A stretch of 64,000 nucleotides of DNA from Pigmentibacter sp. JX0631 (lineage in GTDB: Bacteria > Bdellovibrionota_B > Oligoflexia > Silvanigrellales > Silvanigrellaceae), in NCBI RefSeq assembly GCF_029873255.1, contig NZ_CP123622.1, forward strand, positions 2,070,001-2,134,000. The letters run 5' to 3'. The first letter of the stretch is position 1; every line of letters begins with the position of its first letter. The translations under genes were made by a program, and so were the position numbers. Positions 1-64,000 of this stretch are shown in pieces. A model generated the notes under the pieces. That model was not told the origin of the DNA and ran no database searches. It saw only the letters and a program-made list of their open reading frames with translations.

Positions 1-72
1 GAGTTGATAAGAGCTTATGAATCTCCATTTCCAATATACATTCCACCTCACAGAAGAGGTAAAAACCATTAA
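1..72 (+). CDS. 3' end of an unidentified gene (partial)
   Basis: An open frame enters from the left edge and stops with TAA at 70-72. It encodes 23 residues ending in IYIPPHRRGKNH. The visible tail is too short to assign to a family. It could equally be an out-of-gene open frame, but no other frame fits this edge better. Confidence 0.4.
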   Translation, partial: ELIRAYESPFPIYIPPHRRGKNH

Positions 73-163
73 TTTTTAAGATTATTTCAATAATAAATTA
101 TTTGCATTAATAGATTTAATTATTGTAATTAATTTTTGGATAATATTTTGCATTATTATTTTA

Positions 164-808
164 TTAATTATCATAAAAAAATTCTAAATCATCTTCAATC
201 AATATGACTGACTTATCTGTTAATTTGTGATGAAATATCTTTTTTTCTTTGTAAAAATTAATAATTTTATTTATTCCGAAAGCTTCAGAATGTTCAGATT
301 TAAAATGCGGAACAATACAAAAAGAAGTAAGATTTAATCCATCCCAAATTATTTCATTTGAATACCCATTTGGAATTATATTAGGATCATCTGCAAATTC
401 TAGACCTTTTAATGAAGGTGTAACTACGCAAGCGCCAGCACTAAAGCCACCATATATAATATTTTTATTCGTAAGAAGATCAGGTAGAATTTGATCTAAT
501 CCACTTTCATAAAAGGCTCTTCTTAGAATAAAGGTATTCCCTCCTGTTACCCAAATTAAGCCGAAATTTAATAGCTTTAATTTTAGAGATTCAGGATTTT
601 TTTTAAAAAAGTTTCTTAAATCAAGTTCAGAGCAATTTAATCCTAAATTACTTAGAATTAATTTACATTCATTATAATATTTAGTTCTTTTATCACCAAG
701 GTGATCATTAGCATTAAGGATAATAGCAACATTTTTATTTACAGTTAGCATTTTTGAAAGTTTATGAACGGAATTACCAAAATGCATTGAAGATAAAAAA
801 AGATTCAT
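164..808 (-). CDS. Peptidase S51 (dipeptidase E-like) family protein
   Basis: This 214-residue protein belongs to the S51 serine peptidase family, which includes dipeptidase E (cleaves Asp-X dipeptides) and cyanophycinase. It has the glycine-rich VTGGNTF segment (about 88-94), the nucleophile elbow GFSAGA with the presumed catalytic Ser123, and a downstream VPHFKSEH segment where His168 is the likely triad histidine. No signal peptide is visible, so it is probably cytoplasmic. The ATG at 808 has an AGGTGA ribosome site at good spacing. It stands alone and is divergent from the helicase. The length matches dipeptidase E rather than the longer cyanophycinases. The exact substrate is not determined by sequence. 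Confidence 0.85.
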   Translation of the reverse strand: MNLFLSSMHFGNSVHKLSKMLTVNKNVAIILNANDHLGDKRTKYYNECKLILSNLGLNCSELDLRNFFKKNPESLKLKLLNFGLIWVTGGNTFILRRAFYESGLDQILPDLLTNKNIIYGGFSAGACVVTPSLKGLEFADDPNIIPNGYSNEIIWDGLNLTSFCIVPHFKSEHSEAFGINKIINFYKEKKIFHHKLTDKSVILIEDDLEFFYDN

Positions 809-1148
809 ATAAAAATCACCTATTTTTTAATTTTTTGAAGATACTAGTTTAGAATTTTTATTTAATGGAATAGAAATTTTACTAATTAACCCGCATTTTC
901 TGTTTTATTAATAGGAAAAAACAAGTTATGTATTTTTCTATTCTCAGAAATATTGCTCTACTATACTTTTTAAGTCAATTTCTTAGCTTCCTTTGAAATG
1001 CGAATAATGCATAAATAAGTTGACTAGAAATATAAGTAATAATAAGCCTGTACCTAGTCTGGCTGAACTGTTAGTTTATCTCTCAATTAAAGTGTCTAAC
1101 TTTTCTCGGTCCAATTGTTAAAATTCCCCTAAATAAAAGCATTTTACT
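809..1148. other. Intergenic region between divergent genes
   Basis: This is 340 bases of AT-rich DNA between the divergent S51 peptidase and helicase genes, so it must carry both promoters. A TTGACT hexamer at 1020-1025 and a TATACT at 962-967 occur, but neither has a convincing partner hexamer. No RNA gene, convincing open frame or strong inverted repeat was seen. Confidence 0.4.
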
Positions 1149-2549
1149 ATGATAAATATTGATAAGTATTTGAAATTAATGAACTTAACCAAGTTGACTG
1201 CAATTCAGGAAAAGTGCATAGAACCTATTTACAATGCAGAATCTGTTTTTGCCCTAGCTCCGACTGGTTCTGGTAAAACTATGGCGTTTCTCTTGCCGCT
1301 ATTATTAAAATTAGATACTTCGATACGCTCACCACAAGTTATCATTCTAGTTCCTACTAGAGAATTAGGTATGCAAATTGCCAATGTAGCTCAAAATATA
1401 GCTAATTGTTTGTTTGAAGCCGAGCAAAAAAATATCTTGATCCGTTCTGTTTTTGGGGGAACCGCAATTTCAGCTCAAATATTAGAAATGCAAAAAAATC
1501 CACATGTTATTATTGCCACTCCAGGAAGAATGATAGATTTATTGCAACGTGAATCTATAGAAACTAACCAGCTTAAAACCTTAATCTTAGATGAAGCTGA
1601 TATAATGGTTGGTATGGGTTTTGCAGATCAAATTGAAGAAATAGTAAATTACGTACCAAGTCATCTGCAAATTGGTTTTTTCTCAGCTACACAAAATGAG
1701 AAAATAACTGAGCTAGAAAAACTATTTTTAAGGAATGTGAAATTTGTTAAAATTGATTTAAGAGAAAAAATAGTTAGCAGTGATAAAAATTCAATTAAAC
1801 ACGAATATTTAGTTACAAAAAAAGATGAAAAAAAAGATAAACTAATTCAAATTTTGTCTGCAGAACATTTTAATAAAGGTATTATCTTTTGCCACACTCG
1901 AGAAACCGTGCAAAATTTAGTAACTGAAATGAAGCAACATGGTTTAAATATTGATGGTTTGACTGGTGAGTTGGGGCAAGTTCATAGAAACAGTATCATG
2001 CGCAATTTCAAAACTGGAAATTTAAAATTTCTGGTCGCAACAAATATTGCTGCCAGAGGCATTGATGTTTCTTTGCTGCCAATAGTAATTCATTTTGATA
2101 TCCCATACCAAAATGACGAGTATGTCCATCGATCTGGTAGAACAGGAAGAGCTGGGCATTCGGGTTTATCTCTCGCTCTCTGCGAAGAAAAAAATGTAAA
2201 TTACTATTTAAATATGATGAAAGAATTGCAATTAGATTGCTCAGAATTTAAAAAAGATAGCGTATTTAAAAAAATTCAAAAAGAAGAAATTAAGCAAGCA
2301 GAAAAAGTTAAAAATGATATTAAATTTATTAAAGTATTTATAAATAAAGGTAAAAGAGAAAAAATTAGACCTGTAGATATCGTTGGTTCATTTATTAAAG
2401 AACTTAATTTAGAAAAAGAAGATATAGGTAATATATTTATTTTTGATCATTTTACTCATGTTGAAATAAATTCTAAAAAATATTTAGAAAAAAGAGGGAT
2501 AAAAGTTAAAATAAAAAATATGTTAGCAAGTGTTACTATTGCTCGATAA
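1149..2549 (+). CDS. dbpA: DEAD-box RNA helicase, DbpA-like
   Basis: This 466-residue ATP-dependent RNA helicase has all the core motifs: APTGSGKT (37-44), PTRELG (69-74), TPGR (about 124-127), DEAD (148-151), SAT (179-181), ARGID and HRSGRTGRAG. The last ~75 residues look like the DbpA/YxiN C-terminal RNA-binding fold, which in DbpA recognises hairpin 92 of 23S rRNA. The overall length is close to E. coli DbpA (457). That supports a role in large-subunit assembly. CsdA/DeaD proteins carry a related domain but usually have longer tails, so the DbpA name is likely rather than certain. The gene is convergent with the YihY-family gene, and its last codons lie in a tandem duplication (see 2539-2628). 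Confidence 0.85.
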   Translation: MINIDKYLKLMNLTKLTAIQEKCIEPIYNAESVFALAPTGSGKTMAFLLPLLLKLDTSIRSPQVIILVPTRELGMQIANVAQNIANCLFEAEQKNILIRSVFGGTAISAQILEMQKNPHVIIATPGRMIDLLQRESIETNQLKTLILDEADIMVGMGFADQIEEIVNYVPSHLQIGFFSATQNEKITELEKLFLRNVKFVKIDLREKIVSSDKNSIKHEYLVTKKDEKKDKLIQILSAEHFNKGIIFCHTRETVQNLVTEMKQHGLNIDGLTGELGQVHRNSIMRNFKTGNLKFLVATNIAARGIDVSLLPIVIHFDIPYQNDEYVHRSGRTGRAGHSGLSLALCEEKNVNYYLNMMKELQLDCSEFKKDSVFKKIQKEEIKQAEKVKNDIKFIKVFINKGKREKIRPVDIVGSFIKELNLEKEDIGNIFIFDHFTHVEINSKKYLEKRGIKVKIKNMLASVTIAR

Positions 2550-2628
2550 GTTATCTAAATATTTCTCTATTTTCTTATATTTCTTGCTCGATAAATTATT
2601 TAAATATTTTTTCTATTTCTTTATATTC
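2539..2628. repeat. Imperfect 45-bp tandem duplication at convergent gene ends
   Basis: Bases 2539-2583 and 2584-2628 are near-identical direct copies, both beginning TTGCTCGATAA. The first copy holds the stop of the helicase (GCTCGATAA). The second holds the reverse-strand stop and last residues of the YihY-family gene. The duplication appears to have separated two gene ends that once abutted or overlapped. Confidence 0.7.
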
Positions 2629-3876
2629 TTTTGTAACAATAAAATTATCTTCTAAAATAACTTTACGCAAAAACTCAGGATTGTCTTTATCGTTCAAAAT
2701 AGAATGATAACTTGGTAAGTAATGAGGGTCCTTTAATTCGTTATCTGCTGAACAGATAATATTTTTATTTAATAAATATTGAAGACAATGCTCTAGTTCA
2801 ATGGCTTCAACTCCTGTAGAAGAAAGTAAAAATGATTCTGCAATAGGAGTGTTTTGGTGGCGGTAATAATTTCGAATAGTTCGATAAATTAATATACAAT
2901 CAAGGATAGATTTTATTGGAGAGAATTTTATTCTAAGTAATTCCTTAAAAAATATAATTTTTTGTGTAGCAATAGTAAAAGATGCGCCAATTAATATAAT
3001 AATCCATATTAATCTAATCCAAACAAAGAACAATACAGCAATTATGGCAACAGAACCATAAATATGACTTGAATCTGTAATTAAAGCCCTTTTTGCAAAA
3101 TATAAATTAACAATTTGAAGTATTTCAAAAAGAATATTAGATATGAAACCACCAACAAAAGCAGATCTTAAATTAACTTTTTTGCTTGGAATTATGTAAA
3201 AAATAAAAGCAAAAAATATCCATTGAAATGATAAACCAATGCATACCCTTAGAAAATGTAATATGTAACTATTTAAAAAATTGTTTTCTTGAATATTTAT
3301 AAGTTTTAGAAAAGTATCCGATTTAAGAGAAGCAAGAGTAAAAAAGAAAGGAGTTATTGTTAATATTAACCAACACTTAACTATTCTATTAAATAATTTA
3401 GATTTATTTTTAAATTCCATAATTTCATCTATATTATCTTCAATCTTTAAAACAAGTAATATTACAGTTATTAAAAAAGTAATAAATGAAATTACTCCTA
3501 GTTCTTTTAGCTTCAAATTATTTACTATTAAATTTAAATATTCAATTATTTCATTACCCGCACGATTACCAAAATGTTTTGTAATTGTTGGAGCGATAAA
3601 TTCATTTATGATTGTATTAAAACCTTGAAAAGCATGGATGAAGGAAAAAAGAATTGCAATTAAAGGAACAATTGACAATATTGATACATAAGTAAGCTGA
3701 GCGGATTTTTCAGAAAATTTTGAATTTTTAAGAATAAAATAAGATTCACGTAAAATAATTTCGAATTTTTTCAGCCAAAGTTTTTTATTAATCGAAAATA
3801 CTATTTCTCTCTGTTTTGGCCTTGTATTAAATTTTTTTATTTTTGAATTTAATTTGCTGAACCAATATTTAAACAA
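2596..3876 (-). CDS. YihY/virulence factor BrkB family membrane protein
   Basis: This 426-residue inner-membrane protein of the YihY/BrkB family was once mis-called ribonuclease BN. After a basic N-terminus (about 1-35) come several hydrophobic segments between about 65 and 315. The family-typical SAQLTYVSILSIVPL stretch is at about 58-72 and an FVWIRLIWIIILIGA stretch lies in the last membrane part. The C-terminal ~110 residues are soluble and look like the winged-helix-type tail seen in longer family members. The molecular function of the family is unsettled. It lies 39 bases downstream of the ferritin-like/ATP-grasp gene on the same strand and may be co-transcribed with it. Confidence 0.85.
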   Translation of the reverse strand: MFKYWFSKLNSKIKKFNTRPKQREIVFSINKKLWLKKFEIILRESYFILKNSKFSEKSAQLTYVSILSIVPLIAILFSFIHAFQGFNTIINEFIAPTITKHFGNRAGNEIIEYLNLIVNNLKLKELGVISFITFLITVILLVLKIEDNIDEIMEFKNKSKLFNRIVKCWLILTITPFFFTLASLKSDTFLKLINIQENNFLNSYILHFLRVCIGLSFQWIFFAFIFYIIPSKKVNLRSAFVGGFISNILFEILQIVNLYFAKRALITDSSHIYGSVAIIAVLFFVWIRLIWIIILIGASFTIATQKIIFFKELLRIKFSPIKSILDCILIYRTIRNYYRHQNTPIAESFLLSSTGVEAIELEHCLQYLLNKNIICSADNELKDPHYLPSYHSILNDKDNPEFLRKVILEDNFIVTKEYKEIEKIFK

Positions 3877-3915
3877 TTTATTACCCGCATTTAGATTAAT
3901 AAAACTTCTAGCGAA

Positions 3916-6078
3916 TTATATTATCTCCAATGAAGAAAATGTTGTAAAGTCATTTAGAACATTTTTACCTACTATAAGAACAGTTAGAACAGAAGTAGCT
4001 ATTGAAGGATCATTAGTAAAAACTATTCCTTCACGAATTAAAGGTTTTGCTTCTTCCGTTAATTTAATTGGATACCTTTTTTCAATTTCGGTAACAAATT
4101 CTGCAAGCGACTTGAATTGAGATTTTTTTAATATATCTGTAACCCGTAAGTGAACCCAAACAGCAAATGCTCCGGTTTGAATACGTTTGGAAATTTCAAG
4201 AGCAACTCTACCCATAGTATATCTTGGATTAATTTCTGATAAAAATTTTAATTTAAAACCGTATTCAGAATTGATATCTTCATAAAGAAAAGCATCAATA
4301 CCAAAAGGACCATAGAAATTATGTTTTACAAGTTTTTCACCCACTTTTTCAGATACAAATTTTAGTACATCTTCAATATTAGAAAAATCGGCATATTTTT
4401 TATATAAAAATTTTGTAACATTTTTAGGAAGATCATCAGTTTTTTTACCTACAATTGTTCCTTTATACTGACCTCTTAAATCAGTAATGAATCTTGTAGA
4501 GCCTAATGCAATATAGTTGCCATCTTCATTAATTTTTGCCTGGTATGATAAATCTACAACTTTATGATACCAAGGTTCTATGACAATCGAATTTTGTGTT
4601 TCTAGTATATTTAGTAGCCAGTTCTCTTCAGCAATTGTTAATTTAGTTTTTTCTACCCGCAGCATATTTTGCCCAGCACATCCAAGGGGGGCTTTCATAA
4701 CTACCTTAGAAAAGTTACAAGATTGCAGAAAATAATTGATAGCTTCTAGGCATTCGTTTTTTGAGTTGCAAATTCTTGGATTTAAATTAGACTCAGGTAA
4801 AATTTCTTGAATAGATATTAATTCTTTATAAATATAAGGATATAAATTAGCAGAAAAACTTTTGGAATATAATAACATAACATTCTTTTGAAATTCTGCA
4901 TTTGAAAAAATATTTTCATGAAAAAAATTCTTTTTAATTAATTTACTTTGCCATTTCGAGAAAAAAGAAATACTTTCAGGACTCCAACCCCATGGATTAA
5001 AATTACTAATATATTGATGATTAATATTTTCTTTTGGGAGTGATGATAATTCTTGGAATTCAGGAATAGGAAATCCGCATTTTTGGATATTTTGTAAAAA
5101 ATGAATTGATGGTTTATTTTTAAGCAGAACAATGTCATCATTAGCGGCTAAAAATTGGAGAAGTGAAGCGCAATCATTTTCTAAAGCTGTTACAGATTTA
5201 TTTGCTGTGAAACCTATTTTTTTTCTTGCTATTTCTTGTTCGCTAGCTGGATTAAAGAAAAATACATTTGGTGGCCGACCTTTTGATGAATTAAAAATAG
5301 ATAACTCTTTAATGAATAAACTTGACAAGCCAGCTTTTTCTCTTCCATAAATATCAAAAATAAGACCCTTTGCTCTTGCTGGGGTCAAAGGAAATTCAAG
5401 ATTTTTTTGATATTCTAACCAATCTGATTCTTTATTTTCTCTCCAACGATTAAACCAAGTGACTCCATGTTTTACATGTCCAATTTCTTCTTCATAAACT
5501 GTATTTAATATTTCAGCTGTTTTTATGTCGCTCACTTTTTCCATTAGATTTTTATAAAACAAGGCATAATCTAAATTTGCTTGTTCAAATGTCATGCTCA
5601 TTTTTACAACAAAATCCATTGGAGAAGTCATGTTAGATAAACAATTCCAAAAAAAATTGTTCACAGGAATTTCACCAAATGTAACATTAAGTTCATTCAT
5701 GCGTTGGATGTAAAGTTTCATATGTTTTTGTTCTTCTAGAATTGTGTTTGCAATTCCAAGACGAAAATTTTTTGGAGCATTAGGGAATTTTAATAGAACC
5801 AATGCCATAATTTCCATTGCAAGCAATTCATGATTTGCAAAAAAATGAAGAACGTATCCTCTTTGTTTTGCATCATTTAATTGTTGCTGATTTGGAAAAG
5901 GTATTTTTTTATTTATAGGATAGTCTTTAAAATTTAAATCTAATGATCTTCCAGGAGATTTAGGGGTAAGAATTGCACTGTATTCAATTGTATCAGTGAG
6001 AAAATTTGGTTCCAAAAGTTTGTCGCACCAAATATCCTTCCCAAATAAAATAATCTCAGCAAATTCCTTTAATTCCAT
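3916..6078 (-). CDS. Fused DUF455 ferritin-like / ATP-grasp protein
   Basis: The start chosen is the ATG at 6078, which has AGAGGA eight bases upstream. The longer frame from 6156 begins with TTG and has no good site. The product is 720 residues. Residues ~1-240 match the DUF455 ferritin-like fold, with a diiron-type set of acidic and His residues: HELLAMEIM (83-91), EEQKH (115-119), an EQ at ~165 and EEEIGHVKH (196-204). Residues ~400-690 look like an ATP-grasp ligase: VVMKAPLGCAGQNML with Lys462, FGIDAF, and SEINPRYTMGR from 614 carrying the Mg-binding Glu/Asn. ATP-grasp enzymes usually join a carboxylate to an amine. The substrate is unknown. The pairing suggests oxidation followed by ligation, which is inference. 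Confidence 0.75.
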   Translation of the reverse strand: MELKEFAEIILFGKDIWCDKLLEPNFLTDTIEYSAILTPKSPGRSLDLNFKDYPINKKIPFPNQQQLNDAKQRGYVLHFFANHELLAMEIMALVLLKFPNAPKNFRLGIANTILEEQKHMKLYIQRMNELNVTFGEIPVNNFFWNCLSNMTSPMDFVVKMSMTFEQANLDYALFYKNLMEKVSDIKTAEILNTVYEEEIGHVKHGVTWFNRWRENKESDWLEYQKNLEFPLTPARAKGLIFDIYGREKAGLSSLFIKELSIFNSSKGRPPNVFFFNPASEQEIARKKIGFTANKSVTALENDCASLLQFLAANDDIVLLKNKPSIHFLQNIQKCGFPIPEFQELSSLPKENINHQYISNFNPWGWSPESISFFSKWQSKLIKKNFFHENIFSNAEFQKNVMLLYSKSFSANLYPYIYKELISIQEILPESNLNPRICNSKNECLEAINYFLQSCNFSKVVMKAPLGCAGQNMLRVEKTKLTIAEENWLLNILETQNSIVIEPWYHKVVDLSYQAKINEDGNYIALGSTRFITDLRGQYKGTIVGKKTDDLPKNVTKFLYKKYADFSNIEDVLKFVSEKVGEKLVKHNFYGPFGIDAFLYEDINSEYGFKLKFLSEINPRYTMGRVALEISKRIQTGAFAVWVHLRVTDILKKSQFKSLAEFVTEIEKRYPIKLTEEAKPLIREGIVFTNDPSIATSVLTVLIVGKNVLNDFTTFSSLEII

Positions 6079-6241
6079 AAAATCAATCCTCTTTAACAGG
6101 CAGATATTGCTTATTCTGGAAAAGATTGCCGATTGTTTACACGACATTAAGAACAAACCTGCTTCGTATTTTTATGGCAAACTAGTCTCAAGAAGGCAAT
6201 AAAAAGTTTAATTTATCAATTAAAAATTGCAGGGTAGGCTA

Positions 6242-6997
6242 ATGGCTGAAAAAGATGAGAAAAAAGCTGAAGCAAAGAAAGAAGAAAAGCCAAAAGATCC
6301 TAATGAAAAGGAAGAGAAAAAAAGTCGATTGGCTCTATTTGCTGGAATTGGTGGTGTTTTGCTTGTGGCTCTTGGAGTAGGCGGCTTTTTTGTATTTAAG
6401 ACAATTTCAGGAAAGAAAAACACTGAATTAGCTGCTCAAGGTACTAGTCATGATGATCATGACAAGAAAGACTCAAAAGACGCTAAAGATGACCATGGGA
6501 AAAAGGACGAAAAGAAGGACGAAAAGAAGGACGAAAAGAAGGACGAAAAGAAGGACGAAAAGAAGGATGATCATGGAAAAAAGGATGAAAAGAAAGATGA
6601 TCATGGAAAGAAAGACGAAAAGAAAGATGATAAAAAAGATGATCCAAATAAAAAAGATGATGGAAAAAAAGAAGAACCAAAAGGAACAGCTAATTTCGGC
6701 GACACTTTTATGGTTCAGAGATTGGATTTAAACTTAGGAAACTCCATTGAAAATAGATTCATTAGAATTGCAATTGCAGTTGAATATCGAGGCGGTGAAA
6801 ATCAAGGATTCGAATTAAAAAAACGCGAAGCTCAAATTAAAGATATTGTTATTACAGCAGTAACAAGTAAAACCAGGTTAGTTCTTATCTCCGAAAATGG
6901 TAAAGAAAATCTTAGAAGAGAAATTCTAAATAGAATAAATGAAGTAACAGATAGGCCAGTTCAAAACGTATATTTCACCGAATTCTTTGTGGAGTAA
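6242..6997 (+). CDS. fliL: Flagellar basal-body-associated protein FliL
   Basis: FliL is a bitopic inner-membrane protein that encircles or supports the stator. A short charged cytoplasmic N-terminus is followed by one membrane helix (about residues 29-50), a long Lys/Asp-rich periplasmic linker (about 65-145), and a C-terminal FliL domain ending in VYFTEFFVE. The ATG at 6242 is preferred over the upstream TTG at 6227; a GGGTAGG stretch precedes it. At 251 residues it is longer than usual FliL because of the KKDE-type repeats. It is the first gene of the flagellar operon, with fliM starting three bases after its stop. Confidence 0.9.
   Translation: MAEKDEKKAEAKKEEKPKDPNEKEEKKSRLALFAGIGGVLLVALGVGGFFVFKTISGKKNTELAAQGTSHDDHDKKDSKDAKDDHGKKDEKKDEKKDEKKDEKKDEKKDDHGKKDEKKDDHGKKDEKKDDKKDDPNKKDDGKKEEPKGTANFGDTFMVQRLDLNLGNSIENRFIRIAIAVEYRGGENQGFELKKREAQIKDIVITAVTSKTRLVLISENGKENLRREILNRINEVTDRPVQNVYFTEFFVE
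6503..6640 (+). repeat. Lys/Asp-rich repeat array within fliL
   Basis: A 12-base unit (AAGGACGAAAAG, encoding KKDE) repeats five times almost perfectly from 6503. Degenerate copies follow, interspersed with DDHGKKDEKK units. The perfect copies are typical of a length-variable coding minisatellite and give a long, highly charged linker between the membrane helix and the FliL domain. Confidence 0.85.
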
Positions 6998-7000
6998 TGC

Positions 7001-7975
7001 ATGGATCAGGTATTAAGTCAGAATGAAGTCGACGCCTTATTAAATGCAGTTTCTGATGGAAGAAATGATAGCGATAGCGGACCAAAAGATGCTTCTGGTA
7101 TAGTTCATTACGATTTAGCAAATCAAGATAGAATTATTCGTGGGCGAATGCCAACGTTGGATATTATTCATGATCGTTTTATAAGACTATTTCGTATTTC
7201 ATTATCCGCAGCATTAAGAAAAGTAGCAAATATTGGTGTGAATAGTTCTGGACCAATTAAATTTGGCGAGTTTATGAATTCACTCCCTCTTCCTAGTTGT
7301 CTAAATATTTTAAGAATAGAACCTTTGCGTGGTTCTGCTGTAATGGTTATTGAAAGTAAGTTACTTTATGCATTAGTCGATAGTTTATTTGGTGGATCAG
7401 ACGTTCCTTACACAAAAATAGAAGGTAAAGACTTTACTCAAATAGAAATTAAAGTTGCCCGTCGTGTTGTTATGTCTGCTGTAGATGATCTTGAAAAAGC
7501 ATGGGCTCCTGTTTTCCCATTAAAAATAACTTATTCACGTACTGAAATTAATCCACAATTTGTAGCGATAGTTCCTCCAAGTGACGTAGTTATTTCTACC
7601 GCTTTTGACGTGGAGCTAGAAAAAATGAGTGGCTCAATAAAGCTTGTGTTTCCTTATTCAACTCTTGAACCAATTAAATCAAAACTAAGTGTTGGATTTC
7701 AAAATGAGCAATTAGAAGTAGATCATATTTGGATTAATAGAATTAAAACTCAACTTATGGGCACAAGTGTAAATATGATTTGTAATCTAGGAAATTGCTG
7801 GATCAATCTGCGAGATTTGATGGAATTAGGTAGAGGCGATGTTCTTATTTTAGATAGAGATGCTGATAAACCATTAGATATTATGATTGAAGGAATTCAT
7901 AAATTTCGTGGTGTTCCAGGAATAATAAGAGGTAATAAGGCAATTAAAATAACAGAAATAATTGGAGATTATTAA
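7001..7975 (+). CDS. fliM: Flagellar motor switch protein FliM
   Basis: FliM is the 324-residue C-ring switch protein that binds phospho-CheY and couples to FliN. The N-terminal LSQNEVDALL (5-14) matches the CheY-binding segment of FliM. The CheC-like middle domain and a C-terminal SpoA domain (about 245-320) follow. A GTGGAG site lies inside the end of fliL. The stop overlaps the fliN start by one base (TAATG), so the two switch proteins are translationally coupled. Confidence 0.95.
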   Translation: MDQVLSQNEVDALLNAVSDGRNDSDSGPKDASGIVHYDLANQDRIIRGRMPTLDIIHDRFIRLFRISLSAALRKVANIGVNSSGPIKFGEFMNSLPLPSCLNILRIEPLRGSAVMVIESKLLYALVDSLFGGSDVPYTKIEGKDFTQIEIKVARRVVMSAVDDLEKAWAPVFPLKITYSRTEINPQFVAIVPPSDVVISTAFDVELEKMSGSIKLVFPYSTLEPIKSKLSVGFQNEQLEVDHIWINRIKTQLMGTSVNMICNLGNCWINLRDLMELGRGDVLILDRDADKPLDIMIEGIHKFRGVPGIIRGNKAIKITEIIGDY

Positions 7976-8424
7976 TGGCTGATTTAAATGAAGGATTTCG
8001 ACCTGAAGATTTTGGTTTAGACGCTGGCGAAGAAGGAGATGCTGGAGCTGCTGCTGATGCGGCTGGAAGTGAAGCTTCGCCACCTGCTACAGCTGGTGGA
8101 GGATCTAATCCTCCAATGGCAAAAGATGACGATTCAATGAGAAATATTGATCTTTCTCGCATGAAAATGGTTTTAGATGTTCCACTTAAAGTAACAGTTG
8201 AGCTCGGTCGAACAAAACTTCTTGTAAATGACTTACTGCAATTAGGGCAAGGTTCGGTTATTGAATTAGATAAAATGGCAGGAGAGCCAATGGAAATTTA
8301 TGTCAATGACAAGCTTGTTGCAATGGGAGAAGTTGTCGTTGTTAATGAGAAATTTGGGGTACGTTTAACCGATGTCATGAGTGGTGTTGGAATGGATGAG
8401 GCTCATTCCGGTGAAAGTGTTTAA
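7975..8424 (+). CDS. fliN: Flagellar motor switch protein FliN
   Basis: This 149-residue SpoA-family C-ring protein has a conserved core at about residues 63-140, including LDVPLKVTVELGR and the GSVIELDKMAGEP turn. The first ~60 residues form an Ala/Gly/Asp-rich, probably disordered tail, common in longer FliN forms. The start overlaps the fliM stop. The partner is FliM, with which it forms the switch complex and the docking site for export substrates. Confidence 0.93.
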   Translation: MADLNEGFRPEDFGLDAGEEGDAGAAADAAGSEASPPATAGGGSNPPMAKDDDSMRNIDLSRMKMVLDVPLKVTVELGRTKLLVNDLLQLGQGSVIELDKMAGEPMEIYVNDKLVAMGEVVVVNEKFGVRLTDVMSGVGMDEAHSGESV

Positions 8425-8445
8425 ATTTTGAAAGAGGTATAAATT

Positions 8446-9483
8446 ATGTCAATTAAAAATTATGGATTAATAATAGCTCTGCTTCTTTCAATAAATAGTA
8501 AAGCCTCATCAGAGGAAAATTTAGAAAATTCTGTCCCACCAATACAATACCCAGAAAAAAAACGTGATGAAATGCAGGTACGAAAAGAAATTAAAAATTC
8601 ATTTATTAAAAGTGAAGATTTAAATTCGAATTATCCACAACTAAATTCATTAAATCAAATTCCTAGCAATGAAGGTAAAAAAAACTCTTTGCTTGAAAAT
8701 AATGAAAGCATAAAAAAAGGTAGTGAACCTATAACAGATTTAAAAGGGCAAAAAACATTTGATGAATTAATTGGTCAAAATATATCAAAAAAGAAAAATG
8801 AAGCTTCTAAAAAAAATATGAATGTTACTCTAAAAGAATCAGAGCAACCTAGTAGGCAATCAGAACTTTGGAAAGTTTTTTTAATTTCAACAATTTTTAT
8901 TTCAGTTTTAGCATTAATAGGCTATTTATTGACAAAAATTAGAAAAAAAGGATTCTTATTCTCAAATAATAAGAATGAAAAAGTAATGGATATTGTTTCT
9001 ACTCTTTCCATCTCACCAAAAAGACAAGTTATGATTTTAAAGATTAGAGATCAAGAAATTGTAGTTTCCAATACTGAAGCTGGAATTCAATTTTTAACAG
9101 ATATTAGTGCAGCAAATTCAGGAAGAAATATTCAAGAAAGAAAACAATACCAAATTAGTGATAAGTTTTTATTACCTAAAAATAATGAAAAATCATTAAC
9201 AGAGAAAACAGAAATTCAACAAGTTCAAGTTGAAAAAATTAATGATAAAAAATCTGATATTTTATTGAGAGCTCTAAAAAGTATTAACTCAAATTCAGTT
9301 GGAACAAAAAAGCAACCAGTAAGTGATGCTAATAAAACAGAATCTTTTCCCAAATATTTAGCAAATCAATTTGAAAATGAAGGGAAAAAAGAAGTTAAGA
9401 AAAAAGATGAAGAAGTTGATAGTGTAGAAAACGTAACAAATTTAATTCGAGAAAAATTACGTTCTATGAAACCTTTAAATTAA
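8446..9483 (+). CDS. fliO: Flagellar biosynthetic protein FliO (long form)
   Basis: An N-terminal signal-like segment is followed by a ~120-residue low-complexity periplasmic stretch and one membrane helix (about 145-165). A FliO core then follows, with MDIVSTLSISPKRQVMILKI, the basic-hydrophobic pattern of the family. About 120 further residues rich in Lys, Glu and Asn form a cytoplasmic tail. Identification rests on this core and on the position between fliN and fliP. At 345 residues it is much longer than E. coli FliO (about 120). FliO helps assemble the FliP ring of the export gate. Confidence 0.8.
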   Translation: MSIKNYGLIIALLLSINSKASSEENLENSVPPIQYPEKKRDEMQVRKEIKNSFIKSEDLNSNYPQLNSLNQIPSNEGKKNSLLENNESIKKGSEPITDLKGQKTFDELIGQNISKKKNEASKKNMNVTLKESEQPSRQSELWKVFLISTIFISVLALIGYLLTKIRKKGFLFSNNKNEKVMDIVSTLSISPKRQVMILKIRDQEIVVSNTEAGIQFLTDISAANSGRNIQERKQYQISDKFLLPKNNEKSLTEKTEIQQVQVEKINDKKSDILLRALKSINSNSVGTKKQPVSDANKTESFPKYLANQFENEGKKEVKKKDEEVDSVENVTNLIREKLRSMKPLN

Positions 9484-9504
9484 AATTTGCAATTAGGGAG
9501 TGAT

Positions 9505-10350
9505 ATGAGAATTTTCTTAATTTTATATTTAATACTCATATCAATTTTGTATTCAAATGTATTGATGGCGCAAAACGCTAAAAATGGTTCTTCGCAAGGA
9601 AATGCAAATCCTATTGAGAAAAATTGGCAAAATGAAAATAAAAATGTGCAAAATAAATTAGACCTGAATAAAAATCCTATGCCTGTATTTTCAATAAATA
9701 TTGCAAATGGTGAAAACCAAGATGATTATGTGCCTGCATTAAAAGTTTTAGCTGTTTTAACCTTATTAACATTTGGACCTGCTATCCTTCTTTTAATGAG
9801 CGCATTTACTAGAATATTAATAGTATTATCTTTTTTAAGGCAGGCATTAGGAACTCCGACTATGCCTCCAAATCAAATATTAATAGCCTTGTCCCTTTTT
9901 TTAACGTATTTTGTAATGTCACCTGCAATTTCTAAAATTTATGATCACGCTATTGTTCCTTATTTGCAAAAAGATATTACAACTCAACAAGCCTTAGAAG
10001 TTGGGCAAAAGCCTTTGCATGAATTTATGATGGCACAAGTAAAAACAGATGATTTAAAATTATTTTATCAAATGAGTAAAATGGAAAAACCTGTTACAAA
10101 AGAAGATGTACCTATGCGAATTTTAGTACCATCTTTTGTGATAAGTGAACTAAAAACAGCTTTTCAAATAGGATTTTTAGTTTACTTACCATTTATTGTT
10201 ATTGATATGATTGTTAGTAGTGTCTTAATGGCTATGGGTATGATGATGTTACCTCCGACAGTAGTTAGTCTTCCTTTAAAATTAATTTTATTTGTTGTTG
10301 TTGATGGTTGGGGTTTACTTGCAGGATCGTTAATAAAAAGTTTTAATTAG
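9505..10350 (+). CDS. fliP: Flagellar export gate protein FliP
   Basis: The ATG at 9505 follows an AGGGAG site; an upstream TTG at 9487 is disfavoured. The 281-residue product starts with a signal-like hydrophobic segment, then a polar stretch. It continues with the FliP core: LLTFGPAILLLMSAFTRI, a second membrane helix, a periplasmic domain, and the late FQIGFLVYLPFIVIDM and MGMMMLPPTVVSLPLK segments that are strongly conserved. FliP forms the export gate with FliQ and FliR. Confidence 0.95.
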   Translation: MRIFLILYLILISILYSNVLMAQNAKNGSSQGNANPIEKNWQNENKNVQNKLDLNKNPMPVFSINIANGENQDDYVPALKVLAVLTLLTFGPAILLLMSAFTRILIVLSFLRQALGTPTMPPNQILIALSLFLTYFVMSPAISKIYDHAIVPYLQKDITTQQALEVGQKPLHEFMMAQVKTDDLKLFYQMSKMEKPVTKEDVPMRILVPSFVISELKTAFQIGFLVYLPFIVIDMIVSSVLMAMGMMMLPPTVVSLPLKLILFVVVDGWGLLAGSLIKSFN

Positions 10351-10358
10351 GAAAAGTT

Positions 10359-10634
10359 ATGAATAATCAACAAGTAATAGATGTTATCTTATCAGTTTTA
10401 TATATCACTGTTGAAATATCATTACCTTTATTAGGTGTAGCAATGATTATTGGTCTTTTAATAAGTATATTTCAAGCTGCAACACAAATAAATGAATCAA
10501 CTTTAAGTTTTTTACCAAAAATTGCAGCAATGATTGTTGTTCTAGTTATTTTATCGCCTTGGATGTTGAGAAAATTAAATGATTATACTCATAGAATTTA
10601 TGATAAAATTCCTGAGTATGCAAGACAAAAATAA
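10359..10634 (+). CDS. fliQ: Flagellar export gate protein FliQ
   Basis: This 91-residue protein has two membrane helices, the usual FliQ size and topology. The conserved ISIFQAATQINESTLSFLPK segment lies between the helices. It starts eight bases after fliP and is followed ten bases later by fliR. It is a subunit of the export gate. Confidence 0.95.
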   Translation: MNNQQVIDVILSVLYITVEISLPLLGVAMIIGLLISIFQAATQINESTLSFLPKIAAMIVVLVILSPWMLRKLNDYTHRIYDKIPEYARQK

Positions 10635-10643
10635 AGAGATATT

Positions 10644-11462
10644 ATGGATATTTTATCAGTCATTGAATTAAATCCACAAACATGGCCATTCCCAGTAATG
10701 GTATTTCTTCGTGTAGTAACAATTTTTTTCTTTTTACCAATTTTTGGCGATCAAGTTGTTCCTGTAAGACTTAGAATAGTTCTTGGTTTGGCTTTTACTT
10801 TTTTTGTCTATCCTGTTGTTTCTGAAAAAATATTTCAAAAAGAAAATCTTTTACAGTGGAGTAGTTTTACTTTAGCAATTGCTACTATTCGAGAAGTCTT
10901 ATTTGGTTTTGCAGTGGGTTTTGCGGCTAAATTAGTTTTATCTGCAGTTTCTATTGCATCGCATACAATTGGAATAAATATGGGCTTTCAAGTTGCTTCA
11001 ATGTTTAGTCCAGGAATCAATGATCATGAATCAGCATTTTCAGTTTTTAAAAATTGGTTTGCCATACTTCTTATTTTAACTTTAAATATTCATCATGTTT
11101 TCATTGAAGGATTATTTAAATCCTTCATTTATATTCCAATTGGACCAACAGCAGAGGTGACTAGTTTAGCAAAAGTTGGATTAAATATTGCGCAAGAAGC
11201 ATTTGTATTAGGATTAAGGTTAGCAGCTCCAATAATGACTGTGCAAATTCTTATAAATATTTCGCTTGGATTACTTAATCGTACGTTACCTTCACTAAAT
11301 GTTTTTATAATAAGTTTTCCTATTAGCTTTATCATTGCATTAGTAATCTTATATTTATCATTAACATCTTACCTAAGTATCTTAGGAAATTATGGAATGC
11401 AGAAAGAAGTAATGTGGTTTGAATCCATGCGGCGTGTTTTTCTTCCAACTACTCATCCTTAA
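10644..11462 (+). CDS. fliR: Flagellar export gate protein FliR
   Basis: This 272-residue polytopic membrane protein of the FliR family has several hydrophobic segments. The FGFAVGFAAKLVLSAV region and the NRTLPSLNVFIISFPISF motif are characteristic. FliR contributes one subunit to the FliP/FliQ/FliR gate and interacts with FlhB, whose gene follows 11 bases later. Confidence 0.94.
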   Translation: MDILSVIELNPQTWPFPVMVFLRVVTIFFFLPIFGDQVVPVRLRIVLGLAFTFFVYPVVSEKIFQKENLLQWSSFTLAIATIREVLFGFAVGFAAKLVLSAVSIASHTIGINMGFQVASMFSPGINDHESAFSVFKNWFAILLILTLNIHHVFIEGLFKSFIYIPIGPTAEVTSLAKVGLNIAQEAFVLGLRLAAPIMTVQILINISLGLLNRTLPSLNVFIISFPISFIIALVILYLSLTSYLSILGNYGMQKEVMWFESMRRVFLPTTHP

Positions 11463-11473
11463 GGAAAAAAATT

Positions 11474-12559
11474 ATGGAAAGTAGAGAGGAAAAAGGTTTT
11501 CAAGATAAAACAGAAGAAGCGACGGAAGAAAAGAAAAATCAATTTCGGGAAGAAGGAAATGTTGCAAGTCCAAAAGAGGTAGTTTCCTTTGTAACATTAA
11601 TTTTATTTACATCGTATTTCTATTTCTACGCAAATGATATCATGAAAAGTTTTCGGTTGGTTTTTAATCGTTCTTGGCTAGGATTTCCGGCATATTTTGT
11701 TGATTATTCAAGTTTAATTAAGGTTTTATATTATGCGACTTCTCCAATACTACCGCATTTTTTCTTAATTATTTTTTTGTGTACAATTTTTCCATTGCTA
11801 TTTGGACTTTTATTGACAAGATTTAATTGGTCATGGAAGAAAATTAATTTTGATATAAATAGAATTAACCCACTTTCTGGATTTGCTAGAATGTTTAGCG
11901 CCGCATTTTTAATAGAATTTTTTAAAATTCTATTAAAATGTGCTGCTTTATCAATATTAATTTATTTGGTTTTGAAAAGTGAAATAGGCCAATCAAGTGA
12001 AGATTATTTTTTTAGTAACATTGATTATTTAAAAGAACTGGGAAAATCAATTTTTCATTTGCTTTTATTAATGTGCATAGCTGGGATTGTTATAGGTATT
12101 TCTGATTTTTCATACAATCTTTGGAAACTTAATAATGATATGAAAATGACTAAACAAGAAGTTAAAGAAGAAGTTAAAAAACATGAAGGAGATCCTCTCT
12201 TAAGATCACAAAGAAAGAGAATGGCAAGAGATCTCGTAATGCGAAAAAGTTTGAAAGATGTGCCAAAGTCAACTTTTGTAGTAACAAATCCAGAACACTT
12301 TTCAGTTGCTGTAAGATATGTAAAAGGAATGAATGCTCCTATTGTCGTTGCGAAAGGGCAAGATTTAATAGCATTTAAAATTAGAGAAATTGCTAAACAA
12401 CACGATATTATGATTGTTGAAAATAAGCCACTAGCACGAACTTTATATAAAACCGTAAAAGTTGGGCAAGAAATACCACAATCCCTTTATCAATCAATTA
12501 TTGAAGTTATTAAGTATATTTATCAAATGCGAGGCAAGAAATATTTTGATCGCTTTTAA
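11474..12559 (+). CDS. flhB: Flagellar export switch protein FlhB
   Basis: FlhB (361 residues) has a charged N-terminus beginning EEKGFQDKTEEATEEK, four membrane segments between about 35 and 215, the linker KMTKQEVKEEVKKHEGDP, and a cytoplasmic domain. Autocleavage in the family occurs at an N-P-T-H motif. Here the equivalent residues 272-275 read NPEH. This keeps the Asn-Pro scissile pair and the His and replaces Thr by Glu. FlhB switches export from rod/hook to filament substrates after cleavage. Confidence 0.94.
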   Translation: MESREEKGFQDKTEEATEEKKNQFREEGNVASPKEVVSFVTLILFTSYFYFYANDIMKSFRLVFNRSWLGFPAYFVDYSSLIKVLYYATSPILPHFFLIIFLCTIFPLLFGLLLTRFNWSWKKINFDINRINPLSGFARMFSAAFLIEFFKILLKCAALSILIYLVLKSEIGQSSEDYFFSNIDYLKELGKSIFHLLLLMCIAGIVIGISDFSYNLWKLNNDMKMTKQEVKEEVKKHEGDPLLRSQRKRMARDLVMRKSLKDVPKSTFVVTNPEHFSVAVRYVKGMNAPIVVAKGQDLIAFKIREIAKQHDIMIVENKPLARTLYKTVKVGQEIPQSLYQSIIEVIKYIYQMRGKKYFDRF

Positions 12560-12569
12560 AGGATGATTT

Positions 12570-14678
12570 ATGGCTAAAGCAAATTCAAATATTTCTGATA
12601 TGGGAAATATTAAATCAAGCAATTTTTTGGCAAGAAGTCCAGATTTAATAATGGCAACAATCATTGTTGGAACAATTTTAATGATGATTTTTCCATTGCC
12701 TGCTTTTTTTATTGATTTTCTTTTGGCAATAAGTATTTCGTCAGCTTTAATTATTTTGATGGTAAGCATTTATATTACTAAACCTTTAGAGTTTGGTGTT
12801 TTCCCAACTTTGCTATTAATTACAACTTTATTCAGGCTATCTCTGAATGTTGCTACTACAAGAAATATTTTACTACACGGTGCAGAAGGTGATGTCGCAA
12901 ATTTAGTTGTTGCATTTGGAAGAGTTGTTGTTGGCGGTAATTTTGCAGTTGGCTTTGTTATATTTATTATATTGATGGTAATTAATTTTATTGTAATTAC
13001 GAAAGGTGCAGGAAGAGTTGCTGAAGTAGCTGCTCGATTTACTTTGGACGCAATGCCTGGTAAACAAATGGCAATTGATGCTGAATTAAATGCAGGGCAT
13101 ATTAATGCTGAGGAAGCTAAAAAAAGAAGAAAAGCTGTTGAGAATGAAGCAGATTTTTATGGCGCTATGGATGGTGCAAGTAAATTTGTGCGCGGTGATG
13201 CAATAGCGGGAATTATAATAACACTTGTGAATATTGTCGTAGGTTTTGGAATTGGTGTTTTAATGCATTCATTAACTCCAACTGACGCAGCAGCTAAATT
13301 TACTTTATTTGCAGTAGGTGATGGGCTAATTAGTGCAATTCCGGCTTTAATGATTTCAACCGCGGCGGGTATTATAGTAACAAGAGCTACAAGTGAAGGA
13401 AATTTAGGATCTGAAGTATTAAAACAAGTCCGAATTCACCCCAAAGCATTTTACATTGCAGCTGGATTAATCTTTTTCTTAGCAATAATTCCAGGTTTTC
13501 CAAAAATACCGTTTTTTGTTCTTTCTGGATTGCTAATTTTTCTTGGAAGAATGTCTGCACAATGGATAAAAGAAAAAAAACTTTCTGAAGAAAATATAAA
13601 AGAAACAGATGAAAGAAAAAAAGATGAAAAAGAAAGTAGTAGTTTAGATAATTTAATGCGTGTTGATATGTTAGCAGTAGAAGTTGGGCATGGTCTTGTT
13701 CCTTTAATAGATCCCGCGCAAGATGGAGAAATTGTAGATAGAATTCAGGGAATAAGAAAACAATTTGCACAAGAAATGGGAATAATTATTCCACAAGTGC
13801 AATTGCGTGACAATTTGCAATTAGAACCTGGTGGCTATCAAATACTCTTAAAAAGTAATAAAGTAGCAGCTGGTAACTTAATGGTTGACTACTTTTTAGC
13901 TATGGATCCTGGCGGTGTTGAATTGCCGATAGGAGGTGAAGTAACAAAGGATCCTGTTTATGGTCTTCCTGCAATTTGGGTACATAAACGTGATAAAGAA
14001 GAAGCTGTTTTTAGGGGTTATACTGTAGTAAATTGTTCAACAGTTGTAGCAACAAATATAACAAAAGTATTAAAAGAACATGCCGCTGAATTAATTACTA
14101 GGCAAGATATACAGTATCTTATAGATAAATTAAAAGAAACAAATCCAAAAGTTGTTGAAGAAGTTATGCAATCAGATCGACTTACGTTAGGTGAAGTTGT
14201 TAAAGTCATGCAAAACTTGCTACGTGAAGATGTGTCGGTACGAGACATTCTTACCCTATTTGAGTGCTTAGCAGATCATTGTAGAATAATAAAAAATCCA
14301 GATGTTCTTTCTGAATTATGTCGCAAGAGTTTTGGTAGGAATATCGTGCAAAAATATATTAATGATAAGGATGAATTGGTGGTTGTTACTTTTGATAGAT
14401 TAATTGAAGATATATTATCAGGCGGTTTAGTAACAACTGAAAATGGTTCAACATATCTTAATCTTGATGCAAAAAATGCGCAGGAAATTTTACAAAAGCT
14501 TCTTAAAGGTATTCAGATATTTGATAAAGAAGGCTCACAACCTGTTTTACTAATTAGTGCTCGAATGCGTCAGGCTTTTCAAAAGTTAGTATCTCGTTAT
14601 ATTCCTCAGTTGGTTGTACTTTCTTATGATGAAATTCCACATGATGTGAATATAAGAAATTTAGAATTAATTACTTAA
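12570..14678 (+). CDS. flhA: Flagellar export protein FlhA
   Basis: At 702 residues this is the usual length. About eight membrane helices occupy the first ~330 residues. The family signature, including RFTLDAMPGKQMAIDAELN, lies in the cytoplasmic loop at about 152-170. A linker with many charged residues (about 330-350) leads to the C-terminal domain that docks chaperone-substrate complexes. FlhA is the ring-forming export engine coupled to proton flow. It starts ten bases after flhB. Confidence 0.96.
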   Translation: MAKANSNISDMGNIKSSNFLARSPDLIMATIIVGTILMMIFPLPAFFIDFLLAISISSALIILMVSIYITKPLEFGVFPTLLLITTLFRLSLNVATTRNILLHGAEGDVANLVVAFGRVVVGGNFAVGFVIFIILMVINFIVITKGAGRVAEVAARFTLDAMPGKQMAIDAELNAGHINAEEAKKRRKAVENEADFYGAMDGASKFVRGDAIAGIIITLVNIVVGFGIGVLMHSLTPTDAAAKFTLFAVGDGLISAIPALMISTAAGIIVTRATSEGNLGSEVLKQVRIHPKAFYIAAGLIFFLAIIPGFPKIPFFVLSGLLIFLGRMSAQWIKEKKLSEENIKETDERKKDEKESSSLDNLMRVDMLAVEVGHGLVPLIDPAQDGEIVDRIQGIRKQFAQEMGIIIPQVQLRDNLQLEPGGYQILLKSNKVAAGNLMVDYFLAMDPGGVELPIGGEVTKDPVYGLPAIWVHKRDKEEAVFRGYTVVNCSTVVATNITKVLKEHAAELITRQDIQYLIDKLKETNPKVVEEVMQSDRLTLGEVVKVMQNLLREDVSVRDILTLFECLADHCRIIKNPDVLSELCRKSFGRNIVQKYINDKDELVVVTFDRLIEDILSGGLVTTENGSTYLNLDAKNAQEILQKLLKGIQIFDKEGSQPVLLISARMRQAFQKLVSRYIPQLVVLSYDEIPHDVNIRNLELIT

Positions 14679-14703
14679 TTGGTTTATAATTAAAGGAAGT
14701 AAA

Positions 14704-16119
14704 ATGGAAATTAGAAAATTTGAATCATTTTCTCTCCAGGATGCAATAAAACTTGTTAAGTTAGAGTTAGGAAGAGATGCTGTAATTTTATCAACAAAAG
14801 AAAAAGAAATTTACTCAGAAGAGTTGCAGAAAAACTGTCGAATCTATGAAGTAACAGCTTCACCAAGTGCAACTGTCCACGGAAAGGTAATCAATCCCAA
14901 ATCGGCTGAACATCTCCCAAAAGTTGATTTTCCAAGAATTAAACCTAGAAATGAAGCAACTGTAGTTAAAGGAGATCCTACTCCAAATAGGCAGAAAAAT
15001 TCATTAATTTCTCCAACATTATCAACTTTAAATCAAGAAACTAGAAATATGGCTCGATCACTAGCGAGCGCTTTAACTAAAGAGCCAGCAAAAGAGCGGT
15101 TATTTGCTAAAGAAACTATAAATGTAACAAGTAGTTCAGAGATGAACGAACAAACTTTAGAAGAAATGAACGTTTTAAAATCCGAAATATCAAAAGTAAG
15201 AAAAGAGCTAGAAAGTTTGCCTCAAGTCGATATAACGGAACAAATGCAAGAAATTAAAGTTCTTTTACATGATATAATGCGAGAAAAATATAAAAAATCT
15301 ACTGATAATGGAAATTCATATGTAACTGACATCGGAATTAGGTTAAGAAGTGCAGGAGTTTCTGAAAATTTTATTAGTCACTTAACAACTTGGTTAAATA
15401 CTTTGGAAGATCCTAAAAACAAAGAAGATCTAATAAATTCTCCAGAAAAGACAAAAGAATTTTATTTGAGTTCAGCTATAAAATTTATTTTTAAGTATTT
15501 AAAGGTAACAGGCCCCTTTCGTGTCGATAAAAATAAGAAAAAAGTTGTTTGTTTTGTTGGTCCAACAGGTGTAGGTAAAACGACTACTTTAGCTAAAATT
15601 GCTGCTAAATTGAAATTAACAGATTCTGCTGATGTAGAAATGATTTCTATGGATTCTTATAGAATTGCTGCAAGCGATCAGCTACGAGTTTATTCTAAAA
15701 TATTAGACTGTCACTTTGCCGAAATTTCTGATAAAAATGAGCTCGTTAATTATATTTCAAAACATAATAATTATGACTATATTTTGATAGATACAGCAGG
15801 AAGAAGTTCAAGATTTTCAGATCAAATGGAAACTTTAAAAAGGCTGGCAGAAGCCCCTCTACCGATTGAATTTCATTTAGTTTTATCTTGCACAATGAAG
15901 CAAAGAGATATTGATGAAACTATTCGTGGTTTCCGTTTTTTGACTCCTTCTAGTCTTATTTTTACTAAATTAGATGAATCTTGGGCATTTGGAGAAATAT
16001 TGAATACTAGTGTCCAAAATAAACTCCCACTTAGTTACTTTACTACGGGTCAAAGAGTTCCTGAAGATATTGAAATTGCATCAAAAGAAAGAGTAGTAGA
16101 ACGCTTACTTAAACTCTAA
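14704..16119 (+). CDS. flhF: Flagellar placement GTPase FlhF
   Basis: FlhF is an SRP-type GTPase that directs flagella to the pole. It has an N-terminal basic-type domain beginning MEIRKFESFSLQDA, a variable middle part, and an NG domain. The G1 loop is GPTGVGKTT (286-294). MDSYRIAASDQLRVY, DTAGR and TKLDE follow in order. At 471 residues it is a normal length. Its neighbours flhA and flhG are the usual ones. Confidence 0.95.
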   Translation: MEIRKFESFSLQDAIKLVKLELGRDAVILSTKEKEIYSEELQKNCRIYEVTASPSATVHGKVINPKSAEHLPKVDFPRIKPRNEATVVKGDPTPNRQKNSLISPTLSTLNQETRNMARSLASALTKEPAKERLFAKETINVTSSSEMNEQTLEEMNVLKSEISKVRKELESLPQVDITEQMQEIKVLLHDIMREKYKKSTDNGNSYVTDIGIRLRSAGVSENFISHLTTWLNTLEDPKNKEDLINSPEKTKEFYLSSAIKFIFKYLKVTGPFRVDKNKKKVVCFVGPTGVGKTTTLAKIAAKLKLTDSADVEMISMDSYRIAASDQLRVYSKILDCHFAEISDKNELVNYISKHNNYDYILIDTAGRSSRFSDQMETLKRLAEAPLPIEFHLVLSCTMKQRDIDETIRGFRFLTPSSLIFTKLDESWAFGEILNTSVQNKLPLSYFTTGQRVPEDIEIASKERVVERLLKL

Positions 16120-16147
16120 TAAATGATCTTAGATTTTGGAGGATATT

Positions 16148-17065
16148 GTGTTTGACCAAGCTTCTAGTTTAAGAGAAATGATGAGAAATATTCAAAAAGA
16201 AAACTTAAATCTTTCTAAACCTGTTACTTATCAAGCAAAAGTTCCAACTGTTCTCGCTATTTCAGGTGGTAAAGGTGGCGTTGGAAAAACTTTAACTACG
16301 GCAAATTTAGGCCTTTGTATGGCTAGGATGGGAATGCGAACATTATTAATAGATGGCGATTTTGGTTTAGCAAATTTAGATGTTGTTTTAAATTTACGGC
16401 CTCAATTTACATTAGATGATGTTCTTTGTGGAGAAAGACATTTAAAAGATATTATAATGACAGGAGTAGAAGGAGTTAGAATAATTCCTTCATCTAGTGG
16501 TGTTATGCGCGTTCCTGAATTAGATAAATTGCAAAAGTTAATGCTCTTAGATCAAATTGAATCTCTCGATGAAGAATTTGATGTTGTATTAATTGATACT
16601 CCTGCTGGAGTTTCAAAAAATGTTCAATATTGGACGTCTTCTTCTGCAGAAGTCATAATGGTTGTTACTCCAGAGCCAACTAGTTTAGCTGATTGCTATG
16701 CTAGTATAAAAATTCTTTCGCAGACAACAGCTGAAACCAATTTTAAACTTATCGTGAATATGGTTCGGAATGATGTTGAAGCGAAAAAAATATATGAAAA
16801 AATTTCGACTTTATCAGATGAATATTTGCAAGTCAGAGTTGAATATTTAGGACATATTCCCTTTGATGAAGTTGTTCGGAATTCAGTGAGAGACAGAGTT
16901 CCTTATGTGCAAAAATATCCTTTTTCCCAGGCTTCCCAATGTTTACGTGATATTTCTAGACAAATAATTACACAAGGTACAGTTGGGCAGCTTAAAGGAA
17001 CAATGCAATTTTTTTGGAGAAAAATGGTAGCAGCAAATTCACCAGATATCATTGGATACAAATAG
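16148..17065 (+). CDS. flhG: Flagellar number regulator FlhG (FleN, MinD-like)
   Basis: A GTG at 16148, five bases after GGAGG (16138-16142), is the best start. The longer frame begins with a TTG that overlaps this site. The product is about 305 residues, a ParA/MinD-type ATPase with deviant Walker A SGGKGGVGKTLTTAN, LLIDGDFGLANLDV and LIDTPAGVS. A DQAxxLR-type N-terminus (DQASSLREMM) matches the FlhG motif that stimulates the FlhF GTPase. FlhG limits flagellar number. Confidence 0.93.
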   Translation: MFDQASSLREMMRNIQKENLNLSKPVTYQAKVPTVLAISGGKGGVGKTLTTANLGLCMARMGMRTLLIDGDFGLANLDVVLNLRPQFTLDDVLCGERHLKDIIMTGVEGVRIIPSSSGVMRVPELDKLQKLMLLDQIESLDEEFDVVLIDTPAGVSKNVQYWTSSSAEVIMVVTPEPTSLADCYASIKILSQTTAETNFKLIVNMVRNDVEAKKIYEKISTLSDEYLQVRVEYLGHIPFDEVVRNSVRDRVPYVQKYPFSQASQCLRDISRQIITQGTVGQLKGTMQFFWRKMVAANSPDIIGYK

Positions 17066-17091
17066 TTTTTGCAATTTGATGTGGAGGTAGC

Positions 17092-17910
17092 ATGGCTTTT
17101 TCAGGAACGGCACAAAAGAAAAATATACATGATGAAACGACTGAAAAACAAAGAGCAAAAAAAATTCCACAAAATCAAACTAGAGCTGTTCCATTAACTA
17201 GTGATCCTATGCGCAATCAAATTATTATGGATTATGCTCCTTTAATAAAATATATTGCGCAAAAAATTGCAGCTAGATTACCATCAAATATTGATTTGGA
17301 TGATTTGTTTTCTGCTGGAGTCATTGGACTCATGGATGCTATCGATAAATATGATCCTAGCCGTGATAATAAATTTAAAACATATGCTGAATTTAGGGTA
17401 CGTGGAGCAATGTTGGATGAATTACGGAACCAAGATTGGGTACCGCGGAGTGTTAGAGAAAGTAACAAGAAAGAAGATAAGGCAAAACTTGAGCTTGAAC
17501 ATAAATTTGGAAGGCCAGCAACAGAAAGAGAAGTTGCAGAGTTTTTAGAGGTGCCTTTAGAAGAATATCAAGAGAGGATGGGAAGAACTCGTGTTTCTAT
17601 GATGAGTTTAGAAGAATTAGGGGGCACAAGTTCAAGTGACAAAAAATCTCTACTTGAGTGTTTAGAAAATCCTAATTCGAAGAATCCTTTCATGCAGTTG
17701 AAAAACAAGGGAGTCCGCGATATCATTATAAAAACTGTTGAAGAATTGCCAGAAAAACAAAAGTTAGTGTTAAGTCTTTATTACTATGAAGACTTAAATT
17801 TAAAAGAAATTGGCCGAATATTAGATGTTACGGAGTCTCGAGTCTCTCAACTTCATACCCAAGCTGTACAAAAAATGAAGTTAAAACTGAGACATCTTCT
17901 GCAGGAATAG
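17092..17910 (+). CDS. fliA: RNA polymerase sigma factor FliA (sigma-28)
   Basis: This 272-residue group 3 sigma factor has region 2 (YAPLIKYIAQKIAARLP through FRVRGAMLDELRNQDWVPRSVR), region 3, and a region 4 helix-turn-helix near LKEIGRILDVTESRVSQLHTQA. The WVPRSVR sequence is typical of the flagellar class. It would transcribe late flagellar genes such as the flagellin gene at 57 kb, but I could not find a convincing TAAA-N15-GCCGATAA element there. Confidence 0.94.
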   Translation: MAFSGTAQKKNIHDETTEKQRAKKIPQNQTRAVPLTSDPMRNQIIMDYAPLIKYIAQKIAARLPSNIDLDDLFSAGVIGLMDAIDKYDPSRDNKFKTYAEFRVRGAMLDELRNQDWVPRSVRESNKKEDKAKLELEHKFGRPATEREVAEFLEVPLEEYQERMGRTRVSMMSLEELGGTSSSDKKSLLECLENPNSKNPFMQLKNKGVRDIIIKTVEELPEKQKLVLSLYYYEDLNLKEIGRILDVTESRVSQLHTQAVQKMKLKLRHLLQE

Positions 17911-17939
17911 TGTTTAGAGGTATAAAGGAGTATAGTTAA

Positions 17940-18347
17940 ATGCCAAATTATAAACCTATAAATAAGGATTCACTTATACTTGTTGTAGATGACTTTCCTA
18001 CAATGCGTAAAATAGTTAAAAGTGTATTAAAACAGCTTGGTTATCAGAATATTGTTGAGGCAGAAGATGGTCAATTGGCTTTGAACACTTTAGCAATCAA
18101 TCCTGCTATAGAATTTATAGTTAGCGATTGGAATATGCCCAATATGACTGGAATTGAGTTGTTAAAATCAGTTAGAGCACATAAAGATGAGAGAATCAAA
18201 AATCTTCCATTTTTAATGGTTACAGCCGAAGCTGACAAAGACAATATTGTTGAAGCAGTTAAAAGTGGTGTCAGTAATTATATAGTTAAGCCATTTAATG
18301 CCGCTACTATGAAAGAAAAAATTGATAAAATTTTTGCTAAGAAGTAA
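17940..18347 (+). CDS. cheY: CheY-like response regulator
   Basis: This is a single receiver domain of 135 residues. The acidic pair is in VVDDFPTMRK and the phospho-acceptor Asp is in VSDWNMPNMTG. The switch Thr is in MVTAEA and the Lys is in YIVKPF. The D-F-P-T-M-R start and NMPNM match chemotaxis CheY. AAGGAG precedes the ATG by nine bases. Its position right after fliA suggests it feeds the FliM switch encoded upstream. Confidence 0.9.
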   Translation: MPNYKPINKDSLILVVDDFPTMRKIVKSVLKQLGYQNIVEAEDGQLALNTLAINPAIEFIVSDWNMPNMTGIELLKSVRAHKDERIKNLPFLMVTAEADKDNIVEAVKSGVSNYIVKPFNAATMKEKIDKIFAKK

Positions 18348-18380
18348 TTTTTTACCTTTCACTAAAAGGTTAATATTCTT

Positions 18381-18845
18381 ATGCATAAAAATCTTACCAT
18401 CGAGGATATTGAAGAGCTCAGTCAAGCTGGAGCGACTTCAGTTCCAATACCAACTCCTTTTGATCTCAAACTAGTTACAAAAAAAATTCCGATAAAGTTT
18501 TGTGAATATAAAATATCTAATACTGCAAATAAAATGCTTTCGTCTGAAAGTATAGGAATATCGAGTAAGGGAATTATTTTTCAATCACTATCAGAGTTTA
18601 AACAAGGCTGTTTACTTAGAATTTGGGTTGAAATACCTGACTACTGGTCAAGAAAATCTAAAATTGTTGAATATCGTCACACAGAAGCACCAACTTTTTT
18701 TCAAGTTTTGGCAAGAGTATTAAGTGCAGAAGAGATTCTTAAACGTGGAACAAAATACCAAATATTGTGTGAAAATTTAACAATTGATGGAGTTGATGAA
18801 ACAATATTAAATGAGTATTTAAATTTAAGTGGTGCTGGAAGATGA
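18381..18845 (+). CDS. Small protein of the flagellar operon, possibly PilZ-like
   Basis: This 154-residue soluble protein has no signal or membrane segment. The pattern IGISSKGIIFQSLSEFKQGCLLRIWVEI followed by FFQVLARVL and a tail helix resembles the beta-barrel of PilZ domains, but the c-di-GMP-binding RxxxR and (D/N)xSxxG motifs are not clear. It is therefore only PilZ-like by eye. A 6-bp hairpin (18354-18370) precedes it, and the ribosome site is weak. Its end overlaps the DUF2802 gene by four bases, so the two are likely translationally coupled. Confidence 0.6.
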   Translation: MHKNLTIEDIEELSQAGATSVPIPTPFDLKLVTKKIPIKFCEYKISNTANKMLSSESIGISSKGIIFQSLSEFKQGCLLRIWVEIPDYWSRKSKIVEYRHTEAPTFFQVLARVLSAEEILKRGTKYQILCENLTIDGVDETILNEYLNLSGAGR

Positions 18846-19450
18846 ACTATGTAGCTCTTTTATTGTGTGTTGGTTTTGTCTTATTTTTGAGCCAGGTTTT
18901 CTTTTTTTTCTTGTGCATTAAATGGTTAAAAAGCGGAAAAATTAAAAGAGATAAAGAATTTGCAATTCTTGATGCTGAAAGAGCAAAATTAATAGAAATT
19001 CAAGCAGTCTTAACCGAAGAAGTCAATCAAGCAAAGAAATTAGCTGGAGAAACTTTAAATAAGTTGATGTTAATAGGTTCTGAAGCTCATGCTGAATGGG
19101 AAGAAGTTACTAAAAAAATAAATAGTGTACTTATTGAAGTAGATAGACATTCGGAACAGCTTTTAGAAGAAAATATTTCTAATTTAAACATGAAAACTAT
19201 GGCTTTAGAAAAAACTATTCGAGATGCAGATATTTTAAATCAAACGTTACTAGTTTCAATAAAAAAAGCGCAGAAAATATTAAAACTGTTTGATTCTTCA
19301 GTACCAACTGAAGATATTTTAAAAGAACTGCAAAATGAAAAATATTTAGAAGCAAAAAAACTTCTTCAGCAAGGTACTGAAGCAAGTGAAATAGTTAAGA
19401 AGTTAGGTATGAGTTTATCAGAAGTGTTATTAATTTCTTCATATACATAG
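18842..19450 (+). CDS. DUF2802-type membrane coiled-coil protein
   Basis: This 202-residue protein has one N-terminal membrane helix (about 4-29), a long alpha-helical region with coiled-coil character (about 35-150), and a C-terminal segment. That segment reads AKKLLQQGTEASEIVKKLGMSLSEVLL, shown here in part only, and resembles the helix-turn-helix-like end of DUF2802 proteins. Members of that family are often encoded in flagellar clusters. Function is unknown. It closes the flagellar operon. Confidence 0.65.
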   Translation: MNYVALLLCVGFVLFLSQVFFFFLCIKWLKSGKIKRDKEFAILDAERAKLIEIQAVLTEEVNQAKKLAGETLNKLMLIGSEAHAEWEEVTKKINSVLIEVDRHSEQLLEENISNLNMKTMALEKTIRDADILNQTLLVSIKKAQKILKLFDSSVPTEDILKELQNEKYLEAKKLLQQGTEASEIVKKLGMSLSEVLLISSYT

Positions 19451-19478
19451 TTTTTTTATTATTATTTTTAGGGTTGAA

Positions 19479-20261
19479 ATGAAAAGAATTTTTATTTTTA
19501 TAATATCTCTTATTTTCTGTATGAATATTGAAGGTGCAGAGAAAAAAATAAAACTTGCTACTTTAGCTTGGGAACCCTATATCGGTCCTGAATTAGAAAA
19601 AAATGGCCCCGTAGCTGAAATAATCCGCCAAGCATTAAAATTCGAAGGATATCAATTAGAATTAGTATTTATGCCTTGGGCTAGAGCTATGGCAGAATCA
19701 GAAAAGGCAAGTGATGGCATAGATGGCTGTATGCCAAAATATTATGATGAAAGTATTGGAAATATTTTTGAATTTTCAGAACCATTTTTTGAAAGTCACG
19801 TAGGATTTATTGGGAATAAAAAAAATAACAAAGAAATAAATTATATATATGATAAAGATGATTTAAATAAAACTTATGATAAATTAAATAATCTTTCTTT
19901 TGGAATCGTGCGAGGATATTTTAACGAAGAAAAATTTGATAAAAGGAATGATTTAAAAAAGATTGATGTTACAACTGATGAAATGAATATGAGCAATTTA
20001 ATTAATAAAAAAGTTGATCTGATTTTTATCGATAATTTTGTTTTTAAGTACTTATTAAGGAAAAATTATAAATTAAATATATCTCCTGCTGATTTTACGA
20101 TGCTAAATCCTCCAATAAAAGTCCATAAATTATATATTATTTTTTCTAAAAAAGCTGTTGATTATAAAGAAAAATTAAAATCTTTTAATTTGGGGATGAA
20201 AAAATTAAGTAAGGAAAAAAAACTTGGAAAAATAATTCGTGAATTTGAAGACTTTAGATAA
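19479..20261 (+). CDS. Periplasmic substrate-binding protein (SBP_bac_3 type)
   Basis: A signal peptide (about 1-19, ending before AEKKIKLA) is followed by a type-II solute-binding fold with LATLAWEPYIG, the VFMPWARAMAESEK segment and FSEPFFES. These are the usual pattern of amino-acid-type binding proteins of family 3. No permease or ATPase gene adjoins it, so it may be an orphan receptor-like protein or work with a distant transporter. It is 29 bases downstream of the flagellar operon on the same strand. Confidence 0.8.
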   Translation: MKRIFIFIISLIFCMNIEGAEKKIKLATLAWEPYIGPELEKNGPVAEIIRQALKFEGYQLELVFMPWARAMAESEKASDGIDGCMPKYYDESIGNIFEFSEPFFESHVGFIGNKKNNKEINYIYDKDDLNKTYDKLNNLSFGIVRGYFNEEKFDKRNDLKKIDVTTDEMNMSNLINKKVDLIFIDNFVFKYLLRKNYKLNISPADFTMLNPPIKVHKLYIIFSKKAVDYKEKLKSFNLGMKKLSKEKKLGKIIREFEDFR

Positions 20262-20281
20262 AGTAAAGACGATGTAGTAAA

Positions 20282-20938
20282 TTATTCATCTAAAGTCAAA
20301 ACTGCTTTTCTAATTTCAAGATTGGATTGATCTAATAATTTAAAAGAACTAAAAGCTGGTGGCATTAAACATACTTTATAGTAACCACTATTAAGAGGAG
20401 ATGTATTTCTTTTATCATCCTTATGATATGTTCTGTTTAAAGAAAGTTTTTGCAGGACAAAATTAGAATTTTTCAATTCAACAACTACATGCCCGTTAGA
20501 ACGTTTTACATTAAAATTGGTTTCAAGTTCCTTTATGTTTAGCTCAAAAGAATCAAAAAATGTTTCTTGATTATCTTCGGTTATATACACTTCAAAAAAT
20601 TTAGGATTTGTTTCAAGAATGTCATCAGAAATTAAATAGTCTCCACTTAATTTCATTGACAAATATATATTTGGTTTCATAGGTTTTGTAACTGAAAACT
20701 TCCCTAATTCTAAATAACAAGTATACTTTAGCTTTTTATTCCAAGAATCATTGCCAATTTTTCCAAATGAAGTTTTGAAATTTTCGCTCAGAAAAGTAAA
20801 TTTATTTTTATTTTCTTGATAATTTTGCAGCTCAATTGTTTGTGTATTATTCTTTGTATTTTCATTTTCTTTTTTTCCACAAGAAAATGCCAGCATTGAA
20901 AATATTGAAAATAAAGAAACAGTAATAAATTTTTTCAT
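20282..20938 (-). CDS. Putative lipoprotein of unknown function
   Basis: The ATG at 20938 follows GGGAG at good spacing; an upstream start at 20962 lacks one. The product of about 218 residues starts MKKFITVSLF and has a lipobox-like LAFSC, so Cys20 may be lipidated. The rest is polar and probably beta-rich with no family recognised. It is convergent with the substrate-binding protein gene. Confidence 0.65.
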   Translation of the reverse strand: MKKFITVSLFSIFSMLAFSCGKKENENTKNNTQTIELQNYQENKNKFTFLSENFKTSFGKIGNDSWNKKLKYTCYLELGKFSVTKPMKPNIYLSMKLSGDYLISDDILETNPKFFEVYITEDNQETFFDSFELNIKELETNFNVKRSNGHVVVELKNSNFVLQKLSLNRTYHKDDKRNTSPLNSGYYKVCLMPPAFSSFKLLDQSNLEIRKAVLTLDE

Positions 20939-21064
20939 AAATCTCCCATTATTAAGTAACAAAGAAGAAAACTAGTTATTTTATTATTTTTTGTCAATAA
21001 AGTAAAAATTTTTAATTTTAAATATCAATATCTATAAATTGTGTTTACATATAATTTTATGGAT

Positions 21065-22372
21065 TTAATTGGAATCTTCATTTCTTGCTAAACGGACTAC
21101 AACTCTTCTAACCCTTCTTTTGCTGACTTCTACAATTTCCATTACCACATTATTCAACGTTAATTTATCTCCGGATTTTGGAATTTGCCCAAAGTAGTGG
21201 AGAATAAGGCCAGCAAGTGTGTCGAATTCATTTGTTTCAATACCTTTAGTAAAATCTTCTACTTTTATATCAAAAAAATCACAAAAATCATCAATATGAA
21301 TTTTACATTCAACTAAAAATTGATTTGCAACTTGGGTAGGGCGGATAGCATCTTCTTCGTTATCAAATTCATCACGTACTTCACCCACTATTTCTTCAAA
21401 AATATCTTCCATTGTTACTATTCCGCTTGTTCCACCGTATTCATCCAAAACTATGGCCATATGTTGCTTATGTTTTTTCATTTCTTGAAATAAATGATCA
21501 ACGGGTTTTGTTTCTGGAATAAACATAACCTCTCTTCTAATTTCCGCGACACTAGCGTCTGTGCTGAAACCTTCACCTTGATGTTTTTTTAAAAAAAATA
21601 GAGCATCTTTTGCGTGAATAGTTCCAGTAATATTATCTATTTTTTCATCATAGACAGGAATGCGTGATAATCCTGTTTCTTTAAATTTTTCAACGGCATC
21701 AGCTATTTTCATAGATTGGGGAACAGCTGTTAAATCTATTCTATGAACCATTATTTCTCTAACAACAGTATCTCCAAGTTCAAAAATTCCAGACAACATA
21801 TCATGTTTTTGTTCTGGAATAACACCCTCTTTCTCACCAACATTAATAAGAAATTCGAGTTCCTCTTCGGTAATTTGTGGGTCGTTACTTTTATTATTTT
21901 TTTTGGAATTAAAAGATGTTATATATTCACTTAAAGTAGTCATCATAATTGTAAACGGCAAAAGAATGTAATAAAAAAACTTATATACATTAAGGACGGG
22001 AACAATTATTCTTACGGCATGGGTTTTAGCAAATGTTTTTGGAATAATTTCAGCAAAAAGTACAATAATAACAGTCATCATACCCGTAACTAAAAGTATT
22101 TGAGTATTCCCAAAATGCGTCCGAATTAAATCGTCCACTAAAATTGAGGCGAAAATATTAGCTAAATTGTTTCCAATGAGCAACGAAGCAAGAACTCTTG
22201 AGGGTTTATTTAGCCAAAGATTTAAAACTTGTGCGGATTTTTTTCCAGATTCATACAAGTGTTTTGCTTTAAGGTTTGAAATACTAGTCGCAGCAGTTTC
22301 TGTGAGAGAGAAGAAAGCGGAAACACATAAAATCAAAATAACAAGAAAGATTCCAGCAAACAGGCTTTCCAT
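21065..22372 (-). CDS. CNNM/CorC-HlyC family transporter with CBS pair
   Basis: The order of parts in this 435-residue protein is a CNNM (DUF21) membrane domain with TETAATS near the N-terminus (to about 150), a CBS pair (about 205-335), and a CorC_HlyC domain. The segment [20 protein letters not shown] is highly characteristic. Relatives CorB/CorC act in magnesium and cobalt efflux or homeostasis. The older name haemolysin is not evidence of toxicity. The gene follows ybeY, as CorC-type genes often do. Confidence 0.9.
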
Positions 22373-22383
22373 TCATTGATCCT

Positions 22384-22950
22384 TTATTTGCTTTGAATTG
22401 TTGCCTTACACCAAGCAGGCTTACCCATTTCTTTTGTAAGTACAGCTTGAATATTTTTTTCTAGCTGAGTCATAACAATCCAAGCATTTTTGTTTCTTTC
22501 GTGATCAAAACCTTTTAAATGTAATATTCCATGAATAATCATTTTCTCAAGTTCTGCAGCAAACGTTTGTTTTGCTTTTAATGCTTGATTATAACAAATT
22601 GGTAAACAAATTAAAATATCACCTAAATATTGAAAGTTTGAATGTATAGGCAAATTTTCTGTTGCTGGGAAACTAAGTACATCAGTAGGGTATTTTTTTC
22701 CTCGATAATAAGAATTCGATGAGAGCATTTCCTCACTATCGCAGAAACGAATACTAACTTCAGTTGAAAAATCACATATCAATGAAAGAACATAATTGAT
22801 TCTTTTTTTTAAATCAGTTTTATCATAATTAACTAGGAAGGAAGAATTTGTTACTTCAAAAATTAAATCTTTTTTCTTTTTTAAAATAGAATATCTTTTC
22901 TTATCTAGCATTACATTAACAGAAAACTTTGGCTTTAAATTTTTTTTCAT
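22384..22950 (-). CDS. ybeY: Endoribonuclease YbeY (rRNA maturation)
   Basis: The family zinc motif is clear: IIHGILHLKGFDHE contributes three His ligands. PTDVLSFP and the ILICLPI strand are also typical. YbeY acts in 16S rRNA 3' end maturation and 70S quality control. At 188 residues it is about 30 longer than usual because of an N-terminal extension. No good internal start with a ribosome site was found. It sits between the BamB-like and CorC-like genes. Confidence 0.9.
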   Translation of the reverse strand: MKKNLKPKFSVNVMLDKKRYSILKKKKDLIFEVTNSSFLVNYDKTDLKKRINYVLSLICDFSTEVSIRFCDSEEMLSSNSYYRGKKYPTDVLSFPATENLPIHSNFQYLGDILICLPICYNQALKAKQTFAAELEKMIIHGILHLKGFDHERNKNAWIVMTQLEKNIQAVLTKEMGKPAWCKATIQSK

Positions 22951-22965
22951 AAATTATTATTCTTA

Positions 22966-24429
22966 TTATTTAGCTTTAGCATTAAAACATCTGAAACCAT
23001 TTTGGGAAAAACTGATGCAGGCTTCAGAAGAATCATATCCTGGAAAAAATTCACCATTTACTTCCCCTATAGATTGAGTTTGGGCCATTATTTTACCATT
23101 TTGAGGATTTATCATAAATATTTCGCCGTTACTTAAAGCAGCTAAGATTAAATTTGATTTTGTAATAAATAAACTCATAATAGGGGACATATTAATTGCA
23201 ATTTTAGTTTTCCAATTTAAGCTACCATCTGTTTTATTTAAACTTATAACATAACCATTTGAAGAACCAATAATAATGTTACTTTGCCAAAGCTTTGCTT
23301 CTGCAACGCTACCTGCAGGATAACTCCAGACAGATGATTTTATGCCTGTAGAAATAAATTGAGTCATGCTTTCGGCATTTGAAACTACAATTCCATTATC
23401 GAGTAATAATGGAGCGGCAATAATACCTGAAAATTTATCCGACCCAGCAGGTAATTGATTTGCTTCTCTTTGGCTGTCAGAGGCCTCTGGTAATTGCCAT
23501 GACCATAGTATGTGTCCATTAGTCGGATTTAAAAATAATATCATCCCTAAATCATTACCTACTATGAGTTGATTATTATACATTTTTAAAGAATTTGAAG
23601 TCAATTTTAAATTTAAATCAGGAGCTAATCTTACAGCCCAAGATAGTTTACCAGTATTCCAATCAAATGATTGAATATATCCGCTATCAGAAAGAACAAA
23701 AACACTATTATTTGTTACTATAGGAGTGCCAATAAATTTTGCTGAGTTTGTATAGACCCATTTTAAACCAGGAGTACCATCGAGTGCAAGCTGTATAATA
23801 TTTTGTGAGTCTGTTTTAATTTGAGTGTTATCTGAGTCTTTGTATATTGTTTTGAGTCGAAAGAGATTCATATATTTTCTGGAAAAGTTACCCCATAAAC
23901 TAGAGTTTTCTTTGCCTAGTTGAGGTAAATATTTATTATCAGGATTTGCTTGGGTTTTTAATAAATAACCTTTCGTTGTTCCTATTAACCAATAATTATC
24001 AAAAAAGACTGGAGTAGAAGAAACAGCTCCTGGGATTGGGTAACTTTGCAGGAACAGTCCATTTTTGTTTAAATCAAAACAATTTAGAGTATTTTGATGA
24101 GAAGATGCACCACAAATGGGTCTAGGAGTAAATAAATTAACTGAATTTTTAATAAGAACAGATTTATTTTTTTCTTCTTTTAATTTTTTTTGTTCATCAA
24201 TAGTAAAGCTATTGTCTGCAGTTAATCCCCCAAACTGAGAAAAAGTTTTTTGTGGTGGTAAAACTACGGTAGGTCTAGTTGATTCAAAACCAGGAATTCC
24301 TGGTGAATAGGCGCCTGTAACTTCTAATATTTCAGGCTTTGAAGTAATTAATTTTACTTCTGGTAATGAATATGCCTTTAATACACAAGAAAAAGTAGCA
24401 GTAAAAAAAAATGATTTAAAACAATTCAT
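22966..24429 (-). CDS. bamB: BamB-like beta-propeller protein (PQQ-type repeats)
   Basis: A signal peptide is followed by repeated blades with the A-x-D/N-x-x-T/N-G-x-x-x-W signature, for example WNTGKLSWAVRLAP, NPTNGHILWSWQL and NKTDGSLNWKTKIA. BamB is the periplasmic scaffold of the outer-membrane assembly complex. A Cys at about 15 (FSC) could be lipidated, but the lipobox is poor. The immediately upstream gene is YfgM-like, the same pairing as yfgM-bamB in E. coli, which supports the assignment. PQQ-dehydrogenase activity is unlikely at this length. Confidence 0.7.
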   Translation of the reverse strand: MNCFKSFFFTATFSCVLKAYSLPEVKLITSKPEILEVTGAYSPGIPGFESTRPTVVLPPQKTFSQFGGLTADNSFTIDEQKKLKEEKNKSVLIKNSVNLFTPRPICGASSHQNTLNCFDLNKNGLFLQSYPIPGAVSSTPVFFDNYWLIGTTKGYLLKTQANPDNKYLPQLGKENSSLWGNFSRKYMNLFRLKTIYKDSDNTQIKTDSQNIIQLALDGTPGLKWVYTNSAKFIGTPIVTNNSVFVLSDSGYIQSFDWNTGKLSWAVRLAPDLNLKLTSNSLKMYNNQLIVGNDLGMILFLNPTNGHILWSWQLPEASDSQREANQLPAGSDKFSGIIAAPLLLDNGIVVSNAESMTQFISTGIKSSVWSYPAGSVAEAKLWQSNIIIGSSNGYVISLNKTDGSLNWKTKIAINMSPIMSLFITKSNLILAALSNGEIFMINPQNGKIMAQTQSIGEVNGEFFPGYDSSEACISFSQNGFRCFNAKAK

Positions 24430-24454
24430 TTAAAGTATATCCTGGTTTTTTAAA

Positions 24455-25294
24455 TTAATTTGATTCAAGAAAATTCAACCAAACTTTTGCTTGCTGTTGT
24501 ATTTCAGAATTTTGGCTTTGTTTATTTTGTTCAGAATTAGAAGATATAATTTGATTTAAAATTCTAATAGCTTGTTCTTTATCACCCATGGAATAACTTA
24601 TTTGGGCTTTCAGTAAACGAGCTTGATTTGGTTCTGGATTTTGGACAATTGCTTCTACTATTGAAATTTCGGAAAGAGCCTTTTGTTCTTGCTTTTCAGT
24701 TAAATAAATACCAGCAAGAGTCGTGCGAACTTTTACTTGTATCAGAGGATATTTTGCTGAATAAATTACGATAGGTTCTAAAATTTCTTTAGCTTTGTTA
24801 TTTAGATTTTTTGAAATGTAGTAAGTTGCAGATCTAATTCCTGCTTGCCAACCAATGGGTTCTTTAGCATATTTTTTGGCAAATTCAGCGTAGAGTGGCA
24901 TACTTTTTTCAAAATTAGGAGAAAAGTCTTTGGGAAGATTTCCTTTAAATTGTTCTATAATTTTTTGATTTTCTGAATTTTCTTTATTAAAAATTTCTTC
25001 AATATTTGCATATTCATTAGCTAATTTTAGGTTTTTGGAAGTTGTCATTTGATTATATATTAACAAACTAACTCCAATAAGAAGTAAAGCTATGATAAGG
25101 CCTATAAGCGTCCACTTTCTTCTTTGCGCAGTTTTTATAGCTTTGTAGGAAGTTTCTTCAAACAAATTGTTTTCAGTACTTCTTTTTGGACTTATTATTG
25201 ATTTAGAAGCATCATTATCAAAAGCAATATTTCGTAATAATCGAATCACCGTTAAACCCCTAGTAATTTGAGCATAGATAGTGCCTAAAAACAT
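24455..25294 (-). CDS. YfgM-like membrane-anchored TPR protein
   Basis: A cytoplasmic N-terminus of about 58 residues is followed by one membrane helix (RKWTLIGLIIALLLIGVSL, about 59-77). A periplasmic helical repeat region of TPR type then follows, for example AGIYLTEKQEQKALSEI and AQISYSMGDKEQAIRIL. This matches YfgM-type proteins, which bind SecYEG and periplasmic chaperones. It ends 25 bases before the BamB-like gene. The unusually long cytoplasmic leader may mean that translation starts further in. Confidence 0.65.
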   Translation of the reverse strand: MFLGTIYAQITRGLTVIRLLRNIAFDNDASKSIISPKRSTENNLFEETSYKAIKTAQRRKWTLIGLIIALLLIGVSLLIYNQMTTSKNLKLANEYANIEEIFNKENSENQKIIEQFKGNLPKDFSPNFEKSMPLYAEFAKKYAKEPIGWQAGIRSATYYISKNLNNKAKEILEPIVIYSAKYPLIQVKVRTTLAGIYLTEKQEQKALSEISIVEAIVQNPEPNQARLLKAQISYSMGDKEQAIRILNQIISSNSEQNKQSQNSEIQQQAKVWLNFLESN

Positions 25295-25529
25295 TATTCA
25301 GGCTTTTTATCTAAATATTACTATCACAGATATTTTGATTTGTAAGTCTTTCCTGTTTTTCAGGTTTATGAAGTTAACGCTCAATGTAGGTTAAAATTAC
25401 AGAGTGACAAAAGTCTAGCATCTTTCTTTTCATCTGATATACCATAAGGTAGGAATTAGCTATAATGAGTTCATAAATTCAATCAATTCTGGCGGTTAGA
25501 GTTTGGTCTGGCCATGGAGGGTCTGTATC

Positions 25530-25826
25530 GTGTTGGTTTTAACGCGTAAAGTCGGCGACGTTATTGCTATAGGCGATAATATAAAAATTATAGTTATGGC
25601 CATTAAAGGAAAACAGGTTCGTCTTGGAATAGAGGCAGATAGATCAACGGTTGTTCATAGAGAAGAAATTTATCAAAAAATAAAACAAGAAACTAATGCT
25701 GCTTCTCAGGCTTCTGTTAATTCTTCTTCAGCAGCAAAAGAGTTGCTCCAAAATAATGGAGAAGAATCAAACAATAAAGAAAAAAAAGGAATAAAAATAA
25801 TAAAACGAAATTCAGAGAAAAAATAG
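25530..25826 (+). CDS. csrA: Carbon storage regulator CsrA
   Basis: Translation most likely starts at the GTG at 25530, with GGAGGG at 25516-25521. That gives the invariant start MLVLTRKVGD. The longer open frame from 25503 adds nine unrelated residues. CsrA binds GGA motifs in mRNA leaders to control translation. The core (about 1-55) includes IVMAIKGKQVRLGIEA. A further ~40 polar residues make a tail longer than the usual ~61-75-residue protein. GGA occurs in its own leader at the ribosome site, so autoregulation is possible. Confidence 0.93.
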   Translation: MLVLTRKVGDVIAIGDNIKIIVMAIKGKQVRLGIEADRSTVVHREEIYQKIKQETNAASQASVNSSSAAKELLQNNGEESNNKEKKGIKIIKRNSEKK

Positions 25827-25866
25827 AATGACCCAATTTTATGGATTTAACTTTTAGCTATTTAAT

Positions 25867-27213
25867 TTACTTTGTGAGTTGTCCATTTACAATAGACACA
25901 TCAGCACCCATTTGATTTAATTTTTGAACTATATTATCATATTTTCTTTGTAATTCTTGAATGTTGGATAATAAGGTTGTTCCTGAGGCAACCAATCCTG
26001 CAATTACTAGACACATTCCTGCTCTAATGTCTGTTGGCATGCGAAAATTTCCACCGGTTAAAGGTGTAGGTCCGTGAATTATGGCAGAGTGAACATGGTT
26101 TTTATTTTTAAAACGACAGGGAGCTTCTCCAAGACAGGTAGAAAATAAATTGATGTTTGCTCCCATGCTATTAAGGTAACGAGTATAGCTTAATCTGTCT
26201 TCAAAAATGGTTTCATGTAAAATGCTAATGCCATCAGCTTGAGTAAATAAAACCATAAAAGGCTGCTGCCAATCTGTCATAAAACCAGGATGTACTTCAA
26301 CCTCAATATGGCTTTGTTTTAATCTTTTTCCTTTAGGACTTGCGACGAATATACCTTCTGAATTTACTCTAAACTCTGCACCCATACGTTGAATATAATT
26401 TAAAAAACTATACAAAGGATCGTGCGGAATTTTTTCGAGTAAAACATTTCCACCAGTAGCTAAAGCGGCGCAGGCAAAGCTTACTGCTTGATTTCTATCC
26501 GGCATGATTCTCAATTCACAGCCTTTTAAACGAGAAACTCCTTGAATAACGTAAGTTCTGTTTGCATTAATTGTAATATCAGCACCCATTTTTTGCAGCA
26601 TTTTGACGAGTTCAATAATTTCAGGTTCAATTGCAGCATTTTCAATTATTGTTCTGCCTTTTGCTAGGGTAGCTGCAATGATTAAATTTTCTGTTGTCAT
26701 CACGCTTGGAAAGGGCAATGCTATATGTGCTCCTTGTAGTCCATTTTCATCAACTGTTAAATGATAAAGATCACCATCAAGTTCAACTTGAGCACCCATT
26801 TCTTGCAAGCCTTTGATATGAAAATCAACAGGTCTTTTTCCAATTTTATCACCACCAAGTGTTCCATAAATATAAGCACTACCAAAGCGATGTAATAGAG
26901 GGCCAACTGCAAGAATAGAAATTCGGTTTTTCTGGCAAATTTCTCTAGAAATTGAATTTTTTGTAACTCCATATGCACAAAGTCGTACGGCGTGCTCATC
27001 GACGTATTCAACTTCACCACCTAAATGCGCAAATAATTCTTCAGCAATTTTTCTTTCATTTACTGCAGGTGCATTTTTAATAAGGATATGTTCATTAGTT
27101 AATAGTGCGGCAATTATGCACTTTGTTACTTGATTGCTGCTACCAGCAATAGAAACTTTACCGCCAACAAGTTTTTGTCCGCCATTTATTTTTAGGAGTT
27201 GTTCGGTTGTCAT
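25867..27213 (-). CDS. murA: MurA-family enolpyruvyltransferase with altered active site
   Basis: This 448-residue EPT-fold protein aligns along its length with UDP-GlcNAc 1-carboxyvinyltransferase (first committed step of peptidoglycan synthesis). Conserved parts include GKRPVDFH (Arg120 equivalent), HPGFMTDWQQPF (Asp305 equivalent) and TDIRAG (Arg397 equivalent). Two differences from E. coli numbering stand out. The Cys115 position is Asp122 (GGDKIGKR), as in naturally fosfomycin-resistant MurAs. The catalytic Lys22 position is Ser26 (AGSSNQ), which should impair canonical activity. It may be a divergent paralogue. Alignment was by eye. Confidence 0.8.
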   Translation of the reverse strand: MTTEQLLKINGGQKLVGGKVSIAGSSNQVTKCIIAALLTNEHILIKNAPAVNERKIAEELFAHLGGEVEYVDEHAVRLCAYGVTKNSISREICQKNRISILAVGPLLHRFGSAYIYGTLGGDKIGKRPVDFHIKGLQEMGAQVELDGDLYHLTVDENGLQGAHIALPFPSVMTTENLIIAATLAKGRTIIENAAIEPEIIELVKMLQKMGADITINANRTYVIQGVSRLKGCELRIMPDRNQAVSFACAALATGGNVLLEKIPHDPLYSFLNYIQRMGAEFRVNSEGIFVASPKGKRLKQSHIEVEVHPGFMTDWQQPFMVLFTQADGISILHETIFEDRLSYTRYLNSMGANINLFSTCLGEAPCRFKNKNHVHSAIIHGPTPLTGGNFRMPTDIRAGMCLVIAGLVASGTTLLSNIQELQRKYDNIVQKLNQMGADVSIVNGQLTK

Positions 27214-27435
27214 AAAAATCCTTTAATTTCTTGTATTTTTATATCGGATACTTTTCTCTAAGGATAAGTTTCGACTGTTCTTGGCTAAGAATATCCAAAC
27301 CTGCTCTGATATGTACGAAGTTATCTATAATAACGCAATTAAAGTGGAATAACTTGTAGAAAGAAATATTTTTATACAGAGTGGAAAATGTGTCATTTTT
27401 AATTTTAAGGGAATTGATTTTATAGTGGGATAATA

Positions 27436-27512
27436 TGGTGGGTGCTTAGGGACTCGAACCCCAGACCCTCGCCTTGTAAGGGCGACGCTCTAACCAACTG
27501 AGCTAAGCACCC
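27436..27512 (-). tRNA. tRNA-Val (anticodon TAC), copy 1
   Basis: Read on the minus strand, it has a 7-bp acceptor GGGTGCT/AGCACCC, a D arm GCTCAGTTGGTTAGAGC, and an anticodon stem TCGCC/GGCGA with loop CTTACAA. The T arm carries GTTCGAGT, and the CCA end is encoded. The anticodon TAC reads GTA/GTG valine codons. The sequence is identical to the second copy. Confidence 0.95.
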
Positions 27513-27549
27513 AGCAACTTTTGTCGCTGAAACTTGTTTTTCTTTGTTA

Positions 27550-27626
27550 TGGTGGGTGCTTAGGGACTCGAACCCCAGACCCTCGCCTTGTAAGGGCGAC
27601 GCTCTAACCAACTGAGCTAAGCACCC
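27550..27626 (-). tRNA. tRNA-Val (anticodon TAC), copy 2
   Basis: This is base-for-base identical to the copy 114 bases away, including the encoded CCA. It is the first tRNA in the direction of transcription. Its 5' end lies only about ten bases after the stop codon of the amidohydrolase gene, so the promoter is either inside that gene or the pair is co-transcribed with it. Confidence 0.95.
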
Positions 27627-27636
27627 AAAGAAAATA

Positions 27637-28635
27637 TCAAGTTAGGTTTATTTCACTATGCGACCTATCCAGTAATGTCAACAAAGAATCTTGGTTTTTT
27701 TTAAAGTCGTTGGCATTGAACCCTAAGTATTCCTTAATTTTAAGATCTTTTTCAAAAGGGTTCGTAATCTGTTGTAATTTTCTAAAAGCTTGTATTCCAA
27801 GTTTATCAATGATCAAATGCGGTATGGTTGGGACTGGCCAGTCTGTTGCGAACAGTAGACGTTCTCGCAAAAGGGAATTTTGAGCTCTGGCAAAAAGTTT
27901 TAATGCACTCCTTGCTCTGGTGGGATTAAATAAGCCTGAAGTATCCAAGTAGAAATTTTCGTATTTATTAACTAATTCTTCTGCGGCAGAGAGTTGAGTT
28001 GGTGTCCCAGCGTGGGCGGCGATCACTGTTACCCCCATTTCTAGGGCTTTTTTTAGTTTTGAGATATGATTATAGTGATTCCATTCTTTGACAGGTAGAC
28101 CAAACGTATGCTCAGTATCTGTGTGTGATAGTAAAGGAATTTTAAAGGTTCGGAGAGCTTCATAAAAAGGTAAACATAAAGGATTTTCAGGATCTATTCC
28201 CATCATTGAAGGCAGCCATTTTATTAAAAAAGCTTTTTCCTTGTAGCAATATTCGAGTTCTTGTAAAGAATCTTTTCTGTATGGATGAACCGATGCTCCG
28301 AATTCTAAAGTATGTGGAAATTTTGTTTTAACTTCTTTTCCCCAAGAATTAGGAATATACATTTGAATATATTCTTTCAGTTCTTCTCCATTTTCTGTGT
28401 AAATTGAATCTAAACATAAAGTAACAGCTTTGGAAACATGGCTGGAGCTTTCAATAAATTTAGCTATTCTATTGATCCAAAGTAAATCTATATCTGTTAA
28501 TAGTTGTTCCTTTGTGATTTTTTGCATTTTTTTTAACAGAAAAAATGTTGGACGTCTTTCAAATTTTTTTCCGAGAATTATTCCTGATTGGCAACAACCA
28601 TTGCCTGCTAAATGAACATGAAAATCGATTAACAT
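27637..28635 (-). CDS. Amidohydrolase-superfamily (TIM-barrel) protein
   Basis: This 332-residue metal-dependent hydrolase-like protein has an N-terminal HVHLAG (residues 6-11) giving the HxH metal pair. LLSHTDTEH and IAAHAGTP carry further His ligands, and LLFATDWPVP carries the catalytic/metal Asp. The pattern resembles the amidohydrolase-2 group. The substrate is unknown. It lies ten bases after the membrane protein gene, so it is probably the last gene of the three-gene unit 30296-27637, followed by the two tRNAs. Confidence 0.75.
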   Translation of the reverse strand: MLIDFHVHLAGNGCCQSGIILGKKFERRPTFFLLKKMQKITKEQLLTDIDLLWINRIAKFIESSSHVSKAVTLCLDSIYTENGEELKEYIQMYIPNSWGKEVKTKFPHTLEFGASVHPYRKDSLQELEYCYKEKAFLIKWLPSMMGIDPENPLCLPFYEALRTFKIPLLSHTDTEHTFGLPVKEWNHYNHISKLKKALEMGVTVIAAHAGTPTQLSAAEELVNKYENFYLDTSGLFNPTRARSALKLFARAQNSLLRERLLFATDWPVPTIPHLIIDKLGIQAFRKLQQITNPFEKDLKIKEYLGFNANDFKKNQDSLLTLLDRSHSEINLT

Positions 28636-28644
28636 GAGAAAAAC

Positions 28645-29325
28645 CTAATCTTGAAAATGAGCGTTGGGATTACGAACAAATAATTTAAATAAAAAATAAA
28701 AAGTTATCATTATAATAACTCCTTCCCACCCCTCTAACTTAATAATTGGGTGGAAAGACACAAGTGCAATCGCAAAACCTAAACTGCTTAAAAGCCAGCA
28801 TGCAATAAGAACCCACTTGCAGATAAAAAAAGCACGCCAAGATAGAAGAAAATTTGCAGGAAGAATTGATAAATGTTTTTTTAATCTATTTTCAATAATT
28901 TGCGAACGCCAAAAATGATAGTATAAAGAAATTATACAAAGCTTGCTAAAACCTAGCGCCAATATGTCTTTTACTCCAGAAGTAGTATATGATAAAAGTA
29001 AATATGCACATATAAATAAGGTCATAATAATGTTTGATGGTGTTTTTGGCTTTTCAAAGTGATAACATATATGTAAATATATTCTTGATAAAAAAATATT
29101 ATATGCAATTAAAAAAATACTTATTAATATCAGAATAGAAGAAATTTCAAAGAAAGTAAAATTTTTTGAAAGTAAAATTTTTAAAGCTATACCTTCAGAA
29201 ACACTTAGAAAAATTAAAAAAGTAACAGAAAAAATTAATACCAGAAATATTGAAAGTCTTTTTTTTAATAAATGTTGTTTTCTTTTGTAGTAGTCAGAAC
29301 TTAGTTCTCTGATTTTGTCTTCCAC
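28645..29325 (-). CDS. Unidentified polytopic membrane protein
   Basis: This 226-residue protein is not recognised. A basic N-terminus (YYKRKQHLLKKR) precedes about six hydrophobic segments, for example FLVLIFSVTFLIFLSV and ISSILILISIFLIAYNIFL. Such a layout suggests an inner-membrane protein. Its start lies 25 bases inside the end of the upstream gene, so it is translationally coupled to the 331-residue protein. Confidence 0.6.
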   Translation of the reverse strand: MEDKIRELSSDYYKRKQHLLKKRLSIFLVLIFSVTFLIFLSVSEGIALKILLSKNFTFFEISSILILISIFLIAYNIFLSRIYLHICYHFEKPKTPSNIIMTLFICAYLLLSYTTSGVKDILALGFSKLCIISLYYHFWRSQIIENRLKKHLSILPANFLLSWRAFFICKWVLIACWLLSSLGFAIALVSFHPIIKLEGWEGVIIMITFYFLFKLFVRNPNAHFQD

Positions 29326-30296
29326 TCTGAGAAAATCCTTTCGATATTATCTAACTTATTTTGTCCTAATGTTAATAATTCTATAAGTCGGTCAAAAGCG
29401 CCAATTTTATTGGCTTCAATAAAACGTTCATCTTTAGCAATATTGAAACTTGGTTCCATAGCCTCTTGTAAAGATATCTTGTTTTCATCTAGACTTTTCT
29501 TAAATGTTATTGAATAATTAGAAATATTGTAGAAGTCGCTTTTTTTAATTGAAATAAGATGTTGTTTTGAAAATACTACAAGTGCATTATTTGCTAATAT
29601 TAAATCATTGATAAATTGCTCGAAAGCATGTAATTCCATATTACTACCTGATCGTAAACGAAAAAAAGTATCTTCAAGACTCAATACAATTAATTTGTTC
29701 TTGGGTAAAACATTATGAAAAAAATCAAATTGTTTTTTCTTGTTTTCATGATAAACTTGTTCAATATTTTTCATATAATATTTTCTAACATCACTCCAAA
29801 ATAATAGTGTTGCAAAACTGTTTTCAAATAGAAAAGCAAAAGGATATTTAATTATTGTAGAGTTTTTTTCTAAGTAAAATAAAGAAGAAAGACATTTTAT
29901 CATAAAAGCTATTACTTTTTGATTGATTTCTAAAGTGGATGAGCAATTTTGCCAAGCAATCAATTTACTGCCCACCATTCCTTTCTTTAAGGGCCAAATA
30001 GGTTCAAGCTTTTCAGCTAAAAGATGAAAAGCATTTTGTTTTAAAAGAATTTGTTCAAACCTGACACAATTGCATACTTCTTGATAAGGTGCTGAATTGG
30101 GGGTTGGAAAATTTAAGATATATCCTTCACATTCAGATAGATTTGGTTTTTTGTCCTTATTTTTACAAAAATTTTCGCTAATAAAGTCTTTCAAAGAAGA
30201 GTTTTTCTTACTAGCTTGATTTTTTTTGCTTTTTTTTACTACTTCATTAATTTCAAAAACAATAGTCTTTAATATTTGTTCCTGTATGAAACTCAT
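29301..30296 (-). CDS. Unidentified 331-residue protein
   Basis: No family was recognised. The protein is soluble, Lys/Phe/Asn-rich, without signal or membrane segments, and mainly helical by appearance. A Cys cluster (CEGYILNF and VCNCVRF, about 55-80) is the only striking feature. AAGGGA lies nine bases before the ATG. It overlaps the downstream membrane protein gene by 25 bases, and its ATG overlaps the stop of a possible small upstream frame (ATGA). Confidence 0.6.
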   Translation of the reverse strand: MSFIQEQILKTIVFEINEVVKKSKKNQASKKNSSLKDFISENFCKNKDKKPNLSECEGYILNFPTPNSAPYQEVCNCVRFEQILLKQNAFHLLAEKLEPIWPLKKGMVGSKLIAWQNCSSTLEINQKVIAFMIKCLSSLFYLEKNSTIIKYPFAFLFENSFATLLFWSDVRKYYMKNIEQVYHENKKKQFDFFHNVLPKNKLIVLSLEDTFFRLRSGSNMELHAFEQFINDLILANNALVVFSKQHLISIKKSDFYNISNYSITFKKSLDENKISLQEAMEPSFNIAKDERFIEANKIGAFDRLIELLTLGQNKLDNIERIFSEWKTKSEN

Positions 30297-30388
30297 GAAT
30301 ATTTGTCCCTTATGAATAATTTCAGATATTCAGGAAAACTCATTTTTGTGACGAGTCTTTGACGATCTAGATTAATAACCACATCCAC
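30293..30388 (-). CDS. Possible small protein overlapping the 331-residue gene
   Basis: A protein-like open frame ends in TGA at 30293, sharing an ATGA with the next gene. From a GTG at 30388 it encodes 31 residues including NLDRQRLVTKMSFPEYLKLF (shown in part). The open frame extends upstream to a TGA without a good start or ribosome site. It may be a real small coupled gene, the remnant of a longer one, or chance. Confidence 0.3.
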   Translation of the reverse strand: MDVVINLDRQRLVTKMSFPEYLKLFIRDKYS

Positions 30389-30448
30389 ATTAAACTTTAA
30401 ACAATAATTTAGAAGTTTTGCATGAGTTTTTCTAGATGGAGTTCAAAT

Positions 30449-31573
30449 ATGAAAACGCATTGCTTATCCTTTCAAAGTATAAGTAAGCTATTCCTCCATT
30501 TTTGTTGGATTTGTCTATCAATTTACAATCCTTTTGTTTTTTCACAAGTGAAAACAGACAAAAATTGGGAAAATAATACTGTCGATGATCAGAAGGACAT
30601 TCAAATAGTAGCAGAAAATGATATACCAGATAAACTCTCTGGAAATCAATTATCTGAACCTTTGTCTAGTAATCAAACAAAAATACCAGCTGCATTGATC
30701 AGTTTAGGCTGGAAAGCATCAGATTATGCCCTTATTGTTGAAAAATTACTACATAAATTAACAGTTTATCGTTCAAATTTTAATGGTGGTTATGATATTA
30801 TAAAAAGCTATCAGGCTATTACAGGAAAAAAACAAGGTGATAAAAAATATGTAGGCGATAAAAAAACTCCAGAAGGAGTATATTTTATTACTGGAAAAAT
30901 TACAGGTGGAAAATTACCTCCTAAGTATGGTCCAGGAGCTTTAACATTGGATTATCCAAATATTTTTGATCAAAGATCTAGTAAAACGGGATATGGGATT
31001 TGGATACATGGCGTTGAAGACGACACTAGAGTTTTAAAACCTTTTGATACTGACGGTTGTGTTGCACTCAGAAATCAAGATTGGAAAGATTTGGAAAAAT
31101 ATATTACTATCTTTGAAACTCCGGTAATAATTACCAATGAAATGTTTTACTTAAATTCAAACCAAAGTTTGTTAGAGGCAAAAAATCAAATTCATTCTTT
31201 ACTCGATGCTTGGAAAAAGGCATGGGAAAATTCAGATTTAAATTCATACTTATCTTTTTATTCTGATACATTTCATACTTTAGGAAAAAATAAGAAACAA
31301 TGGCTAGAATATAAAAAGATTATTTCTGCAAGTCGAAAAGGAAAAATAAGCATTGAAATAAGTGATCCCAAAATTGTTGCTTATGGAGATCAGCTTTTTG
31401 TCTCGTTTTTGCAACGTTACAAGTCTTCTGAAAAAGTTGATTTTGGTAGAAAATTTCTTTATTTAAAGAAAGAAAATAATGTGTTTAAAATAATTTCTGA
31501 GAAATGGTATGAAGAAGAGCAGAATCCAGAACTGTTGAGTGCATTAATAAGGCAAAATAATGAATACAAGTAG
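30449..31573 (+). CDS. Csd6/Pgp2-like L,D-transpeptidase-family protein with NTF2-like domain
   Basis: The ATG at 30449 follows GGAG by seven bases and is preferred over the ATG at 30422. The product of 374 residues has an N-terminal signal-like hydrophobic segment. A YkuD catalytic domain follows, with IWIHGVED and TDGCVALRN (His ~187, Cys ~204), and the C-terminal ~115 residues look NTF2/SnoaL-like (LLDAWKKAWENSDLNSYLSF). The same YkuD plus NTF2-like architecture in H. pylori Csd6 and C. jejuni Pgp2 trims tetrapeptides to tripeptides and is required for helical cell shape. L,D-carboxypeptidase activity here is inferred. Confidence 0.8.
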   Translation: MKTHCLSFQSISKLFLHFCWICLSIYNPFVFSQVKTDKNWENNTVDDQKDIQIVAENDIPDKLSGNQLSEPLSSNQTKIPAALISLGWKASDYALIVEKLLHKLTVYRSNFNGGYDIIKSYQAITGKKQGDKKYVGDKKTPEGVYFITGKITGGKLPPKYGPGALTLDYPNIFDQRSSKTGYGIWIHGVEDDTRVLKPFDTDGCVALRNQDWKDLEKYITIFETPVIITNEMFYLNSNQSLLEAKNQIHSLLDAWKKAWENSDLNSYLSFYSDTFHTLGKNKKQWLEYKKIISASRKGKISIEISDPKIVAYGDQLFVSFLQRYKSSEKVDFGRKFLYLKKENNVFKIISEKWYEEEQNPELLSALIRQNNEYK

Positions 31574-32387
31574 TGCGAATAAAAAAGGGAATTCGAGGAA
31601 ATTTAATTTAATTTTTTTTATTGATTCAGAAAAAACATATCACTTTAAATTCAATTATATTTTACTTAAAATTTTTCTTTCTTTATTTTTAGTCATAATT
31701 ATTCTTGCAATATTTTCTATTTTCATTTCAATTAATATTTACAAAAAAAATATTAGTTTTGAAAAATATATAACATCTGTAAAAAAAGAAGTTATAGAAT
31801 TTTATATTGAGAAAGAAAAAAATAATGAAAATAAAGAAAATATGGTATTTAATAACAACATTAAAGATGATTCTGAAAAATTAAAAATAACTGATATTGA
31901 TCAATCTGATCCAAACAAAACAATGGTTACCGAAAATGTAGAAACAAGCAAAGCTTCTTCTAATAAAAAGGGAAATCTTGAAGTAGAAAAAAATAATATC
32001 AGTAATGAAATAAATGTATTAAAAGACACAATGGTAAAATTAGAAAACTCTAAAATACTTCAAGAGCAAAATCAAACTAAGATTTATTTTAATTTATCAA
32101 ATATAAATCAGAATAAATCACCTCTTTCAGGGAGCGTATGCGCTGTAATAATAGGGACAAATTTAAAAAAAGAAACTATTATTTTCAAAATTCCAGAAAA
32201 GCTTATTTTAAACAGTAATAATATTCCAATAAATTGTAACGACGGGGAAAAAGTTAAATTTAGTAGATTAAGACCAACTGAATTTCATGTTAATGCAGGA
32301 AAATTAGATTTTTTAATTAAACAAGTAAACATCTATTTCTATCATAAAAATCTTAATGGGATAATTCTTAACACTATTAACAATTAA
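31560..32387 (+). CDS. Unidentified bitopic membrane protein
   Basis: This 275-residue protein has a basic cytoplasmic N-terminus, one membrane helix (about 33-57) and a Lys/Glu/Asn-rich, partly coiled-coil linker. A small C-terminal globular part begins near SGSVCAVIIGTNL (about 190). No family was recognised. It overlaps the end of the Csd6-like gene by 14 bases, which suggests translational coupling and a joint envelope role. Confidence 0.55.
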   Translation: MNTSSANKKGNSRKFNLIFFIDSEKTYHFKFNYILLKIFLSLFLVIIILAIFSIFISINIYKKNISFEKYITSVKKEVIEFYIEKEKNNENKENMVFNNNIKDDSEKLKITDIDQSDPNKTMVTENVETSKASSNKKGNLEVEKNNISNEINVLKDTMVKLENSKILQEQNQTKIYFNLSNINQNKSPLSGSVCAVIIGTNLKKETIIFKIPEKLILNSNNIPINCNDGEKVKFSRLRPTEFHVNAGKLDFLIKQVNIYFYHKNLNGIILNTINN

Positions 32388-32469
32388 TTAAAGCATGTCA
32401 ATTATTTGATGTGGAAAAAAAAACCTACATGACGATAGCTTTTCTGTTCATTAGCAAGAGGCTATTTGC

Positions 32470-33228
32470 ATGTTTTATAAACGTTTTATTCTCATTACCG
32501 AATTACTATTGCTGTTTGGTTTCGTAACTTCTTGCGGAATGCCTGAAAAGGTTATCCAATTTAATGACTTTACTGGTGACGTAAATCAACCAATTGTTTT
32601 TGCTAATGGTTGGGGACAAAATTACAGTTACCCTGTAACTGTAGATATTAGTACCGCTATTACTAGTGAAAATTCAAATTTGGCTACTTATATTCAAAAT
32701 GCCGTAAATACTTGGAATAGCGCTATTGGACGGACAATTTTAACTATTAGAACTGGAGTTGTTTCAAAAACGGGAAATGATTTTAAAGGGCTATTTTCAG
32801 TTTTGCAAGATTCCTATCATGCGTTATATTATGATCAATTATCTGGAAGTAATGGTGGATGGTTATCAAATACTGGGAAACCTTCGACAACAATTGCTAC
32901 CACTGCTTATACTGCAACTCAAGGTACAATTTTAAATGCAAGTATACGATTTAATCGAGATACTTATTACTTTGATGATATAACAACAAACTATAATTCT
33001 GCTCAAATTATTGCAGATATGGAAAGCATTATATTGCATGAACTAGGGCATTTTTTAGGGCTTGGGCATGTCACAGAAACAAACAGCATTATGTATCCAA
33101 ATTATTCACCTGGGCATACTGTTGGAAGCTCCTATAGCTCTATACGCTGTGTTTCTGCAAATGATTTGACAAGAATACGCTCCATATATTCAGGTGGTTC
33201 TGCATCTACTGCTTGTTTAAATCCCTAA
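32470..33228 (+). CDS. Matrixin-like zinc metalloprotease lipoprotein
   Basis: This 252-residue protein has a signal peptide with lipobox VTSC (Cys22) and a metzincin catalytic site, HELGHFLGLGH (190-200), giving three zinc His and the catalytic Glu191. SIMYP (206-210) forms the Met-turn. The HExxHxxGxxH plus Met-turn pattern places it in the M10/M12 metzincins, most like matrixins. No obvious pro-peptide cysteine switch is present. It is probably anchored to a membrane, facing the periplasm or outside. Its 3' end overlaps the methyltransferase gene by 12 bases in convergent orientation. Confidence 0.85.
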   Translation: MFYKRFILITELLLLFGFVTSCGMPEKVIQFNDFTGDVNQPIVFANGWGQNYSYPVTVDISTAITSENSNLATYIQNAVNTWNSAIGRTILTIRTGVVSKTGNDFKGLFSVLQDSYHALYYDQLSGSNGGWLSNTGKPSTTIATTAYTATQGTILNASIRFNRDTYYFDDITTNYNSAQIIADMESIILHELGHFLGLGHVTETNSIMYPNYSPGHTVGSSYSSIRCVSANDLTRIRSIYSGGSASTACLNP

Positions 33229-34167
33229 TTTTTTTAAAATCCACGCCTGATGAATTTTTTCATTTCTAAAATCTAGAGGAATTGTTTTTTTTGTCACATT
33301 TTCAATGTGAAAAAAATTTTTAAGATTTTCTTCATCCAATTTAAATGACTTTAAATTATTACTAAAAAATATCTGACCATTTAGTTTTAACATTTTTGAG
33401 CATTGTTTAAGAAGGAATAAATGATCTTGTTGCACATCAAAGCTTTCAAACATTTTTTTAGAATTTGAAAATGAAGGTGGATCTAAAAAAATAAAATCAT
33501 AAATTTTTTCTTCAGATATTTCAGTAAGCCATTGCAGAACGTTGGCTCTAATGAACTGATGTTTACTTATATCAATATTATTTAGTTTAAAATTTTCTAT
33601 TGCCCATTGAATGTAGGTATTGCTCATGTCAATTGTTGTAACCTTTTTTGCTCCACCTAAAGCGGCAGCTACACTAACTGAACCAGTATAAGCAAACAGA
33701 TTTAAAATAGATAGATCTTTGCTCATTGAACGAATCATTTGGCGAGATTTGCGATGATCTAAAAATAGCCCGCAGTCTAAATAATCTGAGAGATTTATTA
33801 GGAAATTCATATTTTTTTCAGTCACAATTTCAGTTACTTTTTTGCTATCTTGTTTTTCGTACTGTGATAATCCTTTTTGTTTCTTTCGAGATTTTAAGAA
33901 AATTTTATTTTCATCTATTCCAAAAAACGCAATTAATTCTAGTAAACTTAATTTTAATTTTTCAGCATCTTTTTCAGCAAATTCAATTTGATAATTAGGG
34001 GTTTCATATTTATATAATACTATATTACCAGCATAAAAATCAATGGTATATGGATATTGAGGGATATCTTTATCATAAATTCTATAGGCAGTTATATTCT
34101 CTCTTTTTGCCCATTTACTTAAATTTGCATAATTTTTTTTAACTCTGTTAATAAACATTGATTCCAT
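33217..34167 (-). CDS. RlmK-like class I 23S rRNA methyltransferase
   Basis: This 316-residue SAM-dependent methyltransferase has NLFAYTGSVSVAAALGGA for cofactor binding, TTIDMSNTYIQWA, and FIFLDPPSFSNSKKM. It ends with FDVQQDHLFLLKQ and IFFSNNLKSFKLD. These segments closely match the C-terminal (RlmK) half of E. coli RlmKL, which makes m7G2069 in 23S rRNA. Here it is a stand-alone protein without the RlmL (m2G2445) half. The N-terminal ~100 residues contain the RlmK-type substrate part with YPYTIDFYAGNIVLY. Confidence 0.8.
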   Translation of the reverse strand: MESMFINRVKKNYANLSKWAKRENITAYRIYDKDIPQYPYTIDFYAGNIVLYKYETPNYQIEFAEKDAEKLKLSLLELIAFFGIDENKIFLKSRKKQKGLSQYEKQDSKKVTEIVTEKNMNFLINLSDYLDCGLFLDHRKSRQMIRSMSKDLSILNLFAYTGSVSVAAALGGAKKVTTIDMSNTYIQWAIENFKLNNIDISKHQFIRANVLQWLTEISEEKIYDFIFLDPPSFSNSKKMFESFDVQQDHLFLLKQCSKMLKLNGQIFFSNNLKSFKLDEENLKNFFHIENVTKKTIPLDFRNEKIHQAWILKKLGI

Positions 34168-34188
34168 TTTATTCCAACTTTGAAATTT

Positions 34189-35115
34189 TTAAAAAAGGAT
34201 AAGCTCGCCTTCTTCTACAATCACTTGTAGTTTTTCAGGCTCGACTGTAACAGGAGTGTCATTAATTTCAAGACAAAATTCAACAAAAATTCCAGCAACT
34301 TTTTCATATAAAAATGGGATGACTAGAACTGGAGCAGAACTTTTATAATCTAGGATATGATATTGCTCGGAAAGAATTGTTGGTACTGTTATTTCAAAAG
34401 ACATACTTTTTTTCTTTAAAAACTGTTGTTTAGCTCGACCCATAATTTGGTTACAAAGTTCACCACACATATCTGAAATAGCTGCTTCATCTGCAACAGC
34501 ATTTGGACCTAACATTTTAAATAGACAAGATGCGAGTATTTTACGAGTTACATTGATTGACATAGAACCTTTTATTTGAGGACTGGAAAGGCCAATAACT
34601 GCACTAATTTCGCTTAAACTTTCATTTCCTGTTTTTAAGAATGGTCGACCAGCTGCGATAGAGATATTTCCAATTGAATCAAAAATATGAATTGTAGATT
34701 CAAGAAATATTTTTAAAATATCAGGTTCAAATGCTCCGTAATCACCTTTATTTGGATTTATAGCATATTTTATTTTATCTGAAAGAAGCTTATATCGGTA
34801 TGGCTTAACAAAAATGTAATTTATTCCTAAAGAACTAAATTTATTTAAATCTTCTTTATTTGGTGTTGAAGTTGTAATTATAATGTGTGTATTAGAGTGA
34901 AGTGGATTTTTTAAAAATGCATTTGCGATTTCAATGTAAGACATATCTTTAAAATTTTGATCAATCACAGCAACATCAAATTTTCCTTGTGATAAAATTT
35001 CATTCAAAGGCTTTGATTTTTCATAAAAGGTAGCCTCATGTCCCTCAATGCTTAAGAAATGACTTAAGTTTTCAATCGATTTTTTTGATGATTCAGCTAT
35101 AAATAACTTAGCCAT
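34189..35115 (-). CDS. Response regulator fused to a CheX-type phosphatase domain
   Basis: The ATG at 35115 has GGAAAG upstream and is preferred over 35127. The 308-residue product has a receiver domain (about 1-120; phospho-acceptor region VAVIDQNF) and a CheX/CheC-like domain (about 140-300). The latter has DEAAISDMCGELCNQIMGRA, where Glu and Asn match the phosphatase helix motif. CheX dephosphorylates CheY-P in chemotaxis. The receiver could control the phosphatase. It lies 21 bases upstream of the RlmK-like gene on the same strand. Confidence 0.8.
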   Translation of the reverse strand: MAKLFIAESSKKSIENLSHFLSIEGHEATFYEKSKPLNEILSQGKFDVAVIDQNFKDMSYIEIANAFLKNPLHSNTHIIITTSTPNKEDLNKFSSLGINYIFVKPYRYKLLSDKIKYAINPNKGDYGAFEPDILKIFLESTIHIFDSIGNISIAAGRPFLKTGNESLSEISAVIGLSSPQIKGSMSINVTRKILASCLFKMLGPNAVADEAAISDMCGELCNQIMGRAKQQFLKKKSMSFEITVPTILSEQYHILDYKSSAPVLVIPFLYEKVAGIFVEFCLEINDTPVTVEPEKLQVIVEEGELILF

Positions 35116-35174
35116 GTTACTTTCCAAGAGAATCTTCCATTAATATAAGAAAATAGTATACCTGTAATTCCATG

Positions 35175-35546
35175 TTAGTTATCCACTCTAGGTAAAGCAT
35201 ATTCTTCAAATAGTGACCAACAGCGCATATCTTTACTATAAAATGCCAACATTATTCCAACTTCTGACCAATATTTGTATCTTGCGTTCCAGTAAGTGTA
35301 GTAACGTAAATATAAATTAGATGTTTTACCGCTAACCATTGAATCTGGTGTAGGAAGAAAATCATCTATAAAGTAACATTCACCAGCTTGTTCTAAACGT
35401 AAAAATGGTAAATTAACTGGAGCAGGAGGAGGTCCTCTTACAACAGGAGGAGTGCTACAGCTATTTATTAAAAGAACAAAAAGAGTAAAAAAGACAAGTC
35501 TTTCTAGTCTTCTCTTTTTTGTGTATGTTGTTAAAAGCTGTTGCAT
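35175..35546 (-). CDS. Small putative lipoprotein
   Basis: This 123-residue protein has a basic N-terminus (TKKRRLER), a hydrophobic segment and lipobox INSC (Cys30), followed by a Pro-rich stretch (STPPVVRGPPPAPV). The mature part has many aromatic residues (LRYYTYWNARYKYWSE). No family was recognised. AAAGGG lies at good spacing before the ATG but is part of an inverted repeat (35551-35585). Confidence 0.65.
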   Translation of the reverse strand: MQQLLTTYTKKRRLERLVFFTLFVLLINSCSTPPVVRGPPPAPVNLPFLRLEQAGECYFIDDFLPTPDSMVSGKTSNLYLRYYTYWNARYKYWSEVGIMLAFYSKDMRCWSLFEEYALPRVDN

Positions 35547-35550
35547 TTAT

Positions 35551-35585
35551 AACCCTTTCCCTCTGCACGCTTCATCGGAAAGGTT
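35551..35585 (-). promoter_or_regulatory. Inverted repeat covering the lipoprotein gene's ribosome site
   Basis: On the minus strand AACCTTTCC and GGAAAGGGTT can pair, with one bulged base, around a 16-base loop. The second arm contains the ribosome site of the lipoprotein gene. Folding would hide it. This may be a translation switch or a chance repeat in purine-rich DNA. Confidence 0.4.
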
Positions 35586-35665
35586 TGTAATTTGCTTAAT
35601 TAATTAGAAAATTACTTATTTAACAGCATGACAAATTGCTGACTTTGGTCTTTAGAAAGGTGGAA

Positions 35666-37396
35666 ATGTCGGTTTCATATAGACTCCCTGAAAGAAAAAA
35701 AAGAAATTTTATAGCTGATGATTTTAATCCTCTTGATAAAAACGATGTAAAATTATTGCTTAATAGGCTTGCAACAGATATTCCCACGGATTTTAAAAGT
35801 GCAGCGAATTGGTATGGACTTTTTCATGAAGCATCTTGTTCTATTTCAGAAGCACACACTATTCTTGAATTAAATTTAAGCTTTAATGTTAATGACAATT
35901 TAGCTGAACAAAAATTAATTGAATTTGAGGAACATATTTTATCGCAACTTCTTAATATAAGAAGTGAATTAATGGATATTTATATGAACTCTCCTTGGCG
36001 TTCAGCTATGCATATGTATGATAATGATAGAATTTTAACAGATTTAAAATTAAGGAGAAAATACACATCACATTCTATTTCTTCTCTCCAAATTGAAGAA
36101 AATCAAATAATTCGTGAATATAAAAAATTTACGCATGCTGCAAAAACATCATTTGAGGGAAAATTAACTCCTGTTTCTGCTATTATTGGAAAGCTTAATG
36201 ATAATAATACAGAAATTAGAAAATCAGCTTTCTTAGCTTATTGGTCTTTTGTAAAAGAGAATGAAGAGCATTATCAAAAATATTTTGATGAATTACATCA
36301 AAACAGAATTAAGCAAGTTGAATCCGTCAATGCAATTAATTATGTAGATGTAGCTTTTGCTGAGTTAGGTAGAATTGATTATGGTATTAGTCAATGTCAA
36401 GAGTTTCGGAATTCAATTTATCACGAAGTTATTCCTATTGTAAAAGAACTTTCAGAACTTCAAAAAGAATCTCTTAAAACTAAAGATATTTCTCCTTGGG
36501 ATGTTTCAATATGGCCGACTTTAATGCCAGAAAAAGCTCCTGCTAATGGAAATTTAGATCAATTAATTCTTTCTGTGCAAAATATTTCCTCAAAAATTCA
36601 TCCATCATTTGGCAAATTATTTAATGAAATGAGGAAAAATAATTTGTTAGATATTGGACCTAGACCAGGAAAAGCTCCGGGTGCATTTTGTGTGACTTTT
36701 CAAGAGAGTGGTTACCCATTTGTTTTTGCAAATTTTGGAGGAAATTTTCGTGATTCGATGACTTTTTTGCATGAATTTGGCCATGCAATTCATGGATATG
36801 CTGTATCCAACATAAATAATGTTTTATTGAGGCACCCTGGATTTGAATTTTGTGAGGTGGCAAGTATCGGATTTGAATTATTAGCTAGCCCGTTCTATTC
36901 AGATTTCTGGGTGAATAAAAAAGATGTAAAGAAAGCTTTAGCTTTTCAGCTCTTTCATATGCTTAATTTTTGGCCCTTTATGGCAATGATTGATGAATGG
37001 CAACATAAAATTTATTCTAACGGAACAATGCCTACAGCTCTTCAGCGCAATAAAATATGGCGTGATATTTCCAGAAAATATAGACCACAAGTAAATTGGG
37101 ATGGTTATGAAGATTTTGAAGAGTTAGGTTGGTTGAGTAGACCGCATATTTTTACCTCGCCATTTTATTATATTGATTATGGAATAGCACAAGTTGGTGC
37201 TCTTCAGTTGTGGAAATATAGTAAAGAAAATTATTCAAATTCAATAGAAAATTATATAAAAGGATTAAGTTTAGGGGCGCAATTATCTTTGCCTCGTTTG
37301 TTTTCAGAAATGGGAATAAAATTTGATTTTGGCAGAAAAATACTAAAAGAATTATGTTCTGATATGAAAATTGAAATTTTAAAGGTTACTTCTTAA
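35666..37396 (+). CDS. M3-family oligoendopeptidase (PepF-like)
   Basis: The ATG at 35666 follows AAAGGTGG and is preferred over a TTG at 35636. The product is 576 residues. The thermolysin-like zinc site is TFLHEFGHAIHGY with His369 and His373, and Glu further on in FEFCEVASIGFELL. These are the hallmarks of the M3 family (oligopeptidase A, PepF), which degrade short peptides in the cytoplasm. No signal peptide is visible. Length and layout resemble the PepF clade more than the ~680-residue oligopeptidase A. Confidence 0.88.
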   Translation: MSVSYRLPERKKRNFIADDFNPLDKNDVKLLLNRLATDIPTDFKSAANWYGLFHEASCSISEAHTILELNLSFNVNDNLAEQKLIEFEEHILSQLLNIRSELMDIYMNSPWRSAMHMYDNDRILTDLKLRRKYTSHSISSLQIEENQIIREYKKFTHAAKTSFEGKLTPVSAIIGKLNDNNTEIRKSAFLAYWSFVKENEEHYQKYFDELHQNRIKQVESVNAINYVDVAFAELGRIDYGISQCQEFRNSIYHEVIPIVKELSELQKESLKTKDISPWDVSIWPTLMPEKAPANGNLDQLILSVQNISSKIHPSFGKLFNEMRKNNLLDIGPRPGKAPGAFCVTFQESGYPFVFANFGGNFRDSMTFLHEFGHAIHGYAVSNINNVLLRHPGFEFCEVASIGFELLASPFYSDFWVNKKDVKKALAFQLFHMLNFWPFMAMIDEWQHKIYSNGTMPTALQRNKIWRDISRKYRPQVNWDGYEDFEELGWLSRPHIFTSPFYYIDYGIAQVGALQLWKYSKENYSNSIENYIKGLSLGAQLSLPRLFSEMGIKFDFGRKILKELCSDMKIEILKVTS

Positions 37397-37616
37397 TTAG
37401 ACTATTTAAAAAATTACTTCTTTATTAAAGAAAATAAAAAAAATTAGCTTAAATTATTGTTTTTTTCATGCTAGAATTATTTTTCTTAATTTAAATTTTT
37501 ATAAATTAGGAATTTTTTTTAAAAAAATAAATAATTTATTTTTATTTGACTATATTTTGTTTATTTTGTAAAAATTACAAGTTCAAAAAAACTTCATCTT
37601 AAATCTAGAGGAAAGA

Positions 37617-38930
37617 ATGGCTCGAGCGCAATGGAATTCTAAATTAGGTTTTGTTTTGGCATCCTGTGGAGCAACTGTTGGTTTAGGTTCAATTTGGAAA
37701 TTTCCATACGTAGCAGCAAACAATGGTGGTGGTGCTTTTATTTTAATTTTTACAATTATAACCCTCACTTTAGGGTTGTCGCTTCTTCTTGCAGAAATTG
37801 CTATTGGACGGGCAGCGACTTGTGGCGCTGTGGGTGCATTTCGTAAATTGGGATCTAAATATTGGTCTGTAGTTGGATTTATTGGCGTTTTGTGCGGATT
37901 TTTAGTTCTTTCTTTTTATAGCGTAGTAGGCGGTTGGACAATTGGATATTTAGTTCGTTCAATTGATGGACGTGTTATGCAAGGTGAGTTATCTGCATTG
38001 GAAAAAATATTCTCTAACTATGTTTCAAGTCCTATTGAGCCAATTATTACACATGCAATTTTTTTATTTTTAACTTTAATTATTGTTATGTCGGGTATTC
38101 AAAAAGGTATTGAAAGAGCTTCAAAATTTTTAATGCCAACTTTATTTTTCTTAATAGTTTTTTTAATTATTCGTTCTTTGACTTTACCAAATGCAAGCAC
38201 TGGACTAATTAATTTTATTTATCCAGATTTTTCAAAAGTAACAACAAAAATGTTAGTAGATGCTCTTGGTCTTGCATGCTTTTCTCTTTCTGTTGGTGCT
38301 GGTTGTATGGTTGCATATGGTTCATATTTAGACAATAAAGTTAAATTAAAAAATTCTGCTCTATGGATCTCTTTTCTTACAATTATTTCTTCTATTCTAG
38401 CAGGATTGATGATCTTCCCTGCTTTAACTACTTTTGGATTGAAACCTGCAGCAGGGCCTGGACTGTCATATATTACTATGCCAGTTATTTTTTATAATTT
38501 ACCCTTTGGGCAATTATTTGCAATCGCTTTTTTTTCTTTGTTAGTAGTAGCTTCACTAACATCTGCTGTTTCTTTATTAGAATTAACGGCTATTTATTTT
38601 ATAGATGAATTTAAAATGTCAAGAAAAAAAGCAACTTCATTTATTAGTTTATTTGCTTTATTAATTGGAATACCTGTATCTCTTTCCTTTGGGATAATAT
38701 CTAATTTCAAAGTTTTTAATTTAAATTTTTTCGAATTACTAGATTATATCACTTCAAATCTTTTGTTACCTATCGGTGGAATCGGCATTTCTTTGTTTAC
38801 TGGATGGAAGGCTTGGGATATTATTAAAAAAGAATTGGAATTTTCTCCCCCAACTGCTTTTGCTATGGAATGGATGTGTAAATTAATTGCACCAATTTTA
38901 ATTGGATTTATTCTGATTTATAATATCTAG
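37617..38930 (+). CDS. Sodium-dependent symporter of the NSS/SLC6 (LeuT) family
   Basis: This 437-residue protein has about eleven membrane helices. The first helix carries the family motif LGFVLASCGATVGLGSIWKF followed by PYVAANNGGG, which forms the sodium and substrate site. Bacterial members import amino acids such as leucine, tyrosine or tryptophan. The substrate cannot be told from sequence. A 220-base AT-rich stretch precedes it. It ends four bases into the convergent substrate-binding protein gene. Confidence 0.92.
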   Translation: MARAQWNSKLGFVLASCGATVGLGSIWKFPYVAANNGGGAFILIFTIITLTLGLSLLLAEIAIGRAATCGAVGAFRKLGSKYWSVVGFIGVLCGFLVLSFYSVVGGWTIGYLVRSIDGRVMQGELSALEKIFSNYVSSPIEPIITHAIFLFLTLIIVMSGIQKGIERASKFLMPTLFFLIVFLIIRSLTLPNASTGLINFIYPDFSKVTTKMLVDALGLACFSLSVGAGCMVAYGSYLDNKVKLKNSALWISFLTIISSILAGLMIFPALTTFGLKPAAGPGLSYITMPVIFYNLPFGQLFAIAFFSLLVVASLTSAVSLLELTAIYFIDEFKMSRKKATSFISLFALLIGIPVSLSFGIISNFKVFNLNFFELLDYITSNLLLPIGGIGISLFTGWKAWDIIKKELEFSPPTAFAMEWMCKLIAPILIGFILIYNI

Positions 38931-39682
38931 TTACTTTCTTTCCATAAATATTGATACTTTTCTAATATATCTTTATATTTTTTTGTTTTTTTAAAGTTTT
39001 GAATTATTTTTTTTAAATCATCAACAAATTTTTCAGAAGATTTAATTGAGGCTGCTATATACAATTCATGTTTCGTACTTGTTTTTCCACAAAGAAGATT
39101 TTCTTCTTTTAAATTATTCTTTTTCCAAACGTATTTCAAATAACTTCCTCCAACTACAGCATCTATTTCTTTCTTGAATAATTTAAGCATTAAATCATTC
39201 ACATTTGCAGAATCTATTTTTTGAATTTTAGCTGGAATTTTTGATAGAAATTCAGTTTCAGGACCATTTCTTAAAAAACCTAAAGACTTTATATCTTCTA
39301 TTCCTTCTAAATTATTAATTTTTTTATTTGGTTTTGCTGTATAAATACAAACAGGATCATCATATATTTTATCTATCCATTTATAATTTTTTTCTCTTTC
39401 GGCTGTGCGTGCAAATGGAAAAATGATAGAATCTGCAGTTTTTTTTAATTCATTTTGCGTTCTGGGCCAAGGATAATTATTTATTTTAAATTTATTCACA
39501 TATTCTCTTGCTGCTTCAATAAAAATCTCTCCAAATAATCCGCCTATTTTCTCATTTTCAAGTATAACTAATGGTTGTAAACTATCTGTAGTATAAATTG
39601 ATATTTCTTTGTACTTATTGATTTTATTTTGTGCAAAAGAGATATTACATATCAGTACAAACAAAATAAGTAATTTTTTCAT
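38927..39682 (-). CDS. Periplasmic substrate-binding protein (SBP_bac_3 type), second copy
   Basis: A signal peptide (MKKLLILFVLICNISFA) precedes a 251-residue solute-binding fold. ISIYTTDSLQPLVI, NNYPWPRTQNELKKTAD and SIIFPFARTAEREKNYKWI correspond to parts of the other two such proteins in this window. No transporter components adjoin it. The closest relatives are family-3 amino-acid binding proteins. Confidence 0.78.
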   Translation of the reverse strand: MKKLLILFVLICNISFAQNKINKYKEISIYTTDSLQPLVILENEKIGGLFGEIFIEAAREYVNKFKINNYPWPRTQNELKKTADSIIFPFARTAEREKNYKWIDKIYDDPVCIYTAKPNKKINNLEGIEDIKSLGFLRNGPETEFLSKIPAKIQKIDSANVNDLMLKLFKKEIDAVVGGSYLKYVWKKNNLKEENLLCGKTSTKHELYIAASIKSSEKFVDDLKKIIQNFKKTKKYKDILEKYQYLWKESN

Positions 39683-39880
39683 TTGAGATTCTCACTTCAT
39701 AATTATTTAGAAATATTATAACTTGTGAGATATTTTTTTTCAAAATTTTGATATTACTTGTTGCCGATTTGCTCATTTTTACTTTTACAAATGTATTTTT
39801 TCTGATAGTTTTTTGGGGATATTTTTCTTTTAATACTTTTCATAATTTCAATAAAAAGTTTGAAGTTGTCAAATATATGA

Positions 39881-39910
39881 CTTTAAAACCTTCTAATCTT
39901 GGTTTTAAAG
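39881..39910. terminator. Perfect 10-bp inverted repeat after the acidic protein gene
   Basis: CTTTAAAACC (39881-39890) and GGTTTTAAAG (39901-39910) flank a ten-base loop, 30 bases past the stop of the acidic protein gene. There is no clean T-tract after it on the minus strand, so termination is possible but not secure. Confidence 0.4.
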
Positions 39911-39939
39911 AGGCATTTAAGAAGATAAATATTAAAAAT

Positions 39940-40284
39940 TTATTCTTCATCATCCTCTTCGTCTTCAAAATCATCGTCGTCTTCATCATATTCATCAAAA
40001 TCATCATCATCATAGTCGTCTAAATCATCATCGTCGTATTCATCATCATCATAGTCGTCTTCATCTTCTTCGTAATCTTCGTCTTCATCATCGTCGTAGT
40101 CGTCTTCATCATCGTCGTAGTCGTCTTCATCATCGTCGTAGTCATCTTCATCATCGTCGTACTCATCATCATCGTCGTACTCATCATCATCGTCTTCATC
40201 ATCATCAGAAGGTCTTGCAAATTTTGTACTTGTTAATGACTTTATAACGTTTTGTTCGACACTGTTATTAGTGTAAAAAACCAT
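39940..40284 (-). CDS. Extremely acidic Asp/Glu/Tyr repeat protein
   Basis: The ATG at 40284 follows GGAGG by five bases; the longer frame starts at a TTG inside that site. The product is 114 residues. About 26 ordinary residues (MVFYTNNSVEQNVIKSLTST...) are followed by ~88 residues made almost only of Asp and Glu with regularly spaced Tyr, partly as DDDEDDY heptads. No family was recognised. Possible roles include metal or basic-protein binding or a DNA-mimic-like polyanion. None is shown by the sequence. Confidence 0.7.
   Translation of the reverse strand: MVFYTNNSVEQNVIKSLTSTKFARPSDDDEDDDDEYDDDDEYDDDEDDYDDDEDDYDDDEDDYDDDEDEDYEEDEDDYDDDEYDDDDLDDYDDDDFDEYDEDDDDFEDEEDDEE
39946..40205 (-). 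repeat. Trinucleotide and 21-base coding repeats in the acidic protein gene
   Basis: The reverse strand is runs of GAT/GAC/GAA codons. A 21-base unit, read on the plus strand as GTAGTCGTCTTCATCATCGTC, repeats about three times near 40096-40160. Shorter 9- and 12-base units lie either side. The perfect copies point to expansion by slippage. Confidence 0.8.
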
Positions 40285-40469
40285 CAGAACCTCCAAAAAA
40301 TAAAAATATAATTGTAAAGCGTTATATATACTTTATTTACAAAAGCAACAGAGTCGCAACCCGTTGGTCACATGCTGCAAAAAAATGTAATCAAATCTTC
40401 ATTCTTAGTGCAAGATCTGAATTCATTTTTATGCTGAAAAAATGAAATCTCCTTTCACATCAGGAATTT

Positions 40470-42377
40470 CTAGTCTACCGAAACAATTTGAATTTCAGTA
40501 GCGAGTTTTTTTAATTTTTGAACATGTTCTTTTTCAAGTAGTTCTTTTTCTTGCTGAAGAAATCCTTGATTCTTTTCATGAGTTTGGATTTCTGATAATG
40601 ATATTGACCTAGTTTGTGCTTTTGTCAATGCTTCATTTCCAAGTTGTTTTTGGGACTGGTTACCACCATACTTTTGGAAGCTTTGCATTAAATTTTCTGT
40701 TTTATTTATCAATTTTTTTGATGAATTTACAGTTTTATTTGGTATTGGTTTTTGCTCAGTTGCAATTTGGTGTGTTGAATTTTCTCTTATTCCAACTTTT
40801 TTTATGGGTTTAGGAGTATATCGACCCTTAAAATCCGCAGAGTTTAATTGAATTTCATTTATAGAATCCCAAAAATGTTGCAAATCATGTTCATTAAAAG
40901 ACAAAAAGGTTTCATTTTCAAGAGCGTCTGCGAATTGAACTAGTTTTGAATTGAAATGTTCAATTTTTACAACAGCTAATCTTGCTGCAAGTGTTTTACT
41001 CTTTTGCTCTGCAATATTAACGAATTTTCTAAATAATTGAACGTCCAATTCTGTTACGGACGAATCAAGTTTTACTGCAATTTCTTGTTGCATATTTTGG
41101 TTAGAAACTATTGGAGGAATTGGGGTAATATCTATTTTTTTGGGAGCAGCGTTAGACGTCAGATTTTGAGTGTTCTGTAGCTTGTTAGGATTATCATTCA
41201 GTAAGGAGATAATTTCAGAGGCTGAAAGCCAATCAGCTCTTGAAATGCAATCAATAATAATAATTTCTGCCCATGCTAAGGGAACATTAGTTTTGATAAG
41301 ATCTTTTGCGCAGCCTGCTAGTAATTTAAAAATTTCACTTAGTGCTGCAAGGGATAAGTGTGTTATTGCTTTTTCGAGCAAATGATATTCATTTGGTAAT
41401 AATTGAGTGACTTTTAGAGCATTTTCTTTGTTGTTTAAACTTTTAATGAGCAAGCTATTGCGGAAAAATTGAGCTATATTGTCAAATAGAACTGAAAAGT
41501 CAACGCTTGCAACATCTGCTTGCTTTAATAAACTAAGTGCGCAAGCCATATCTTTTTGACAAATGCTCTGAAAAATCTGTTCTGCAATTTCTTCGCCTTG
41601 GACACACAAGCTTTTCTTAGTTAATTCTGTAGTAATATTAGTATGATTACAAATAGCTGTGATCTGTTCTAGCAGACTTAAAGCATCACGCATAGAACCT
41701 TTTGCTTCACGTGCAATAAGAGTTACTGCGTCGTTTTCAAACGTAATATTTTCTTTTAATAAGATTTGTTTTAGATGCTCTTCAATAATTGAGGTCTCTA
41801 TTTTTTTAAAGGCAAATATCATACAGCGCGAACGAACTGTAATTGGTACTTTATGTAGTTCTGTTGTAGCTAAAATAAAAATTACGTTTGGAGGTGGTTC
41901 TTCAAGAGTTTTTAATAAAGCATTAAATGCTCCTGTGCTTAGCATATGAACTTCATCAATAATAAATATTTTGTAGCGAGCAGAATTTGGAAAAAAACGA
42001 GTTGCTTCCCGTAATTCACGAATATTATCTACACCGGTATGAGAGGCGCCATCGATTTCTAAAATATCATCGTGTGCACAAGCTGTAATTTGTGTGCAAT
42101 GAATACAGGTCTGACAAGGGTGAATTGTCGTTCCAGATATACAACATAAAGACTTTGCTAAAATTCTTGCGCTAGAAGTTTTTCCTGTACCACGGGTACC
42201 TGTGAATAAAAAAGCATGCGGAATTTTTTGATGTGATAACATTTTTTCAATTGCTTTCGACACCACTTCTTGGCCTACAAGATTGGAGAAGCTTTGTGGC
42301 CTCGTGCGTCTAGCAAAAACAACATAATGAGAATTATCTTGTTGGGGATTTAATTGAGTTAGGTTATCTGTGGACAT
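40470..42377 (-). CDS. dnaX: DNA polymerase III subunit gamma/tau
   Basis: DnaX is the clamp-loader ATPase. It has GTRGTGKTSSA (Walker A), a zinc module CISGTTIHPCQTCIHC, FIIDEVHMLS (Walker B), and LEEPPPNVIFILATTE with the arginine-finger region VRSRCMIF. Domain III follows, then a tau-specific tail of ~220 residues. The ATG at 42377 (635 residues) and one at 42419 (649) are both possible; neither has a clear ribosome site. The shorter is preferred because the extra 14 residues are unlike DnaX. An A7 tract near residue 413 is followed by a +1-frame TAG. Confidence 0.95.
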   Translation of the reverse strand: MSTDNLTQLNPQQDNSHYVVFARRTRPQSFSNLVGQEVVSKAIEKMLSHQKIPHAFLFTGTRGTGKTSSARILAKSLCCISGTTIHPCQTCIHCTQITACAHDDILEIDGASHTGVDNIRELREATRFFPNSARYKIFIIDEVHMLSTGAFNALLKTLEEPPPNVIFILATTELHKVPITVRSRCMIFAFKKIETSIIEEHLKQILLKENITFENDAVTLIAREAKGSMRDALSLLEQITAICNHTNITTELTKKSLCVQGEEIAEQIFQSICQKDMACALSLLKQADVASVDFSVLFDNIAQFFRNSLLIKSLNNKENALKVTQLLPNEYHLLEKAITHLSLAALSEIFKLLAGCAKDLIKTNVPLAWAEIIIIDCISRADWLSASEIISLLNDNPNKLQNTQNLTSNAAPKKIDITPIPPIVSNQNMQQEIAVKLDSSVTELDVQLFRKFVNIAEQKSKTLAARLAVVKIEHFNSKLVQFADALENETFLSFNEHDLQHFWDSINEIQLNSADFKGRYTPKPIKKVGIRENSTHQIATEQKPIPNKTVNSSKKLINKTENLMQSFQKYGGNQSQKQLGNEALTKAQTRSISLSEIQTHEKNQGFLQQEKELLEKEHVQKLKKLATEIQIVSVD

Positions 42378-42551
42378 ACATTTAGGTACCAAAAATAAGT
42401 GATATTCAATACTAAGCATTTTTTGAAAGGCAGCATTCTTGTTTCTTTAATTATAGCTGAAACAAAAACTGCAAATTCTAGCTCAGTATGTGAGGTTAGG
42501 ATGTAAAAATCAAGGATGAGAGAAGACGTATAAAAAAGAAACAAACAAAAA

Positions 42552-42669
42552 GGCCATGAGGGGTGATTGCAAGCTGATCTTACCTACCTTTAGAAACACC
42601 GTTGCTGCCTTCCGACTCTGGCGGATTCATTAAAAAGATACTAAGGGCTAGCAACCACCTCTCATGGCC
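42552..42669 (-). ncRNA. ffs: Signal recognition particle RNA (4.5S, small bacterial type)
   Basis: On the minus strand the ends GGCCATGAGAGGTGGTTGC and GCAATCACCCCTCATGGCC form a nearly perfect long stem. The apical part has the conserved domain IV core CAGAGTCGGAAGGCAGCAACGG, including the GGAA tetraloop and AGCA internal loop (shown across the motif only). The ~118-base length fits the 4.5S type. A T-rich run follows the stem (TTTTTGTTTGTTTC) and can terminate transcription. It lies directly upstream of dnaX. Confidence 0.9.
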
Positions 42670-42699
42670 GCTTTTTCAATTTATGAATAAATTGAATAG

Positions 42700-42790
42700 T
42701 GGCGGAGAGAGAGGGATTCGAACCCTCGTTACGGTTTTAGCGTAAACACGATTTCCAATCGTGCTCCTTCAGCCACTCGGACATCTCTCC
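42700..42790 (-). tRNA. tRNA-Ser (anticodon GGA)
   Basis: This class II tRNA of 91 bases includes CCA. The acceptor is GGAGAGA/TCTCTCC, and the anticodon stem CACGA/TCGTG has loop TTGGAAA, so the anticodon is GGA (reads TCC/TCT). It has the long variable arm expected for Ser, and GGTTCGAATCC in the T arm. It precedes the SRP RNA in the direction of transcription. Confidence 0.96.
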
Positions 42791-42951
42791 ACTTGGAATT
42801 CATTGCCTACATGACATAAAGCAAAAAAGCAAGTATCAGAACCTCAAAAAATAAAGTTCTTGACCTTAGCCTAAAATTGCACTATGTGCTAGCTTCCGAC
42901 TCGTGTGAGCCGTGTTTATGGCGTGGTAGCGCTTACCTAAAAACAATGTGA

Positions 42952-42979
42952 CTTCTTTTTCTACATGAATCAAAAGAAG
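42952..42979 (+). promoter_or_regulatory. Leader hairpin upstream of rplU
   Basis: CTTCTTTT (42952-42959) and AAAAGAAG (42972-42979) form a perfect 8-bp stem around a 12-base loop. The hairpin ends 14 bases before the rplU ribosome site (AAGGAA). A TTGACC at 42860-42865 with a poor TATGTG 17 bases on could be the promoter, giving a structured leader of about 110 bases. Confidence 0.4.
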
Positions 42980-43006
42980 ACCGAAAAGCGTATAAGGAAT
43001 CTGATT

Positions 43007-43330
43007 GTGAGCAATAAAAACTATGCAGTTGTCAAAATCATGGGCCGTCAACTCAAAGTTGCTGAAGGCGAAAAAGTCAAAGCAAACTTTATTGATGTAG
43101 CTGTTGGCACGCAAATACCTTTTTCTGAAGTATTAATGGTTAATAAGGGTGGGCAACTAAAAATTGGTGAGCCACTTGTAAATGGAGCTAAAGTGACAGC
43201 TACTGTTGTTGCGCATGGCCGTGAAAATAAAATTCTTGTTTTCAAATATCTTCGTAAAAATAAGTCAAAGAAAATGCACGGACACCGTCAAGACTTCACT
43301 ACTTTGTCTATCACAAGTATCGAAGGTTAA
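43007..43330 (+). CDS. rplU: 50S ribosomal protein L21
   Basis: A GTG at 43007, seven bases after AAGGAA, gives a 107-residue product starting close to the conserved YAVVKIMGRQLKVAEG. The upstream ATG at 42965 would add 14 poorly conserved residues and lies in a leader hairpin loop. The C-terminal part shows VFKYLRKNKSKKMHGHRQDFT, the L21 signature. L21 binds 23S rRNA. It is followed by rpmA in the standard order. Confidence 0.95.
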   Translation: MSNKNYAVVKIMGRQLKVAEGEKVKANFIDVAVGTQIPFSEVLMVNKGGQLKIGEPLVNGAKVTATVVAHGRENKILVFKYLRKNKSKKMHGHRQDFTTLSITSIEG

Positions 43331-43377
43331 TTTTATTCTAACTGAATGAAATATTTGAGCATTTTTTCTAACAATCA

Positions 43378-43396
43378 CCTCTAGAGCTCCTAGAGG
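43378..43396 (+). promoter_or_regulatory. Intercistronic hairpin between rplU and rpmA
   Basis: CCTCTAG and CTAGAGG pair perfectly (7 bp) around a five-base loop, AGCTC. There is no T-tract, so it is not a standard terminator. It may be a processing or stability element that adjusts the L21/L27 message ratio. Confidence 0.5.
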
Positions 43397-43419
43397 AATA
43401 GAATTAAGGAATATAAACA

Positions 43420-43686
43420 ATGGCAAGTAAGAAAGCCGGTGGTTCGACTAAAAACGGTCGTGATAGTAATCCAAAATATCGTGGTGTAAAAGCTTACGGC
43501 GGGGAATCTGTAAGAGCTGGTAATATTATTGTACGCCAAGTTGGCGCTAAAATTCATCCAGGCGTTAATGTTGGAATGGGAAAAGACTTTACTCTATTTG
43601 CAAGAATTGATGGTGAAGTTAAATTTGAACATGTTACTCGTGAACGTCAATGCGTAAGCGTTTATCCGGTAGACGCAAAAGCTTAA
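43420..43686 (+). CDS. rpmA: 50S ribosomal protein L27
   Basis: This 88-residue protein starts [19 protein letters not shown], the conserved N-terminus that reaches the peptidyl-transferase centre. [15 protein letters not shown] and [11 protein letters not shown] are typical. No N-terminal cleavable extension of the Firmicute type is present. AAGGA lies before the ATG. A strong terminator follows. Confidence 0.97.
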
Positions 43687-43726
43687 AAAGATCTTCATAG
43701 TAAAAAATATTCTATTCTTTTTTGCC

Positions 43727-43779
43727 AAAAGCCAAGGTGCGTTTATAGTCTCTATGCGCATCTTGGCTTTTGTTTTTTC
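43727..43779 (+). terminator. Rho-independent terminator after rpmA
   Basis: AAAAGCCAAGGTGCG and CGCATCTTGGCTTTT form a long stem with one mismatch or bulge around a loop of about 13 bases. It is followed by GTTTTTTC. It lies about 40 bases after the rpmA stop and separates the ribosomal protein pair from obgE. Confidence 0.8.
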
Positions 43780-43780
43780 T

Positions 43781-43860
43781 ACCTTTCTTTATATAAGCAA
43801 GTTACAGATATCATTAGCTTATTTATATAAAGAAAGGTGTAAAATGTCTCATTTTACACC
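43781..43860 (+). promoter_or_regulatory. Two overlapping perfect hairpins in the obgE leader
   Basis: The first inverted repeat is ACCTTTCTTTATATAA (43781-43796) with TTATATAAAGAAAGGT (43823-43838), 16 perfect pairs. The second is GGTGTAAAATG (43836-43846) with CATTTTACACC (43850-43860), 11 perfect pairs around a 3-base loop. They share the bases GGT at 43836-43838, so full pairing of both in one RNA is not possible. They end about 42 bases before the obgE ATG. Confidence 0.55.
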
Positions 43861-43902
43861 CATATTCATTTTCATTATTCTTAAATTCATGGTGGCAAAG
43901 TT

Positions 43903-44952
43903 ATGAAGTTTATTGATACCGCTGAGATAAAAGTGAAAGCTGGTGATGGCGGACTTGGTATGTCGCATTTTCGTAGAGAAAAGTATGTTCCAGCTGGAGG
44001 GCCAGATGGTGGAAATGGTGGGAACGGAGGCGATGTTTACCTTGAGGCAACTGAAGGACTGTCTACTCTCCTAGATTTCCGTTATCAGCGTTACTATGAA
44101 GCAGAAACTGGTGGAAAAGGTGGAACGAACAATAGACAAGGTAAGACTGGCGAGACATTAACTCTTAAAGTTCCTTGTGGAACAGTCGCATATGATATTG
44201 AATCTGGTGAATTAATTGGTGAAGTTCTATATGAAGGGCATAGATTGCTCGTTGCGAAAGGCGGCAAGGGAGGAATAGGAAATACCTTGTTTGTTAACTC
44301 TCGAAACCAAGCACCAACAAAAACGATACCTCCTGTAATTGGAGAAAATCGAAATATTAGACTTGAACTTAAAATGATAGCTGATGTTGGTATTATTGGC
44401 AGTCCAAATGCTGGGAAAAGTACTTTAATTACAGTTATTTCTGCTGCAAGGCCAAAGGTTGCAGATTACCCTTTTACGACTTTAGTTCCTACTCTTGGTG
44501 TTGTCAGTCATAAAGAAGCAAACCCTTTTGTTGTTGCGGATGTTCCAGGACTTATTCCGGGAGCAAGTCAGGGAAAAGGATTAGGTCATGATTTTTTGCG
44601 CCATATTGAAAGAACTTGTGTACTTATCCACTTAATTGATGGTAGTCAGGAAACAGCGGAAGCAATGATTTCTGATTACGATGGTATTCTAGAAGAATTG
44701 GCTTTATACGATGGGGCTTTATTACAAAGACCTAGAATAACAGTTATTTCTAAAGTAGATTCCTTAGCTGGTGAAGAAATGGAAGAAAACACCAACTCAG
44801 ATGCTTTAAACGGATTTAAAAATTATTTAAAATTAAAAAAGACACCTTTTTTTGAAATCAGTTCGGCTTTTAGAATTGGCATTAATGAACTGCTAGACAA
44901 ACTGATAGAAGTATTGAGTGATCTTAAAAATATGGGAGAGAATAGCAAGTGA
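43903..44952 (+). CDS. obgE: Ribosome assembly GTPase Obg (CgtA)
   Basis: This 349-residue protein has a glycine-rich OBG fold (GGPDGGNGGNGGDVYLEA near 30-50) followed by a G domain. The G domain has GSPNAGKST (G1), YPFTTLVPTLG (switch I), ADVPGLIPGAS (G3), and SKVD (G4). There is no long C-terminal OCT domain. Obg binds the 50S subunit and links its assembly to growth state. Its stop overlaps the next gene (GTGA). Confidence 0.96.
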   Translation: MKFIDTAEIKVKAGDGGLGMSHFRREKYVPAGGPDGGNGGNGGDVYLEATEGLSTLLDFRYQRYYEAETGGKGGTNNRQGKTGETLTLKVPCGTVAYDIESGELIGEVLYEGHRLLVAKGGKGGIGNTLFVNSRNQAPTKTIPPVIGENRNIRLELKMIADVGIIGSPNAGKSTLITVISAARPKVADYPFTTLVPTLGVVSHKEANPFVVADVPGLIPGASQGKGLGHDFLRHIERTCVLIHLIDGSQETAEAMISDYDGILEELALYDGALLQRPRITVISKVDSLAGEEMEENTNSDALNGFKNYLKLKKTPFFEISSAFRIGINELLDKLIEVLSDLKNMGENSK

Positions 44953-45431
44953 CAGAGCATAAAACATCAATAAAAATCGGGGACAGAGAACTCTCCCATG
45001 AAGAATTAGCAAAGCTAGCTGTAGCAGTTGCAACCGAAAAAAAGGCTGTGCGTCCGACTATCCTTGACTTAAGAAATTTAGGTGCATTTACTGAATTATT
45101 TACAATAGTAAGTGCTGCAAACTCTAGACAAGTCTATGCCATAGCTGATGCTATTAAGCAGTTTTTTAAACATAATCTAGGCTTACCACCAATTTCTGTA
45201 GATGGTCTTGAGTCTTCTACCTGGGTATTAATCGATTATGGATTTTTGTTTATCCATGTCTTTCAAGAACCGACTAGAGAAATGTATCAACTTGAGCAAT
45301 TATGGAATAAAGCGCATTCCATTAATGTTAATGAAGAGGAAATTCAAACTCTTTATCAAGATATTGTAAAAATATCTCAAGAAATAAAATCAGCTACTGA
45401 ATTAGAGCAAAGTTCAAGCAATTCATTGTAA
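44949..45431 (+). CDS. rsfS: Ribosomal silencing factor RsfS
   Basis: The start is a GTG overlapping the obgE stop. The 160-residue product has the RsfS/YbeB/Iojap core (about 20-125). DLRNLGAFTELFTIVSAANSR, LESSTWVLIDYGFLFIHVF and REMYQLEQLW are strongly conserved. RsfS binds L14 and blocks subunit joining in starved cells. The extra ~30 C-terminal residues are low in complexity. Confidence 0.94.
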   Translation: MTEHKTSIKIGDRELSHEELAKLAVAVATEKKAVRPTILDLRNLGAFTELFTIVSAANSRQVYAIADAIKQFFKHNLGLPPISVDGLESSTWVLIDYGFLFIHVFQEPTREMYQLEQLWNKAHSINVNEEEIQTLYQDIVKISQEIKSATELEQSSSNSL

Positions 45432-45437
45432 ATTAAT

Positions 45438-45938
45438 ATGCGCTATATTTTTATACTTCCTTGGAAAATGCCACGTGATTCTCTTTTATATAAATTTGTA
45501 GAAGAGTATCAAAAGAGAGTGGCAAAATTTACGCCTATCACCATTATTCAACCACAAACAATCCTTTCTGTGGAAGAAATCTCTTTGTTTTATCAAAAAG
45601 AAATTAAAAAATTATCCGTGGAAAATCCTTTGTGCTTTGCATTAGATGAAAATGGGAAAAATTATTCAAGTATTTCTTTTGCAAAAAAACTTGAACTTTT
45701 TGAAACAAGGGGGGAAAAAATGGTCATTTTTTGTTTAGGAGGAGCATATGGACTTCCTAAAGAATTAAAAAATATAGGCAGGTTAGAATTATTTTCTTTG
45801 TCAGCGTTAACTTTTCCGCATGAACTTGCTTTGGCTGTTTTATTTGAACAAATCTATAGAGCAAAATGTATTTTATCAAATCATCCCTATCATCATGGCG
45901 AACCTTCTGCTTTAATTAAAGAAATTAAAAGTAAATAA
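45438..45938 (+). CDS. rlmH: 23S rRNA (pseudouridine1915-N3)-methyltransferase RlmH
   Basis: This 166-residue SPOUT-fold enzyme has FCLGGAYGLPKELK (knot SAM site), LSALTFPHELA and FEQIYRAKCILSNHPYHH, the C-terminal signature. It methylates pseudouridine 1915 in helix 69 on assembled 70S ribosomes. It starts six bases after rsfS, the usual neighbour. Confidence 0.95.
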   Translation: MRYIFILPWKMPRDSLLYKFVEEYQKRVAKFTPITIIQPQTILSVEEISLFYQKEIKKLSVENPLCFALDENGKNYSSISFAKKLELFETRGEKMVIFCLGGAYGLPKELKNIGRLELFSLSALTFPHELALAVLFEQIYRAKCILSNHPYHHGEPSALIKEIKSK

Positions 45939-45945
45939 CTCAAAA

Positions 45946-46677
45946 ATGAAAATATTTAAAAGATGTTTCCTTTGTTTTCAGACTGAATATAAATTAAGTG
46001 GTATTGTTTGTGAAAATTGCATCTATAAGCTGGATAAATTAAAATTTTATTCTTGTATACGGTGTGGTTTAAAAAATTGTTTGGGATGTCAGCGGTTAAT
46101 AGAATTTAAAAAAATATTTACTTTATATACTTATTCTAACGGTATACCAGAAGTTCTGCTTTTAGCAAAAGAAAAAAATGATACCTTTTATATTAAACTT
46201 TTTAAGGATCTTTTTTATGCAGAATGCAAAAATTTTTTAGAAAATTTACTCTTTATTCATAAATATAACTATATTCTATTACCAGTATTAAAACAGGAAA
46301 GAATTCTAAATTCTTCTTGGCATCCTGCGAATTTATTTTTTGAAATATTTACTGAAATCTTTGAAAAATCGGATTTTATGGATAATAATATTGTTTTGTT
46401 ACCTTCTCAATTTACTTCTAGGTTATTTAAACAATCTTTAATCCCCCAAAAAAATCGTGAAAATAGTTATAAAAAATTTGAATTAAAAAATGTTTATTTT
46501 GATCAAAATTTAATAAAAAATTATGACATTAAAAATAGCAATAAAATTTTAATTTTAGATGATGTTTTAACATCAGGACAAACGGCATTAATGATGCAAA
46601 AAAGTTTTTTAAATTATTTTCCTCGAGCAGAATGGCATTTTTTCAGCCTATTTCGCTCTCCGCAAAAAATTGATTAA
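45946..46677 (+). CDS. comF: ComF-family phosphoribosyltransferase-like protein
   Basis: This 243-residue protein has an N-terminal four-Cys zinc module (CFLCF...CENC, then CIRCG and CLGC) and a C-terminal PRPP-type loop KILILDDVLTSGQTALMM. ComF proteins are linked to DNA uptake and repair in competent bacteria. No other competence gene is in the window. It is the last gene of the cluster, eight bases after rlmH. Confidence 0.85.
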   Translation: MKIFKRCFLCFQTEYKLSGIVCENCIYKLDKLKFYSCIRCGLKNCLGCQRLIEFKKIFTLYTYSNGIPEVLLLAKEKNDTFYIKLFKDLFYAECKNFLENLLFIHKYNYILLPVLKQERILNSSWHPANLFFEIFTEIFEKSDFMDNNIVLLPSQFTSRLFKQSLIPQKNRENSYKKFELKNVYFDQNLIKNYDIKNSNKILILDDVLTSGQTALMMQKSFLNYFPRAEWHFFSLFRSPQKID

Positions 46678-47050
46678 AAAGTGCTAATTTTTTAATCTAA
46701 AAAAAATAGAAAAGGGGCTAAAAATAAGTTTAAATGTTTTTAAACATTTAATGAGGATTATTTGAGATTAAAAAATAGGCAAAAATTACACCAAGGGTAA
46801 AATAATATAGCTTAAAAAAATAGCAAAAAAACTTTCAATTATGTATTTATTATTAATATTTTCTATATTTATCAATATAAAATATTGAATTATTTTTGTT
46901 TTGTTACTGTAAAGTATTTTTGGCGATAGGTCATTTTTGCTTTCATGCTCAATTTTGATTTGATAGGTTAGACAGGATAGGGACTATGTCTCATAATTAA
47001 TATTTTTTTGTACTTTTTTCTTTTGTATACAATAGATATAGGTAAAATTG
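46678..47050. other. Intergenic region between comF and rlpA
   Basis: This is 373 bases, very AT-rich, without a convincing gene. A palindrome TTAAATGTTT/AAACATTTAA (46730-46751) lies about 50 bases after comF and lacks a T-tract. An imperfect repeat around AGACAGGATAGGGACTATGT (from 46971) could be an operator. A TTGTAC at 47008 and TATACA at 47026 are too close together for a standard promoter. Confidence 0.4.
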
Positions 47051-47461
47051 ATGGGAATTTTTAAAAATTTAGGAAAATTTGTTTTAATATTCTTTGTATT
47101 TGTTGGTTGTACAACATCTAAAAAGAATAATAAGGGACAAAATGAGAAAATTTTAAGTAATTATTCATTTTATCAAAGTGGAATAGCTTCTTTTTATCAC
47201 TATAATTTTTCTGGAAGAAAGACAGCAAATGGTGAAATTTTTGATCCTAAAAAACTAACAGCGGCAAGTAAAACTCTTCCTTTTAAATCCACTGTTTTGG
47301 TAAGAGATGTTAAAACTGGTAAAAGCGTTCTTGTTGTAATAAATGATCGAGGACCAAATAAAAACAGCAGGGTGATTGATTTAAGTGAAGCCGCTGCACA
47401 AAAGTTAGGGATTACTAAAAGAGGAATTGCTAAGGTAGATATATTTTTAGTTAGCAATTAA
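47051..47461 (+). CDS. rlpA: RlpA-family lipoprotein (septal ring type)
   Basis: This is a 136-residue precursor with lipobox FVGC (about Cys20), then a double-psi beta-barrel of the RlpA type. SGIASFYHYNFSGRKTANGE, AASKTLPFKSTVLVRD, VVINDRGPNKNSRVIDLS and AAAQKLGI follow in order. In P. aeruginosa RlpA is a lytic transglycosylase on glycan strands lacking stem peptides. No SPOR domain is present, so septal targeting would need another route. AGG lies eight bases before the ATG; an adjacent TTG start is less likely. Confidence 0.88.
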   Translation: MGIFKNLGKFVLIFFVFVGCTTSKKNNKGQNEKILSNYSFYQSGIASFYHYNFSGRKTANGEIFDPKKLTAASKTLPFKSTVLVRDVKTGKSVLVVINDRGPNKNSRVIDLSEAAAQKLGITKRGIAKVDIFLVSN

Positions 47462-47532
47462 TTGAGTTAATATTTCAACTAAATAATTGAATTAATATTT
47501 TAACTGAAATATAAAGAAGTAACTAATTATTT

Positions 47533-48264
47533 TTAAAAGGTAAAATTCTCACCTAAATATACTTGTTTCACTTTTTCATTAGATGCAACATCATCAGGTA
47601 AACCTTCAGCAAGTATTTTACCTCCAGCCAAAATGTATGCTCTACTACACAAGGATAAAGTCTCTCTAACATTGTGATCAGTTATAAGAACTCCCAAATT
47701 TTCTTCTAGAACTAGTTTTTTTATTAATTCCTGGATTTCAGCTACAGTTACAGGGTCAATACCAGCAAAAGGTTCATCAAGAAGTAAAAAACGTGGAGAT
47801 ATTACTAAAGTTCTTGCTATTTCTAAACGTCTCCGTTCACCACCTGATAAACTAATTCCTAAACTTTTTCTAATATGACCAATTCCAAATTGATCAATTA
47901 GTTTTTCTAAAAGACTTTTTCTTTTATTCCTAGGAATACCCCAGACTTCCATGATAGCTTTTAAATTATCTTCCACACTTAATTTTCTAAAGACACTTGA
48001 ATTCTGTGGTAGATAGCCTATCCCCATTTTAGCTCTTTTATGAATAGGCAATTCAGTAATAATATTTCCGTCAATAGTAACAACACCTGCGCTAGGCTTT
48101 AATAAACCAACTGTCATATAAAAACTAGTCGTTTTGCCAGCTCCATTCGGTCCCAATAAACCTACGACTTCGCCACTATTTACATAAAAAGAAACATCAT
48201 CTACAACAGTGCGAGTACCAAATTTACGAATTAAATTAGATGATACTAATTGATTGAGGCTCAT
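47533..48264 (-). CDS. lptB: Lipopolysaccharide export ATPase LptB
   Basis: This 243-residue ABC ATPase has GLLGPNGAGKTTSFYM (Walker A), a Q-loop near YLPQNSSVFRKLSVEDN, signature LSGGERRRLEIART, and LLLDEPFAGIDP (Walker B). ITDHNVRETL carries the switch His. This closely matches LptB, which powers LPS extraction with LptFG (not in the window). It overlaps lptA by four bases and is last in the pab-lpt unit. Confidence 0.95.
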   Translation of the reverse strand: MSLNQLVSSNLIRKFGTRTVVDDVSFYVNSGEVVGLLGPNGAGKTTSFYMTVGLLKPSAGVVTIDGNIITELPIHKRAKMGIGYLPQNSSVFRKLSVEDNLKAIMEVWGIPRNKRKSLLEKLIDQFGIGHIRKSLGISLSGGERRRLEIARTLVISPRFLLLDEPFAGIDPVTVAEIQELIKKLVLEENLGVLITDHNVRETLSLCSRAYILAGGKILAEGLPDDVASNEKVKQVYLGENFTF

Positions 48265-48983
48265 TTTGTAACCTTACTACTAGATTTTTTTTCATTATTT
48301 TTATTTAAATTTGCACTTGATTTAGGATCAACAGTGCCATGTGGTTCTTTCAATTTAATATCGCCCGTTTCTAAATTCATTTCAATATACTCAGCATTTA
48401 CATATTCTTGAGCTTTCCATACTTTCGCTTTCCCTTTTAAAATCATTATTTTTTGTGGAACCAAAAATTCGATAGTATTTGCCGTAGCTTTCATTTCGGG
48501 AGAGTTTAATGAACTTTTTTTGTTAATATGAACGTTTCCAATTGCAATAGCTTTTTGAATGGAACGACTGCCTGAACCAAAGGTGGTACCTGTTGAGCCA
48601 AATAATTGTGCCTTATCAGAAGTTAATGTTGTGTCATCCTGAATGATTTCAACATTCCCTAATAAATTTAAAATACCAGTTTTTCTTGAGCCTTCAGCGG
48701 AGTTTCCTTTAAAATAAACAGGTGCATTAACATTATGTTTCGCTAAATCAGAATTTTCAGAAGGAAGTTTAGTTCCTTTTTCAGTATTTATTTTTTCTTT
48801 TTTATCATTTTCATATTTTTTTCTAACTGTATTACTTGGATTATGTGTGTTAGAATGAGTTTCTTTATTTTCTTGTAAATTAAGATTTGTAGGAAGTTCA
48901 TTATTGAAGTCTGCATATGAGTTGAATTGGAATAAACAGGTAGCAAGTTTTAGATATATTTTATACTTACGAAAAAAGTTCAT
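48261..48983 (-). CDS. lptA: Periplasmic LPS transport protein LptA (OstA-like)
   Basis: This 240-residue protein has an N-terminal signal-like segment, a polar stretch, and an OstA/LptA beta-jellyroll (about 90-215). GILNLLGNVEIIQDDTTLTSDKAQL, AIGNVHI and MILKGKAKVWKAQE are typical. LptA forms the periplasmic bridge for LPS. It lies between lptC and lptB as expected. The tail after the fold is Lys/Asn-rich. Confidence 0.85.
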   Translation of the reverse strand: MNFFRKYKIYLKLATCLFQFNSYADFNNELPTNLNLQENKETHSNTHNPSNTVRKKYENDKKEKINTEKGTKLPSENSDLAKHNVNAPVYFKGNSAEGSRKTGILNLLGNVEIIQDDTTLTSDKAQLFGSTGTTFGSGSRSIQKAIAIGNVHINKKSSLNSPEMKATANTIEFLVPQKIMILKGKAKVWKAQEYVNAEYIEMNLETGDIKLKEPHGTVDPKSSANLNKNNEKKSSSKVTK

Positions 48984-48998
48984 GAAGTTACCTTTTGC

Positions 48999-49622
48999 TC
49001 AATTCTTAGATTCTTTTAATTTCACATCACCATTAACATTTGAATTAATTCTAAACTCTTCTTCTGGAATGGAATATTTAAAGCCATTTCCTTTTAAATT
49101 TCCTTGCGGACCATTAGATGTAAAGGGCTTTTTTGATGAAATGAATTCATTTTCCATATCAATAAAAACTTGATTTGCTTTACCAACATTACCATCAAAA
49201 TCAAAAAAAACATCACCTGGTAAAGTAGCATTTTTAATTCTACTATTTGTCGCTATTGGTAAGGTATCATTTTGCGAATCGTTTTGTTTATTGGCATCTA
49301 TTTGACCAAAAGCTTTATCAGTTTTTATGGTGATTGTTTTTTTTTCTTCAGTATCAAATGCCTCATAGACTAAATTGCCTTCAGCCTCAAAGTGATTGTC
49401 AGTAAAATAGGTAATTTTATTTCCAGAAAAAGAATACTTCAAGCGTCCGTTTTCGTAAGAAAAGTTTTGAAAATTCATTGCTGTACTAGTTGAAAGAACG
49501 GAATTTTCAAAAGTGAGTTGAGTATTTAGTTCTTTTGCAGAGCTTTCTAGAAATTTCCTTTGATACCATAAGGCCACAATGACAGCACATATAAATATAA
49601 CAGCATATAAGCGACCTAACAT
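48999..49622 (-). CDS. lptC: LPS export protein LptC
   Basis: This 207-residue bitopic protein has a membrane helix at about 5-20 and a periplasmic LptC/OstA-type domain. FSYENGRLKYSFSGNKITYF, EGNLVYEAF, and later NGPQGNLKGNGFKY match the family pattern. It receives LPS from LptB2FG and hands it to LptA. It overlaps pabA by seven bases and precedes lptA by 15 bases. Confidence 0.85.
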   Translation of the reverse strand: MLGRLYAVIFICAVIVALWYQRKFLESSAKELNTQLTFENSVLSTSTAMNFQNFSYENGRLKYSFSGNKITYFTDNHFEAEGNLVYEAFDTEEKKTITIKTDKAFGQIDANKQNDSQNDTLPIATNSRIKNATLPGDVFFDFDGNVGKANQVFIDMENEFISSKKPFTSNGPQGNLKGNGFKYSIPEEEFRINSNVNGDVKLKESKN

Positions 49623-50194
49623 TTGATGAGCCTTAAAAATGAAAGTAAAACATTATTCCCACCAGGGCTAGCAAAACTCTCTGGATGAAATTGTAATCCA
49701 ATTCTTGGATAAACGATATGTTCTGTAGCTAATACAAAACTATCCTCGACGGCAAGTGCTATCATACTTTGCATAAAAATGGGATCTTTAAATTTACAAC
49801 CTAAGGAATTATATAACACAAAAATACCTGCTAAATCACTCGGACTAAAATATCTTGAGGAATGAATGGGCTTGCTTTTGATTTGCCTTCCATGGACTGG
49901 TGTTTGATGTACTTGTTCAATTTTACCACCTTGTTCATGCAGTAATAGTTGATGTCCTAGACAAACACCTAAAAATGGGACTTGTTTGGGTAGATGTTTT
50001 AATAAAGTTAAGGACAAGGGATAGTCTTGAGGATGTCCAGGGCCTGGTGAAAAAATAAGCGCTTTTATGTTATTTAATTCAATATTTTCAGATAGTTCGC
50101 TATAAGATAAAACTTTCATAGCTAAATCTTTAGCTTGAAACCAACTGATTAAGTTATTGCTAAAAGAATCGTGATGATCAATGAAAAGAATCAT
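49616..50194 (-). CDS. pabA: Aminodeoxychorismate synthase glutamine amidotransferase PabA
   Basis: This 192-residue class I amidotransferase has DHHDSFSNNL near the start and FSPGPGHPQDYP. The nucleophile elbow is GVCLGHQ (Cys78) and the His/Glu of the triad are in FHPESF. It supplies ammonia to PabB for p-aminobenzoate (folate) synthesis. Anthranilate synthase TrpG is nearly the same in sequence. The adjoining pabB decides the name. Confidence 0.88.
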   Translation of the reverse strand: MILFIDHHDSFSNNLISWFQAKDLAMKVLSYSELSENIELNNIKALIFSPGPGHPQDYPLSLTLLKHLPKQVPFLGVCLGHQLLLHEQGGKIEQVHQTPVHGRQIKSKPIHSSRYFSPSDLAGIFVLYNSLGCKFKDPIFMQSMIALAVEDSFVLATEHIVYPRIGLQFHPESFASPGGNNVLLSFLRLIKC

Positions 50195-51555
50195 AATAAC
50201 TTCCCTGAAACTAGCGCCGCAAAAGAATTCATTTTAATATTTAATTCATTGTATTCATCTTCAGTATTTGAAAGAGTAGTGATACCAGCTCCTACGCCAA
50301 CATATAATCCCAATTTACCTTTAAATAGGGTTCTTATTAGAATAATTGAATCAAAATCACCATTAGCTTGTTGAACTCCACAGATACCAGTGTAATAGCC
50401 TCTACAATTTTCCTCTAGTTTATGAATTAGTTCACAAACATTTTTTTTAGGAGTTCCACTTATAGATCCTGCAGGAAGCATTTTTTCTAAACAATCTCCC
50501 AAAGTCATACTTTCTTTTAATTCACCAATCACAAAACTTTGCATTTGGAGTAATGATCCGGCTATTCTTGCATAAAATGGTTTAAATACTTTAACTGACT
50601 CAGGTTTACTTACTGAATAAAGGTCATTTCTCAATAAATCTACAATCATGGTGTGTTCATAAATTTCTTTTTTATTTTGCCACAATGTGAGTGCATCGTT
50701 ATGATTTGGGTACTCATGTTCTGATTTTAGTGTGCCTTTTATTGGTTCAGCTAGTACATATTTACCAATTTTTTGGAGAAATCTTTCAGGACTTAAAGAT
50801 GCAATCCCAATTTCTTTAGTATTAATATAAATAGCAAATCTTGATAAAACTTGAGACCAACTAACAAAAAACTCATAAGGATCAGGAAATTTACAAGTTT
50901 CTAATTTTTTTGTATAAGCTATATTAGCTAGATAGCACTCGCCTATGTTCATCTGTGTTTTAGCGAGATCTATGGCTCCTATAATTTGATTTTTTTCTTT
51001 TTTGAGAGAAATGATTTCGTCTGGAACTTTCAAAAAAAAGTTTTTCCTTTTGAATGGGGTCTGAAAAATATTTGCTAATTTGATTTCTAATTCATTAAAT
51101 TTTGTATTATTTTTTTTAATTTTATGAAAATTTATACTGAGCATATCAAAAGCTAAAGTTACAGTTATTTCCAAATTATAACTAACTATTAAATACTTCT
51201 CTAGGGAAAGTTTATCAAAAGGAGTTAAATAAAAAATATTTTTATTTGAGTTTTTTTTAAGAAGATTTATAAAATATTCTTCATCTAATCCTTGATAAAT
51301 ATTTTCTAATTCACAAAAAAATTTAAAAGTTATTGAAGAGCATTGATTTGGAAAAATAAAATTAAAAGATTCAGGAATATCATTTGTTGCCAAGTAATTT
51401 TCGATGTTAGGATACTCATATCCATTTAAATTATTTATTTTAAAATACATGATAAAATTAAACTCAAAGGTATTTTGTAGCTCATTTATCAATTGATGAA
51501 AGTTCCCTGAATATTCATCAAGTATTTTTTTTAGATTTAGCATTGAAAAGTCCAT
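50191..51555 (-). CDS. pabB: Aminodeoxychorismate synthase component I PabB
   Basis: This 454-residue chorismate-utilising enzyme has IGECYLANIAY, LAEPIKGT (the PabB-type Lys motif, as opposed to PIAGT of anthranilate synthase), HTMIVDLLRNDL and LPAGSISGTPKK. It makes 4-amino-4-deoxychorismate for folate synthesis. It overlaps pabA by four bases. It is the first gene of a unit that runs into the lpt genes. Confidence 0.9.
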   Translation of the reverse strand: MDFSMLNLKKILDEYSGNFHQLINELQNTFEFNFIMYFKINNLNGYEYPNIENYLATNDIPESFNFIFPNQCSSITFKFFCELENIYQGLDEEYFINLLKKNSNKNIFYLTPFDKLSLEKYLIVSYNLEITVTLAFDMLSINFHKIKKNNTKFNELEIKLANIFQTPFKRKNFFLKVPDEIISLKKEKNQIIGAIDLAKTQMNIGECYLANIAYTKKLETCKFPDPYEFFVSWSQVLSRFAIYINTKEIGIASLSPERFLQKIGKYVLAEPIKGTLKSEHEYPNHNDALTLWQNKKEIYEHTMIVDLLRNDLYSVSKPESVKVFKPFYARIAGSLLQMQSFVIGELKESMTLGDCLEKMLPAGSISGTPKKNVCELIHKLEENCRGYYTGICGVQQANGDFDSIILIRTLFKGKLGLYVGVGAGITTLSNTEDEYNELNIKMNSFAALVSGKLL

Positions 51556-51817
51556 TTATTGCAATTAGAATAAATCAATAGGCTGAAGAACCAAGAAGAA
51601 TTCTTAAATGAAAATCTTTGTAATTAAAAGTAATTTTTCTAGAAAATATATTTTAGAAAAAGAATTTCAAACTTATAAAAAACTTTAGGTTCGGCACAAG
51701 TTAAAAAGATTAGCATGGTATGTTTTTAATTCTTGTGTAAGATGCTGATATTATATTAAAAGTAAATGTGGAACAAATTTCCTTAAAATACTTATGACCA
51801 ATGACTAGGAGCTTTTT

Positions 51818-52594
51818 ATGAAAACAAAAGCAGAAATTTGCAAAAACTGGCTGCCAAGATACACTGGCACAAAAATAGATGACTTTGCAGATCATATTTT
51901 ACTTACAAACTTTCAAACTTATGTGAATCGCTTTGCTGAAATGACGGATTCAAAAGTAGTTGGCTTAGATAGAGCTATGCCAAATGCAACATGTAAGAAG
52001 TCTAATGTTTCTATCATAAATTTTGGAATGGGTTCTGCTAACGCTGCGACTATTATGGATTTACTAAGTGCACGAGCGCCTAAATCTGTTTTGTTTTTAG
52101 GCAAATGTGGGGGGCTAAAACATTCCACTGAAATAGGGCACTTTATTTTACCTATAGCAGCGATACGTGGAGAAGGTACTTCAAATGATTACTTTCCTCC
52201 AGAAGTTCCGGCTTTACCCTCATTCAAATTGCATAAATTTGTATCACAAAAGATAGTTGAAGGTGGTCATGACTACCGAACCGGAGTTGTTTATACAACA
52301 AATAGAAGAGTCTGGGAGCATGACCAAAGTTTTTTAAAATATATGCACACTATGAAATGCATTGCAGTTGATATGGAAACGGCAACAATATTAATGGTTG
52401 GTTTTTATAATGAAATAGCTAGGGGAGCTTTATTAATTGTTTCTGATGTTCCTATTACTCCTGAAGGAGTGAAAACAGAAGCTGGAGACAAGGCTATCTC
52501 TGCTAAATGGACAGATATTCATATTAAATTGGGAATTGATAGTTTAAAAGATCTTGAAACAAAAGGTGAACAAATTAAACATTTTAAATATTGA
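51818..52594 (+). CDS. amn: AMP nucleosidase (short form)
   Basis: This 258-residue nucleoside phosphorylase-fold enzyme has INFGMGSANAATIMDLL, LFLGKCGGL, the IRGEGTSNDYFP segment and the ribose-binding VDMETATI, then LLIVSDVPITPEG. These match the AMN-like short family, which splits AMP into adenine and ribose 5-phosphate. The N-terminal regulatory domain of E. coli Amn (484 residues) is absent. AGGAGC precedes the ATG. A TATATT hexamer at 51752 may belong to the promoter. Confidence 0.88.
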   Translation: MKTKAEICKNWLPRYTGTKIDDFADHILLTNFQTYVNRFAEMTDSKVVGLDRAMPNATCKKSNVSIINFGMGSANAATIMDLLSARAPKSVLFLGKCGGLKHSTEIGHFILPIAAIRGEGTSNDYFPPEVPALPSFKLHKFVSQKIVEGGHDYRTGVVYTTNRRVWEHDQSFLKYMHTMKCIAVDMETATILMVGFYNEIARGALLIVSDVPITPEGVKTEAGDKAISAKWTDIHIKLGIDSLKDLETKGEQIKHFKY

Positions 52595-52622
52595 TTTTCT
52601 TCACTATGGGAGAGAAAAGTCT

Positions 52623-53429
52623 CTATTTGTATTTTAATTTAGAATACTTTCTCCTGAGTTGATCGACTACTTTCTCGTCTAGCATGACTTTTGCTAATTC
52701 CTTCCATATCGTTAATTTTTGTTCATGCGTTATATTTGTTTTTTTTGAAAATGGGAAATAATTTGAACGGGCTTCATACGGGATACGGTGTATTTTTAAT
52801 TTAGGAAGCAATTCTCGAAATTGGTTTTCAGCCAAGCCAGGGATATAGCCAAAGTTTGCAACAACGCAACCAGAGTTGTCGCGGAGTAATTTTTTGATAC
52901 TGACCAAATCATTTTTACTAAGTTCTGCGTTTTCTTTATAAATATCTTCAATTTTTTTTGCTAATGAATATCCTCTTGCCACTCTTACCGGGAGAAGAAG
53001 TTTTTCTTTGTTACCTTTATATTCAAATTGCGAATTTTTATTAGTTATAACCATATATTTTGAACAAGTCATTCTAAAAAGTGAAGTGCAAGGTCCCTCT
53101 TTTTCTTCGGGGCCAGATCCAGGTGGATAATCTACTGCACGTGATCTTTCTTCAGTATATGACACATCAAGAATTGCATCGATTTGACCTTTTTCAGCAT
53201 CGTTTACGCATCTATCCATAGGTTTAAAATCAAAAGTATAATTGATATCTAGTTTACTTTTTAATTTTTTAAAAGCTATTTTAATAATATCTACGCTAGG
53301 CGTTTCATAAACAGCATCTGGATTGATAGATTTTCTAACATCATTTGCACAAATGGTTAATGTTAGCTTATTTGCTAAAACATTAAATTGAAATAAGGAT
53401 AGCAAAATTGTTAGTAAAATTTTAAGCAA
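52623..53429 (-). CDS. Periplasmic substrate-binding protein (SBP_bac_3 type), third copy
   Basis: This 268-residue protein has a signal peptide (about 1-19) and a type-II solute-binding fold. TLTICANDVRKSINPDA, FKPMDRCVNDAEKGQIDAILDVSYTEER (in part) and RVARGYSL are typical of the family. It has extra Cys residues (CANDV, DRCV, GPCTSLFRMTCSK, SGCV) that could form disulfides. It is an orphan without transporter genes nearby, convergent with amn. Confidence 0.78.
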   Translation of the reverse strand: MLKILLTILLSLFQFNVLANKLTLTICANDVRKSINPDAVYETPSVDIIKIAFKKLKSKLDINYTFDFKPMDRCVNDAEKGQIDAILDVSYTEERSRAVDYPPGSGPEEKEGPCTSLFRMTCSKYMVITNKNSQFEYKGNKEKLLLPVRVARGYSLAKKIEDIYKENAELSKNDLVSIKKLLRDNSGCVVANFGYIPGLAENQFRELLPKLKIHRIPYEARSNYFPFSKKTNITHEQKLTIWKELAKVMLDEKVVDQLRRKYSKLKYK

Positions 53430-53483
53430 AATGAACTCTATATTAAAAGTTAAATTTTCTTACAATCATCTATAGTCATAAAA

Positions 53484-53709
53484 TTACTTACATAAATCAT
53501 CTAATGCAAGTCTTAAGCCATATGCGCCGACAGATTGGTTTTCAAAACTCCAGTTACCTCCCATTTTAGTGCCAAGCTTCACACTTCTATAGGTTCCATT
53601 ATTTTGTAAAATATTGCCTTCATAAATTATGCTTCCAACATCCATAGGAGAAGTGTAGCATGTACAGAATTATATCCAGGGGCTACATACCAAGTGTATT
53701 CTTTTTTTC
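53484..53709 (-). pseudogene. Frameshifted fragment of a secreted-type protein gene
   Basis: Two protein-like frames join here. The first reads KKEYTWYVAPGYNSVHA directly after the phosphatase stop. The second, shifted by one base near 53655-53660, continues YTSPMDVGSIIYEGNI and runs to LRLALDDLCK and a TAA at 53484. Together they read as one ~70-residue domain end. No start with a ribosome site exists in either frame. The parent family was not recognised. Confidence 0.55.
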
Positions 53710-53710
53710 A

Positions 53711-54667
53711 TTATGGAGTTGCTACTTCGCAACCCCTAAATTGTGTAATAATAGAACGAATTCTTTCTATTTTAGAACTAAGTTCTAAATCTTCTTGAAC
53801 AAAAGGAGTGACTAAATTGTTCCATTCTGATGTCATAAAGCCTTTACAACCAGTCATCCATTCTTGATAAAAAAGTTTTTGATTGTGTCTTAATGAATGA
53901 TTATTTGAATATTCAGGCGTATAATTACTTTCATTTTTAATATTATTATAGAAAATTGGATCTATATTTTGTAAAGATTCATTTACAACTCTTAATACAT
54001 TTTCTTTTGAAATTAATCCCAATCGATAAAATTGAATTGCTAAATCCACTCCAGTAAAATAAGGTGTTTGTCCTTGGAAAATTTCAAACGATTGTCTTGT
54101 ATTACTTGATGAATAATTAACTATATTTAAATTTGCAGCAGCGTATACATAGTGAATAAATACAATCAGCCTAGAACCATATTTATCTTGCAAAGTTTTG
54201 TAGACATCAGGATCAAATTCCCCATTATCACCAATTAGGATAAATGTTGAATTAGGATGCGCTTCAATTATAGGTGTGATTGCATTCAATTTTGCATCTA
54301 ATGTTTTTTCACCAATTTTTTTGTTAAGAAAATAAGCTTTTGATGGAAAAGGAAATTCATTTTTCTTTAAAAAATGGACAGATAATTTTCCTAATTGACC
54401 TGGTGCACCTGAAACAAAGAAAATTTCTCTTCCCACAGTACCATTGCTACCTTTTCCGTTTTCATAAAATAATTGATAAACGAGATCTATTGCAAAAAAT
54501 GCTTGAGATCTAGAACCATGCTCAACCATTTTCATCGTTCCAGCTTTTAGTCCCGTTATTTTAATAGTGTCATCAATATCAGAAATTATAAAAATCTTTT
54601 GCGGATATGCAGTCATTGAAATTAGTAAGAAGATAAGAGCTGCTAAAATAAAAATAAATTTTTTCAT
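53711..54667 (-). CDS. App1-type (DUF2183/LNS2-like) HAD phosphatase, secreted
   Basis: This 318-residue protein has a signal peptide (about 1-22) and a HAD-like catalytic domain. ISDIDDTIKITGL holds the nucleophile DIDDT (30-34), FFVSGAPGQLGKL follows, then FPFPSKAYFLNKKIG and FILIGDNGEFDPDVY. This pattern belongs to the App1 phosphatidate phosphatase/DUF2183 group. Export suggests action on phosphate esters in the periplasm or outside the cell. The C-terminal ~100 residues are specific. The stop is followed at once by a decayed open frame. Confidence 0.8.
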   Translation of the reverse strand: MKKFIFILAALIFLLISMTAYPQKIFIISDIDDTIKITGLKAGTMKMVEHGSRSQAFFAIDLVYQLFYENGKGSNGTVGREIFFVSGAPGQLGKLSVHFLKKNEFPFPSKAYFLNKKIGEKTLDAKLNAITPIIEAHPNSTFILIGDNGEFDPDVYKTLQDKYGSRLIVFIHYVYAAANLNIVNYSSSNTRQSFEIFQGQTPYFTGVDLAIQFYRLGLISKENVLRVVNESLQNIDPIFYNNIKNESNYTPEYSNNHSLRHNQKLFYQEWMTGCKGFMTSEWNNLVTPFVQEDLELSSKIERIRSIITQFRGCEVATP

Positions 54668-54804
54668 ATCATCTCCCTTATGAATAATATTTTATCGGTT
54701 GTTTTTTTCCAAAATTGAGAAATATTTTTGATTATTAGTGTTTGTTTTTATTGAGTATTTTTTAGATTATAAGAAGAATTTAAAATAGTGAATCGAGAAA
54801 AGAA

Positions 54805-55536
54805 TTAAACCCCACGTTTATTGCCAAACAATAAAATATGTAATCTTGGTGTGTAGTTAAAGCCATATTTAAGACATTCATCATGTAGCCAAATATTAGC
54901 TAATTGTGACTCAACTGTAATACCTTCTGCCATTAAATAAATTTTATTTGCCTTTAATGAAAAATTTTCTACTATTTTCAATACTTCTTCCATGTCAGCA
55001 TCTTTAAAAGTTTTTCTGATTACAAATTTAAAATAGATATTATCTTGCTTTTTAGATAAATCAGACCAATGTTGGAAAGACTCAGTTACTATTTCTTCTC
55101 CACTATTATTGAATTTTGGTGAAATATTCCATTGCAATAAAGAATAATCGCTTGCAAGAAAATTTTTAATTTGCAAATGCGGAATGCGTGTTCCGTTACT
55201 TTCTACTTCACCAGTGTATTCTTTGCCTAGACTGCGTATTAAGACACCTAAATTATGAAGAGTTGGCTCACCGCCAGAAAGAATGAGATGTTTTTGTGGG
55301 TATTCTTTTATTTTTAGAAGAAGTTCATTTAAAGAATAACGTTTAAACAATTGGCCTTTTGTTAAGTTATTTTTGTCAATAGGATCGCTTTTGATTGTAT
55401 GTGTATAAGGAGTATCGCACCAAGTACAGCGTAAATTACAGATTTGAAAACGGATTAATAATGAAGGTTTTCCACTGTTTGGACCTTCACCTTGTAAGCA
55501 AGGATAAATTTCATTAACTAAATAAGTTGCAGTCAT
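54805..55536 (-). CDS. queE: 7-carboxy-7-deazaguanine synthase QueE
   Basis: This 243-residue radical SAM enzyme has YPCLQGEGPNSGKPS followed by the cluster motif CNLRCTWC (Cys33, 37, 40; CX3CX2C), the QueE start pattern. HLILSGGEPTLH carries the GGE SAM motif. It converts carboxytetrahydropterin to carboxydeazaguanine in queuosine synthesis. It lies 16 bases after the QueD-like gene, so the pair forms a unit. Confidence 0.92.
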   Translation of the reverse strand: MTATYLVNEIYPCLQGEGPNSGKPSLLIRFQICNLRCTWCDTPYTHTIKSDPIDKNNLTKGQLFKRYSLNELLLKIKEYPQKHLILSGGEPTLHNLGVLIRSLGKEYTGEVESNGTRIPHLQIKNFLASDYSLLQWNISPKFNNSGEEIVTESFQHWSDLSKKQDNIYFKFVIRKTFKDADMEEVLKIVENFSLKANKIYLMAEGITVESQLANIWLHDECLKYGFNYTPRLHILLFGNKRGV

Positions 55537-55552
55537 TTGTAGTCTCTAACCA

Positions 55553-56482
55553 TTAAGAATAAATAGAACCTTTTGCTAAACCTTCGTAAGCTCGAATTTC
55601 TAAATCCTGATCGGTTGCTTGAAATAAACTTTTTATAAATTCTGCTATGTTTTCTACAGTACTTTCATGTTCTAACAAAAATACACATTCTTTTGGAAGA
55701 ATAACAGCAACCTCTCCTTGAGTTCCTTTATATTGCGCAACTATTAATTTTTCTTTAAATTCTGATATTTCAGGACAATGTTCTATTAATTCATGAATTA
55801 ATTTAGAATTCCAATTGGCATCTATATAATTTCTTGAAATAATATAAGAGTGGTTTAGTTTTTTAGCGATAAAATTACTTTTATCAGCATCAAATTTTCC
55901 ATTTTTGAAAACTTCAATTATATTGCTATGGCCATGAAATCTTTGGCAATTGCCATAATGATGACACAAGCTATGTGTATAGCTAAAGTAATTACTTTTA
56001 ACATGATCTTCATGGGGTCTTAATTTAACAATTACATTTGTTACATTTTCGGGGGAATTTCGAAGAATTGAGTGAGAAATTTCTTTTTCTAATAAAGAAA
56101 CATCTCCTTTGTCTAAAGATATTAAGGTTTCTCTTGATATTTTTCTTACAGAATTACTGTAAGTATTTATTGCAAAAATAGAATGTTGTTCTGCTTCTTT
56201 AAAGCCTGCCACAATTATTAACTGTGAATTGGATTGAAAACGAATACTGCTTGGTTTAACAAGCAATTTATGATCGAATTCGTGATCTATGGTACTTTTT
56301 GCTGATTTTTTTGCTAAACTAAAATCAAAAAGAACTCCATTTTTGTCTTTTTTACCTTCCCAAGTAACATCAACGTACCAGCTTTTTCCTTGTGGACCTG
56401 TACTAGGATATAAAATAGCACAGTCAAGCAAAGTAACATCTTGAATGAATATTTTGGTCGTACTCTGGGGTGTATTTAACAT
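55553..56482 (-). CDS. queD: Two-domain 6-carboxytetrahydropterin synthase (QueD-like)
   Basis: QueD makes 6-carboxytetrahydropterin, the QueE substrate. This 309-residue version is over twice the usual ~120 and seems to hold two PTPS-type domains. The N-terminal one has VDVTWEG and DFSLAKKSAKSTIDHEFDHK but no HGH zinc site. The C-terminal one has FSYTHSLCHHYGNCQRFHGH with the Cys and zinc His residues plus STVENIAEFI, but LNHSYI where LDH is usual. The active site may be shared between the two halves. Confidence 0.8.
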   Translation of the reverse strand: MLNTPQSTTKIFIQDVTLLDCAILYPSTGPQGKSWYVDVTWEGKKDKNGVLFDFSLAKKSAKSTIDHEFDHKLLVKPSSIRFQSNSQLIIVAGFKEAEQHSIFAINTYSNSVRKISRETLISLDKGDVSLLEKEISHSILRNSPENVTNVIVKLRPHEDHVKSNYFSYTHSLCHHYGNCQRFHGHSNIIEVFKNGKFDADKSNFIAKKLNHSYIISRNYIDANWNSKLIHELIEHCPEISEFKEKLIVAQYKGTQGEVAVILPKECVFLLEHESTVENIAEFIKSLFQATDQDLEIRAYEGLAKGSIYS

Positions 56483-56558
56483 AATTAGACAAAACCTTTT
56501 CTAAGTCAGAAGCTAAAATTCTTCTGTGGATTTGTCTTAGCGAAATAATGAATAGTGA

Positions 56559-57485
56559 TCAACCTAAAAGCTTTAAAGCCATTTCAGGGATTTGATTTGC
56601 TTGGGAAAGAACAGAAATTCCGGCTTTTTGCAATATGGTTTGTTGCACAACTTGAGAACTTTCCTCTGCATAATCAGAGTCTTTGATTCTTGATTTTGCT
56701 GCTTCTAAGTTTTCAATAGTCATACCTGTGTTTGCAGCTGCGTATTGCATTCTGTTTTGGATGGCGCCTAAAATAGCTCGATATTCATTAACTTTATCAA
56801 TGGCCTTATCCAAACGAATCATACTGCGTTGAGCAAAAATCTTTTTATCAACTCTTGTTCCTTCTTCATCTGTTACAGTTCCTATTTCGAGAGAGCCCTC
56901 TCCACCTGTTAAAGCATTAATTTTTTCTAAATTAATTCTGATAATATGGGTAGGATTCCTAACCGTATAAAGATCATCTACTTCAGGGTAGTATGAAGCC
57001 CCAACTTGTATTTCTAACGGAGGAGGGTTGCTGTTTTCTTTCAGGACAGCCGGAATCTCTGCTGCTCCAGTGAGAAGTCGGGTTCCATTAAATTCAGTAG
57101 AATAGGCAATTCTATCAATTTCATCTTTAAGGGCAACAAATTCTTTTTGGATGTGCCCTCGCTCTAAATCTCCTATTGTATCACTCGCAGCTTGGACTGA
57201 GAGTTCTTTTAATCTTATCAGCATATTTGATATTTCGTTCAAACCACCTTCTGCCGTTTGTATTAAACTAATCCCGTCATGCGTATTGCGTTTTGCTTGG
57301 ATGAGACCTCTAACTTGTGAACGTAGTTTTTCAGAAATAGCAAGTCCCGCAGCGTCATCAGCTGCTCTATTAATTCTATACCCACTCGCAACTCTTTCAG
57401 TATGTTTAGCTAAAGCAAGGGTTGACACAGCTAAATTCCTCTGTGCATTGATTGAGCTAATATTCGTTTGTACCCTCAATCCCAT
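56559..57485 (-). CDS. fliC: Flagellin
   Basis: This 308-residue filament protein has an N-terminal D0/D1 helix, MGLRVQTNISSINAQRNL..., with SGYRINRAADDAAGLAIS. The C-terminal helix ends SVLSQANQIPEMALKLLG, the usual flagellin end. Only a short central region (about 130-220) separates D1 parts, so the filament should be smooth and thin. GGAG precedes the ATG. It lies 29 bases after the HEPN-like gene; no FliA-type promoter is evident in the gap. Confidence 0.95.
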   Translation of the reverse strand: MGLRVQTNISSINAQRNLAVSTLALAKHTERVASGYRINRAADDAAGLAISEKLRSQVRGLIQAKRNTHDGISLIQTAEGGLNEISNMLIRLKELSVQAASDTIGDLERGHIQKEFVALKDEIDRIAYSTEFNGTRLLTGAAEIPAVLKENSNPPPLEIQVGASYYPEVDDLYTVRNPTHIIRINLEKINALTGGEGSLEIGTVTDEEGTRVDKKIFAQRSMIRLDKAIDKVNEYRAILGAIQNRMQYAAANTGMTIENLEAAKSRIKDSDYAEESSQVVQQTILQKAGISVLSQANQIPEMALKLLG

Positions 57486-57514
57486 TTTTACTTCTCCGTG
57501 AAGGATTTACCCTC

Positions 57515-60436
57515 TTACTGAGTTTGGGCTTCTAGGTTTCTTCCTATTGTAAGGCAAGTTGAAATGATTTTATAGGCTTGGTGACGCATTGTTTCAATTT
57601 CATCACGCGCTTCCCATGTCAAGCCTTCATGTACGGCACGATTTCTACTATCTTGGAGAGAATGGACTAGTTTAATAAATTCAAAAAGTTCAATATCATC
57701 TGAAAAATTTAGGGAAATAATTTTATTTAATTGAAATTGGCATTCTTGCCTAGATGCTACTAAAAGTAACAAGGCAAATGCTTTGGGGCCATCCAAAGTA
57801 AAACGCTTTCCAGGCCTGTATAAACATATCGCCCGCAGCATTTTGCGTAATTTAAATTTACTAAAATAAGGAATGGTACGTATTGTTGGAAGATTGGCAA
57901 TATATTCTTCAAAAGCCGTCATTTTTTCAACGATACCTTTTCCGTAACCAATTGAGTCTAACCTTTTTGATAACTCTCCTTTTCTAATAATTGAATCAGT
58001 ATAAGCCTCAAAGGTATCCCGCATAGTTAACTCAACAGCTTTGCAATGCATATTAACAATAGGACTTAAATCTACAGCTTCATTCCCCCATTCTTTTGAT
58101 TGAATTAAGATCATTTCAGCTGTTCGGAGCGCACTCTTAGAATCAATTGATAAAGTAGTGCTATTAGGAATAAAAGATTTAATGACAAGATCGATATCTT
58201 GGGAAGATATTTTTTGATCATTTTTTATAGAGTTGTCATTTTGCGGAGGAATTAATTCTATTATTTTTTTTATAGCGTATTGCAATGCTGTATCTACTTT
58301 TTCATTTAGTCGCATAAATTGCAAAGTTTTAAATTCCTGTAAAATTTCTTCAGGATTAACTAAGGGAATTTCATTTATTATTTTTATTTTAATTTCATCA
58401 CTAATAGAAGGTTTAGAAATTAAGCGAATCAAAGCCTGGTGAGCTCTTGGATGTTTGGATTTTAACAATTCTACAATAGTGTGTTCCACAAAATCGATAT
58501 CAATATGTTGCAATGCTTGATATAATATAGCTTTAATTGCATCGTCAGAATCTAATTTTACTAGGGCTCTTACTATCCATCTTTTTTCAACATGTGGAGC
58601 GACCCGCAAACCTTCGCGTATAAATTTTTCATAGAAATCTTTTTCTTCACCACTTAAATTAGAATTTAAACAAACTTGCAGAATAGCTCCCCAACGCATG
58701 ATAGGTCTATCACTATAATAATTTCCATTCCAATCAGAGGAATCGCTATCATTTTCTTCTTCTGTTTGTTGGGAAGTATTGTCCAAAATTGATTGAATTA
58801 AATTAGATATATCTTTAAGAGTTTCTAAAGTTTTTTGAGTAATTGGTACTCTAAATTGATTTGCGCCTACTAAAATAGATTGGAAGCGTGATGTTACTTC
58901 TAGAATGTATTCATCTTTTTCCATGTTTCCACTAATTAATGTATTTCTAATAGTTTCTAATTCACTTTGAATTGCCAAACTTATTGTATGGAGGTCTAGC
59001 TTTGGAGCGCTTAATGCTATAGCAGTAAATGCCCAACTAGTTCCTGAAAAAGGTATAGTTTTATACAATTCATTCATAAAATAAGTAGAATAAGATCCGC
59101 CAATGGTTGCAGAATAAATTTTATCAACCCAGCGATCATATGTGCTGAGTTTTATATCCCCATTTTTCTTATGAAACATTTTTATATTACTTAACACTAT
59201 TTTTTCATGTAATATATAATTCTGAAGATTATATTTATCTGTATTGATGTTACCTAAAGCGAATACTTGGGCTAGTAGTAAATCGATATCACAATTTTTT
59301 TCAAATAAATTTTGCCAATCTTTTGTTTTTTTTGTAAGGAAAAAATTGTCATAATTTAAAAAAGTAAAATTTAAATCATTTGATAATTTATGCCAAATAT
59401 TAAAATTTTCGGGATTTGTAATTGATTCATTAAAAATTTCTGAAGCATATGGTTTGAAAAGACCCCATATTTTACAAACAGAAGGTTGTAATTTTTCAAC
59501 ATTTATTAAACCAATCTTGGGATCTTGCGCTAATATATTTATTAATATTGGATCTTTTAATTTTAAAATTACACATAATATTTTTAATAAATTTTCGAAA
59601 TTAGTTTCTGTAACCAAAATTTCTTGCAAAGATTTAGCTAATATTTCCTTGTTAAAGCAATTAAAGCCTGTGAAATTTGGTAAAATATTATTAGCGTTAT
59701 TATAGATAAAATCTTTGGCAGATTTCTGATTAAAGTTTTCACTTTGGTAATAAGAAATTTGATTATATATTAATTGAGATACCCTAATTAACTTGGTATT
59801 AATTAATTTGTTTAATATTGAATTTAATTCATCTATTTTTAACGAAAATCCTAAATAAAGTAAAGCCGATATTGCTGAGTTGCTTTTTAAAATTAAATTT
59901 CTTTCATTTTCAAGAATAGAAATAGCTATTTTATTAGCTTTTATCGATGAGTATCCTAAACTAAGAAATGTATTGAATCCTTTTGATAGGATGTAGTCTG
60001 GCAATTTATCATGAAATGAATTTTCGAAAGCTGAAATAAATCTTTCGTCAGAAGTTTGCTCAATATAATGGTAAATTGCATATAATATTTCGTCTACCTG
60101 AGTGTGCTTTTCTAGTAAATTTTTTATTCTGTGAGAAAAAGATGAGATTTTAGAGTTAGCTAATGCCATAATGCAGCTGCTTAATACACTTGCATTAGTT
60201 TCTTTTAATAACAAATAAGAAATGATCGCCCATTCACTACTCGGTGTACTAGGAAGTGAGAGTGAAGAAGCTAATTTTGATTTTTCTTCTTGGGTAGGAA
60301 TGAGAGACATAATTTGCCAAATAAGCAAATTTCCCTGCCAGGATTGAGAATTTTTTACCAACTTTTCTATTGCATTGTAGCGATCATTTGCATTTTCAGA
60401 ACGGACATATTGTTTTAAATCTTGAAAAATTGGCAT
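57515..60436 (-). CDS. Large helical-repeat protein with C-terminal HEPN-like motif
   Basis: The ATG at 60436 has GGGAG eight bases upstream; the frame could also open at a GTG at 60445. The 973-residue product is almost wholly alpha-helical. HEAT-like repeats are suggested at the N-terminus (ERLVKN-, IMALANSK- and LLKSKHPRAHQALIRLI-type units). The last ~110 residues carry RNRAVHEG (Arg931, His936), the Rx4H pattern of HEPN nucleases. No signal peptide or membrane segment. It lies between an aldehyde dehydrogenase gene and flagellin. Function unknown. Confidence 0.6.
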   Translation of the reverse strand: MPIFQDLKQYVRSENANDRYNAIEKLVKNSQSWQGNLLIWQIMSLIPTQEEKSKLASSLSLPSTPSSEWAIISYLLLKETNASVLSSCIMALANSKISSFSHRIKNLLEKHTQVDEILYAIYHYIEQTSDERFISAFENSFHDKLPDYILSKGFNTFLSLGYSSIKANKIAISILENERNLILKSNSAISALLYLGFSLKIDELNSILNKLINTKLIRVSQLIYNQISYYQSENFNQKSAKDFIYNNANNILPNFTGFNCFNKEILAKSLQEILVTETNFENLLKILCVILKLKDPILINILAQDPKIGLINVEKLQPSVCKIWGLFKPYASEIFNESITNPENFNIWHKLSNDLNFTFLNYDNFFLTKKTKDWQNLFEKNCDIDLLLAQVFALGNINTDKYNLQNYILHEKIVLSNIKMFHKKNGDIKLSTYDRWVDKIYSATIGGSYSTYFMNELYKTIPFSGTSWAFTAIALSAPKLDLHTISLAIQSELETIRNTLISGNMEKDEYILEVTSRFQSILVGANQFRVPITQKTLETLKDISNLIQSILDNTSQQTEEENDSDSSDWNGNYYSDRPIMRWGAILQVCLNSNLSGEEKDFYEKFIREGLRVAPHVEKRWIVRALVKLDSDDAIKAILYQALQHIDIDFVEHTIVELLKSKHPRAHQALIRLISKPSISDEIKIKIINEIPLVNPEEILQEFKTLQFMRLNEKVDTALQYAIKKIIELIPPQNDNSIKNDQKISSQDIDLVIKSFIPNSTTLSIDSKSALRTAEMILIQSKEWGNEAVDLSPIVNMHCKAVELTMRDTFEAYTDSIIRKGELSKRLDSIGYGKGIVEKMTAFEEYIANLPTIRTIPYFSKFKLRKMLRAICLYRPGKRFTLDGPKAFALLLLVASRQECQFQLNKIISLNFSDDIELFEFIKLVHSLQDSRNRAVHEGLTWEARDEIETMRHQAYKIISTCLTIGRNLEAQTQ

Positions 60437-60508
60437 TCTGTTCACTCCCTACCCAAAGTGATTTATAGTCAAAAAATACTTTGGGGGCAATTAAAAACAA
60501 AAAGGAGA

Positions 60509-62056
60509 TTAAATTTTAACTGTGTAATCAGTTGGATTAATATAGTGAGTATCCATTTGTGCAAGTTGCAAAGTTCCGCTCATATCCCAATTAACAGATT
60601 GCCACTTTGTAAATTGATCAACAACCCAAATTCCTGATTGTCTACTGCCATTTCCGCTTTTTCCATTCCCTCCAAAAGGAAGATGCGCTTCAGCACCCGT
60701 CGTACTGTTATTTATACTTGTCATTCCAGCTGAAATTTCTGTCCTAAAACGATATGCAGATTGAACATTGTTTGTATATATAGCTGAACTTAATCCATAC
60801 CCTGTTTTATTTGCTAAATATATAGCTTCATCAAGGTCACTAAAAGATAAAAGATTGAATATTGGGCCAAATGTTTCAGTTGAGAAGATAGCGTCTTCAG
60901 CTGTGACGTTGTCAACAATACTTGGAAATGCATAATATCCTAAGTTTGCATTTCCAGAAAAATTTTCTGGTTTTACAGTATCAGTGATACGGCCATTCTT
61001 TGCAGTTAATAATTTATGATGAGGTTTTACTAAATTTTCCAAGTTATCAATATGTTTCTTTAAAAATTTTTCACTAATCATAGGTCCATAAAATATGGTT
61101 TCATTTAATGGATTTCCAATATGAATATTTGTAACTTTATCGAGTAATTTTTTAGTAAGTGATTCTTTAATTGATTTATGCACAATTAAGTTACCTAATG
61201 ATGTGCAGCGTTGACCAGCTGTGCCAAAACCTGCCCACAAAGCTCCATTTACAACAAGATCTAGATCAGCATCTGGCATGACAACCATCGGATTTTTACC
61301 GCCAAGCTCTAAACAAGGAGTTTGCAAATTACGGCCACAAATTTCACCAATTTGTTTTCCAACCTCTGTACTTCCGGTAAATCCTATTTTATCTATCAAT
61401 CCCTCATCGACCAAAGAAACTAATGCAGCACCTGTTTTTGTACCTGAACCAAAAACAACATGGAAAACATTCTTTGGAACTCCTGCTGCGTATAACATTT
61501 CAGCAAAAATCATAGACAAATATGGTGTGTCTTCTGATGGTTTCCATACACAGACATTTCCGCAAACCAAAGCAGGAATAAAATACCAACTTGGAACTGC
61601 AAAAGGAAAATTTCCAGCGGTTATACAAGCAAATACACCAAGTGGTCTGCGATAAGTATACAATTCTTTGTTGCGCATTTCGCTCGGTACAGTTTGTCCG
61701 TATAATCTTCTGCCTTCAGAAATAAAAAAATAACAAGTATCAATGGCTTCTTGAATATCACCACGAGCTTCCTTTATAGGCTTGCCCATTTCTCTGGTTA
61801 ATATCTGTGCCAAGGATTCCTTATTTTTTTCTATTAGTTTAGCAAAATTTGCTATAATTCCTGCACGAATCGGTGGGGGAGTGTTTTTCCAATTTTCCCA
61901 ACCTTTTTTTGCTTCACTACAGGCTTCTCGACACTCATCTTTAGTTGCATTTGCAAAAACAGCTACAGTATCTTCTTTATTTGCTGGGTTTATTGAAGGA
62001 AATTGATCTGTCCCTATGGTTCTTTTACCAGAAATAATAGATGAAATTGCACTCAT
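60509..62056 (-). CDS. NAD(P)-dependent aldehyde dehydrogenase
   Basis: This 515-residue ALDH-fold enzyme has ITAGNFPFAVPSWYF, WKPSEDTP and GFTGSTEVG (cofactor site). The catalytic Glu is in LELGGKNP and the nucleophile Cys in AGQRCTS. The end SINNSTTGAEAHLPFGGNGKSG resembles the ALDH7 (aminoadipate-semialdehyde/piperideine-6-carboxylate) group more than betaine aldehyde types. The substrate is unproven. Its ATG lies within the stop of the ABC transporter gene (four-base overlap). Confidence 0.88.
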   Translation of the reverse strand: MSAISSIISGKRTIGTDQFPSINPANKEDTVAVFANATKDECREACSEAKKGWENWKNTPPPIRAGIIANFAKLIEKNKESLAQILTREMGKPIKEARGDIQEAIDTCYFFISEGRRLYGQTVPSEMRNKELYTYRRPLGVFACITAGNFPFAVPSWYFIPALVCGNVCVWKPSEDTPYLSMIFAEMLYAAGVPKNVFHVVFGSGTKTGAALVSLVDEGLIDKIGFTGSTEVGKQIGEICGRNLQTPCLELGGKNPMVVMPDADLDLVVNGALWAGFGTAGQRCTSLGNLIVHKSIKESLTKKLLDKVTNIHIGNPLNETIFYGPMISEKFLKKHIDNLENLVKPHHKLLTAKNGRITDTVKPENFSGNANLGYYAFPSIVDNVTAEDAIFSTETFGPIFNLLSFSDLDEAIYLANKTGYGLSSAIYTNNVQSAYRFRTEISAGMTSINNSTTGAEAHLPFGGNGKSGNGSRQSGIWVVDQFTKWQSVNWDMSGTLQLAQMDTHYINPTDYTVKI

Positions 62057-63858
62057 ATTAATTCCTTTGTTACTGATGGATCGCTAAAAGCTTTGTTGGC
62101 TTGCGATGTCTTTGTTGGTGAAAAATCCAATATATCAGTAGCATATTCTTTTATAGCAGGTCTATGGGCAATCACGATAGTAATTGCGTTTTGCACATGA
62201 GTTTTTAAATTTTCAATTATTTTAATTTCATTTGCATTATCTAGAGCACTAGTTCCTTCATCAATGATAATTAAATCGGGTTGGTTGTAGAAAATTCTAG
62301 CAAACATTAATCGTTGTTTTTCGCCGCCAGATAGTCCACTTACATCTGAAAAAACATCTTTTTCTAATAAGGATAATGAAAGAGCTTTTTTTATTTCTGA
62401 AATTTCCTGCGCAGAAGGTTCAGATATTTTTTTAGGATAAATTACATTTTCAAAAATTGAACCTGAAAAAATAAATGGATCTTGAGGGATAAAACAAATT
62501 TTACTTGCAATTTTTTTATAATATTCCTCACTAATATCGGTATTATTTATTAATATTTTTCCTTGATAAATTGTTTGTATACCAAGAAATGTTCTGATAA
62601 ATGTGCTTTTACCAGCGCCAGATTGCCCAATAACAACTAATAAAGAACCTTTTTTTAATGAAACATTTATATCTTCAACAAGAGGTCTTGCAGGATGGTT
62701 TGCTATGGTTAAATTTTTTATTTGGACTGAGTCAATTTTAAAATTTAATGCTTCTTCTTTCTTTTCAATTAAATGATTGCTTGATTCTAAGGTTTGGTCG
62801 GATAAAAATAATTTAATTCTATGTAAAGCATCGGTTCCTTTACGGGTGGAATTTAATTGACTCGACATTCTGTTAATTTTATCTGATAAAAGTGCAACAG
62901 TTAACATAAAATTAATAAAAATATTACTATCTAGTGATCCATCAGATATTTTTCGCATAGCTGCGATTATTATAAAAGCACCAGCTATGGTTCCAAGCCA
63001 TTCTACTAATGGGCTTCCTAAAGTTTTAGCACGAGTAGCTCTTCGCCAAATATGATATATTTTGTCATTAATTTTATTAAATTTTATTATCTCATAAGGA
63101 ATTGCTTTATGTACTTGAATGGTTTGCCAGCCACGCATTCTTTCTAATATTCCACTTAATAATTCGCTTTCAAATTGCAATCCTTGTCTAGATAGTTTTT
63201 TTAATGTTTTACTAGTTACGCGTAAAACTATTCCAGCAGGAATTAAAACAGTAACAAATAAAGTAAAAAGTTGAACATCTAAAATAACTAACCAAATTAA
63301 TAATATTAAAGTAGTTAAACCATCTTTAATAATACTACTTACAAGTCTTGTAAAAGTTTGTTGAGTTTCTCTGATATCTTCGCCTACCATTGAAGATAAA
63401 AGTCCTGCATCTACTTTTTTAGCTGACTGATAATTTAATGATAAATATTTTTCAGCAATTTCAGATCTTAATTTTTTTGCAAGTTTTTCACCTAAATGTC
63501 TAATTAAATATTCATTGTAAAAGTTTAAAAATCCATAAACAAATGCAACAATTAAAAAAATAATTGTAAACCATTCTCTTTGAAATGATAGAGGTATAGA
63601 GCTTTCAAAGCGAGTTCCTTCAACTAAAGGCGTTATCCATAATGCAAGTTGTTCGCCAAGAAGTCGAGACCATGTTAAATCTGTTGGAGTAGAATTAATT
63701 GTTTGAATAACGAATGAAGTTACACAAAGTAAACCTAATGATAGAGGAATAATAATTAGGACAGAAATTAAAAAAATAAAAAACTGACTTGGCCATATTC
63801 CAATTTGTTGAATCCATAATTGAAATGATGATAGATATTTGGAATTACTTGAAGTCAT
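62053..63858 (-). CDS. ABC transporter, fused membrane and ATPase domains
   Basis: This 601-residue exporter half-transporter has a six-helix membrane domain (about 25-330). An ATPase domain follows, with VIGQSGAGKSTFIRTFLG (Walker A), FIPQDPFIFSGSI (Q-loop), LSGGEKQRLMFARIF (signature), and LIIIDEGTSALD (Walker B). The order matches MsbA-like or multidrug-type exporters that act as dimers. The cargo is unknown. It is first in the run towards the dehydrogenase, the HEPN-like gene and flagellin. Confidence 0.88.
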   Translation of the reverse strand: MTSSNSKYLSSFQLWIQQIGIWPSQFFIFLISVLIIIPLSLGLLCVTSFVIQTINSTPTDLTWSRLLGEQLALWITPLVEGTRFESSIPLSFQREWFTIIFLIVAFVYGFLNFYNEYLIRHLGEKLAKKLRSEIAEKYLSLNYQSAKKVDAGLLSSMVGEDIRETQQTFTRLVSSIIKDGLTTLILLIWLVILDVQLFTLFVTVLIPAGIVLRVTSKTLKKLSRQGLQFESELLSGILERMRGWQTIQVHKAIPYEIIKFNKINDKIYHIWRRATRAKTLGSPLVEWLGTIAGAFIIIAAMRKISDGSLDSNIFINFMLTVALLSDKINRMSSQLNSTRKGTDALHRIKLFLSDQTLESSNHLIEKKEEALNFKIDSVQIKNLTIANHPARPLVEDINVSLKKGSLLVVIGQSGAGKSTFIRTFLGIQTIYQGKILINNTDISEEYYKKIASKICFIPQDPFIFSGSIFENVIYPKKISEPSAQEISEIKKALSLSLLEKDVFSDVSGLSGGEKQRLMFARIFYNQPDLIIIDEGTSALDNANEIKIIENLKTHVQNAITIVIAHRPAIKEYATDILDFSPTKTSQANKAFSDPSVTKELI

Positions 63859-63883
63859 TATAAATTGTTACCTTGAAAATATG

Positions 63884-64000
63884 TTAATTAAAAGTTCTTA
63901 ATCTTATTAATTTCTTTTTGTTTGCTGGTAAAGTAAAGGTTTGTTCAATAGGAAGTCCATATTCAGGCTTTATCGTTACTGTTGTTAGTTTATTGGCAGG
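63884..64000 (-). CDS. 3' end of an unidentified gene (partial)
   Basis: An open frame runs in from the right edge on the minus strand and stops with TAA at 63884-63886. It encodes 38 residues including TIKPEYGLPIEQTFTLP. No family was recognised. It would lie upstream of the ABC transporter gene on the same strand, 25 bases away. Confidence 0.5.
   Translation of the reverse strand, partial: PANKLTTVTIKPEYGLPIEQTFTLPANKKKLIRLRTFN

Follow-up and report, generated by a model that had tools for sequence, protein, structure and literature searches.

In prokaryotes, ribonucleases of the HEPN superfamily are chiefly known as toxins, defence effectors and CRISPR accessories, which genomes gain and lose. 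In eukaryotes, the HEPN RNase Las1 has a core role in pre-rRNA processing, and the Ire1/RNase L-type KEN domains likewise have intrinsic RNA-cutting roles. The published layout of the domain places an Rx4-6H motif at the end of helix 3, with a polar residue (N/D/H) after the arginine; a variable insert separates helix 2 from helix 3, and in many families helix 2 also carries an acidic Ex3[KR] motif (PMC3710099). Fusions of HEPN domains to repeats have been described as well, namely TPR with LA2681 and C6orf70/DUF4209, and HEAT with AbiJ-NTD4 (PMC3710099). Here we analysed a HEAT-HEPN-like protein encoded in the window, by which we mean the whole 64,000-nucleotide stretch of Pigmentibacter sp. 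JX0631 DNA under study. The gene and the two parts of its product are as follows.

57515..60436, minus strand: HEAT-HEPN-like protein gene, an open reading frame with homologues in 44 of 56 relatives
58247..60436, minus strand: N-terminal HEAT-like helical solenoid, residues 1 to ~730, drawn from HEAT_2, AlphaFold, Foldseek and the paralogues
57518..58216, minus strand: C-terminal HEPN-like domain, residues 741-973, the most conserved region, drawn from AlphaFold and a dN/dS of 0.04

The 973-residue reading frame that a preliminary description had placed at 57515-60436 was borne out and lies on the minus strand; it is counted from an ATG, and a GTG start three codons upstream (60445) would give 976 residues. 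The gene is chromosomal and single-copy, with a GC content of 0.296 against 0.306 for the window. Just upstream of its start lies an inverted repeat, CCCAAAG...CTTTGGG (window 60452-60485), which we dropped as a candidate because it is not kept in the closest relative. One orthologue (L040:7666-10652, genome G013) reads as two open reading frames of 123 and 833 residues, its N-terminal part being broken by a frameshift or by an error of assembly.

The full-length AlphaFold model, built on a 21-sequence alignment, is all-helical (mean pLDDT 82.8, pTM 0.70), and its best PDB matches in Foldseek were HEAT solenoids, among them condensin CAP-G, CAND1 and importins (E 8e-5 to 1e-3). The sole Pfam stretch in the full protein was HEAT_2 at residues 618-677 (E 3.8e-4, below the family cut-off); when the full protein and its tail were searched against Pfam, NCBIfam, PADLOC and PHROGs, the only matches were HEAT_2 and weak, mostly sub-threshold ones. 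Clear HEAT_2 repeats in a paralogous family, found in 14 of 14 members with a best E of 3.6e-22, support the HEAT nature of the more divergent solenoid in the window. The helical hairpins of HEAT-repeat proteins were recognised by HEAT_2, by Foldseek and through the paralogues. The preliminary description had been right about the kind of repeat but had assigned some 850 residues to it; the repeats stop near residue 730.

The compact region at the end of the protein is correspondingly larger than had been supposed, a domain of ~230 residues (741-973) instead of ~150. AlphaFold modelled this domain confidently from 34 sequences (pLDDT 95.1, pTM 0.92), with helices at 764-783 and 791-819, several short ones, and two further long helices at 914-937 and 941-972 in whole-protein numbering. 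Two motifs stand out.

57629..57646, minus strand: R931-N932-R-A-V-H936, the Rx4H motif that closes helix 914-937, recognised from 54 of 54 distinct homologues and from its helix placement
58019..58033, minus strand: E802-x3-R806 in helix 791-819, a candidate acidic Ex3[KR] motif, invariant in orthologues

The sequence RNRAVHEG, previously reported near the protein end, was confirmed at residues 931-938 of 973, with Arg931 and His936 as the ends of the motif. In the model, RNRAVH closes the penultimate long helix (914-937), and helix 941-972 comes next. Across 21 full proteins, R931, N932, R933, A934, H936, E937 and G938 are invariant, as are E802, R806, K799 and D882; a FKLRK.LR / PG.RFTLDG block is largely so. 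An HMM search that made no use of the motif gathered 54 distinct C-terminal stretches, and every one carries RNxAxH, 42 in the form RNRAxHEG and 12 as RNxAAHR; judged by these alignments, its conservation exceeds chance.

The paralogues (~900-960 aa; alignment A3, L116-L129; for example L120:5975-8749) occur in about 15 genomes of the class. They share with the window protein an architecture of HEAT repeats ahead of a common C-terminal domain (hhalign of the two families' tails, E 5e-21), and differ in the clarity of their HEAT_2 repeats and in VDKS...DGLRAW motifs of their own; no member was found in the window's genus. Their C-terminal domain, for which there is no Pfam model, carries RNxAAHR; R806 is replaced by other residues, and the position of E802 stays Asp/Glu. 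Nine columns are invariant across orthologues and paralogues together (R771, K799, F858, D882, Q928, R931, N932, A934 and H936). RN-xxx-H has evidently been held under constraint in two long-separated lines.

Set against the published HEPN layout, the domain shows the conserved Rx4-6H motif (54/54), an invariant polar residue, N932, after the arginine, placement of the motif at the end of helix 3 (914-937) before helix 4 (941-972) and, in orthologues, the acidic motif of helix 2 (E802xxxR806), of which paralogues keep the acid alone. Searches for known relatives gave a different picture. For the domain, Foldseek searches of PDB and BFVD returned nothing at E<=0.001, and HEPN entries (Csm6 8jbc, 4nqf, RnlA 6y2s, 1wwp) surfaced in the PDB list at noise level (E 2.8-5). 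Neither Pfam and NCBIfam scans of the domain nor a PDB sequence search with two C-terminal-domain profiles gave a significant match. With HEPN alignments that were small and drawn from the same relatives' genomes, hhalign against PF05168, DUF4145 and RiboL-PSP gave E 0.03-0.6, compared with 0.012 for a reversed decoy; the DUF4145 and RiboL-PSP alignments place the motif regions together, at scores no better than the decoy. A second, HEAT-slice control was disregarded, being probably contaminated by short homologues whose tail lands there. Furthermore, paralogue tails weakly matched the HEPN part of CARF-HEPN effector models (E 1.2e-3 to 0.03). The earlier proposal of a HEPN RNase therefore stands on its invariant motif, helix-end placement, N932 and E-x3-R, but not on any significant fold or profile match; likewise, structure prediction, which had been suggested as the check on the fold, yielded a confident helical model with the published HEPN layout but no Foldseek hit at the threshold given above. 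This lack of a significant structural or profile match would suit a lineage-specific helical domain with no relation to HEPN, its Rx4H being a look-alike of the HEPN motif. Such a coincidence would have to extend to the motif, its polar neighbour, the helix-end position and E-x3-R, all of which agree with the published layout, and we think it improbable. We regard homology of the C-terminal domain to HEPN as probable.

Homology would still allow a non-catalytic domain that serves RNA binding or protein pairing only, with RN-xxx-H in a structural part. Some HEPN domains do serve binding alone (PMC3710099), and the conserved basic stretch FKLRKMLR...PGKRFTLDG, which the C-terminal domain bears in a long insert, could bind nucleic acid. 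Loss of the arginine and histidine among homologues, named in the preliminary description as grounds for giving up a nuclease, was not seen: R931, N932 and H936 are kept in all of them. In HEPN domains judged inactive, R or H has usually been lost. We accordingly rate a purely binding domain as unlikely, and lean towards the HEPN-like protein being catalytically active, as its retained residues would suggest.

In the phylum sample, a tail-profile search was positive for 47 of the 58 genomes and for 35 of the 39 good ones, tallies that include a few genomes with the paralogue only. Scanning 84,980 species genomes with tail patterns, which miss divergent relatives, recovered 36 loci, most of them titled Silvanigrellales, Oligoflexales, Spirobacillus, Fluviispira, Pseudobacteriovorax and kin, together with metagenome-assembled genomes under vague or unlikely labels. 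Family members also appear in records titled Betaproteobacteria (L054) and Zetaproteobacteria (L086); the former title looks wrong, since the locus was placed in the window's own family. In the gene tree, families f1, f10, f6 and f4 each occupy a single branch with support of 99-100, as expected from vertical descent. Comparison with the closest orthologue gave a dN/dS of 0.09 overall, 0.14 for residues 1-300, 0.04 for residues 741-973 and 0 for residues 921-945; the gene is under strong purifying selection, and its N-terminal solenoid evolves faster than the C-terminal domain. Plasmid, phage and viral-contig collections held no relative of the protein. The HEAT-HEPN-like protein is class-wide, vertically inherited and non-mobile within the Silvanigrellales/Oligoflexales lineage.

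These observations bear on whether the protein acts in anti-phage defence or abortive infection, its solenoid sensing a phage product and freeing the HEPN RNase so that translation stops, much as the preliminary description had entertained in calling it a possible phage sensor. Rx4-6H HEPN domains are indeed common in defence (PMC3710099), CARF-HEPN models and a TPR-type PADLOC model were matched weakly, and the solenoid evolves faster than the tail (0.14 vs 0.04). Neither a mobile or patchy distribution nor defence-island neighbours were found, however: the gene is near-universal, single-copy, vertical and syntenic, with no defence genes beside it in the loci read and no relatives in plasmids, phages or viral contigs, whereas undisputed HEPN families are patchy in the same genomes (PF05168 in 19/52, DUF4145 in 3/52, RiboL-PSP in 3/52 and DUF4209 in 1/52). 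Against PADLOC, the full protein matched 0 families at E values up to 5, and its own tail likewise matched 0. A HEPN-MNT-type antitoxin or nucleotidyltransferase partner was likewise not found, no small neighbour gene being conserved across 21 loci. Class-wide vertical inheritance, conserved non-defence neighbourhoods and the lack of plasmid, phage or viral relatives thus weaken the phage-sensor idea; a mobile defence gene is not supported, and an anti-phage role has in our judgement only a small chance of being correct.

The neighbours of the gene in the window are a flagellin gene downstream and an aldehyde dehydrogenase gene upstream.

56559..57485, minus strand: flagellin gene, downstream neighbour, with Pfam Flagellin_N and Flagellin_C matches at E 4.7e-41 and 4.1e-22
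60509..62056, minus strand: aldehyde dehydrogenase gene, upstream neighbour kept within family f1, from a Pfam match at E 2.2e-141 and synteny

We confirmed that flagellin starts 29 nt past the stop codon of the HEAT-HEPN-like gene on the same (minus) strand. Within f1, the window's own family (Silvanigrellaceae; loci L031-L040), gene order is constant in loci with both flanks: ABC transporter, aldehyde dehydrogenase, HEAT-HEPN-like gene, flagellin, PTPS/QueD-like and radical SAM/QueE-like. Flagellin is adjacent in 10 of these 10 loci at a stop-to-start gap of 2-30 nt (2-9 nt in eight, with 29-30 nt separating the genes in the window and in its closest relative). The flagellin ribosome-binding site lies at or inside the end of the HEAT-HEPN-like gene (window 57486-57560; f1 loci), and in several f1 loci it falls within the last codons of the upstream gene. 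This arrangement suggests that the two genes may be co-transcribed or translationally coupled in f1. Synonymous divergence drops to 0-0.1 over the last 13-21 codons, a constraint explained by the flagellin ribosome-binding site located there; an embedded flagellin promoter was considered and rejected, as no other synonymous-site trough was seen. Elsewhere in the class, typical neighbours are a FabG-like reductase, a KAS-III-like synthase and a protein without a Pfam match. A divergently encoded protein of ~320 aa, also without a Pfam match, adjoins the gene in Oligoflexales-type genomes (L044:5499-6470; C10 cluster, 7 loci). Outside f1, the loci read contain no flagellin near the gene, and the flagellin link is a family-level acquisition; the adjacency to flagellin described earlier is constant within f1 but absent from the loci read in the rest of the class. 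The window's own genome (G000) has ~8 flagellin-like loci. Two of them stand in tandem (792650-794394), and another was found in two pieces (469749-470582). That the protein processes or controls the downstream flagellin mRNA draws on the 2-30 nt spacing in all 10 f1 loci, the ribosome-binding site at or inside the gene end and the low synonymous divergence there, but we consider it very unlikely, since that constraint is accounted for by the ribosome-binding site, the genome holds several other flagellin-like loci, and flagellin control cannot be the ancestral role when no flagellin lies nearby outside f1.

The explanation that we place first, and to which we give about an even chance, is that this single-copy, vertically inherited chromosomal gene encodes a HEPN-type endoribonuclease on a HEAT scaffold, one that serves the cell's own RNA processing, RNA decay or stress control. 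Under this model, the C-terminal domain would pair into a dimer, and the paired domain would cut single-stranded RNA without metal; in the manner of other Rx4-6H HEPN RNases, H936, together with R931, N932 and E802, would activate the 2'-OH. The solenoid may bind a regulator or the RNA substrate and so set the timing of cutting. The role would be intrinsic rather than one of phage defence. In Silvanigrellaceae the gene also shares one operon-like unit with the flagellin gene. A more far-reaching form of this explanation is tentative and, to our mind, somewhat doubtful: a core bacterial HEPN ribonuclease, a class-wide HEAT-HEPN protein in housekeeping RNA processing or decay, which would be the functional counterpart of eukaryotic Las1 and was later tied to flagellin expression in Silvanigrellaceae.

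No paper on a HEAT-HEPN family of this kind, or on HEPN in this class, was found in the literature searched, and the Pfam and NCBIfam releases searched hold no family model. Repeat-fused HEPN proteins were already known; what appears to be new is a HEAT-HEPN family that spans a class by vertical descent and is covered by neither Pfam nor NCBIfam. For want of such models, annotation currently misses two paralogous families of some size. If the domain is of HEPN type, a near-universal protein with an invariant motif and a HEAT scaffold would point to domesticated, intrinsic RNA cutting in bacteria.

Compared with known systems, the protein shares with HEPN superfamily RNases (Anantharaman et al. 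2013, PMC3710099) an Rx4H that closes a long helix and has Asn after its Arg, an acidic Ex3R in an earlier helix and a helical insert between them. It differs from them in having no significant match to the tested families by sequence, profile or fold, in its long conserved FKLRKMLR...PGKRFTLDG insert and in being near-universal and non-mobile. Like the LA2681-type, C6orf70/DUF4209 and AbiJ-NTD4 proteins, it joins a HEPN-like domain to alpha-helical repeats; these are TPR in LA2681-type and C6orf70/DUF4209 proteins but HEAT in the window protein, which, set beside LA2681, DUF4209 and AbiJ, gives no Pfam DUF4209 match and is not associated with restriction or abortive-infection genes. The comparison with Las1 is a works-like analogy only: both are lineage-wide, vertically inherited and retain their catalytic residues, whereas their domain architectures differ, and the likeness would be one of function.
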